A stretch of 41,360 bases of DNA from Deltaproteobacteria bacterium. GTDB taxonomy: Bacteria; Desulfobacterota; Desulfobulbia; Desulfobulbales; VMSU01. The first letter of the stretch is position 1, and every line of letters begins with the position of its first letter. Below are positions 1 through 41,360 of this stretch, piece after piece. Below the pieces are notes generated by a model. The model did no database searches. It was not told the DNA's origin and worked only from the letters and a program-made list of their open reading frames with translations. The DNA is taken from the NCBI GenBank assembly GCA_024275235.1, contig JAJRZN010000147.1, positions 1 to 41,360 of the forward strand, written 5' to 3'. A program made the translations under genes and the position numbers.

Positions 1-2518
1 CGATATCATGGCAGCTGGCGCATGTGGTGTCGGCCTGGAACTGTGTATGCACGGCTGCGGCCGTCGCCGGAGTCAGACCATGAACAGGTGCGCCGTTAGT
101 AGTGCCGTCGTGGCAGTTCTGGCAGTTAATATCTGTTCCCGCCTTCCCTGTGGTAATGGTATTTATAACGGACGACAGGGTACTGGTATGACAGGTAGTA
201 CATGCAGGATGCAGGCTGATACGTTTCGCCGCGGTATCAATATCATGGCAGCTGGCGCATGTGGTGTCGGCCTGGAACTGTGTATGCACGGCTGCGGCCG
301 TCGCCGGAGTCAGGCCGTGAAGAGGGGCGCCGTTATCCGTGCCGTCGTGGCAGTTCTGGCAGTTAATATCTGTCCCTGCCTTCCCTGTGGTAATGGTATT
401 TATAACGGACGACAGGGTACTGGTATGACAGGTAGTACATGCAGGATGCAGGCTGATCCGTTTCGCCGCGGTGCCGATATCATGGCAGCTGGCGCATGTG
501 GTGTCGGCCTGGAACTGTGTATGCACGGCTGCGGCCGTCGTCGGAGTCAGGCCGTGAAGAGGGGCGCCGTTATCCGTGCCGTCGTGGCAGTTCTGGCAGT
601 TAATATCCGTTCCCGCCTTCCCTGTGGTAATGGTATTTATAACGGACGACAGGGTACTGGTATGGCAGGTAGTACAGGCCGGATGCAGGCTGATCCGTTT
701 CGCCGCGGTATCGATATCATGGCAGCTGGCGCATGTGGTGTCGGCCTGGAACTGTGTATGCACGGCGGCGGCTGTTGCAGGAGTCAGGCCGTGGAAAGGA
801 GCGCCGTTAGTAGTTCCGTCATGGCAGGTCTCGCAGTTAACCGCTGTGCCGGCTCTGCCGCTGGCAATGGTATTCATCACCGCACTTTTTGTTGATTTGT
901 GGCAGGTGATACAGTCTGGATGCAGGCCGATTCTTTTTGCCGCCGTATCAATATCATGACAGCTGGCGCAGTTGGGGTCGCTGTTGAACATATTGTGTAA
1001 TGAGGCCGGATTACGATGGTTGGGGAAGAACGCGCCGTGGCAGGTGGTACAATCCCCGCCACCGGCCGGCATGGCTATAACATAACCATTTGGTGTGGGT
1101 ACAGTTACCAGACCGACAATATTTGTCGTGGTATTGATTACATGGCAGGTTGTGCAGGCGTTATGGACTTTTGGGTCGGTTGTACTTACCGGTACATTGT
1201 CAACTCCACCGGCAGTAGCGGTGTGACAGGTGATACAGAAGGCTGTTCCTGCTACCAGAGTTGTATGATTCCCGGCATGACCTGTGGTGGTGTTATGACA
1301 TGTAGTGCAGGCACCGTTTACTGCCGGCTGGGTATTGTGATGAATCCAGGGTTTTGGGTATGTTGTACTCGGATGGCAGGTAAGGCAGGTCGCAGTTCTG
1401 AAATTAGACAAGGCTGCACCTAATTGGGCATTGCCGTCTCCGCCTGCGCCGACGATCGTTGTTCCGGTGCCGCCGGATGGATTATTGTGGCATAATGTGC
1501 AGGTGTTTTTGTGTACTCCGGCAACTATGCCCTGACCGCCGTCAGTATGGCAGTCATTGCAGTCACCGGCCCAGGCAAAAGTCTTATCTGTGTGACCACC
1601 TGGCTTAAAGCCTTTTGCTGTGTCATGACAGGCTGTACATCTAATGGAGGCGTTGTGATCATTGAGCAGACCATCCTGAGTCCAATGGGTAGTCTTGGTA
1701 TGACAGACCTGACATATGCCGGTGGGAGGAGTCTCTTGATTGGTAAAACCGCCCACCGCATATGTGGTGTCGGGGTTAAAGAATTTAACCGGCCTTGGAT
1801 TGGGGGTGTTCGCGGGCGGGTTTGGTACTGTAATCATTGATTTGATCAACTGGCCATAGATAAGGCCAAATGACTTGGTGGCATCTGTAGAGGCAACTAC
1901 CCCCTTTACGGTTATAGTTGTGGATGTGGCCGATACCACGAGATAGGTGTTTTCAGCTGTGGCTGTATTGACAACCAGAACCAAGCCACGGTTTGAATTA
2001 GGGCTGTCGTCTTTTTTGCTCCATCTGGCCCGGCTGGTCCAGTCGCCGGTTAAATCATCGGCTGGCGCGCCACTGTAACCCAGGGTGCTGGTACCGTTAC
2101 CATTATCAGTAACCGAGTCAATGGTGCCGGTGATGAGATATAATTTGGAGGCATAGGTCGAGGCCCAATCAAGCTGGGCTTGAAAATGCGGGTCGTGGCA
2201 GTCGGTACATGACGTACTCCATGTCCCGGTGGTTGAACCGGTATTAGTGCTGGAATGAGAGAGCATAGGGGGATAAGCGGGGTGGTTGCCATCATGACAT
2301 CTGCTGCATATTGCTGAAACTATGGCACTATGGTTATGGGGTGCTGGACTCTGATCGGCTGGTGAATATTGCCACCACAATGAATACGTATGGCAGGTAG
2401 AACATTGAATGCCATTGGTCTCATTATGTGGTGCATCAATAATCGCTGCCTGAACTGCGGTTGCCGTAAGCAAAATTAGAAAGCTTAACAGCAACCGGAG
2501 TTGTTTGTCCATCTTCAT
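1..2518 (-). CDS. Large secreted multiheme c-type cytochrome (3' end outside window)
   Basis: The minus-strand frame is open without a stop from the ATG at 2518 to the window edge, giving at least 838 residues. A signal peptide comes first (MKMDKQLRLLLSF, cleavage likely near VQA-A), so the protein should be exported and haem-loaded in the periplasm or outside the cell. I count 25 CxxCH motifs, the first near residue 38 and the last 12 in tandem repeats of 79 residues. A GGGGGA stretch lies about 6 nt before the start. The first ~330 residues resemble the next gene upstream (2887-7437): both have IIDxPHNETN, YSLWWQYSP, FGLIYGQLI and CQVCHTKT. CxxCH covalently binds haem c, so a role in electron transfer or extracellular respiration is inferred; the exact partner is unknown. 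The reading frame is intact, with no frameshift in the visible part. Confidence 0.9.
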   Translation of the reverse strand, partial: MKMDKQLRLLLSFLILLTATAVQAAIIDAPHNETNGIQCSTCHTYSLWWQYSPADQSPAPHNHSAIVSAICSRCHDGNHPAYPPMLSHSSTNTGSTTGTWSTSCTDCHDPHFQAQLDWASTYASKLYLITGTIDSVTDNGNGTSTLGYSGAPADDLTGDWTSRARWSKKDDSPNSNRGLVLVVNTATAENTYLVVSATSTTITVKGVVASTDATKSFGLIYGQLIKSMITVPNPPANTPNPRPVKFFNPDTTYAVGGFTNQETPPTGICQVCHTKTTHWTQDGLLNDHNASIRCTACHDTAKGFKPGGHTDKTFAWAGDCNDCHTDGGQGIVAGVHKNTCTLCHNNPSGGTGTTIVGAGGDGNAQLGAALSNFRTATCLTCHPSTTYPKPWIHHNTQPAVNGACTTCHNTTTGHAGNHTTLVAGTAFCITCHTATAGGVDNVPVSTTDPKVHNACTTCHVINTTTNIVGLVTVPTPNGYVIAMPAGGGDCTTCHGAFFPNHRNPASLHNMFNSDPNCASCHDIDTAAKRIGLHPDCITCHKSTKSAVMNTIASGRAGTAVNCETCHDGTTNGAPFHGLTPATAAAVHTQFQADTTCASCHDIDTAAKRISLHPACTTCHTSTLSSVINTITTGKAGTDINCQNCHDGTDNGAPLHGLTPTTAAAVHTQFQADTTCASCHDIGTAAKRISLHPACTTCHTSTLSSVINTITTGKAGTDINCQNCHDGTDNGAPLHGLTPATAAAVHTQFQADTTCASCHDIDTAAKRISLHPACTTCHTSTLSSVINTITTGKAGTDINCQNCHDGTTNGAPVHGLTPATAAAVHTQFQADTTCASCHDI
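2..949. repeat. 237-bp tandem coding repeats, four units
   Basis: The same sequence recurs at offsets of exactly 237 bp: the motif TATCATGGCAGCTGGCGCAT starts at 4, 241, 478 and 715, and a diverged form follows at 952. Each unit encodes 79 residues with three CxxCH motifs (CTTCH, CQNCH, CASCH) read on the minus strand. The three units nearest the window edge are nearly identical in DNA; the fourth (713-949) is more diverged (CITCH, CETCH). The array continues off the window, so its copy number is unknown. The period is a multiple of three, so copy changes keep the frame. Confidence 0.93.
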
Positions 2519-2762
2519 GGTGTGTCCCCCAATTTCTATTTTTGTTTAAATTGTATTTTATAATGTCGTAGAAAAGTTCTCAATAATAAAAAAAAATTAA
2601 AATGCAATATGAATATTATTCTATGCTTATTATGGCTCTGACGCTAAGAGATGCAATGCAATTATTATACCATGGTTTTTGGATTTTTATTTTATTCGTG
2701 ATCACAATGCATTATTGTATTTATGAATTTCCTATATCTCTCACAAAATATCAGGCCACGGC

Positions 2763-2806
2763 TAATTGCCCCCAGATTGGGTGAAATCCCCCTTTGGGGG
2801 CAATTA
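2763..2806. repeat. 12-bp perfect inverted repeat (hairpin)
   Basis: The arm TAATTGCCCCCA (2763-2774) is matched by TGGGGGCAATTA (2795-2806) around a 20-nt loop. It lies about 80 nt beyond the stop of the beta-helix cytochrome gene. No T-run follows on the minus strand, so it is not a typical intrinsic terminator. It resembles the hairpin at 7632-7684: both contain GGTGAAATCCCCCT. Confidence 0.75.
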
Positions 2807-2820
2807 AAGAAAAACGGAAA

Positions 2821-2848
2821 GAAAACGGGGTCTGTCCCCTATTCCCCT
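2821..2848. repeat. GGGGTCTGTCCCC-type short repeat
   Basis: A run of A-rich sequence followed by ACGGGGTCTGTCCCC and ATTCCCCTT. A related copy occurs at 39264-39316. The shared core suggests a dispersed REP-like element, an inference from two copies only. Confidence 0.45.
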
Positions 2849-2851
2849 TAC

Positions 2852-2886
2852 ACATATGGTATGCCGAAGGCCTGCCAAATCACTAA
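2852..2886. repeat. Remnant related to the palindromic element at 7699-7864
   Basis: ACATATGGTATGCCGAAGG at 2852-2870 is the exact reverse complement of 7750-7768 inside the MITE-like element. The following CCTGCCAAA and ATCACTAACTA also have counterparts there. The segment abuts, and its last bases overlap, the 3' end of the neighbouring gene. Confidence 0.55.
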
Positions 2887-5800
2887 CTATTTTACAAACT
2901 CATAGGCTCCGATATCACTTGCCGGGCCTTGCGGTCTCGGGGTTCCCGCAATATCTTTTGCGGGGGCATATGCACTGTCGGCGTGGTCAATGGCATCAGA
3001 AGAGATAGTCAGGTGGTAATTTCTACCTGCCGCGTTAACAAAGAAAGGATCGTTTTCGGATTGATAGCCGTTAACTGTAGGGGCAGATGATAATATGCCT
3101 GCAACATAAGGCCCGTCGCCGAAATTACCGTCACCGTCATTGTTCATGACGATATTGCTCATAGTCAGGCTGCCGCGGTTAAAATAGACAAAGTCACCGC
3201 TGGTGGCTGCTTGATTGCCCCATAGAATACTGTTTCTGACGGTAATAGCGGCGGAGTTTGAGGTAAGAATCACTCCACCGCTGCCTGTAATCGCCTGGTT
3301 GTCGGCTACTGTGGAGTTGGTAAAAGTTAGCGGGGCACCGTTGGTGAAAATCGCCCCTCCCCCCGCCGCCTTGTTACCGGCGATAATGGAATTAGTAAAT
3401 TCTGCCGATGAGGAACCATTAATCATGTCAACGGCCCCGCCGTTTTTGGTCGCAGTATTATCGATAAGACTGCAACCAAAGAAATGTACACTGGAATTAT
3501 TTACATATATCGCTCCGCCGTTGACTTTAGAGCTGTTATTCTTGAAAATACTGCCTGTGATGGTGGCTGAGGTATTCTGGATATAGATCGCGCCTCCACC
3601 GCCGGTGCCGGAACCCGCGGCGGTATTATTATGGAAAATGGAGTTGGTAATAACATGGTTGCTGCCGCTGCTCAGATGGATTGCGGCACCGTAATCATTG
3701 TCAAGGTTGTAAAATTCACTGTTGGAGACGGTAAGTGTGCTGCCGTTTGCCATGATGCCCTGTTTACAGTCATGAATTTTACTATGGTTAATTGTTGAAG
3801 TTGCGCCGTTGAGGTAGATTTCCGTATTGGCGCTGGAGCCGCCGATGATCTGGAAGCCGTCCACCGTTGAGCCGGTGTTAGTATGGAAGTAGATAACATA
3901 GGTTGTTCCATCGCCTTGAATGATGGTGCTATCCGGGCCGCAGACCGAGCGCACTGTGGTGTTATTGTCATTGCTGCCGCTGAAGGAAAGATTCTCATTG
4001 TACGTCCCGTCATAGACCAGAACGGTATGGGCGCTGTTGCTGGCATCAATGGCGGCCTGGATGGTTGAGTACCAGCCTGTGCCGCCGGCCAGTCTGACCT
4101 TGTATGCCTTAACCACGGTGAATGTATGATCGCTGGTGGGGCCGCCCACCGCGTTGTCTATGCCGTCCGAGGCCTGGAAACGATATTTCAGGTCATTCTG
4201 ATTGTCGCTGCCCGGCATGGCGATTTGCTGGGTCAGGCTGTAGAGTTTACCATCGGCACAATTAGTATCGCCGGTATCAACCGCGGTTAAATTATGTTTT
4301 TCTCCGGCATCGTAAAGGCCGTTATTGTTGGTATCGATCCAGACCTGAATATTACCTGTTGCCGGGCATTGGTTGTCTAAATCGGTGTAGTTGACGAGGA
4401 AATTAAAATCAGTGCCGCCAGCCCCGAGTGGCGGTTCAACACCGCCTGTTCGACAGCTGCCATTCACCCAGGTAAGGGTAGGCGGGGTATTGGTCGTTGT
4501 CTTGACGGTGAGGGCGTTGGTGGCCACGGGGCTGCCGGTGGCATCCGCCTGACCGTCTGAGGCGTAGAAACGATAATTAAGTACACCGTCTCCGGTAAAG
4601 GCAAGAGGCAGGCTCAGGGTGTATAATTTCCCATCGCTGTATGTCGTATCATTGCTGTCAACAGCGGTCATGCTGTGTTTCTCATCAGCTTCGTAGGTTC
4701 CGTTGTCGTTACTGTCAACCCAGAGCTGAATTGCTGCCGGGGCGGTATTGTTGCTGTCGGTATAACTTACCCGAAAAACGAAATTGGCCCCGTTGCCGCC
4801 GATATTCGGGTTTACCCCGTCCGTTATATAACCTGTTTCATTGGTCCAGGAGAGAACAGGCGCATTGTTTAAAATGGTAATCGAACCGCCGGTAGCCGGA
4901 CTGCCGGTGGCATCACCGCCGCCGCTGGTGCCGTCTGAGGCGTAGAAACGGTAATTGATGACATTGGCAGCCGGGTTTAAGATGGATATTGTTTTGGTAT
5001 AGAGCTTACCGTTGGTGTAATCGTTGTCCGCTCCATTGACGGCGGTCATGGCATATTTTTCATCGGCCTCGTAGGTGCCGTTATTATTTTCATCAATCCA
5101 TACCTCAATGGGGCTTGGAGTATCGTTGTTGAGGTCGGTGTATTTTACCCGGAAGGTAAAGGTGGCGGTGGCGGAACTGCCGGGTGATACACCGTCGGCC
5201 TCATAGCCGGTTTCGCCGGTCCAGTCAAGGGTTGGCGCCTGGGCCACGTCCTCGAAAGGAGTCCGGTATGTTGGTGATATTCTGGAGTTACCATGACAAC
5301 CCGTGCAGACGTTGGCGACGGTGGTACTTTTCCATAGTATACCGGTGCTGGCGCTGAGCGGCAGGTCTTCGGGCTGTGGCGGGTTGACACCATCATTATA
5401 GACTATGGCATCGTTGTTGTACCACATCTGTATGCCCGGTGTCCGGCCGGTGAGCCTGCCGTCCCTGACCATGGCCAGACGGGTAGAACCGTGGACGTTG
5501 TGGCAGGTAATGCAGGTTGGCCGGCTGGTGTTGGCACCGTTCCAGTCAGCAGGAAAGAGTAACGAATTCAAAGACAGATGGAAGGCATGGCGGTTGATGC
5601 CTTTGTTTACCAGGTTAGTATTCATGTTAGTAGAGTCGGTAAACGGCCCTGAATCATGACAGTTGACACATAACCGGTAATTATTGGCCACATTGCCTGC
5701 GTTTTTCCCGGCAGGGATAAGCAGGGGCTCACGGCCGTTGGCGCCGGTGCCGGTGCCGGCAGCGACGAGTTTAAGTCGGTAGTCTTTACGATAAACGCTG

Positions 5801-7437
5801 GGGGCGGTAGTGCTGCTGTCATTATCGTTATAAGGCCGGGCAACTCCGAAGATATGCCTGGTGGTAAAATCATGGCAATTGGCGCAGGTCAGCGGCCGAC
5901 CGCTGAGGGTGGCTGTTCCACCTTCAGACGGGAAGGTCCTGGCGGCGGGAAGGCCATGGCCGGTCTTGTAGAATCCCCAGCCGGTTCCGTAGGTATAGGC
6001 CCCGCTTTCATCGCCTATGACGTTGGGAGCGCTGATTCCCTTGACTACAGAAGGAACCTCATCGTGACAGGTGGCGCACCATTTGTCTTTGCCTGGCTTC
6101 AGGCTGCCGCTGGTATTGTAAATGCCTTTTGCCCAGTTGGCTTTGGCGCCGATAACCGGGTCGTTGACCCCGTCGTAGGTGCCGCCTGGACTGTGGCAGC
6201 CATTACAGATGTCGGTTTCAGCCAGGGTATGGTTACCCGTGCCGTCCTGATTTTTAAATTTCGGCATATTGTTCAGGTCGTGGCAGCTGGCGCAGTAAAG
6301 TGCCGGACCCCGCTGATCATCACTGTCAACTTCCGTATGTGTTGAGTGGCTCTGAAAGGTTCCTGCCCCTATACTTGCTATGCCCTCGGAATTGGGGACA
6401 TACGGCGGGCCGGTTTTGGTCATATCGGGGTCGTAAATGGTTCCCTTGTCATGGCCGTGGCACTGGACGCACCCAGTTCCACCTCCACCTGCCGCGCCTC
6501 CTGTGCCGCCGTGGGCGAAGCCGCCATGGTGGGAATGGCAGGTAATACAGTTCGCGGTAACCTGGCCGCTGTGATCATAGCCGTCTGTGGTGGCGTTTAT
6601 CTCGCCGGTATTGCGGAAGTGCCGGGTTTTTGTGTGACATACCTGGCATATGCCATCATTGTCTCCGAGATGAACAAATCCCCCCTTGGGATTAAAGAAT
6701 TTGACATTGGCCATTGTGCCGTAAACGTTTATCTGATCTCGGATTAACTGGCCGTAAATTAGACCAAACTTGGTGCTGTCGGCGGCGTAGGAGGCCTTGA
6801 GGCGTCCCCTTACCGTAACCTCTGACTGCCCTTCGTTTACTCCGGTTATCTCATAGGTGTTGTCAGAGGTGGATATGGGCAGGGTGAGTATAAGTCCACG
6901 GCCGGCGGTACCGGATTTGGCTGTCCATGGTGTGGTGGCATTGTCCCATCCCGCGGCGTTTATGACCAGATTCTGATATTTAAAGGTGCTGTAATAGGGC
7001 GAAGAGGGGGTGCCGCTGCCGGTTACGGAAAGTGAACCGGGAACTAAGGCTCCGGTTATTAGATAAAGGGTATCGGCCGGTACGGATTGGCTCCAGTTGA
7101 GCTGATCCTGAAAATGAGGGTCGTGGCAGTCAATGCAGGCGCGGGACCAGTCGCCAAGGGCGGCCCGATGGGCAGGGCCAATGGCCGCGCTGGCGTGAGT
7201 TACCTCGGTAATCTCCGGCCCGGAATCACCGTGGCAGGTAAGACAAACGGCATTGGTCTTTGCGCTTCGAAGCTGTGGATTGCTTAAGAGTGGGGAATAT
7301 TGCCACCATAAAGAATAATTGTGGCAATTGACGCAGGAAATATTATTAGTTTCATTATGTGGTGTATCAATGATTGAAGCGTTTGCCTGGCCGACCCCCA
7401 GGCAGATTAGAAATAATAGCAGAAATATTTGTTTCAT
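2887..7437 (-). CDS. Secreted multiheme cytochrome with repeated Ca-loop-like modules and beta-helix domain
   Basis: The 1516-residue protein has four parts. A signal peptide (MKQIFLLLFL..., cleavage after ANA) is followed by a region with 13 CxxCH motifs (residues ~34-711). Three repeats of ~125 residues follow (starting ~739, ~864, ~989), each with a WxxETGY-like start, a D-x-N-x-N-G-x-Y loop resembling calcium-binding loops, and KLYxxT / NYRFYASDG-like strands. A right-handed parallel beta-helix (~1109-1516) ends in the DIAGTPRPQ / DIGAYEF signature of choice-of-anchor Q proteins. I chose the ATG at 7437 because AAGGGA sits 6 nt upstream and the signal peptide starts there; an ATG at 7464 lacks a ribosome site. 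The N-terminus is homologous to the cytochrome at 1-2518. A surface redox or adhesive role is inferred; the binding partner is unknown. Confidence 0.9.
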   Translation of the reverse strand: MKQIFLLLFLICLGVGQANASIIDTPHNETNNISCVNCHNYSLWWQYSPLLSNPQLRSAKTNAVCLTCHGDSGPEITEVTHASAAIGPAHRAALGDWSRACIDCHDPHFQDQLNWSQSVPADTLYLITGALVPGSLSVTGSGTPSSPYYSTFKYQNLVINAAGWDNATTPWTAKSGTAGRGLILTLPISTSDNTYEITGVNEGQSEVTVRGRLKASYAADSTKFGLIYGQLIRDQINVYGTMANVKFFNPKGGFVHLGDNDGICQVCHTKTRHFRNTGEINATTDGYDHSGQVTANCITCHSHHGGFAHGGTGGAAGGGGTGCVQCHGHDKGTIYDPDMTKTGPPYVPNSEGIASIGAGTFQSHSTHTEVDSDDQRGPALYCASCHDLNNMPKFKNQDGTGNHTLAETDICNGCHSPGGTYDGVNDPVIGAKANWAKGIYNTSGSLKPGKDKWCATCHDEVPSVVKGISAPNVIGDESGAYTYGTGWGFYKTGHGLPAARTFPSEGGTATLSGRPLTCANCHDFTTRHIFGVARPYNDNDSSTTAPSVYRKDYRLKLVAAGTGTGANGREPLLIPAGKNAGNVANNYRLCVNCHDSGPFTDSTNMNTNLVNKGINRHAFHLSLNSLLFPADWNGANTSRPTCITCHNVHGSTRLAMVRDGRLTGRTPGIQMWYNNDAIVYNDGVNPPQPEDLPLSASTGILWKSTTVANVCTGCHGNSRISPTYRTPFEDVAQAPTLDWTGETGYEADGVSPGSSATATFTFRVKYTDLNNDTPSPIEVWIDENNNGTYEADEKYAMTAVNGADNDYTNGKLYTKTISILNPAANVINYRFYASDGTSGGGDATGSPATGGSITILNNAPVLSWTNETGYITDGVNPNIGGNGANFVFRVSYTDSNNTAPAAIQLWVDSNDNGTYEADEKHSMTAVDSNDTTYSDGKLYTLSLPLAFTGDGVLNYRFYASDGQADATGSPVATNALTVKTTTNTPPTLTWVNGSCRTGGVEPPLGAGGTDFNFLVNYTDLDNQCPATGNIQVWIDTNNNGLYDAGEKHNLTAVDTGDTNCADGKLYSLTQQIAMPGSDNQNDLKYRFQASDGIDNAVGGPTSDHTFTVVKAYKVRLAGGTGWYSTIQAAIDASNSAHTVLVYDGTYNENLSFSGSNDNNTTVRSVCGPDSTIIQGDGTTYVIYFHTNTGSTVDGFQIIGGSSANTEIYLNGATSTINHSKIHDCKQGIMANGSTLTVSNSEFYNLDNDYGAAIHLSSGSNHVITNSIFHNNTAAGSGTGGGGAIYIQNTSATITGSIFKNNSSKVNGGAIYVNNSSVHFFGCSLIDNTATKNGGAVDMINGSSSAEFTNSIIAGNKAAGGGAIFTNGAPLTFTNSTVADNQAITGSGGVILTSNSAAITVRNSILWGNQAATSGDFVYFNRGSLTMSNIVMNNDGDGNFGDGPYVAGILSSAPTVNGYQSENDPFFVNAAGRNYHLTISSDAIDHADSAYAPAKDIAGTPRPQGPASDIGAYEFVK

Positions 7438-7631
7438 GGTCGTCCCTTGCTCCCTTTTTGGCATTTGGGGATTATATGATGAATGGTAAAAAAGTATAGA
7501 CTATAGTCCAAGCAATATTTGTACCGGTATAAAGAAAAAACGTCGCTTAATGGAGACATGACGTCAGTAGGGCTTTATTGGCCAATATAACAGTACTTGT
7601 TGTTTCTGCGGTTATTCCTGCTGCATGGTGA

Positions 7632-7684
7632 AATCCCCCTCATTGGGGCATTTCACGTCATACAATTCCCCAATGAGGGGGATT
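7632..7684. repeat. 17-bp perfect inverted repeat (hairpin)
   Basis: AATCCCCCTCATTGGGG (7632-7648) pairs perfectly with CCCCAATGAGGGGGATT (7668-7684) around a 19-nt loop. No T-run follows on either side, so a terminator is unlikely. It resembles the hairpin at 2763-2806; the two lie on opposite sides of the beta-helix cytochrome gene. Confidence 0.85.
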
Positions 7685-7698
7685 CGAAGTTAAAAAGT

Positions 7699-7864
7699 TT
7701 GATGGCGTCGTAAAAAGTCCGATCTACGGTGTTGTGGCGTTTCGGCAGACCTTCGGCATACCATATGTATGGCCAAAGCCCTGCCAAACCACCACGCCTC
7801 GCAGTCTTCGCTTAGCTGATTTAGCCATCTTTAGTTAGTGATGGACTTTTTACGAGTCCATCAA
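7699..7864. mobile_element. 166-bp MITE-like palindromic element
   Basis: The ends form terminal inverted repeats of 22 nt with two mismatches (7699-7720 and 7843-7864); their core is TCGTAAAAAGTCC / GGACTTTTTACGA. The interior is also partly self-complementary (GGCGTTTCGGCAG against CTGCCAAACCACC). It has no coding capacity. AAGTTTGAT occurs at both outer edges (7695-7703 and 7863-7871), a possible footprint of the insertion target. The non-autonomous nature and the transposase that would move it are inferred. Confidence 0.7.
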
Positions 7865-7875
7865 GTTTGATATAC

Positions 7876-7925
7876 CGGTAAGCGAACATCGTGAGACTCC
7901 CGGTAAGCGAACATCGTGAGACTCC
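7876..7925. repeat. Two perfect tandem copies of a 25-bp unit
   Basis: Positions 7876-7900 and 7901-7925 are identical; each unit starts CGGTAAGCGAAC and ends GTGAGACTCC. No function is evident. Confidence 0.9.
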
Positions 7926-8038
7926 GAGACGTGGTGGTTCGGTTGGGCTTCGACCATATTTAATTATCATTTTTTTACTGGCCGCGAGTCAAGCATAAAT
8001 GTGTACAATTGAAACCTTGAGGTTGGTTGAGCTGGATG

Positions 8039-8077
8039 AAAAAAAGCGGTGTCCAGAAAAAGGGCACCGCTTTTTAG
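8039..8077 (-). terminator. Intrinsic terminator of the secreted protein gene
   Basis: AAAAAGCGGTG (8041-8051) pairs with CACCGCTTTTT (8065-8075). Read on the minus strand it follows the stop of the 8104-8895 gene and ends in a T-run. The A/T-flanked stem could also work in the other direction. Confidence 0.85.
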
Positions 8078-8103
8078 AATTCAACGTCTGTAACTAAAAA
8101 GGT

Positions 8104-8895
8104 CTATTTGCCGGTAATCATATGAAAGACCCTGGGACTTACCACTACGGCTGAACGGATGGCTACGCCCTGATTGTTAACCTGGTCGGCGGCGGTGATT
8201 ACAATACTGTAAGTGCCGGTTGCGGCGGGGACGAAATGGGTTGCGAAATCACCAACAGTACCATCGTAGGTCATGGGCAGTTCGCTTATCTTTTTACCAT
8301 TTTTCAAGATGGTGGCGCGGATGGTATATTTATTGGCATCCCACAGGAAATCAGGGCTGATCGGGCAGCCGCACATGGGGCTGATATGGGCCGCGATCTT
8401 AATGTTGTCGCCCACGAGATGGAACTCATGGGGGACTGGTGAGGATGGTTCCACCATGAGGCCGTAGAGAGTGAAAATGATACCGTCCTTATCGAGATTA
8501 CGGCCGGGAATCAACCATACCGTCTTGCTCTCCCGGTGAAGATCAATGCCGGCGGAGAGGGGGCCGCTTATTTCAATGAGCAGTTTAACCGGATGATTAA
8601 TGTCCAAGGTGGTGGTAAATGATGCCGCTTTTTTTCCGGCTATCTGCTCACCGCGTTTCAGGGGCTTTTGCATCAGAAGTTTGGTATTTCCCGTACCTCC
8701 GGCGATCATCCCGTCGGCCAGAATTTTGCCGGTGTTAAAGTCTTTGACAGCCACGGCTATGCCGCCTACTGCCGTGCCGATAAACTTGGCATCGTTGGCT
8801 CTGGCTCTGACCACCAGCGTGGTGGGGATGGCAAAGGCCGGGATGGAGCTCAGGACGAATAAAAGTGCAAAAATGCTGAGTGCCAGTTTTTTCAT
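8104..8895 (-). CDS. Secreted protein of unknown function
   Basis: The 263-residue product begins with a clear signal peptide (MKKLALSIFALLFVLSS, cleavage after AFA), so it is exported. An ideal ribosome site (AAAGGAGG) lies 7-8 nt before the ATG. The mature part looks beta-rich. It has an Ile/Val-rich N-terminal strand region, a PMCGCPISPD segment around residue 175 with two cysteines two residues apart, and a C-terminal Ig-like stretch (GTYSIVITAADQVNNQG). It is a single transcription unit: its own terminator follows. I do not recognise the family. Position next to the two cytochrome genes suggests an envelope role, but nothing in the sequence shows it directly; the CGC pair could bind metal or form a disulfide. 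Confidence 0.85.
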   Translation of the reverse strand: MKKLALSIFALLFVLSSIPAFAIPTTLVVRARANDAKFIGTAVGGIAVAVKDFNTGKILADGMIAGGTGNTKLLMQKPLKRGEQIAGKKAASFTTTLDINHPVKLLIEISGPLSAGIDLHRESKTVWLIPGRNLDKDGIIFTLYGLMVEPSSPVPHEFHLVGDNIKIAAHISPMCGCPISPDFLWDANKYTIRATILKNGKKISELPMTYDGTVGDFATHFVPAATGTYSIVITAADQVNNQGVAIRSAVVVSPRVFHMITGK

Positions 8896-9080
8896 TTGGT
8901 AACCTCCTTTTTAGATGGTTCAGAATTAAACAAAATTCTTAAATTATGTATTTGCATATATGTCGTTGCGGCAAAAAAGGCAAGTTTAAAAAAAAAATCA
9001 GCAGGTAAAACTTGACGGCAGGGAAACCAGCATTTAAATTCGAAATGGGATTTTTTTTCAGATATAAAAAGAGGAATATA

Positions 9081-9248
9081 ATGATTAACAAGGAATTATT
9101 GGATATCCTGGCTTGTCCAAAATGTAAAGGTGAGCTTAAACTTACCACCAAAGAGGACGGCCTTGTTTGTGATAAATGCAAGCTGCTCTATGAAATTCGG
9201 GATGATATTCCGGTAATGCTGATTGATGAGGCCAGGAAGGTTGACTGA
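9081..9248 (+). CDS. Trm112-like zinc-binding protein (YcaR/UPF0434 type)
   Basis: The 55-residue protein begins MINKELLDILACPKCKGEL and carries a second pair, CDKC, followed by LLYEIRDDIPVML. This is the standard pattern of bacterial Trm112-like proteins, with four cysteines likely binding zinc. Eukaryotic and archaeal Trm112 activates several methyltransferases; the role of the bacterial form is less settled. I chose the ATG at 9081 (AAGAGG 6 nt upstream) because a longer reading from 9012 adds an atypical N-terminus. Its end overlaps the start of the next gene, so the two are probably co-translated. Confidence 0.85.
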   Translation: MINKELLDILACPKCKGELKLTTKEDGLVCDKCKLLYEIRDDIPVMLIDEARKVD

Positions 9249-10035
9249 CTATCCCCTGTCCGTTAAACGGGCCGACTGCTTTGTGAACGCGCCCTATGGT
9301 TTCCTGGAAGAGGGGCTTATTGATACCTTTATTGAGCAGGGTCTTCAACCGGAGATCGGCCTTGAGGGTGAGATACTATACACCAGGAAGGAGAGTGACT
9401 ATCGGAAAATCGCCGATCTTCTGCGTAAAAATTCCCTGTCATGCACCCTGCATGCCCCGTTTTTTGATCTCGCGCCCGGTGCCATTGATTACAAAATTTT
9501 AACCGTCAGCCGTGACAAGCTGCGTCTTGCCTTTGAACTTATCAGCATTTTTCAACCTCGGGCGGTTGTCTGTCATCTGGCCTATGAAGAAAACAAACAT
9601 GGCTATAAATTAAAGGAATGGTGTCGTCACTCCGAGGTTACCTGGCGGCAACTGGCGGCGCTGGCGGCATCAGGCGGCAGCCGCCTGATGCTTGAAAACA
9701 CCTATGAGACAAATCCGGAGCGCCATATTACCATGCTGCAGGCCCTTGACTCTCCCCATGCCGGGTTTTGCCTTGATACCGGCCACCTCCTGGCCTTTGC
9801 CCACAGCCCCTGGCAGGAGTGGCTGCCGGCCATGTCGCCCTGGCTTGGTCATCTGCATCTCCATGATAATAATGGCCGCCGGGATGAACATCTCGGCATA
9901 GGCCGGGGAAAATTTGATTTTCAGGGGCTGTTCCGCTTCCTGAGCAGGCACAATCTTCATCCCCTGATTACCCTGGAACCACACTCGGAGGATGATCTTC
10001 AGGTCAGTCTTCGGGCCTTGGGCCTTAATTCATAA
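9226..10035 (+). CDS. Sugar phosphate isomerase/epimerase-like TIM barrel protein
   Basis: About 269 residues with the AP-endonuclease-2 / xylose-isomerase-like barrel pattern: LHAPF, CHLAYEENKHG, MLENTYE, CLDTGHLLAF, HLHLHDNNGRRDEHLGIGRG and TLEPHSEDDL. The Glu, Asp, His and His in these strands are the usual divalent-metal ligands. The family includes sugar isomerases and endonuclease IV, so the substrate cannot be named. The start is uncertain: ATG at 9226 and TTG at 9223 or 9241 are in frame, and none has a well-spaced ribosome site. The start overlaps the Trm112-like gene, and dnaE follows about 105 nt later. Confidence 0.8.
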   Translation: MRPGRLTDYPLSVKRADCFVNAPYGFLEEGLIDTFIEQGLQPEIGLEGEILYTRKESDYRKIADLLRKNSLSCTLHAPFFDLAPGAIDYKILTVSRDKLRLAFELISIFQPRAVVCHLAYEENKHGYKLKEWCRHSEVTWRQLAALAASGGSRLMLENTYETNPERHITMLQALDSPHAGFCLDTGHLLAFAHSPWQEWLPAMSPWLGHLHLHDNNGRRDEHLGIGRGKFDFQGLFRFLSRHNLHPLITLEPHSEDDLQVSLRALGLNS

Positions 10036-10140
10036 GATCATAAGCTGTGCCTGGTTCCGGGCCTGACGAAACACGATGATTTTGACAGGGCCGGTACCCC
10101 GGTCTGCTTACCTTCATATAAACATCCTGGATTATCTATA

Positions 10141-13100
10141 ATGACTGCTACCGATTTCGTTCACCTCCACGTTCATACTCAATACAGCCTTCTGGACGGG
10201 GCCATCCGCTTTAATGATCTCTATGCCAAATGCCATGAATTCGGCATGGATACCGTGACCATTACTGATCATGGTACCATGTTCGGGGCTCTGGAATTTT
10301 ATGAGACAGCGAGGAAGGCCAAGCTGAAGCCCATTATCGGTTGTGAATTTTATGTCGCCCCCCACAGTCGTAAGATTAAGGGCGGCAAGACGGCTGGTGA
10401 GGTGCTTTACTATCATCTTGTTCTTCTTGCCATGAATAAAAACGGCTATCAGAATCTTCTGAAACTGGCCAGTTACGCCCAGCTGGACGGCTATTACTAT
10501 AAGCCGCGGATTGATAAAGAACTGTTACGGGAGCATAGCGCCGATCTTATTGCCCTTTCTGCCTGTCTACATGGAGAGGTGGCCTATCAGGTTGGTCATA
10601 ACCGGGATATGAAGGCGGCAGTGAAGGCGGCTTCTGAGTTTAAGGATCTTTTTGGTGACCGCTTTTATCTTGAGCTTCAGGAAAACGGTCTTGAGGAACA
10701 AAAAGTTGTCAATGACGGCCTGAAAAAGATAGCGGCGGAGCTTGACATGCAGCTGGTGGCCACCAACGACTGCCATTATCTTAATCGTGAAGACGCCGCC
10801 GCCCATGAGGTTCTGCTCTGTATCCAGACCGGCAAGACCATGGATGACCCCAAGCGCTTTAAATTTTCCACTGATGAACTCTATTTTAAGTCACCGGCTG
10901 ATATGGCCCGTGATTTTGCCCATTGCCCGGAGGCTCTTGCTAACGCGGCCGTTATTGCCGGCCGCTGTAATCTTGAGCTGGAGTATGGTGAAAGCTGCTT
11001 CCCTGTTTTGAGCCGCCTGAGGGCTATACCCTGAGTACATTTTTTGAGAAGCAGGCCCGGGACGGTCTGGAGGAACGTCTTGAAGAACTCAGGGGCAGTG
11101 ATGGCTTAAGTACCGAGCAGGAGGAAATATATCGTCAGCGCATGGATATGGAGGTTGGGGTTATCAAGACCATGGGATTTCCGGCCTATTTTCTCATTGT
11201 GGCCGACTTTATAAACTGGTCCAAGAGTCAGGGCATTCCCGTGGGACCGGGCCGCGGTTCCGGGGCCGGCAGTCTGGCCGCTTACAGTATGCGGATTACC
11301 GATATTGACCCCATTCGTCACGGCCTGATATTTGAGCGCTTTCTGAATATCGAACGGCAGGGGATGCCGGATTTTGATATTGATTTCTGCCAGACCCGCC
11401 GCGGTGAAGTCATTGAATACGTCAAGAGGCGGTATGGCGGTGAGGATCATGTGGCCCAGATCGCTGCCTATGGCTCCATGAAGGCCAAAGGGGTAATCCG
11501 CGATGTGGGCCGCGCCCTGGCCATGCCCTTTGGCGAGGTTGACCGCATTGCCAAGCTGGTGCCCAATGTCCTGGGTATTACCCTGCCCAAGGCCCTGAAA
11601 CAGGAACCGCGCCTGCAGGATTTGATGAAGCGGGATGAACAGGTGGCTAAATTAATGACCATCGCCATGCGCCTTGAGGGGCTGCCGCGCCATATATCCA
11701 CTCATGCCGCTGGTGTGGTTATTTCACCTGAGCCCATGATGGAATATCTGCCTGTCTGCCGTGATTCCAAGGGTGATGTAATTACCCAATATGACAAGAA
11801 ATATACTGAAAAGACCGGTCTGATAAAATTCGATTTTCTGGGGCTGAAGACCCTGACGGTGATTGAAAACGCCATTAAACTCATTGCCAAGGTTATTGGA
11901 GAGCGTCTTAATCTGGCAGCTATCAGCATGGATGACGTTAAGACCTTTAAACTCCTGCGTAAAGGCGATGCCCTGGGGGTTTTTCAGTTGGAAAGCTCTG
12001 GGATGAGAGCCCTGCTCATGGATATGCAGCCCGAGGTCTTCAGCGATCTGGTGGCTCTGGTGGCCCTTTATCGGCCCGGCCCCTTAGAGAGCGGCATGGT
12101 CTCTGATTTTGTCAACACCAAACATGGCCGCATGGTGGCCAAATACCCCCTGCCTCAGTTAAAACCTATTCTGGAGGAGACCTACGGGGTTATCGTCTAT
12201 CAGGAACAGGTCATGAAAATCGCCAATGTCCTGGCTAACTACAGCCTGGGTGATGCCGATATTCTGCGCCGGGCCATGGGTAAAAAGGTCAAGGAGATCA
12301 TGGATAATGAAAAAGAAAAATTCATGGCCGGTGCCCTGGCTAATAATATTCCCCAGGATAAAGCGGAATATATATTCGACCTCATGGCCAAATTCGCGGG
12401 TTATGGTTTCAATAAATCCCACAGTGCCGCCTATGCCCTTATTTCCTATCAGACCGCCTATCTGAAGGCCCATTATCCAGCCCAGTTTATGGCCGCTTTA
12501 TTGTCCTGCGATGTAAATAATACCGACAAGGTTGTCCTCTATATTAATGAATGTAAACATCATGGTATAGAGGTTTTGCCGCCGGACATCAACGAGAGTG
12601 ACAAGGATTTTAATGTCATTGAAGGGCGGATCCGCTTTGGTCTGGCTGCCATCAAGAATGTTGGTGACGCGGCCCTGGATTCTATTATTGAGGAACGAGA
12701 GAAGGAGGGGCCGTACACCTCGCTTGAAGATTTCTGCTCCCGTATTGATTCCCGGCGGGTCAACAAGAGGGTGATAGAGAGCCTCATTAAAACCGGGGGG
12801 TTTGATTCCTTGGGAGCTCGGCGTTCGCAGATGTTTGCTGTTCTTGATCAGGCTCTGGAACAGGCTCAGGCCGCCCAGCGGGATAAGTTAAGCGGCCAGT
12901 TTTCCCTCTTTGAAATGCTTCCTGAGGATGAAAACAATAAGAATCAGGCCATCCCCCTGCCCGATATTCCCGAATGGAGTCAGAAGAAGATGCTGGCTGC
13001 TGAAAAGGAGATGGTGGGGTATTATATTTCCGGTCATCCCTTGGATAATTATCAGCAGGATCTGGCCGACCTGGTGGATGCTAATCTCATGGAGGTTGCT

Positions 13101-13664
13101 GCCAGTAAGCATGAGCGGCAGGTGCGGGTCGGGGGGCTGGTGCGAACCTGGAAAGAGCATAAGAGTAAGAAGAAAGAACGAATGGCCTTTGTTACTCTGG
13201 AGGATTTGACCGGCAGTATTGAGGTGATTGTTTTTCCCCGCACCTTTGCTGAGTGTTCTGAGCTCTTAGATAGTGAAGAAGCCTTGATTATTCAGGGCCG
13301 TCTGCAGACTGATGAAGAACGGGGCGAGGCCAAAATTATTGCCGATTCAGTTGATTCCCTGTTAGGTGCCAGGGAAAAATTTACCGAAAAAACCATTGTT
13401 CGTTTGCGGGCGGAGACCATCTCCCGGCCCGTTATGCAGAGGGTAAAGCAGGTATTACAGAAGTTTTATGGCAGCTGCCCGGTGAGTCTGATAATTCATT
13501 TTGAACAGCGGGGTGAGGTTGATATAGATGTTCCCGGGGATATGACCATTAGGCCTTGCCGGGAATTTCGCCAGGAGGTCGTTGATTTAATGGCTGATTG
13601 CCAGGTACTGTTCCAGCCCAAAGCGGTTGAGATAAAACAGCCCCGTAAATGGTCGAAAAAATAA
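10141..13664 (+). CDS. dnaE: DNA polymerase III alpha subunit, interrupted by a -1 frameshift
   Basis: Main replicative polymerase, ~1174 residues after correction (normal length). The PHP domain (HLHVH, TDHGTMFG) is followed by the polymerase core with the catalytic-Asp segments PDFDIDFC (~residue 410) and IKFDFLGL (~564), GRGSGAGS, a clamp-binding motif QFSLF (~919) and an OB domain (VRVGGLV...VTLEDLTGSIEV). The frame breaks at the T-tract 11006-11009: the upstream frame ends at 11034, while the downstream frame is open from 11010 (EPPEGYTLSTFFEKQ). A fifth T would restore VFEPPEGY. Everything downstream is intact, and the gene is essential in bacteria, so a sequence error or a very recent lesion is most likely. 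GTTTTG is not a classic slippery heptamer. Confidence 0.95.
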
Positions 13665-13685
13665 CTTCTACAAAGCTGATGTCCA

Positions 13686-14573
13686 TTAGTTTATGATTTC
13701 TTCTTCGCTCAGCATAATTATTTTCAGCCGCTTTAAAAGGGCCGTCTCAATCTGTCTGATACGTTCCCTTGAAATGGCAAACTGATCGGCAATATTGCTC
13801 AAGGTGCGTGGTTTTTCCTGGAGCAGGCGCTCAAAGAGGATTACCTGTTCCCGGTTGCTGAGCTCCGGGCGCAGATCCTCAAGACGCTGGAGGAACCAGG
13901 CAAGATACTCATGTTCCGCGACTGCTTCTTCAACTCCGGGGCAGGAACTTTGCAGAAAGGTTTTATGGGATGGGCCGTGTTCATCACCAATGGGTGATTC
14001 TAAGGAGAGATCATGGTTGCCCAGGCGTTGCTCCATTTCCTGAATGTCCTGTTCCCTGACCTTTAAACGCTGGGCCAGGGTGCTGTTATCGGCCTTGATT
14101 CCCTGTGATTCAAGATTTTTCTTTTCCCTGTTCAGGCTGTAGAAGAGTTTGCGCTGGGCTTGAGTGGTGCCAATCTTTACCAGCCGCCAATTATCCATGA
14201 TGAATTTCAGGATATAGGCCCGAATCCAATAGGCGGCATAAGAGGAAAATTGTACACCCCGATGGGGATCATATTTGTCAACCGCCTTGGCCAGGCCGAA
14301 ATTACCCTCCTGGATAAGATCAAGAAAATTCTCCTTCCAATAACGTCGAAAGTTCATCACCAGCTTAACCACGAGGCGTAAATTGCTTACCACCAGGGTA
14401 CGGCCGGCCTTTTTATCCCCCTCTTCATAGACCCGGCGGGTCAGGTTGCAGGTTTCCTCTTTGCTTAACAGGCGGTATTGACTTATATCGCGCATATAAC
14501 GGCTTATGTCCCGATAGTTTAAGGGGATTAAATCGTCTTTCATCGGCATAATCAAGCAGTTATTAACTTTCAT
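13686..14573 (-). CDS. rpoH: RNA polymerase sigma-32 factor
   Basis: The 295-residue protein has sigma-70 regions 2-4. The RpoH box is present in the form QRKLFYSLNREKK, the mark of sigma-32 as opposed to other group 3 sigmas. Region 2 includes DLIQEGNFGLAKAVDKYDP and FSSYAAYWIRAYI; region 4.2 reads LSNIADQFAISRERIRQIE. The start at 14573 has AGGAG 6 nt upstream; a reading from 14657 adds 28 unlikely residues. Sigma-32 directs heat-shock and protein-quality genes. It is convergent with dnaE, 21 bp apart, without an obvious hairpin between them. Confidence 0.93.
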   Translation of the reverse strand: MKVNNCLIMPMKDDLIPLNYRDISRYMRDISQYRLLSKEETCNLTRRVYEEGDKKAGRTLVVSNLRLVVKLVMNFRRYWKENFLDLIQEGNFGLAKAVDKYDPHRGVQFSSYAAYWIRAYILKFIMDNWRLVKIGTTQAQRKLFYSLNREKKNLESQGIKADNSTLAQRLKVREQDIQEMEQRLGNHDLSLESPIGDEHGPSHKTFLQSSCPGVEEAVAEHEYLAWFLQRLEDLRPELSNREQVILFERLLQEKPRTLSNIADQFAISRERIRQIETALLKRLKIIMLSEEEIIN

Positions 14574-14728
14574 GATGGCTCCTGTAAGGTTGTGACGGTT
14601 CTTTTGTCGTCTGGGCCGGGATGGCGAAAAGACACAATTACTTACAGCAACTTGCATGCCATGGAATGATGTTTAGTGTTTAACTATCGTGAATTAATTA
14701 AAAAAATAAAATTTGACTTTGCCTGTTT

Positions 14729-14787
14729 GTGATATTATCACGCCCTGATTACAGTTGTGATGTTATGTTTGTAATTCAAATTACAAA
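14729..14787. promoter_or_regulatory. Two palindromes upstream of rpoH
   Basis: GTGATATTATCAC (14729-14741) is a perfect 13-bp palindrome, and TTTGTAATT / AATTACAAA (14768-14787) has perfect 9-bp arms around CA. They lie between the stop of the YkgJ-like gene and the rpoH start, so they could be operators for rpoH or the end signal of the upstream gene. The proteins that bind them are unknown. Confidence 0.35.
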
Positions 14788-14799
14788 ACAGGTAGTTGG

Positions 14800-15579
14800 C
14801 TATTTGCGGCGGCGGGGGGTAAGAGTGGGGCGCTGGGCGAGGGTGAACTGCAGCCATTTATAGGCGAAACGAAGCAGAGCCTCATCGTCGGTATCTAAGG
14901 CCCGCACCTGAGATTTGCTTAGTTTAAATTGCCGGAAAATGTTGTTGAGACGGACATAGTCCCGGAAGTCATCAATATTATAGCAGGCCATGAAGGCGAG
15001 ACGCTGCAGGGGGCCTGCTTCCCCTTCACCCTGCCATGGGTTGCTTAAAAAGAGGGTATCCATTTCGGCCCAGAGATCATCCATCATATTATAAGGAAGA
15101 ATATTCTGATCCCGCAGCCAGGCGTCCACGGTCATTTCGTGTGGTTCTTTGTGCCCCAGGCAATAGTCATGATGGGTCATAAAATAGTATTCATCGGGAC
15201 GGTCGGACGAAGTTCCACGGTCAACGGCTCGTTCCAGGGGGTAGGTGCGGCAGGCTGAGGGGCGGTTTTCATAGACCGAACAGCCTGATTCTATCAGGAA
15301 GGGGCAGGTGTATTCTTTGTTGTTCCGCATCCTCAAGACCACTGAGGGAAAATGAGGATTTGTGCGCCCGGGAACCAGCCCGGCGTAAAGATTTAGAAAT
15401 TCTGCCGAAGTGATGCGCAGATGATTTTTTAGTTTTATGACATCAAAGGGATAGATAAAGAGTTCCAGGCGCCGACAGCATTTTTTAAAACAGGCCACCT
15501 CAGAGTGACAACGGAAATTAAAGCTGTTCTTGCCCAGCGGAATCATGCCTTCGGGGAATTGTTTCGGGTGATTACTCAT
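14800..15579 (-). CDS. YkgJ-type cysteine cluster protein
   Basis: The 259-residue protein has the family's cysteine spacing: FRCHSEVACFKKCCRRL, then CPFLIESGCSVYENRPSACRTYPL, and later HHDYCLGH. These residues probably bind a metal or Fe-S cluster. The biochemical role of the family is not established. The middle and C-terminus (DAWLRDQNILPYNMMDDLW) are helical and fit longer members. There is no strong ribosome site at the ATG at 15579; the Met 12 codons later is an alternative start. It lies about 76 nt downstream of moaA on the same strand and may share its transcript. Confidence 0.8.
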   Translation of the reverse strand: MSNHPKQFPEGMIPLGKNSFNFRCHSEVACFKKCCRRLELFIYPFDVIKLKNHLRITSAEFLNLYAGLVPGRTNPHFPSVVLRMRNNKEYTCPFLIESGCSVYENRPSACRTYPLERAVDRGTSSDRPDEYYFMTHHDYCLGHKEPHEMTVDAWLRDQNILPYNMMDDLWAEMDTLFLSNPWQGEGEAGPLQRLAFMACYNIDDFRDYVRLNNIFRQFKLSKSQVRALDTDDEALLRFAYKWLQFTLAQRPTLTPRRRK

Positions 15580-15654
15580 TTTTAATTTCTGAATTTGGGG
15601 GTATTGGAATGGTTGGGACTCGTCGCTGTCATGTACTTCGTTGTGGATAAAAAA

Positions 15655-16653
15655 TCAACCGCCAATCCGTGACATTTCTCCATGGCAGCTGCCGGTTTTC
15701 TGGCCCTGGGTCAGGGTATGCCCTTTTGGCTTGTTGATAATGGTTTGAATAAGTAACCGGCGGATATCCTCGTCGGAGGCCCCGCTGCGCAACGGCCCCT
15801 TGAGATCTTCCTCGCGGTCGGTGAGCAGGCAGGAGCGCAGACGTCCCTGCGAGGTCAGCCGCAGGCGGTTGCAGGTATCGCAGAAATGATTACTCAAAGG
15901 GCTGATAAAGCCGAGGCTGCCTGCTGCTCCCGGCAGTTTAAACATGCGGGCCGGGCCATGGAGACGCTGGCTCTTGATGGGTTGTAATTCACCCAGGGGG
16001 GCAATCATTGTCATTATATCTGCTGTTGAGATAAATTTTGCCTGCTGTCCGGCCCCGGCCAGGCCAACGGGCATAAATTCGATAAATCGAATATCAAGGG
16101 GCTGTTTAATGGTCAGGCGGGCAAAGTCAATGAATTCATCATCATTAACTCCGCGCATGGCAACCACATTCAATTTAATTACTGGAAAGCCCATCTCCAG
16201 CGCTTTTTCAATTCCCCGCCAGACCTTAGCGAAGCAGGCGGAACCTGTGATTTCTTCAAAACGGCGGGGGCGCAGACTGTCTAAGCTTATGTTCAATTTT
16301 TCAAGTCCGGCCCTCTGAAGATCATGCAGCATTCCCTCCAGCAGGACACCATTGGTGGTCAGACGTATTTCACTCAGGCCGTCTACCTGGGCCAGACGCT
16401 GGATAAAGGGTATTACTCCCCGCCGCACTAAGGGTTCGCCGCCGGTGAGACGTACCTTTTTTATACCCAGTTCCACCGCGAGGCGCACTATCCGCAGAAT
16501 CTCCTCGTAAGACAGCAGGTTGGTATGCTTAGTTTTACCGTCCCTCGGGGTGCAGTATTGACAGTGCAGGTTGCAATGGTCGGTAATGGAGACCCGCAAA
16601 TAATTTATACTGCGGTTAAAGGTGTCGGTAAGGGCGTTTTTATCGGTATGCAT
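15655..16653 (-). CDS. moaA: GTP 3',8-cyclase (molybdenum cofactor synthesis)
   Basis: Radical SAM enzyme that turns GTP into 3',8-cyclo-GTP, the first step of molybdopterin synthesis. The N-terminal cluster motif CNLHCQYC occupies residues 27-34, followed by RLTGGEPLVR. The C-terminal cluster motif FCDTCNRLRLTSQGRLRSCL supplies the second 4Fe-4S. The protein ends in Gly-Gly, the conserved tail needed for catalysis. The length of 332 is normal. The ribosome site is weak. It is divergent from tsaD with a ~116-nt gap. Molybdenum-cofactor enzymes are common in respiratory anaerobes. Confidence 0.96.
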   Translation of the reverse strand: MHTDKNALTDTFNRSINYLRVSITDHCNLHCQYCTPRDGKTKHTNLLSYEEILRIVRLAVELGIKKVRLTGGEPLVRRGVIPFIQRLAQVDGLSEIRLTTNGVLLEGMLHDLQRAGLEKLNISLDSLRPRRFEEITGSACFAKVWRGIEKALEMGFPVIKLNVVAMRGVNDDEFIDFARLTIKQPLDIRFIEFMPVGLAGAGQQAKFISTADIMTMIAPLGELQPIKSQRLHGPARMFKLPGAAGSLGFISPLSNHFCDTCNRLRLTSQGRLRSCLLTDREEDLKGPLRSGASDEDIRRLLIQTIINKPKGHTLTQGQKTGSCHGEMSRIGG

Positions 16654-16769
16654 GGCGGTTAAATGATAAAAATAAAAAATTAAGTTGTTTTACTCCTTTT
16701 TTGACTATAAATTAAGTCTTTTATGGAGTTGTTTTAATCTCATTCAATCTATGTGATAACGGAAAATAT

Positions 16770-17777
16770 ATGTTAATCCTCGGAGTTGAAAGCTCCTGTG
16801 ACGAAACAGCCGCCGCGATACTGGAAGACGGGCGGTTATTAAGAGCCAATGTTATTAATTCTCAAATTGCTGTTCATGCTGAATATGGCGGCGTGGTGCC
16901 GGAGCTGGCTTCCCGCCATCATCTCCTGAATATCTATCCCGTGGTGCAGGAAGCCCTGCATCAGGCGGAAGTGAGCCTCGACGATATTGATGCTCTGGCG
17001 GTTACTCAGGGGCCGGGGCTCATCGGCTCGCTTCTCGTGGGACTGTCTTTTGTTAAGGCCCTGGCCTTAGTCAGGGGGCTGCCCTTTACCGGGGTTGATC
17101 ACCTGAGCGGTCATATCTCGGCGGTTTTTCTCGGAGATCGGCAGCCGGATTACCCCTTTGTGGCCCTGGTGGCCTCCGGTGGGCATTCGAGTATTTTTCA
17201 GGTCTCCGGCCCTCTTGATTACCGTCTTCTGGGTTGTTCCCGGGATGACGCGGCTGGTGAAGCCTTTGACAAGGTGGCAAAGCTTCTCGGTCTTTCTTAT
17301 CCCGGCGGCCCGGCGGTTGCTGAACGGGCCGCTGAGGGTGATGGCAGGGCCATTAAATTCCCCCGCGCCTGGCTGGAGGCTGATAGTCTGGATTTCAGCT
17401 TCAGCGGTCTCAAGACCTCGGTGGTAAATTTTGTTAATCAATGCCGGATGAAAAATAAACCAATACCCATTGCCGATATCTGTGCCTCATTTCAGGAGGC
17501 GGTGGTGGAGGTGCTGGTGGAGAAGACCGTCATGGCCGCTAAGCGCCAGGGAATCAAACACCTTACCGCGGCCGGCGGGGTGGCCTCTAATCAACGTTTG
17601 CGGGAGGTACTAAGCAGACGTTGCCGAGAAGAGGGGATGGAACTGTTCCTTACCCCGGCTGAATTCTGTACCGATAATGCCGCCATGATTGCCCTGGCCG
17701 GCTGGTATCGGCTGCAAAACGGTGAAACCTCAGGAAATGACCTTGATGTCTATTCCCGCTCATCTTTGTGGACATGA
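16770..17777 (+). CDS. tsaD: tRNA N6-adenosine threonylcarbamoyltransferase
   Basis: Transfers threonylcarbamoyl to A37 of ANN-decoding tRNAs together with TsaB, TsaE and TsaC. The 335-residue protein begins MLILGVESSCDETA and has the ASKHA-fold motifs GGVVPELASRHH, TQGPGLIGSLLVG, VDHLSGH (metal-binding histidines), VASGGHS, and a C-terminal AAGGVASN and CTDNAAMIA. All key residues are present. The start codon follows a weak AACGGAAA. It overlaps the next gene by an ATGA junction. Confidence 0.97.
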   Translation: MLILGVESSCDETAAAILEDGRLLRANVINSQIAVHAEYGGVVPELASRHHLLNIYPVVQEALHQAEVSLDDIDALAVTQGPGLIGSLLVGLSFVKALALVRGLPFTGVDHLSGHISAVFLGDRQPDYPFVALVASGGHSSIFQVSGPLDYRLLGCSRDDAAGEAFDKVAKLLGLSYPGGPAVAERAAEGDGRAIKFPRAWLEADSLDFSFSGLKTSVVNFVNQCRMKNKPIPIADICASFQEAVVEVLVEKTVMAAKRQGIKHLTAAGGVASNQRLREVLSRRCREEGMELFLTPAEFCTDNAAMIALAGWYRLQNGETSGNDLDVYSRSSLWT

Positions 17778-18241
17778 AATTTAATCCCTCCCGTCTTTTA
17801 CGTTATTATTACCTGCGTTTTATTCGTCTCAAAGGCGATCCGCGCAGTATTGCCAGGGGGGTGGCTCTTGGTACGTTTCTGGGAACCACCCCCACCATGC
17901 CTCTGCACAGTATCAGTCTGCTTGTCTTTGCTCCCATCTGCCGGGCCAATATATTAGCCGCTTTTCTGGCCAGTATGGCCATATGCAACCCTCTTACCTA
18001 TTTTCCCCAGTATTATTTTGCCTGGTTAATCGGCAGTAAAATCACCCCCTATGATCTCTCCTGGGCGAGAATCTCCGAGGTGCTGAGTGTTATTTCCGCC
18101 CATAGCGGCTTTAAAGAGACTATACAAAGTATTGCCAATCTGGGCTGGGACGCGGTGATTGTTATGCTGAGCGGCGGCGTGGTGCTGGCTTTGCCTCTCG
18201 CTATTATCGCCTATTTTGTTTCTTTGCGTTTTTTTGTGTAG
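17774..18241 (+). CDS. DUF2062 membrane protein
   Basis: 155 residues from the ATG at 17774, which overlaps the tsaD stop as ATGA, a coupling arrangement. The N-terminal ARGVALGTFLGTTPTMPLHS segment is typical of DUF2062, and two or three hydrophobic stretches (residues ~35-60, ~65-85, ~130-153) indicate an inner-membrane protein. The role of the family is unknown. A GTG at 17768 would add two residues. A run of A followed by GGGACAGGCATG comes just after the stop, without a clear terminator hairpin. Confidence 0.8.
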   Translation: MKFNPSRLLRYYYLRFIRLKGDPRSIARGVALGTFLGTTPTMPLHSISLLVFAPICRANILAAFLASMAICNPLTYFPQYYFAWLIGSKITPYDLSWARISEVLSVISAHSGFKETIQSIANLGWDAVIVMLSGGVVLALPLAIIAYFVSLRFFV

Positions 18242-18294
18242 TTAAACAAAAAAAAAAGGGACAGGCATGTTCTTAACTGACCTGCGGGCATGCG

Positions 18295-19350
18295 TTATGA
18301 GTTTTTACCGGCCAGCTGCCCGCAGGCGGCAGAGATTTCCGCTCCCCGGCTTTCACGGATGATGGCAGTGTATCCCGCTTCCTGCAGAATCTGCTGAAAT
18401 TTTTCCACCACCGCTCTTTCTGGGCGCTTGAAGGGCAGGGTCTCGGTTTCGTTGCAGGGCAGAAGATTGATTTTGCAGCGTAGTTTATGAAGGATTTTAA
18501 TGAGCTGCCTGGCGTCTCCCGGGCTGTCGTTGATTCCGGCCAGCAGGACATATTCAATCATTATCCGCCGCCTTTTGGGGAGCGGATAAGCACGGCAGGC
18601 CTTTAACAGTGCCGCTATATCGTAAGTCTGGTTAATGGGCAGCAGGCGGCTGCGGGTCTCGTTATCGGCGGCATGCAGTGAAATGGCGAGATTAACCCTG
18701 GTCTCCGCCCCCAATTGTTCTATTTTGGGTACTATGCCGCAGGTTGATACTGTGATGCGTCGCTGCGAAAAATCCAGGCCGTGATCGTCAATGAGAATAT
18801 CAAGGGCGCGGCGGAGGTTGTCGTAATTAGCCAGTGGTTCGCCCATGCCCATGAAGACCAGATTGTTGATTCTGTCTTTGCCCCCGGCCTCCAGCTCGTT
18901 TCTGGCATGGATGACCTGATTAACGATTTCAGCGGCAGTGAGGCTGCGGCGCAGACCCATGCTGCCGGTGAGACAGAAAGCGCAGCCCATGGCGCAGCCG
19001 GCCTGGGAGGAGACACAAAGGGTATGGCGGTCGTTATCCGGAATAAGTACACTTTCGATGATGGCGTTGTCTGCCAGTTTAAAGGCGTATTTTACTGTTC
19101 CGTCACCGGCTTCTTCTCGTTTGTCAACCCGCAGGCAGCTGATGCGTGCGATATTTTCCAGGCGGGCTCTGAAGGCCAGAGACAGATTGGTCATTGCGGA
19201 AAAAGAGCTGATTCCGGGGCGGTAGAGCCATGAAAATATCTGCCGGGCTCTGAACCCGGGTTCACCGAGTTCGACAATAAAATCGGTAAGCTCTTGCAGG
19301 GTGAGACCACGCAGGTCTGTTAATGGTGAATCTGTTGAATTGTCCGGCAT
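18295..19350 (-). CDS. rlmN: 23S rRNA/tRNA adenine-2 methyltransferase
   Basis: Radical SAM methyltransferase that methylates C2 of A2503 in 23S rRNA and A37 of some tRNAs. The cluster motif CAMGCAFC uses C119, C123 and C126. GMGEPLANYDN and the ISLHA motif are present, and the C-terminal RESRGAEISAACGQL contains the second catalytic cysteine. The length of 351 is normal. It is in a head-to-tail array with tRNA-His, whose terminator lies just upstream of it. Confidence 0.96.
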   Translation of the reverse strand: MPDNSTDSPLTDLRGLTLQELTDFIVELGEPGFRARQIFSWLYRPGISSFSAMTNLSLAFRARLENIARISCLRVDKREEAGDGTVKYAFKLADNAIIESVLIPDNDRHTLCVSSQAGCAMGCAFCLTGSMGLRRSLTAAEIVNQVIHARNELEAGGKDRINNLVFMGMGEPLANYDNLRRALDILIDDHGLDFSQRRITVSTCGIVPKIEQLGAETRVNLAISLHAADNETRSRLLPINQTYDIAALLKACRAYPLPKRRRIMIEYVLLAGINDSPGDARQLIKILHKLRCKINLLPCNETETLPFKRPERAVVEKFQQILQEAGYTAIIRESRGAEISAACGQLAGKNS

Positions 19351-19369
19351 AATATGGTCACAATAGAAT

Positions 19370-19404
19370 AAAAAAAGGGAAAATCGGCTGTCGATTTTCC
19401 CTTT
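19370..19404 (-). terminator. Intrinsic terminator after tRNA-His
   Basis: A 13-bp perfect stem (AAAGGGAAAATCG 19374-19386 with 19392-19404) and a 5-nt loop. On the minus strand it is followed by a T-run, directly downstream of the tRNA 3' end. Confidence 0.88.
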
Positions 19405-19411
19405 GAAAATT

Positions 19412-19489
19412 TGGGGTGAGCGGTGGGTTTCGAACCCACGGCCTCCGGGGCCACAACCCGACGCTCTAACCTACTGAGCTACGCCCACC
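19412..19489 (-). tRNA. tRNA-His (GTG)
   Basis: Read on the minus strand, the acceptor GTGGGCG pairs with CGCTCAC, and a G at position -1 faces the discriminator C, the hallmark of histidine tRNA. The D-arm stem is GCTC/GAGC. The anticodon loop is TTGTGGC with anticodon GTG, and the T-arm is GTGGG-TTCGAAA-CCCAC. The CCA is encoded (19412-19414). Confidence 0.96.
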
Positions 19490-19563
19490 ATACATTAATG
19501 TATGGCAACTATATAACGGATTGCGGCCTGCTTGGCAAGAATAAAAGATATTCACGGTTGAGA

Positions 19564-20226
19564 TTAATCGCAATTCATTTCTTTGCCGCAATGTTTACAG
19601 ATCTTGGCCTGCGCCTTGATGATTTCGGCGCAGTAAGGGCATTCCTTCTGAAAGGAATTTTTCAGCATCCGGCTGAGGGCCAGATCAGCCGCCTGGCCAA
19701 TTTCCGTATGGCGGAATTTATGGTTACGAATGGTGTCCAGGCATGAGAGATCGTTAATCTCTTCCATGAGCTTAACCGCCCGCCGCCGTTCTTCGAGATT
19801 GGCCTCTTCGTCGATTATCAGGCAGAGGGCCGGTTGTGGGTTTTTGTCCGCCACGCAGGTTTCAAGCTCCTTGATGGCCTTTTGTTCCCTCTGGTACCTC
19901 TCGTTGCCCTTTTTTAACTCCTCAAGGTCAATGGCAGCGTCGGTAAAGGCGATTCTGCTGGCCACCATCATGGGCGAGCCCTTTTTCTCGCCGGGGAGCA
20001 GCATATAACGATAGGAGGCGCTTTTTCCGTATTGCTCCTCAATATATTTCCAGCCTTCAACAAACATTGAGCAGTCATCATTCAAGCAGATAAAAAAAAC
20101 GTCCGTTCCCCAGCCCAGGCCGTCTCCCACATGAATAGGCGGGGTGTTGCAGCAGCTTAAAAGGGTGTTGCAATGCGGACAAAAATGCTCTTCCATGGCG
20201 TACTTCAGAGCGGCGTCACTAACCAT
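19564..20226 (-). CDS. Zinc-ribbon protein of unknown function
   Basis: The 220-residue protein has an N-terminal zinc-finger-like part (FCPHCNTLLSCC ... ICLNDDCSMF, residues ~15-55), a charged helical middle (EELKKGNERYQREQKAIKE; a HEAT-like stretch with EEANLEERRRAVKLM), and a C-terminal zinc ribbon CPYCAEIIKAQAKICKHCG. GGAG lies upstream of the ATG at 20226. The double zinc-finger layout suggests binding to nucleic acid or protein, but no function can be named. It is transcribed toward tRNA-His. Confidence 0.78.
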   Translation of the reverse strand: MVSDAALKYAMEEHFCPHCNTLLSCCNTPPIHVGDGLGWGTDVFFICLNDDCSMFVEGWKYIEEQYGKSASYRYMLLPGEKKGSPMMVASRIAFTDAAIDLEELKKGNERYQREQKAIKELETCVADKNPQPALCLIIDEEANLEERRRAVKLMEEINDLSCLDTIRNHKFRHTEIGQAADLALSRMLKNSFQKECPYCAEIIKAQAKICKHCGKEMNCD

Positions 20227-20318
20227 ATTGTTTCTCCATAAAATTGATGTTGTTAAATTCAGGGCTGTCGGGCCGGTAAACGGGGCCCCTCAACCTGAGG
20301 GGCAGACTGGGGTACAGT

Positions 20319-20417
20319 TCAAACAGCCGGTTCAGGCGCTCTGAATAGATTAAAGGCCAGCCAGGCGATGAAGATTAAAATCAACCAGGTGACACGAGGA
20401 ATTTTTATGAATTTCAT
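20319..20417 (-). CDS. Possible 32-residue membrane peptide
   Basis: The reading is MKFIKIPRVTWLILIFIAWL... with one hydrophobic helix and a basic N-terminus, ending APEPAV. The composition fits a small membrane protein, but there is no ribosome binding site upstream (CTTTCTTTTTCC). It could be a chance frame. A GCCCCTCA/TGAGGGGC hairpin lies just beyond its stop (20285-20303). Confidence 0.3.
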   Translation of the reverse strand: MKFIKIPRVTWLILIFIAWLAFNLFRAPEPAV

Positions 20418-20472
20418 GGAAAAAGAAAGTAATGCAGAATTACCTTAAGGTCAATGCGCTTTAATTTCTCTC

Positions 20473-20501
20473 TTGACCATAATGGTGTGTAAAACTATTA
20501 T
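20473..20501 (+). promoter_or_regulatory. Sigma-70-like promoter of the amn operon
   Basis: TTGACC (20473-20478) and TATTAT (20496-20501) are separated by 17 nt and lie about 40 nt before the amn start, which has an AAAGGAG ribosome site. Confidence 0.6.
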
Positions 20502-20539
20502 TAAAGCTTTTTACATGCCATCAAACTAAAAGGAGTACC

Positions 20540-21334
20540 ATGACATTATTGCGTCCTGACAGTTATGCCCGTAATACCCTGGAAAGATATACCGGTTCCA
20601 CTGTTGATGAATTTCAGTCTCATGTGCTTCTGTGTAATTTTGAACGTTATATTCAGGAGTTCGCCAGAATAACTGATAATCCTGTTAAGGCTGGATATTG
20701 GCAGGTGGTGCATGATAAAGAGCGTGATGTCTCCATTATCAATCACGGGGTGGGTTCCCCCTCGGCCGGGATTATCATGCACTGCCTTTCTTTTCTTGAT
20801 AATCTTAACTGCGTGATAATGCTGGGAATGTGCGGTGGTATCGACGATGAGGTAGAGATCGGTGATCTGCTCATCCCCACTGCCAGTATCAGGGACGAGG
20901 GTACCAGTAAACATTATCTTCCCCAGGACGTGCCGGCCCTGCCGGAATTCTGGATTAACCGGGTATGTGAGGAGGTCATCTGCGCCGAGATGGGGGTGAA
21001 ACCTAAATCGGGTATAATGCTGACCACCGATTACCGGATGTGGGAGTTTGATGAGGAATTTATTGAATATATTCTCAAACATCGCATTCTGGCCATTGAT
21101 ATGGAGATTGCCACTTTATTCGCGGTGGGATACGCTCTGAATGTGCCCACCGGGGCGGTGATGCTGATCTCTGATCTGCCCATGCGTAAAGGCGGCATAA
21201 AAAGTAAAGCAAGCGCCAGGGATATATTTTGTAAATTTACCGATAATCATTTAAAGGTCGGTTTGGATATTATGGCGGAAATTAAGCGCCATAACCTGAA
21301 GACCGTTAAACCATCCCTCTCAGAGCAGAGTTAA
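20540..21334 (+). CDS. amn: AMP nucleosidase (short form)
   Basis: Hydrolyses AMP to adenine and ribose 5-phosphate. The 264-residue protein matches the short AMP nucleosidases of the nucleoside phosphorylase fold: RYTGSTVDEFQ near the start, INHGVGSPSAGI, MLGMCGGIDDEVEIGDLLIP, IRDEGTSKHYLP, VPALPEFW, TTDYRMWEFDEEF, and IDMEIATLFAVGYALNVPTGA. It lacks the long N-terminal domain of the E. coli enzyme. AAAGGAG precedes the ATG. It is the first gene of a three-gene operon. A related phosphorylase-family activity is possible, but the motif match is strong. Confidence 0.88.
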   Translation: MTLLRPDSYARNTLERYTGSTVDEFQSHVLLCNFERYIQEFARITDNPVKAGYWQVVHDKERDVSIINHGVGSPSAGIIMHCLSFLDNLNCVIMLGMCGGIDDEVEIGDLLIPTASIRDEGTSKHYLPQDVPALPEFWINRVCEEVICAEMGVKPKSGIMLTTDYRMWEFDEEFIEYILKHRILAIDMEIATLFAVGYALNVPTGAVMLISDLPMRKGGIKSKASARDIFCKFTDNHLKVGLDIMAEIKRHNLKTVKPSLSEQS

Positions 21335-21337
21335 GCA

Positions 21338-21661
21338 GTGCGAATCAGCGATTTTCAGGAACGGGTCTACCGGGTGGTACGTTGTGTTCCCAGGGGCCGG
21401 GTGACCACCTATAAATTACTGGCCGCAGCCGTTGGCTGCCGGTCTCCCAGGGCCGTGGGCCAGGCCCTGCGTCACAATCCCTTCGCCCCTGAGGTGCCGT
21501 GCCACCGGGTAATCAGGGCTGATCTGACAATCGGCGGTTTTATGGGTGAGGAGCAGGGGCCGCTCCGGCGGCGCAAGATTGAGCTTCTGCGTCGTGAAGG
21601 TGTTTTGTTCCGGCGCGGGGTTCTGGTTGATGCGGCGCGGCTTTATAATCCGGTCTTATGA
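21338..21661 (+). CDS. Methylated-DNA-cysteine methyltransferase, single-domain form
   Basis: The 107-residue protein is the C-terminal DNA-binding/active-site domain of O6-alkylguanine transferases. FQERVYRVVRCVPRGRVTTYKLLA is followed by RAVGQALRHNP (arginine finger region), the acceptor motif PCHRVI, and IGGFMGE. The acceptor cysteine is kept, unlike in alkyltransferase-like proteins where it is replaced. There is no N-terminal subdomain. It starts with GTG, 3 nt after the amn stop, and overlaps the next gene by ATGA, so translation is coupled. A role in repairing alkylated guanine is inferred. Confidence 0.85.
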   Translation: MRISDFQERVYRVVRCVPRGRVTTYKLLAAAVGCRSPRAVGQALRHNPFAPEVPCHRVIRADLTIGGFMGEEQGPLRRRKIELLRREGVLFRRGVLVDAARLYNPVL

Positions 21662-22698
21662 GCTGGCAGAGTCTGCTGGCAGACAGCCTTACCTCTGCCG
21701 CTGAGATCAGCCGCCGTTTTCCGGCTGCCGACAGCGGGGTGATTGAAGAGGTCTCCCGGCAATATCCCATGCGGATTAACCCTTACTACTGGGGGCTGAT
21801 TAAGGATATTGCTGATCCCCTCTGGCGCCAGGCCGTGCCTTCGTCTCTGGAGCTGAAGGATATGGTCTGTGAGGCTGACCCGCTGGCCGAGGAGAAGCTC
21901 AGCCCCGCGGTTAATCTGGTGCATAAATATCCGGATCGGGTATTGTTCCTGGTCAGCAGTCAATGCGCCATGTACTGCCGTTTCTGTACCCGGAAGAGGA
22001 AGGTGGGAACGGCGGCGATGGTGATTGATGATGCCACCATCGCCCTTGGGTTGGATTATATCCGCCGAACCCCGGCAATTCGGGATGTCCTGATCTCGGG
22101 CGGTGATCCGCTGCTGCTGTCAGATGAGCGTCTGGAGTGGATACTGGCCGGAGTGCGGGCCATCCCCCATGTTGATATAATCCGTATCGGCACCAGGGTT
22201 CCCTGTGTTCTGCCCATGCGGGTTTCCCACCGGCTTTGCGTCATGTTGAAACGTTATCATCCTCTCTATATAAATACCCATTTTAATCACCCGGCCGAGT
22301 TGACGACGGAGGCCGCTTCTGCCTGCGGCCGGTTGGCCGATGCCGGTATTCCTCTGGGCTGCCAGACGGTATTACTGCGGGGGGTAAACGACAATTCAGA
22401 GGTTATAAAGGCTCTGTTGCGTGGTCTGCTGCGGATACGGGTCAGGCCTTATTATCTCTTTCAGGGGGATATGACGCGTGGTACGGATCATTTTCGCACC
22501 AGGATTGATACTGGTTTGACAATTATGAAATCATTAATCGGCCATATCTCGGGGATGGCGATTCCTCATTTCGCGGTGGATGCCCCCGGCGGAGGCGGCA
22601 AGATACCACTGCTGCCCGATTATGTGATTTCCCGGGGGGAGAAACTGGTATTTAACAATTATTGCGGGGAGATATGCTCTTATCCCGATGGCTATTGA
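21658..22698 (+). CDS. KamA-family radical SAM, PLP-dependent aminomutase
   Basis: 346 residues with the cluster motif CAMYCRFC (C103, C107, C110) in the KamA context (TRKRKVG), SGGDPLLL, and PGGGGKIPLLP, whose lysine near residue 314 would bind PLP as in lysine 2,3-aminomutase. It is shorter than the ~416-residue clostridial enzyme and similar in length to EpmB and other short forms. The substrate (lysine, glutamate or EF-P lysine) cannot be decided; no EF-P or PoxA gene is near. Its 3' end overlaps the convergent ATPase gene by 7 nt. Confidence 0.85.
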   Translation: MSWQSLLADSLTSAAEISRRFPAADSGVIEEVSRQYPMRINPYYWGLIKDIADPLWRQAVPSSLELKDMVCEADPLAEEKLSPAVNLVHKYPDRVLFLVSSQCAMYCRFCTRKRKVGTAAMVIDDATIALGLDYIRRTPAIRDVLISGGDPLLLSDERLEWILAGVRAIPHVDIIRIGTRVPCVLPMRVSHRLCVMLKRYHPLYINTHFNHPAELTTEAASACGRLADAGIPLGCQTVLLRGVNDNSEVIKALLRGLLRIRVRPYYLFQGDMTRGTDHFRTRIDTGLTIMKSLIGHISGMAIPHFAVDAPGGGGKIPLLPDYVISRGEKLVFNNYCGEICSYPDGY

Positions 22699-24155
22699 TG
22701 CCTGATTACAGCTTGTTCCCTGAGATCAGACGGCAGGGTGTTTAAGACTGCCGCTGCCGCGCTCTTCTTGTTAAAGCGTTTTTCCACAACAATCATAAAG
22801 GCGGCTGTCTTATCCCCTGGCAGGCGTCGGGCAGGGACAATGATAATGGGCGGGCTTCCTGCCGGATAGGTCTTGACTACGTCCACTGCCGCCCGCAAAG
22901 TATTCAGCACCCCTAATTGCAGCCAGAATTCATGGGCGCTGGGCTGAAAATTTACTTTGGCGGTGCCGGGGAACTTGATTATGATTCCCGGCAGCAGTTC
23001 TCCTGAACCCAGGTTCTTGTTGGCTTTACGGACTAATTTTAATCTACTCCCCGTATAGCGGCCATATACCCGGGCAATCATCTTGCTCAGGGTATCTCCC
23101 CTGTGAACCTCTAATTCGCCCAGAACGGCGGGCTCGACAGGCATGGGAAACCAGGCGGTTTTTAGCTTTAAGGCCCGGCGCTTTAACGTTTTTTGCTGGT
23201 CGATGGGGCTGGTTGCTGTTTTTACTGTCGACGGGACGGGTTTTGTTCCGTAGGCCCTGGCAGGAGCAGTTCGTAATATGTTTTGTCTGACGCTTGACCC
23301 TGCCGGGGGGTGAAAAATCTCCGGGCTGAGGATTATGGCAGTGATTCCGCTTAGCGCCAGGGTAATAATCAGCCCCTTTCGGCGTGGCTGGGCCGTTTGC
23401 TTATTGTCCTTCAGACTGAACAGGAGATCAAACAGCCCGGCTCCTTGTTTGTTCTTTATCAGAAGGGCGATAATCAGTCTGGAGCAGAGGGTGACTATGC
23501 GGCGGGGGCAGCCGCCGCTCAAAAGGTAAATCAGCCAGACGACCGGTGGTGAGAAAACCCTGGGTGCCGCGGTTGATTTCTGGTGCGACCTGGAGAGCCG
23601 GAAGGAGACCATCTGCTTAGTCTCACAAAGGCTCAAGGAGCGGAGGTTGAGGCGCAGCGCGATCTGCCCGCTTAAATCAGCCCTATGCCGCAGGGTGAGG
23701 TTAAACTTTCCATTAGCGAAGATGATAATCTGCAGGAGTTTCTGCCGACTGCTCTCAAAGGTTAAAAAAACGCCTAAAATCTCCAGAACAAAGTCTGGTA
23801 TATTCTGACCTTGATCAATAATCAGGGCTGTAATTTTGCCTTCCTCTGCCGTCTGCTCAAGATATCTTTTTATATTATTCTTTAACTGCTGTTTCGTGGA
23901 CTTATTATCTATTGGCAGTCCAAGGCTCATGCTCATAGTCTGGAGGAATTCCCGTGCTGAACCGCATCGCGGTTCAAAAATAAGCCGGGCCTGGATATAT
24001 TGATTTTTCTTGGTCAGCTGCTGGAGTAACCGGCGGCTTAAGGTGGTTTTGCCGGTGCCGCTTTTACCGGTTACCACAGTTAATCCCCGCCGCAGGCGGA
24101 CAGCACGTTCCAGCTCCTGGAGACAGTTGAGATGCTGACTTACTTTGCAGAACAT
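22692..24155 (-). CDS. ExeA/GspA-like AAA ATPase with LysM domain, N-terminus interrupted
   Basis: 487 residues from the ATG at 24155. The P-loop is GKSGTGKT (residues 30-37). The Walker B segment reads ALIIDQGQN where ExeA-type ATPases have DEAQ, so the catalytic Glu is Gln. A transmembrane helix (~265-285), a LysM peptidoglycan-binding domain (~348-395: VHRGDTLSKMIARVYG) and a SPOR-like C-terminus follow. ExeA/GspA helps secretins cross the peptidoglycan. Upstream in frame, 24156-24218 encodes the missing family N-terminus but ends in TAA just before this ATG. The gene is thus a pseudogene, a restarted product or a sequence-error case. There is no good ribosome site at 24155. Confidence 0.75.
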   Translation of the reverse strand: MFCKVSQHLNCLQELERAVRLRRGLTVVTGKSGTGKTTLSRRLLQQLTKKNQYIQARLIFEPRCGSAREFLQTMSMSLGLPIDNKSTKQQLKNNIKRYLEQTAEEGKITALIIDQGQNIPDFVLEILGVFLTFESSRQKLLQIIIFANGKFNLTLRHRADLSGQIALRLNLRSLSLCETKQMVSFRLSRSHQKSTAAPRVFSPPVVWLIYLLSGGCPRRIVTLCSRLIIALLIKNKQGAGLFDLLFSLKDNKQTAQPRRKGLIITLALSGITAIILSPEIFHPPAGSSVRQNILRTAPARAYGTKPVPSTVKTATSPIDQQKTLKRRALKLKTAWFPMPVEPAVLGELEVHRGDTLSKMIARVYGRYTGSRLKLVRKANKNLGSGELLPGIIIKFPGTAKVNFQPSAHEFWLQLGVLNTLRAAVDVVKTYPAGSPPIIIVPARRLPGDKTAAFMIVVEKRFNKKSAAAAVLNTLPSDLREQAVIRHQ

Positions 24156-24218
24156 TTATAAATCTGTGGTATTGGTAAATGGTTTTTTATTGAAATTGCG
24201 TAGTTTGTAATATTTCAT
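24156..24218 (-). other. Detached N-terminal piece of the ExeA/GspA-like gene
   Basis: Minus-strand frame from ATG 24218: MKYYKLRNFNKKPFTNTTDL followed by TAA (24156-24158) and then ATG TTC TGC in the same frame. Aligned to the usual ExeA start (PFxxTPDPxxxYxSxxH), the spacing from PF to the conserved His is exact, with the stop in place of one residue. This indicates a nonsense change inside one gene. Confidence 0.7.
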
Positions 24219-24430
24219 TGCGGCATTTATTTTAAAAGTGTTTCATTCGTAATGCTCTTATTATTTTTTTTATAAAAGAAAAAGTACAAAAAAATCTATT
24301 GCCTCATCAGGTTATTAATCATGGGAATAGTGATTATACCCAGTTTTACCCCCAAAATCTACCATTGGATGTTACCCCGCTTTAGCTGCTGACAGGTAAG
24401 TGAATATAGTAAATTTTTTAAAGGGAAACT

Positions 24431-26491
24431 ATGCTTAAGCAACTTGGGAAAAGGTTTTTGGCCGTAAGTTCGGCTGCCGGCTTTTCCGTGATGCTGATTG
24501 CCGCGGTGGTGGGCTCCATGACGGGCCTGGCAGCGGTCTTCTTTATTAACCTTATTGCCTGGATTCAGGTGGAGTTCTATCACGGGGCGGGATATTTTCT
24601 GCCCTTTGCCGGTAATTTTTCTTATATAATTATTCCTGTTCTCGGGGCCTTAACCGTGGGGCCGCTCATTGCCTATTTTGCCTCGGAGGCCAAGGGACAC
24701 GGGGTGCCGGAGGTTATGCAGGCCATTACCCTGCAGGGCGGCCGTATCAGGCCCAGGGTGGCTGTTGTCAAAATTATTGCCTCAGCCCTCTGTATCGGCA
24801 GCGGCGGCTCCGCCGGCCGTGAGGGGCCTATTGTCCAGGTAGGCTCGGCCATGGGCTCAACAATAGGGCAGTGGCTGGGGCTTTCGGAAGAGAGAATAAA
24901 AAATCTGGTCTCCTGCGGGGCGGCAGCCGGGATTGCCGCCACCTTTAACGCCCCCCTGGCCGGAGTGGCCTTCGCCACCGAGGTGCTGATGACGGAACTG
25001 CATGGCCGCTTATTCGCCAATGTGGTAATTGCTTCAGTTTCGGCCAGTATTATCAGCCGGATGTTTCTTGGGGACAGGCCGGCCTTTGAGGTACCGAGCT
25101 ATGTCATGCGCTCACCCTGGGATCTGTTTCTCTATCTTCTTCTTGGAGTTTTCGCCGCTCTGGCTGGGGTAATGTTTATCTATATGCTGGATTTTGCGGA
25201 GACAGTATTTGACAAATGGCGTTTCCCCCTGGCGCTTAAACCCGCTGCCGGTGCTTTGGCTCTGGGGCTCCTTGGTCTGCTTTATGTCTATTTGCCGGGG
25301 GTTGCCCTGTATTCTCCAGAGACCTTTCACCTTGATATGCCTCTGATGGGTAATATTCCCCATATCTACGGGGCGGGTTTTCTCTTTATTGAGAAGATTC
25401 TGCAGGGTAAGGTCTCCTTTCTGCTTATATTTCTGCTTATATTTTTAAAGCCCCTGGCCACCTCTTTAACCCTGGGTTCCGGTAACTCCGGCGGTGTCTT
25501 CGCGCCCTCACTCTTCACCGGTGCTGTCTGCGGCGGGGCCTTTGGCTATCTCGCCAACCAGCTGTTCCCGGGAATTGCCGGCAATATTGGAGCCTACGCC
25601 CTGGTGGGAATGGCCGCGGTCTTTGCCTCAGCGGCCAGGGCGCCGCTTACCGCCATGCTTATTGTCTTTGAAATGAGCAATGATTATTCCCTGATTTTAC
25701 CTTTAATGGTCAGCGGGATAGCGGCAACCGCCATTTCAGCCCTGCTCTGCCCGGAGTCTATTTACACGATTAAACTTGTTAAACGAGGTATTCATTTTGT
25801 CAAGGGCCGTGACCTGGATATCATGCAGGGGGTAAGGGTTGAGGAGGTAATGAATGAGGAGCCCATTCATTTTAATATCAATCTGCCCTTCACGAACCTG
25901 TACGCGGTATTTCAGGAGACCCATTTTCATGGTTTCCCGGTGGTTGAGGACAATAAAAAATTGTATGGCATGGTTACTCTGGAGGATATGACCAGGGTAT
26001 TATCAGGAAATAACAGGATCAGTGAATTGAAGATTATTGATGTGGCCAGTGCCAATCCGGTTACCGTCTTTCCCGATGAGCCGGTATGGGCTGCTATCCA
26101 GAAGATGTCACCCCGCGACCTGTCCCGGTTGCCGGTGGTTTCAAGAGAGGACGGCGTTACACTGGTGGGTCTCATAAGCCGTAGTGATATAATCAGGGCC
26201 TATGAGGTGGGAATCATTCGTAAGCAGCGGGAGACATATGCGGCGGAACGTATGGCCCTGCGTAAGGTAAGTGATACAGCATTTGTTGACTTGCTGGTTA
26301 AAGCGACCAGTAACGCTGCCGGTAAAACTCTGGCTGAAATGCAGATTCTCAGGCGGGTGAATGTGGTGTCGGTGGAGCGGAACGGCACCGTTATTATCCC
26401 ACGGGGTGATACCAGAATTCAGGCGGGTGATCTTTTTACCTTTCTCTGCCGCCCTGAAGACGTAGATGAGTTAAAGAAATTTTTTTCCTGA
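24431..26491 (+). CDS. ClC-family chloride channel/transporter with CBS pair and TrkA-C domain
   Basis: The 686-residue membrane protein has the ClC signatures GHGVPEVM, GREGPIVQ (gating Glu), GSGNSGGVFAPS and MSNDYSLILP with the conserved Tyr. C-terminal CBS domains (~residues 475-590; VEEVMNEEPI, VASANPVTVFPDEP) and a TrkA-C/RCK-C domain (~615-686) follow, an architecture suited to ligand control. At the internal proton-glutamate position the sequence is ATEVLM, with Val as in channel-type ClCs. The selectivity-filter Ser is His (GHGVP). AAAGGGAAACT precedes the ATG. It moves anions, probably chloride; transporter or channel cannot be settled from sequence. Confidence 0.9.
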   Translation: MLKQLGKRFLAVSSAAGFSVMLIAAVVGSMTGLAAVFFINLIAWIQVEFYHGAGYFLPFAGNFSYIIIPVLGALTVGPLIAYFASEAKGHGVPEVMQAITLQGGRIRPRVAVVKIIASALCIGSGGSAGREGPIVQVGSAMGSTIGQWLGLSEERIKNLVSCGAAAGIAATFNAPLAGVAFATEVLMTELHGRLFANVVIASVSASIISRMFLGDRPAFEVPSYVMRSPWDLFLYLLLGVFAALAGVMFIYMLDFAETVFDKWRFPLALKPAAGALALGLLGLLYVYLPGVALYSPETFHLDMPLMGNIPHIYGAGFLFIEKILQGKVSFLLIFLLIFLKPLATSLTLGSGNSGGVFAPSLFTGAVCGGAFGYLANQLFPGIAGNIGAYALVGMAAVFASAARAPLTAMLIVFEMSNDYSLILPLMVSGIAATAISALLCPESIYTIKLVKRGIHFVKGRDLDIMQGVRVEEVMNEEPIHFNINLPFTNLYAVFQETHFHGFPVVEDNKKLYGMVTLEDMTRVLSGNNRISELKIIDVASANPVTVFPDEPVWAAIQKMSPRDLSRLPVVSREDGVTLVGLISRSDIIRAYEVGIIRKQRETYAAERMALRKVSDTAFVDLLVKATSNAAGKTLAEMQILRRVNVVSVERNGTVIIPRGDTRIQAGDLFTFLCRPEDVDELKKFFS

Positions 26492-26639
26492 AATCATATA
26501 TTTTTTCTTGCAACAAATCCAACTCTATAGTTAATAATAACGAGGGAAGTAATCGCTCCCCTTGTCGTTAAAGGAAATTTTAAGAGGAAAAAGCATATTT
26601 GCTTATTTTAGAAAGAATATTATTTTTAAAGGGGATCAG

Positions 26640-26912
26640 ATGAATAAAACAGAACTTGTAGCCGCGATTGCTAAATCCGCAGAAATTACCAAGGCCGATG
26701 CCAGCAGAGCTTTACAGGCCCTCCTTGATGCAATAACTACCAGCCTGGCCGATGGTGAGAGTATCGCTCTTACCGGATTTGGCACCTTTTCCGTTACTAA
26801 GCGTGCCGCCCGTACTGGCCGTAATCCCAGAACCGGTGCCGAGTTAAAGATCGCAGCCAAGACTGTGGCTAAGTTTAAGCCGGGGAAAGGACTATCTGAA
26901 GCAGTAAAATAA
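26640..26912 (+). CDS. DNA-binding protein HU
   Basis: 90-residue histone-like protein: MNKTELVAAIAKSAEITKADA, then GFGTFSVTKRAARTGRNPRTG (DNA-embracing arm) and a conserved KFKPGKGL end. It bends and coats DNA as a dimer. AAAGGGGATCAG lies upstream of the ATG at 26640; longer readings from 26562 are not supported. A promoter-like TTGCAA (26508-26513) followed by TTAATA/TAATAA with 17-18 nt spacing, and a leader hairpin AACGA...TCGTT (~26539-26570), lie before it. A terminator follows. Confidence 0.94.
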   Translation: MNKTELVAAIAKSAEITKADASRALQALLDAITTSLADGESIALTGFGTFSVTKRAARTGRNPRTGAELKIAAKTVAKFKPGKGLSEAVK

Positions 26913-26938
26913 ACTTCATAGTTTTTCTCGTTTTAAAG

Positions 26939-26973
26939 AAATCTCTCCATTGGCCATGGGGAGATTTTTTTAT
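26939..26973 (+). terminator. Intrinsic terminator of the HU gene
   Basis: AAATCTCTCCAT (26939-26950) pairs with ATGGGGAGATTT (26956-26967) with one G-U pair and a 5-nt loop, followed by a T-run. Confidence 0.88.
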
Positions 26974-27071
26974 TGTAGGGGGTAAAAATCAACATTTTTA
27001 TTGGCAGGCAAAGGTCTTATAACTTATCGTCAAAGTGACAGTGTCAGGGCAGTAAATGGACACGATCATAA

Positions 27072-28571
<1,500 letters not shown>

Positions 28572-28592
28572 TTGACCAGCTGTTTCACGTTT

Positions 28593-28630
28593 AAAAAGGC
28601 CCGTCTGAATTGTCAGACGGGCCTTTTTTC
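28593..28630 (+). terminator. Intrinsic terminator of ilvC
   Basis: GGCCCGTCTGA (28598-28608) pairs with TCAGACGGGCC (28613-28623), loop ATTG, followed by TTTTTT; A-run on the other side, so it may work in both directions. Confidence 0.92.
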
Positions 28631-28741
28631 TGTGGCAATGCGTAACTTAAATGACTTAAATGTTCGATGAGGTGAATAATTAGCCAATTTTATTATATAA
28701 TCCCAAGATTATAATAAAAATTTCCTTTCTGAAACTTTTGT

Positions 28742-28770
28742 TTGGTTTGCCATTCCTGTAATGCTATAAT
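28742..28770 (+). promoter_or_regulatory. Extended -10 promoter candidate for the chemoreceptor gene
   Basis: TATAAT at 28765-28770 is preceded by TG one base upstream (extended -10). TTGGTT at 28742-28747, 17 nt upstream, is a weak -35. It would give a ~185-nt leader. Confidence 0.5.
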
Positions 28771-28868
28771 AATCACAGTAGAACCATTACGATAAATAAC
28801 CGTATTACATTACCTCCCCCAATAAACAACGAAGTTAAAAAGCTCTGTTTCCTCCGGCAGAGTTCAGA

Positions 28869-28884
28869 CGTTTAAATTTAAACG
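28869..28884. promoter_or_regulatory. 16-bp palindrome in the chemoreceptor leader
   Basis: CGTTTAAATTTAAACG is perfectly palindromic and lies ~75 nt before the start codon. It could be a regulator site or a chance AT-rich palindrome. Confidence 0.3.
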
Positions 28885-28959
28885 CCTTGATTTGAGGCAT
28901 GTTATTAATTGTATTTGTTGACAGGAACTATTTTTTTTACAAAGAAAGAGGTTGATAAA

Positions 28960-30798
28960 ATGCTTGCAAATCTGAGATTAGGCACGAAAATTACCCTGGG
29001 CTTCGCAGTCGTCATTCTGATATTCGGCATTGTCACGCTTGTCGGCTGGCGGGGAATCACCAGCAGTTCGGAAGGCTTTAGTGTCTATCGTTCATTGGCA
29101 CGCCACTCAAATCTGACTGGCCGTTTGCAGGCAAATATGCTTATGACCCGCATGAACGTCAAAAATTTTATTATCTCCGGTTCAAAAAAAGATATTAAGC
29201 ACTATCATGAGCGTCTTGATAAAATGAAAATATTTTTGGCTCAATCCCGGGAAGAAATTAAGAACAAGGCCCGTGCTGAAAAAATTAAATTCATAGCAGA
29301 TCATATCAAAAATTATGAGGTTGGATTCAATAAAGTTGTGAAACTGAAGGCAAAACGTAATGACCTTCTTGATAATACGTTGAACAAAATTGGGCCGCAA
29401 ATGGAGAGAACTCTTACAACCATGATGAAATCAGCGGAACGGGACAATAACTCCCGCACTGCGTATATGATTGGAATAACCTTGCGTAATCTTCTGCTGG
29501 GGCGCCTGTATGTTGTAAAATTTCTTGACACCAATGGAGTAAAGGAAGTCAAACGGGTTGAGTCTGAATTTGCCGAGATGAATGATGATATTCAGAAACT
29601 GGAGCAGGAAATTATAAATCCCGAAAGCAGGCAGCTGCTTGCCGGGGTCGCAAAGAACAGGAATGTTTATTTCAACGCCTTTAAGCAGCTTGTTGCCACC
29701 ATTAATGCAAGAAATAAGATTATCAAAGGCGATCTGGACGTTATTGGCCCCAAAGTAGCAGCCCTGACGGAGCAGGTTAAGCTTGAAATCAAAGCGGAAC
29801 AGGATAATATGGGGCCCAGATTAGTCAGGCGGAATCAAAGAAATGTATGGATGATTTCTATATTCGGTCTGCTGGCAACCGTTATAGGGATTTTACTCGC
29901 CGTCTTTATTACCCGGAGCATTACCAGACCGCTTAACACGGCTATTGACTCCCTGAAGCAAGGCACCGACCTGGTTGCCGCGGCATCCGGTCAGATTGCC
30001 GGATCAAGCCAGCAACTTGCCGAAGGAGCCAGCGAACAGGCGGCAGGTCTCGAGGAGACATCTTCTTCTCTTGAAGAAATGGCCTCAATGACGAGAAGGA
30101 ACTCTGAAAATGCCGGGCAGGCCAGTGGCCTGATGAATCAGACAAACACCATTGTAGCTGAGGCCCAGAGGATGATGGATGATCTCAGAACGGCAATGAA
30201 TGAAATTTCAAAGGCAAGCAATGATACCTCAAAGATTATTAAGACCATTGATGAGATCGCCTTTCAAACTAATCTGCTGGCCCTTAATGCCGCGGTGGAG
30301 GCCGCCCGTGCCGGTGAAGCAGGGGCCGGATTTGCCATAGTTGCTGATGAAGTTCGTAACCTTGCCATGCGGGCTGCCGCCGCGGCCAAAGAGACTGAAA
30401 CCCTTATCGCTGATACCGTAAACAAGGTGGACGGCGGTAATGATCTTCTAAAAAGTTCCAATGAAACATTCTCCAGGGTTGCGGAAAGCTCAACGAAGGT
30501 AACCCAGTTGGTCAACGAAATTGCGGAGGCATCCGAAGAACAGTCTCAAGGCGTGAACCAGATCAGCAAGGCGGTATCGGAGATGGATAAGGTCGTCCAG
30601 GCCAATGCCGCGCTTTCAGAAGAATCAGCCAGTGCCTCCGAGCAGCTTAATGCTCAGGCGGCAGCTTTGAAAGATGTCACGCAGGATTTAGTTGCCCTGG
30701 CGAGAGGAAGGGGCTCCGGAGGCTCTGGCGCGGCCGCTCATCGTGCCAAAGATACATCTCTAACGGGCAATAACCTCAAACTTCCCTCACCGTCATAA
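28960..30798 (+). CDS. Methyl-accepting chemotaxis protein with helical sensor domain
   Basis: 612 residues. TM1 (~10-32), a long all-helical periplasmic region (~35-285) that fits the helical bimodular (HBM) sensor type, TM2 ([19 protein letters not shown]), a HAMP start ([12 protein letters not shown]), then the signalling coiled coil with tip [21 protein letters not shown]. It signals ligand binding to CheA/CheW. There is no C-terminal CheR-tethering pentapeptide (the end is LPSPS). I use the ATG at 28960 (AAAGAGG upstream), not 28909. The HBM call is from helical pattern and length. No che genes are in the window. Confidence 0.92.
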
Positions 30799-30827
30799 TA
30801 GTTATTTGATAATCCAAAAAACGTCTG

Positions 30828-30868
30828 CAAAAGAGGTTCAGGGCAGCGAATAACCTGAGCCTCTTTTG
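30828..30868 (+). terminator. Probable terminator of the chemoreceptor gene
   Basis: CAAAAGAGGTTCAGG (30828-30842) pairs with CCTGAGCCTCTTTTG (30854-30868) with one non-standard pair. Only a short T-stretch follows, within the stem. Confidence 0.6.
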
Positions 30869-30972
30869 TCTCCTTGACGTATTTATTCCGTTCCGCTTCA
30901 CTCCCCCTGGCGTACAGTTATAATAAATCCTTGCCATAGTATTATATATTGTTTATATGACTACCTGGTCAC

Positions 30973-31650
30973 ATGATAAAAAATGAATTAAGCAAACCCA
31001 AACAGACCTTCCGGAATTTAACGGAGGAGAAGAGGCTGCGTATCGAAAACGCCCTGGTGGAGGAGTTCGCCCGGGAGGGGTATCGGCGGGCCAGTCTCAA
31101 TAACGTGGTGAAGAGTCTGGGGATTGCCAAGGGCTCTCTGTATCAGTATTTTGATAACAAGGAGGCTATTTTTCTTTTTGTCTTTGAGCGTTTTACCCGT
31201 CTTGTCAAAAGCATGGTGGGGAAACCATCGGCGGCTGACTGCCGGCCGGATAATTTCTGGCGGACAGTACGGCGGGTCTGGAAGGCCGGCATTATTTTTA
31301 TAGATAACTACCCCGCCTATTACCAGCTTTATCTGAACGCCCTTTTTGAGCAGGATATTCCGCGCCGGGAGGAGATTATAAGCCGGGTGCGGCTCTTCTC
31401 CATGGAATTTTTTGGTCCCCTGGCGGCCGCGGCGCGGAAAAGGGGCGGGCTGCGGCCTGATGTGCCGGTGCCGGTGGTGGTATTTATGATTGACGCTGCC
31501 ATGGATCGTTTCCTGCAGTCCTATGCCCGCTCCTACCTTGATGATGGCCTGGAACTGGCAGCGGCTGACCGGGCCAGGGCAGAGGCCGGGATGGATACCA
31601 TTATAGAGGCGCTTAAAAACGGACTTGGCGGCGGGCAGAGATCCCCATAA
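30973..31650 (+). CDS. TetR/AcrR-family regulator
   Basis: 225 residues. The N-terminal helix-turn-helix reads EEFAREGYRRASLNNVVKSLGIAKGSLYQYFDNKEAIFLFVF (~residues 29-70 as a whole), typical of TetR. The C-terminal ligand-binding region is long and helical and contains PAYYQLYLNALFEQDIPRRE. There is no clear ribosome site before the ATG. It lies directly upstream of the menaquinone genes on the same strand; the palindrome at 31658-31675 follows its stop. A role as regulator of the downstream genes is inferred from position alone. Confidence 0.85.
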   Translation: MIKNELSKPKQTFRNLTEEKRLRIENALVEEFAREGYRRASLNNVVKSLGIAKGSLYQYFDNKEAIFLFVFERFTRLVKSMVGKPSAADCRPDNFWRTVRRVWKAGIIFIDNYPAYYQLYLNALFEQDIPRREEIISRVRLFSMEFFGPLAAAARKRGGLRPDVPVPVVVFMIDAAMDRFLQSYARSYLDDGLELAAADRARAEAGMDTIIEALKNGLGGGQRSP

Positions 31651-31657
31651 CCAACGG

Positions 31658-31675
31658 CAGGGGCATATGCCCCTG
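31658..31675. promoter_or_regulatory. 18-bp perfect palindrome between tetR and mqnE (candidate operator)
   Basis: CAGGGGCATATGCCCCTG is a perfect palindrome 8 nt after the tetR stop and ~60 nt before mqnE. TetR proteins bind such two-fold sites. As RNA it could form a hairpin with 7-bp arms and a 4-nt loop, without a T-run, so a terminator is less likely. Confidence 0.45.
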
Positions 31676-31736
31676 ATTTGATTTCAGGAAATGCTGAAAA
31701 AATTTACGAATAATTTTAACAAGGGCATAAATCAAA

Positions 31737-32849
31737 ATGGAAGAACAACTAATTACAGCGGCCGGCCTGGGAGATATTTTAGATAAAATCAAGAACAGCG
31801 AGCGCCTTGACCCTGCCGACGCCCTGCGCCTGTATGAAACTGATAATATCCTGGCCCTGGGCTTTCTGGCCAATATTGTCCGGGAGCGTAAAAATGGTGA
31901 TAAGGCCTATTTTATCTATAATCAACATATAAATTATTCCAATATCTGCACCAATTTATGTAAATTCTGCGCCTTTGGCAAGGAAAAGGGGGCGGAGCAG
32001 GCCTATGAAATGAGTATTGACGAAATCCGCCGTAAGGTGGAAGAACGTCTTGATGAGCCCATTACCGAGATTCATATGGTGGGTGGGCTCCATCCCGATT
32101 TACCCTTTTCCTATTATATTGAGGCCTTGAAGGTTATAAAAAAGGTGCGTCCGGAGGTGCATATTCAGGCCTTTACCTGCGTGGAGATCGCCCATCTCGC
32201 CGAGATTAACGGCAAGTCGGTGCATGATACCCTGCTGGAACTTCAGAAAGCCGGCTTAGGCTCTATCCCTGGCGGTGGGGCTGAGGTCTTCAGCCCGCGG
32301 ATCAGGGCCCTGACCTGTGAAAAAAAATTGTCCGGCGAAGACTGGCTGAAGGTGGCCGGGATCGCGCATCGTCTGGGGATCAAGACTAACGCCACCATGC
32401 TCTACGGCCATATTGAGACCAGCGAAGAACGGGTGGAGCATCTCGCCGCTCTGCGGCAGGTCCAGGATGAGACCGGCGGTTTCATGACCTTTATCCCCCT
32501 GGCTTTTCATCCCCGGAATACGGAGATGTCAGATCTTTCCCGCACTTCGGGGATTGATGATCTGAAAAATATCGCCGTGGCCCGCTGTTTTCTCGATAAT
32601 TTCCCTCATATCAAGGCCTATTGGGTCATGATCGGTGAAAAACTGGCCCAGATAGCCCTCTCCTTCGGGGCCGATGATATGGACGGCACGGTCAAGGAGG
32701 AACTTATTACCCATATGGCCGGGGCTGAGACCGGGCAGATGCTGACCAGTAATAAGCTGGTGGCCCTGATAAAGGAGGCCGGGCGGGTTCCCGTTGAGCG
32801 TGATACCCTGTATAAAGAGCTGCGGAGGTATCAGGATGATTGCCGATAA
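31737..32849 (+). CDS. mqnE: Aminofutalosine synthase
   Basis: Radical SAM enzyme that joins the MqnA product (3-(1-carboxyvinyloxy)benzoate) with SAM to form aminofutalosine. The 370-residue protein has INYSNICTNLCKFCAF, with cluster cysteines C71, C75 and C78, then HMVGGLHPDLPF, GSIPGGGAEVFS, TNATMLYGHIET and FIPLAFHPRNTEM, the MqnE type (the neighbouring MqnC has PWPFQPDNT). AAGGGC lies upstream with long spacing. Its 3' end overlaps the next gene. Confidence 0.93.
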   Translation: MEEQLITAAGLGDILDKIKNSERLDPADALRLYETDNILALGFLANIVRERKNGDKAYFIYNQHINYSNICTNLCKFCAFGKEKGAEQAYEMSIDEIRRKVEERLDEPITEIHMVGGLHPDLPFSYYIEALKVIKKVRPEVHIQAFTCVEIAHLAEINGKSVHDTLLELQKAGLGSIPGGGAEVFSPRIRALTCEKKLSGEDWLKVAGIAHRLGIKTNATMLYGHIETSEERVEHLAALRQVQDETGGFMTFIPLAFHPRNTEMSDLSRTSGIDDLKNIAVARCFLDNFPHIKAYWVMIGEKLAQIALSFGADDMDGTVKEELITHMAGAETGQMLTSNKLVALIKEAGRVPVERDTLYKELRRYQDDCR

Positions 32850-33888
32850 GATATTAGCCGGGGAACGTATCACTGTTGCTGAGGGGCTTGAGCTGGCCGC
32901 CGATGGTGATCTGCTGCGCCTGGGCTTTCTGGCCGATGCCGTGCGCCGTCGCCTGCATCCGGAACCCCTGGTGACCTATGTTGTTGACCGTAATATAAAC
33001 TATACCGATATATGTACTTCGGGCTGTAAATTCTGCGCCTTTTTCAAGGCCCCTGATGATCCGGAGGGGGTAGTGTTAAGCCAGGATGAACTGGGCCGCA
33101 AAATAAAGGAAACCAAGGAGCTGGGCGGTACCCAGATTCTGTTGCAGGGCGGGCTGCATCCCGATAAGCCGCTGGAATTTTACGAGGAGATGCTGCGCTT
33201 CATGAAGGGGCTGGATATTCATATTCATGGTTTTTCGCCCCCGGAAATCTGGCATTTTGCCGCCCTTTCCGGCCTGAGTGTGGCCGAGGTAATTGCCCGT
33301 CTGCGCCGGGCCGGGCTGGATTCCATTCCCGGCGGCGGGGCCGAGATTTTGAGTAACCGGGTGCGTGCCGAGATCGCGCCGCGTAAATGTAACGCCGATG
33401 AATGGATAATGGTCATGGAGGAGGCCCATAATCAGGGGTTGCGAACCACGGCCACCATGATGTTCGGACACGTGGAGAGCATGGCCGAGCGCTTTGAACA
33501 TCTGCAGAGGGTACGGGATTTACAGGACAGAACCGGCGGCTTCACGGCCTTTATCCCCTGGCCCTTTCAGCCGGATAATACCGCCTTGTCTCATATCGCC
33601 AAGACCAGTGCCTTTAATTATCTGAAGATGCTGGCCCTGTCCCGGATATTCCTGGATAATGTTGATAATATTCAGGCCTCATGGGTTACCCAGGGGGGGC
33701 AGATCGCCCAGCTCTCCCTGTTTTTCGGGGCCAATGACTTTGGCAGTACCATGATTGAGGAAAACGTGGTGGCCGCGGCCGGGGTCAGTTTCCGGTTAAG
33801 CGAGAAGGAAATCCGACGGCTGGTGGAGGGGGCGGGGCTCATCCCCCGTCAGCGTTATATGGATTATCGTCTGGTGGCTGCCGGGTGA
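32836..33888 (+). CDS. mqnC: Cyclic dehypoxanthinyl futalosine synthase
   Basis: Radical SAM enzyme that cyclises dehypoxanthine futalosine. From the ATG at 32836 (GGAGG upstream) it has 350 residues; a longer reading from 32794 lacks support. NYTDICTSGCKFCAF supplies C60, C64 and C67. LLQGGLHPDKPLEFYEEML, DSIPGGGAEILS, TTATMMFGHVES and FIPWPFQPDNT fit MqnC. It overlaps the mqnE stop by 14 nt and meets the next gene at a GTGA junction. Confidence 0.93.
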   Translation: MIADKILAGERITVAEGLELAADGDLLRLGFLADAVRRRLHPEPLVTYVVDRNINYTDICTSGCKFCAFFKAPDDPEGVVLSQDELGRKIKETKELGGTQILLQGGLHPDKPLEFYEEMLRFMKGLDIHIHGFSPPEIWHFAALSGLSVAEVIARLRRAGLDSIPGGGAEILSNRVRAEIAPRKCNADEWIMVMEEAHNQGLRTTATMMFGHVESMAERFEHLQRVRDLQDRTGGFTAFIPWPFQPDNTALSHIAKTSAFNYLKMLALSRIFLDNVDNIQASWVTQGGQIAQLSLFFGANDFGSTMIEENVVAAAGVSFRLSEKEIRRLVEGAGLIPRQRYMDYRLVAAG

Positions 33889-35084
33889 GTGAAATGATCT
33901 GCTACCGGGCTCCCCTTGTGGTGCCGGTGAGCCGCGCTCCCATCCGGGACGGTGCTGTCCTGACGGTCGACGGCCGGATTGCGGCGCTGGGCAGTTTCAG
34001 CCGTCTGCGGGGGCAGGGGAGCAGGATTGTTGAACTGGGAGACAGTATAATAACCCCGGCTTTGATTAATTGTCACAGTCATCTGGAGCTGTCTCATCTC
34101 GCTGAACTTGGCCGGAAAAATTACGGGCCGGATGATGATATAACCGTCTGGATTCGTGCCCTGCTCGCCGCCAGGGGCAAGGAGGTGGATGGTGAAAAAA
34201 TTAAGGCCGCCGCAGACCTGGCCTTGAGACGTTTGAGGGTGGGCGGCGTGGTGTTGACGGCCGATATTGGCAATGTTGAGAGCGGCAGACCGCAGGTGGC
34301 TGAGTTGCCGGAGGTGATGTTTTTTCTGGAACTGCTGGGCTTTAATCCCCCGGCCGCTGACGAGGCTCTGGGCCGTTTGGAGACTTTTAATGGAGCCTGC
34401 GCGGCCCATGCCCCTTATTCCACCCATCCCCGCCTTATCAGGGCGGTGAAGGCCAGGGCCAGGGCCAGGCGGGATATTTTCCCGATTCATACGGCGGAAT
34501 CCGCCGCTGAGACGGCTTTTCTCGCTACCGGCGGCGGCCCTTTGCGGCTGTTTCTTGAGGAGCGTCTTGGCCGGTTGGATTTTTTTACTCCTCCTGGCTG
34601 CGGAGCGGTGGAGTATCTTGAGCGTTTAAAGGTGCTGGATCGCCAGACCCTGTGCGTTCATTGTGTCCATATTACCGAGACTGAGGTGGAGATACTGGCC
34701 CGGCGCGCGGCACAGGTGTGTTTATGTCCGGGCAGTAATCGTTTTCTGCGGGTGGGGCGGGCGCCGGCGGATCTGCTTTTGCGGTACGGATTGCGGCCCT
34801 GTCTCGGAACGGACAGCCTGGTGAGTAATCCTTCACTTGATCTCTGGCGGGAGATGCGTTTGCTCCAGGAGGATAACCCCGCTCTGGCCCCGGAGGAGAT
34901 TTTTAAGATGGCTACAATCAACGGGGCAGCGGCTCTGGGACGTGAAGAATTCGGCAGCCTTGAGCCTGGTAAAGACGCCCGGATGTTAGCGGTGCGTTGT
35001 GAACGGCTGCCCGGAGATATATTCTCTTTTCTGGTCAGCGGCGAACATCAGGCCGTGTGGCTGGAGGATTACAATGGCTCTTGA
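33885..35084 (+). CDS. mqnX: Aminofutalosine deaminase-type amidohydrolase
   Basis: 399 residues of the cytosine deaminase/chlorohydrolase-type amidohydrolase family. Metal site residues are visible: NCHSHLE (H64, H66), the middle His in HAPYSTH or HTAES, CVHCVH, and LGTDS near residue 308. In this gene setting it most likely deaminates aminofutalosine to futalosine, so the pathway here would need MqnB rather than MTAN hydrolysis. Function is inferred from family and position. GTG at 33885 overlaps the mqnC stop (GTGA); ATG at 33894 is an alternative start. Confidence 0.83.
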   Translation: MSEMICYRAPLVVPVSRAPIRDGAVLTVDGRIAALGSFSRLRGQGSRIVELGDSIITPALINCHSHLELSHLAELGRKNYGPDDDITVWIRALLAARGKEVDGEKIKAAADLALRRLRVGGVVLTADIGNVESGRPQVAELPEVMFFLELLGFNPPAADEALGRLETFNGACAAHAPYSTHPRLIRAVKARARARRDIFPIHTAESAAETAFLATGGGPLRLFLEERLGRLDFFTPPGCGAVEYLERLKVLDRQTLCVHCVHITETEVEILARRAAQVCLCPGSNRFLRVGRAPADLLLRYGLRPCLGTDSLVSNPSLDLWREMRLLQEDNPALAPEEIFKMATINGAAALGREEFGSLEPGKDARMLAVRCERLPGDIFSFLVSGEHQAVWLEDYNGS

Positions 35085-35892
35085 TAATAAAATAAAGATC
35101 GGCATGGTGAATTTTATTAACACCGCTCCTCTCTATGAGGTCTGGAAGGAACGGGCCGCGGTCACCCATCATGAGAATTGGCAGGTAATTGAAGGTCCGC
35201 CCAGCCGTCTGAACCGGATGCTTTATAATGGTGAGCTGGATCTGGGCTTTATCTCCTCGCACGAATACGCCCTTCACCCCGGGGAATACCGGATTCTGGA
35301 CGGTCTCTCCATCAGCGCCCGGGGCGAGGTCGGCAGTGTCTTTCTGTTTTCGGAACTGCCCGTTGCCGCTTTAGATGGTAAGCCGGTGAGTTTAAGCCCT
35401 CAATCCCAGACCTCCAACGCCCTGATTCGGATTATTCTGGAGGAATATTATCATATCAGCCCCTGTTATGTGGAGTCGGATGAGGCCCCGGCCTGTCTCG
35501 CCATTGGTGACCGGGCCTTGCGTCTGAAGGCTGAAAAACGCTATCCCCTGGTGCTTGATTTAAGTCAGGAGTGGCAGTGTAACAGCGGACTGCCCTTTGT
35601 CTTCGCGGTCTGGGCCGTGCGGGAGGAGTGCTGGAACAGCTATGGTACGGAGGTCAGGGCCATTCAGGAGGAACTTTTAACCTGTGTGGAAATTGGCCGC
35701 CGGCGTTTAATGGAGATAAGCACCAAAGTGGCGGCGCGGATTCCCATGTCGTCTGCCGCCTGTTACGAATATCTGCAAAGAATCGAGTTTGATCTTACCC
35801 CGGCCAAGATTCTGGGCCTGAGCCGGTTTTATCAAAAATTAATCGACAGGCGTGAGGTTAGTCCAAAGGCTCTGCCCCTTAGGATTTTGTAA
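35074..35892 (+). CDS. mqnA: Chorismate dehydratase
   Basis: First enzyme of the futalosine pathway: chorismate to 3-(1-carboxyvinyloxy)benzoate. 272 residues from the ATG at 35074 (GGAGG upstream, overlapping the mqnX stop). IGMVNFINTAPLYEVW, GELDLGFISSHEYALHP, LSPQSQTSNALIRIIL and the FVFAVW region fit the MqnA periplasmic-binding-protein fold. A longer reading from 34999 is rejected. A 64-nt gap separates it from menG. Confidence 0.92.
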   Translation: MALDNKIKIGMVNFINTAPLYEVWKERAAVTHHENWQVIEGPPSRLNRMLYNGELDLGFISSHEYALHPGEYRILDGLSISARGEVGSVFLFSELPVAALDGKPVSLSPQSQTSNALIRIILEEYYHISPCYVESDEAPACLAIGDRALRLKAEKRYPLVLDLSQEWQCNSGLPFVFAVWAVREECWNSYGTEVRAIQEELLTCVEIGRRRLMEISTKVAARIPMSSAACYEYLQRIEFDLTPAKILGLSRFYQKLIDRREVSPKALPLRIL

Positions 35893-35956
35893 AGTCCGGC
35901 TGCTTGTTCGCCATCACGCCGCATAATTATATCACCTTAAAATACAAAAAAAAGAT

Positions 35957-36682
35957 ATGCAAGACAGGCAAAATATGCAGGATGCTGCCGAGAAAAAGAA
36001 ATTCGTAAAAGAAAAATTTTCTTCCATCAGTAATAATTATGATCTGATAAATTCCCTGGTCAGCTTCCGGATCGACCGTTATTGGCGCTGGGTGACCACG
36101 AGGGAGTTACGGCCCTTCCCCCAGGGGGCAGTTCTGGATCTCTGTGCCGGAACCATGCCCCTGGCCCTGGAGTTGACCCGGCAGGCCCCGGAACGCCGGG
36201 TGCTGGCCGTTGATTTTTGTGAAGATATGATCCGGGCCGGGCTCAAGACCCTGCCCGCTGATGAACGGCGGCAGCGGATTACCCCGGTATGCGGCGATGG
36301 TGAGGATATTCCGGCCGTTGACAACAGTTTCTGGGGTTGTACGGTGGCCTTTGGAATTCGTAATATTTCCCGGCCCCAGAGGGGCCTGGAGGAGATGTAC
36401 CGGGTTCTGAAGCCAGGGGGTAAGCTCCTGATTCTGGAGTTCTCCCGGCCCACTAATTTTATTGTTAAACCGCTCTATTTTTTCTATCTGAACCGGATAC
36501 TGCCCCTGGTGGCCGGTATGGTTTCCGGTGACAAGGAGGCCTATGAATACCTGGCCTCCTCCATTGCCAAATTCTATGAGCCGGAGGACTTTATTGCCAT
36601 GATGCGTCAGGCCGGTTTCAGCAGGAGTTACCGCCGTACCCTGACTTTCGGGGTAGTATCTATCTATGTGGGGGTAAAATGA
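35957..36682 (+). CDS. menG: Demethylmenaquinone methyltransferase
   Basis: SAM-dependent methyltransferase (UbiE/MenG family) that adds the ring methyl to demethylmenaquinone in the last step. 241 residues: AVLDLCAGTMPLALEL (SAM site, a variant of the usual GGTGD form), VAVDFCEDMI-like strand, FGIRNISRPQRGLEEMYRVLKPGG, and FYxLNRILPLVAGMVSGDKEAYEYLASS. The Met seven codons in (35975) is an alternative start; the ribosome site is weak. It joins the next gene at ATGA. UbiE-type enzymes in some bacteria also serve ubiquinone; no ubiquinone genes are here. Confidence 0.9.
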   Translation: MQDRQNMQDAAEKKKFVKEKFSSISNNYDLINSLVSFRIDRYWRWVTTRELRPFPQGAVLDLCAGTMPLALELTRQAPERRVLAVDFCEDMIRAGLKTLPADERRQRITPVCGDGEDIPAVDNSFWGCTVAFGIRNISRPQRGLEEMYRVLKPGGKLLILEFSRPTNFIVKPLYFFYLNRILPLVAGMVSGDKEAYEYLASSIAKFYEPEDFIAMMRQAGFSRSYRRTLTFGVVSIYVGVK

Positions 36683-37242
36683 AGCCCTTTATTCTGGCAG
36701 TTACCGGGGCCAGCGGCTCTGTTTACGCCCTGGAATTTTTAAAAATCATGGCGGAATGTGATGTGGTGGTGGATGCCATGATCTCCGGGGCCGGGGAGCG
36801 GGTCTTGAAGATTGAACTGGGGCTGGAATACCATGATCTGCCTCATGTCCGACGCTGGTATGCTGCCGCTGACTTTGCCGCCCCCATGGCCAGCGGCTCC
36901 AGCGCCTATGGCGGCATGGTTATTCTGCCCTGCAGTATGGGCACCCTGGGGGCGGTGGCCGGCGGCCTCTCCCGCAACCTTCTGCACCGGGCCGCTGACG
37001 TCACCTTAAAGGAACGGCGGCCGCTGGTGCTGGCGGTACGGGAGAGTCCGTTGAATGGTATTCATCTCAAAAATATGCTCACCGCCCATGAGGCCGGGGC
37101 CGTTATCTGTCCCGCCATGCCCGCCTTTTATCACCGGCCGGCCGGGATCAGTGGACTGGCCCGTGATTTCGCGGCCCGGGTAGCAGTACTCCTCGGGATA
37201 GAGGTGCCTGGTATGCGGCGCTGGGAGGGAAGCGATGTTTAA
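36679..37242 (+). CDS. UbiX-like flavin prenyltransferase (MqnM-type)
   Basis: 187 residues with the UbiX pattern: TGASGSVYALEFL, PCSMGTLGAVAGGLSRNLLHRAADVTLKERRPLVLAVRESPLN. It attaches a dimethylallyl group to FMN to make the prenylated FMN used by UbiD-type decarboxylases. In a futalosine operon it would serve the decarboxylase of 1,4-dihydroxy-6-naphthoate; no UbiD-like gene is in the window. It overlaps menG (ATGA) and the following gene by 8 nt. Confidence 0.88.
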   Translation: MKPFILAVTGASGSVYALEFLKIMAECDVVVDAMISGAGERVLKIELGLEYHDLPHVRRWYAAADFAAPMASGSSAYGGMVILPCSMGTLGAVAGGLSRNLLHRAADVTLKERRPLVLAVRESPLNGIHLKNMLTAHEAGAVICPAMPAFYHRPAGISGLARDFAARVAVLLGIEVPGMRRWEGSDV

Positions 37243-38089
37243 GAAAATTGCCATACTCCTGGAGATGATTAAGTTCAAACATACGGTTTTTGCTCTGCCT
37301 TTTGCCTTGATGGGAGCCTTTCTCGCCGCCGGCGGCCCGCCTAATTTCCGGGTTTTTATCTGGGTGGTGGCGGCCATGTTCGGGGCCCGCACCTGTGCCA
37401 TGGGCTTTAACCGTATTGTTGACGCCCGTTTCGACGGCCGCAATCCCCGCACCGCCGGGCGGGCCATTCCGGCCGGCAAGGTGAAGATGGCCGAGGCCTG
37501 GGCCATGGTGCTCATTGCCGCCGCCATCTTTTTTCTGGCCTGTTATGAATTGAACCGTCTGACTCTGCTTCTTTCGCCCCTGTCACTGGGACTTACCCTG
37601 CTTTATTCATTGACCAAACGCTTTACTTCATTCTGTCATCTGGTTCTGGGCCTGGCCCTGGCCTTCTCGCCCCTGGGCGGCTATGTGGCGGTATCAGGCA
37701 GCCTCAGCGGCTTTCCTTATGTTCTTTCTCTCGCGGTATTGTTGTGGGTATCGGGCTTTGATATGGTCTATGCCTGTATGGATGCCGATTTTGACCGCCG
37801 GACGGGGCTTTATTCCATACCGGCCTCATTCGGCCGCAAGCGGGCCTTTAGGCTGGCGGCCCTCTTCCATTTTCTGGCCTTTGTCCTGTTTATGATTACT
37901 GGAATTCAAAGTGGTCTGAATTATTTTTTCTTTATCGGTCTTGGAGCCGCCGCTCTCTGCCTTCTCTATCAGCATCTGATCGTTAAACCGGATGATTTAA
38001 GTCGTATTCAGGTATCTTTCTTCCAGATGAACGGCATGGTGAGTCTGATTCTCTTTGCCTCAACCTGGCTGGCCCTGGCCGTGGACTGA
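37235..38089 (+). CDS. UbiA-like prenyltransferase (MqnP-type)
   Basis: 284-residue membrane prenyltransferase with the first aspartate-rich motif NRIVDARFDGRNPRTAGR and the second DMVYACMDADFDRRTGLYSIP, about seven to nine hydrophobic segments, and an N-terminal FKHTVFALPFALMGAF. It would attach the polyprenyl tail to the naphthoate ring. The assignment as the menaquinone prenyltransferase is from family plus operon; UbiA and MenA are relatives. Confidence 0.9.
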   Translation: MFKKIAILLEMIKFKHTVFALPFALMGAFLAAGGPPNFRVFIWVVAAMFGARTCAMGFNRIVDARFDGRNPRTAGRAIPAGKVKMAEAWAMVLIAAAIFFLACYELNRLTLLLSPLSLGLTLLYSLTKRFTSFCHLVLGLALAFSPLGGYVAVSGSLSGFPYVLSLAVLLWVSGFDMVYACMDADFDRRTGLYSIPASFGRKRAFRLAALFHFLAFVLFMITGIQSGLNYFFFIGLGAAALCLLYQHLIVKPDDLSRIQVSFFQMNGMVSLILFASTWLALAVD

Positions 38090-38099
38090 GGAGACTGTT

Positions 38100-38729
38100 A
38101 TGCTTAGTGACAACCCGTTTGCCGTCTACACTGAGGAATATGAAGAGTGGTTTGATAAATACCCCTTGGTCTTTCAGGCGGAGCTTAGAGCCGTTAAGGC
38201 CCTGATGCCTGCCGGATCTGCCCTGGAGGTGGGGGTTGGTTCCGGACGTTTTGCCGTTCCCTTAAAGGTTGCCATGGGAGTTGACCCCTGCCCGGAGATG
38301 TTGACTCTGGCCCGTAACAGGGGGGTACGGACAGCTCTGGGCCGGGCTGAGGCCTTACCAGTGGCTGCCAGTCGTTTTGATTGTCTGCTCTTGATTACCG
38401 TCCTCTGCTTTTTAGCGGAGCCTGAACAGGCCTTAAGCGAGGCCAGACGGGTGTTGCGGCCGGGCGGCTGCCTGCTATTGGCCTTTATTGACCGCCACAC
38501 CCCTCTGGGCCGGGAGACGCACCGCCAGCGGCAGAAGAGCAGCTTTTATCGGCAGGCCCATTTTTATAGTGCCGATGAGGTGCTGGCCCTGCTTGGAGGA
38601 GGCGGATTTAAGGACTTCTCCTGTTGCCAGACTGTTTTTCGGCCATTGGCGGAGATAGATGCCGGGGAGGAGGTAAGGCCGGGCTGCGGTCAGGGCGCCT
38701 TTGTGGTGGTCAGGGCAAACAGGGAATAA
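38100..38729 (+). CDS. Class I SAM-dependent methyltransferase, role unknown
   Basis: 209 residues from the ATG at 38100 (GAGGAGA upstream). ALEVGVGSGRFAVPL is the SAM loop, MGVDPCPEML the second strand, and RRVLRPGGCLLLAFID the post-loop motif. The substrate is not clear. It directly follows the prenyltransferase with a 10-nt gap, so it belongs to the same transcript. Whether it acts on menaquinone or something else is open. A longer reading from 38055 is rejected. A hairpin follows its stop. Confidence 0.82.
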   Translation: MLSDNPFAVYTEEYEEWFDKYPLVFQAELRAVKALMPAGSALEVGVGSGRFAVPLKVAMGVDPCPEMLTLARNRGVRTALGRAEALPVAASRFDCLLLITVLCFLAEPEQALSEARRVLRPGGCLLLAFIDRHTPLGRETHRQRQKSSFYRQAHFYSADEVLALLGGGGFKDFSCCQTVFRPLAEIDAGEEVRPGCGQGAFVVVRANRE

Positions 38730-38757
38730 AAACCGGGTTCAGAGGGGCCGGTTTTAA
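38727..38757 (+). terminator. Probable terminator of the menaquinone operon
   Basis: AAAACCGG (38729-38736) pairs with CCGGTTTT (38748-38755) with an 11-nt loop and a short T-stretch. Confidence 0.55.
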
Positions 38758-38998
38758 GATAACTTCTGCAAGGGGGTGTTTGTTGCGGGTCAGGGCAGAT
38801 AAGAATCTCTAATTACGGGAGCAGATGCGTTAAGTTCCCCAGGTAAGCGAGACCCCGATATGCAGGGGTATTGTCGGGGGACTTCCGCACAGTATGGCGT
38901 CCCTGAAATGCTCGCATACGATTGTAGTTTGTTGAGCGCTTATCTTTATACAATAGCGCAAGCCTGACTCCTTTCCCCCTCTTTCCCTTCCTGGTATA
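38756..38998. other. Intergenic sequence, nothing recognisable
   Basis: No gene, RNA or element was found. It separates the menaquinone operon from the eroded region at the right end. A CCCCGATATGCAGGGG stretch and a TTGTCGGGGG nearby are only weakly self-complementary. Confidence 0.5.
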
Positions 38999-39027
38999 TT
39001 GACTTTAGAGGGGCTACCAATTATTGT
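38999..39027 (+). promoter_or_regulatory. Sigma-70-like promoter candidate before the Rpn stub
   Basis: TTGACT (38999-39004) and TATTGT (39022-39027) are spaced by 17 nt, about 42 nt before the start of the Rpn-like remnant. It may now be an orphan. Confidence 0.4.
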
Positions 39028-39068
39028 TTATCTATAGTTTTTCCTTTATTCACTTCCTCACGAACTCT

Positions 39069-39194
39069 ATGGCCAATCGCGACAACAGCTATAAGAATCT
39101 TTTCTCTCATGCCCCCATGGTGGAGGATCTGTTCAAGGGTTCGTCTGAGAAACTTGGGGAAAGGAGCTGCGTAACTTTTAACATGTCTGCTTGA
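39069..39194 (+). pseudogene. 5' remnant of an Rpn-type PD-(D/E)XK nuclease/transposase gene
   Basis: The 41-codon frame begins MANRDNSYKNLFSHAPMVED and continues LFKGSSEKLG, the usual start of the Rpn/transposase_31-like family, in which D..YK.LFSH..MV.DLL opens the nuclease domain. It then turns into unrelated residues and stops. The rest of the gene (normally about 250-330 residues) is absent, so it is a truncated remnant. Confidence 0.65.
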
Positions 39195-39263
39195 AAAGAA
39201 ATTTGGGGATATTTCTGAGAAAATTATGTTGTGACTTAATCAGGCGGATGAAGAGCAAATTGT

Positions 39264-39316
39264 AAAAAAAAAAGTAAAAAACGGGGTCTGTTCCGCATTT
39301 CCCTGCTGTTCCCCTG
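39264..39316. repeat. GGGGTCTGTTCC-type short repeat
   Basis: An A-rich run followed by ACGGGGTCTGTTCCGC and CCCTGCTGTTCCCCTGAG. It shares the A-run and ACGGGGTCTGT core with the copy at 2821-2848. Confidence 0.45.
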
Positions 39317-39377
39317 AGATTAAATGTACTATTTTGGTCATAGCCCGGGCATGCAAGAACATTTTTGAGGAGCGAAG

Positions 39378-40439
39378 ATGAAAAGAATGAAAATAGATGT
39401 CTCCTTTATAAATCGTGAACGGGAGACCGCTGAACTGCGCAACTATCTCGAAGGCAGGCCCAATTCCATTCTCTTCCTGCACGGCCCCAAATCTTAGGGC
39501 AAGACTACCCTGATGTACCGTCTGTTTGAACAGATTGAACAGGAAAAGGACTACGATATCAATTTTCTCAACCTGCGCGAAGTGCTGCTGACTTCCTATG
39601 ATGATTTTATTGACACTTTTTTCAAATCTACCTCAGGCGATAACGGTATAAAAACCGGTACCAGGCGTCAGTACAGCCTCTTTGGCCTGTTCAAGCTGGA
39701 CGCCTTCACGGAAAAGATGCTGAAAAAACGGCAGGAAGACCCTTTTCTGGTGATGAAACGTGAGTTCCAGCGCTTGCGGAAAAAAAATATTCAGCCGGTT
39801 ATCATTATTGATGAGTTCCACAAGTTAGATGGTCTCTATATGCCGGACAAACAAAAAAGACTCATGGTGGAGTTGATGAATTTCTTCGTGGCCATGACCA
39901 AGGAGAGCCACCTCTGCCATGTGATTATTGCCTCATCCGATGCCTTTTTTATTGAGCAGGTCTATGTGGACAGCAAACTTCGCAAGACCAGTAAGTTCAT
40001 GAAACTGGATTATTTGGAAAAAGAAGACGTTGTTCTCTGGCTCAATGACATCAGGAGATTCAATAAGGTTCAGGAATACAGTCTTGATAAGCAGCAAATA
40101 GAGGCAATATGGAATACAGTAGGTGGCAGCGCCTGGGAAATCTATTACATTCTTGAAGAGTTGTTTCAATATCCCCTTACTGAAATTATTGCCAGAATGA
40201 AACGAGAAAAGGTGGCGATGATAGCCGACTGGGTTGACTATGACGATATTGCAGACCGCCGTAATCTGTTGTTGAAGTTCAATAAAAAACCTATTATTGA
40301 CAGGCGGGAGTTGACGGGATTACGCAGTCTTCTTGGCTTGGCGGTAAAAGACAACATTCTTTACTATGATCCGGTTGAAGGTACTTATGGCGTACAGGGT
40401 AAAAGCCTGGAATGGGGGATTGCCGGGTATTTCGAGTAA
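39378..40439 (+). pseudogene. Archaeal-type ATPase with a TAG codon inside the P-loop
   Basis: The frame from ATG 39378 (GAGGAGCGAAG upstream) reads MKRMKIDVSFINRERETAE, then FLHGPKS, TAG (39495-39497), GKTTLMY and on to 40439, 353 codons in all. The P-loop is thus GPKS-stop-GKTT. The Walker B motif VIIIDEFHKLDG is intact, and the later part (VGGSAWEIYYILEEL, winged-helix-like end) fits the archaeal ATPase/AAA group of STAND-like proteins. Apart from the stop the gene shows no decay, so the lesion is recent, a sequence error, or a readthrough case. A restart at 39513 would lack the P-loop. Confidence 0.75.
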
Positions 40440-40785
40440 CTTGTGATAGTAGTAGAAATGTATGGCATATATATCTTATTCGGAGTTATTCCCTTGCCAA
40501 TTTTATTTTATCCCTTCCTTTTACTTCTGCCTGAAGGCCTTAGTGCAAAAGGGTTTAGTAAGGTTGATAATTTTCGAAGCGGCAAAAATAAACAGGTATA
40601 TGCCTATCTCCTGACACTAACCGACGTTGAAGAAAAGGCTCGCATAACCGTTAGATTTTTATAACTATTCAGAGTGATACCTGAAAATGACGATGTGAGC
40701 TTCATTCGGAAATGGAAGATGCGGCTTATGATGATTTTTGAATTAGCTGTGTCCCTGAAATTATTTTTAGATATATCAAAACAAT
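40440..40785. other. Intergenic sequence, no firm gene
   Basis: A 73-codon frame (40443-40664) starts 3 nt after the ATPase frame with a hydrophobic stretch and ends in a charged QVYAYLLTLTDVEEKARITVRF part. It has no ribosome site and no family resemblance I recognise; it could be the tail of a decayed gene. Confidence 0.4.
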
Positions 40786-41360
40786 ATGCAAAAGTTACCC
40801 ATCGGCATACAGACTTTTAGTGAGATAATCGAGGAAAACTATGCCTATGTGGATAAAACCGGTCTGGCTGTTGACCTGATTGAAAATGGTAAATACTATT
40901 TTCTTTCTCGACCCCGCAGGTTTGGCAAGAGCCTTCTGGTTTCAACTCTGCAGGCTCTGTTTGAGGGCAGACAGGAACTTTTCAACGGTCTGGCAGCTTA
41001 TGACCGCTGGGACTGGTCTGTAAAGTATCCGGTCATAAAAATCAGCTTTGCAGGCGTTGCCAGAACTGTTGCGGATATGAAGCAGGATATAACCAATATT
41101 CTGCGTGATAACGAAGAACGGCTGGAACTAAAATGTAGAGACATTGATGATGTGGGTGGCTGTTTCAAACAACTTATCAGGGAATCATGCAAAAAGTATC
41201 AAAAGGTTGTGATCCTTGTCGATGAATACGATAAGCTCATTCTCGATAATCTTGATCAGATAGAAATGGCAAAAGAGGCCAGGGAAATTCTCAAAGACCT
41301 CTATACCACCATCAAGGACTGTGATGAATTCATTAAATTTGCATTTTTGACTGGGGTGAG
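40786..41360 (+). CDS. AAA-ATPase-like protein (PD-(D/E)XK-linked family), 3' end outside window
   Basis: 191 residues to the window edge. MQKLPIGIQTFSEIIEENYAYVDKT and YYFLSRPRRFGKSLLVSTLQALFEG are the standard start and P-loop-like region of the AAA-ATPase_like family, whose full members carry a C-terminal PD-(D/E)XK nuclease domain. The Walker B motif is VVILVDEYDKLI. The visible part is intact. There is no good ribosome site before the ATG. The function of this large family is not established; its members are common in accessory regions. Confidence 0.85.
   Translation, partial: MQKLPIGIQTFSEIIEENYAYVDKTGLAVDLIENGKYYFLSRPRRFGKSLLVSTLQALFEGRQELFNGLAAYDRWDWSVKYPVIKISFAGVARTVADMKQDITNILRDNEERLELKCRDIDDVGGCFKQLIRESCKKYQKVVILVDEYDKLILDNLDQIEMAKEAREILKDLYTTIKDCDEFIKFAFLTGV

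What the first reader, a model, noticed from the sequence alone, without database searches (positions are those of the whole stretch)
2887..7437. Fusion of multiheme cytochrome, three Ca-loop-like modules and a beta-helix
One secreted chain joins 13 haem motifs to repeated modules with D-x-N-x-N-G-x-Y loops and a parallel beta-helix of the choice-of-anchor Q type. Beta-helices often bind polysaccharide or serve as surface rods, so this could be a redox protein that is also surface-anchored or adhesive. I do not know a characterised protein with this layout.
Basis: partly seen in the sequence, partly recalled or inferred. Interest (0 to 1): 0.7.

Follow-up and report, generated by a model that had tools for sequence, protein, structure and literature searches.

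The report
Extracellular cytochrome fused to beta-helix
A secreted bacterial protein carries thirteen haem groups for moving electrons, joined to three small sandwich-shaped modules and a coiled beta-helix rod; the same fixed layout recurs in many related sulfur-cycling bacteria, often beside genes for cytochromes of the nanowire-forming OmcS kind, so it is probably an electron-transfer protein that also holds on to something outside the cell.

Summary
Window 2887-7464 (minus strand, likely start 7437) encodes one chain with 13 CXXCH motifs, three ~122-residue modules with D-x-N-x-N-G-x-Y-type loops and a C-terminal right-handed beta-helix ending in a choice-of-anchor Q domain. It is no chance fusion: the order 11-13 haems, modules (nearly always three), helix recurs in at least 14 of 258 genomes of the class (probably Desulfobulbia) plus two of another family of the phylum. 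Long versions append four modules and a second helix. Conserved extra histidines suffice for all 13 haems. In 8 loci (7 genomes) the gene lies close to an OmcS homologue, and in most loci beside an NHL beta-propeller gene; the window's own genus lacks both neighbours. "Surface anchored" is only partly supported: no C-terminal anchor follows the Q domain, and no catalytic-type residues are conserved along the helix. Best reading: a secreted extracellular electron-transfer cytochrome whose modules and helix bind matrix polysaccharide, filament or partner surface. Cytochrome plus beta-helix fusions have a published archaeal precedent (ANME MHC-C, PMC9012536), so this is a new variant of a known kind. 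Function and binding are inferred, not shown.

The parts
2887..7464 (-). whole ORF, 1525 aa from first ATG; probable start at 7437 (1516 aa)
   Evidence: homologue L037/L056 starts at the same MKQ
7378..7437 (-). putative Sec signal peptide (residues 10-29, cut after ANA)
   Evidence: sequence inspection only; no predictor available
5245..7377 (-). 13-haem cytochrome part (residues 30-740)
   Evidence: 13 CXXCH; Cytochrome_C7, Paired_CXXCH_1, MtrC/F II-IV models; 11 invariant plus 3 near-invariant extra His in 17 homologues
6679..7074 (-). haem-free insert between haems 3 and 4 (residues 131-262); largely missing in two homologues
4873..5238 (-). module 1 (residues 743-864), loop DENNNGTY at 5071-5094
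4504..4863 (-). module 2 (residues 868-987), loop DSNDNGTY at 4693-4716
   Evidence: fold model
4114..4485 (-). module 3 (residues 994-1117), loop DTNNNGLY at 4312-4335
3022..4104 (-). right-handed parallel beta-helix (residues 1121-1481)
   Evidence: Pfam Beta_helix; model with repeated short-strand rungs; best Foldseek hits are beta-helices, E>1e-3
2896..3021 (-). choice-of-anchor Q domain (residues 1482-1523), end of chain
   Evidence: NF041518, 38.6 bits against cut-off 25
2..2518 (-). next gene downstream: cytochrome with at least 25 CXXCH sharing the N-terminal part of the fusion; runs off the contig
8104..8895 (-). upstream gene: 263-aa secreted protein of unknown family, also upstream of the homologue in the same genus (91% identical)

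Best explanation
A secreted extracellular multihaem c-type cytochrome. SHOWN: a 13-haem electron-transfer part with enough conserved second histidines for bis-His ligation, then a fixed run of three GEVED-like beta-sandwich modules with acidic loops, then a right-handed beta-helix capped by a choice-of-anchor Q domain; the layout is old in this lineage; relatives are genomically linked to OmcS-homologous cytochromes and NHL beta-propellers. INFERRED: the acidic loops hold calcium and stiffen the stalk; the helix and modules bind an extracellular surface (matrix polysaccharide, cytochrome filament, or partner cell) and so hold the haem part in the extracellular electron path, where it passes electrons between OmcS-like or other outer cytochromes and a solid or cellular acceptor or donor.
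For: Domain hits. Conserved histidines: 11 invariant plus 3 near-invariant for 13 haems. Same layout in 10 families, 9 of the class and 1 outside it. Modules nearly as conserved as the haem core (47-52% against 51%), helix 36%, so the modules are not free spacers. Module positions orthologous between species (12-13 of 17 nearest neighbours at the same position). OmcS homologue identified by its only PDB match, 6ef8, E 8e-7. OmcS-like gene near the fusion in 8 loci of 7 genomes (roughly 1-3% chance each); 13 of 14 genomes with a verified fusion also encode an OmcS-like gene against 67 of 244 others (not corrected for relatedness). NHL propeller adjacent in most loci. Closest solved relative of the module is in a multimodular xanthanase. 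Mostly structural residues conserved along the helix.
Against: The window's own genus has neither OmcS-like nor NHL gene next to the fusion; its OmcS-like gene is on another contig. No outer-membrane anchor, porin or secretion system was identified with it. Extracellular location, haem loading, calcium and ligand binding are untested. Co-occurrence can reflect shared ancestry.
Confidence: 0.5

Rival explanations
1. It is a dedicated accessory of an OmcS-like filament: the haem part docks on the filament and the helix forms its tip or its base on the cell.
For: Shared gene cluster OmcS-like / NHL propeller / (TPR) / fusion in several families; electron-transfer chemistry compatible.
Against: Many OmcS-bearing genomes lack the fusion; in the window's genus the genes are apart; no contact evidence.
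Confidence: 0.17
2. The modules and helix are only a structural rod or cell-envelope scaffold, possibly needed for export or folding, without specific ligand binding.
For: Helix conserves Asn/Gly ladders rather than surface residues; long forms just add more modules and a second helix.
Against: Modules are as conserved as the haem core and keep their positions.
Confidence: 0.18
3. The beta-helix is an active polysaccharide lyase or epimerase fused to a cytochrome.
For: Weak fold matches are mostly polysaccharide lyases, epimerases and tailspikes.
Against: Matches have E above 1e-3 on a low-confidence model; no conserved Asp/Glu/Lys/Arg/His cluster along the helix in 15 homologues.
Confidence: 0.05
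4. It is a periplasmic cytochrome that stores or relays electrons inside the envelope.
For: Signal peptide only; no proven route across the outer membrane.
Against: 1500-3000 aa with Ig-like modules and beta-helix is typical of extracellular proteins (general knowledge); linkage to OmcS-like genes.
Confidence: 0.1

Closest known systems
ANME MHC type C (PMC9012536)
   Same: giant multihaem cytochrome fused to a pectin-lyase-like (beta-helix) domain; carbohydrate attachment suggested
   Different: archaeal; the pectin-lyase-like domain is N-terminal; different order; homology to this family not tested here
OetF, cytochrome with fibronectin domains in syntrophic sulfate reducers (PMC10553843)
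   Same: extracellular cytochrome carrying adhesion-type domains in Desulfobacterota, with OmcS-like genes in the wider system
   Different: no fn3 match in the window protein; no oetABI porin recognised next to the fusion loci examined
OmcS and the OmcS-like DA_402 of Desulfurivibrio alkaliphilus (6ef8; PMC12545173)
   Same: relatives of the fusion lie beside OmcS homologues; DA_402 is raised over 100-fold during sulfide oxidation with iron oxide
   Different: OmcS is a ~400-aa six-haem filament subunit; the fusion is 1500-3000 aa with 11-13 haems and its haem profile does not find OmcS
MtrC/MtrF outer-membrane decahaem cytochromes (PF22113)
   Same: domain II/IV match, 43.1 bits
   Different: 13 haems, no lipobox seen, no porin partners found nearby
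Paenibacillus xanthanase 6fhj, C-terminal-side beta module (residues 820-912)
   Same: module fold and sequence (E 2.7e-7)
   Different: lacks the window's D-x-N-x-N-G loop insert; part of a GH9 enzyme

Membership tests
choice-of-anchor Q domain (NF041518) | score above curated cut-off of 25 bits | tested here: met
   38.6 bits; homologues 28.7-42.1
choice-of-anchor Q proteins with a surface anchor | C-terminal sorting or anchoring signal after the domain | tested here: not met
   chain ends 2 residues after the domain; no LPXTG, PEP-CTERM-like or transmembrane tail (by inspection)
right-handed beta-helix (PF13229) | score above gathering cut-off and beta-helix fold | tested here: met
   48.2 bits, cut-off 25.9; rung pattern in a low-confidence model
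GEVED domain (PF20009) | score above gathering cut-off 24.4 | tested here: inconclusive
   33.5 bits for the window protein, 34-37 in two homologues, 20.9 in one and none in L080
multihaem c-type cytochrome | multiple CXXCH with second His ligands | tested here: met
   13 CXXCH, 14 conserved extra His; haem loading itself not testable here
OmcS-type filament subunit | ~400 aa, six haems, homologous to 6ef8 | tested here: not met
   1525 aa, 13 haems; profile of the haem part finds only 3ubr weakly, not 6ef8
MtrC/OmcA outer-membrane decahaem lipoprotein | lipobox, ten haems, mtrAB-type porin-cytochrome neighbours | tested here: not met
   13 haems, no lipobox by inspection, no porin-cytochrome neighbours recognised
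[quoted passage not shown]
   helix is C-terminal, bacterial genome; sequence relation not tested
calcium-binding modules | bound calcium | not testable with these tools
   acidic loop present in 68 of 89 modules; binding not shown

The most novel reading that the evidence does not exclude
The fusion is a widespread, previously undescribed component of OmcS-like cytochrome-wire systems in Desulfobulbia: a haem-bearing tip or anchor that ties a conductive filament to matrix, mineral or partner cells through its modules and beta-helix.
Probability: 0.15. Interest if true: 0.75.

Novelty: new variant of a known kind. Interest (0 to 1): 0.5.

Why it matters
How extracellular cytochromes and cytochrome filaments are held to the cell, the matrix or a partner is an open question. 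A conserved protein joining the redox part to a likely binding part in one chain, often encoded beside OmcS-like genes, gives a concrete candidate that can be expressed and tested.

Tried and rejected
A chance or misassembled fusion: rejected, since independent contigs from many genomes carry it as one open frame. A mobile element bracketed by the 28-nt inverted repeat at 2852-2879 and 7741-7768: rejected, since that repeat's core occurs at 35 places in the genome. Module number varying by recent duplication: disfavoured, since positions are mostly orthologous. Active lyase: disfavoured. Fold search with the helix model: low-confidence model (pLDDT 57), matches not significant. Literature searches for multihaem plus beta-helix in Desulfobulbia, and for giant cytochrome fusions, found no described family with this layout; the library holds only open-licence papers. 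Named relatives: the one genome-contig scan gave only two.

Full report
Observation. It carries 13 CXXCH motifs between residues 44 and 720; by composition (33 Cys and 45 His in 1525) about 0.02 would be expected. Three modules lie at 743-864, 868-987 and 994-1117, with loops DENNNGTY, DSNDNGTY and DTNNNGLY. Pfam and NCBIfam give Beta_helix (48.2 bits) and choice-of-anchor Q (38.6 bits) at the C-terminus.

Haem part. In 17 homologues the haem sites are kept in nearly all (the sixth site is partly gapped in three alignment rows, the last is altered in one or two), and 11 further histidines are invariant with three more in 13 of 14 to 16 of 17. That is enough for bis-histidine ligation of every haem, which is inferred. 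A haem-free insert (131-262) is poorly conserved and mostly missing in two homologues. The first ~340 residues are shared with four other cytochromes of the same genome, of 11, at least 25, 25 and 27 haems, one of them the next gene downstream.

Modules. They are 45-55% identical to each other in the window protein. A six-row alignment gave a beta-sandwich model (pLDDT 74). By both fold and sequence the closest solved structure is one module of a multimodular xanthanase, 6fhj residues 820-912. The papers I read do not say that this module binds xanthan itself, so it hints at the fold and setting, not at the ligand. Across 17 proteins each module's nearest relative in another protein is usually at the same position (13, 13 and 12 of 17), so the three-module run is old. 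Modules are 47-52% identical on average between the window and 14 homologues, the haem core 51%, the helix 36%.

Helix. The model has low overall confidence (pLDDT 57) with better-predicted central rungs; the best Foldseek matches are beta-helix proteins, all above E 1e-3. Conserved positions along the helix are mostly Asn, Gly and a few hydrophobics, with E1157 and W1415; conserved charged residues cluster only in the Q domain (H1484, D1504, R1510, D1517, E1522). This speaks against a lyase-like active site.

Distribution. Searching 258 genomes of the class, 30 matched at E 1e-20 or better; in 14 of them a true fusion ORF (haems, modules and helix) was read. Several other matches reflect only the shared N-terminal part. 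In the phylum sample, two genomes of another family have the fusion with 11 haems and three modules; the one scanned has the Q domain at 42.1 bits. Long forms of 2600-3020 aa add, in most cases, four modules and a second helix. The class is taken to be Desulfobulbia: a same-genus record, HyVt-567, is labelled Desulfobacterales in NCBI, and the rest is inference.

Neighbourhood. In eight loci of seven genomes the fusion lies within about 10 kb of a six-haem cytochrome family whose only PDB match is OmcS (6ef8, E 8e-7). An NHL beta-propeller protein is the adjacent or next-but-one gene on the same strand in most loci with known flanks, including one outside the class. A small TPR protein is present in five. 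OmcS-like genes occur in 80 of 258 genomes, and in 13 of 14 with a verified fusion (Fisher p 1e-6, not corrected for relatedness). In the window's own genus the flanks differ: a 263-aa secreted protein upstream and a cytochrome of at least 25 haems downstream; the genome's OmcS-like gene sits on another contig beside a beta-barrel-like ORF and, further upstream, a SPOR/NHL-like protein (the last two named by eye). NHL proteins near extracellular cytochrome genes are also reported in Desulfovibrio ferrophilus and Geoalkalibacter (PMC9769857, PMC12016550).

Interpretation. Shown: architecture, conservation, recurrence and genomic association. Inferred: export, haem loading, calcium, ligand binding and electron partners. 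The best reading is an extracellular electron-transfer cytochrome with a binding stalk. A filament-accessory role is an attractive special case but rests on gene linkage alone.

Known and new. A multihaem cytochrome with a pectin-lyase-like domain is published for archaea (ANME MHC-C, PMC9012536), and a cytochrome with fibronectin domains for syntrophic sulfate reducers (OetF, PMC10553843). An OmcS-like protein of Desulfurivibrio alkaliphilus is strongly induced on iron oxide (PMC12545173). I found no description of the present layout, within an open-licence library. Hence: new variant of a known kind.

Noticed in passing
window 1-2518 (-): Cytochrome with at least 25 CXXCH and a 237-nt (79-aa) tandem repeat, cut by the contig end; a likely repeat-driven assembly break.
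   Followed up: partly
window 2852-2879, 7741-7768 and 33 other places in the genome: Interspersed repeat CATATGGTATGCCGAAGG, 35 copies with at most one mismatch, none for the reversed control.
   Followed up: partly
window 7875-7924: Perfect tandem duplication of 25 nt in the intergenic region upstream of the fusion gene.
   Followed up: no
window 10141-11034 and 11142-13664 (+): Two adjacent ORFs that both look like DNA polymerase III alpha subunit (dnaE), out of frame with each other: real split or sequencing/assembly error (identity by eye).
   Followed up: no
L036 (JAADGA010000198.1): Record labelled Alphaproteobacteria encodes a 90% identical copy of the fusion; probably a misbinned contig.
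   Followed up: no
L082 10683-13046 (-), G605: Haem part of the family (14 CXXCH) without modules or helix in a genome of another part of the phylum.
   Followed up: no
L044 and L045 (G248 contig C161): The cluster OmcS-like, NHL and fusion (with a TPR gene in one copy) is present twice in tandem on one contig.
   Followed up: partly
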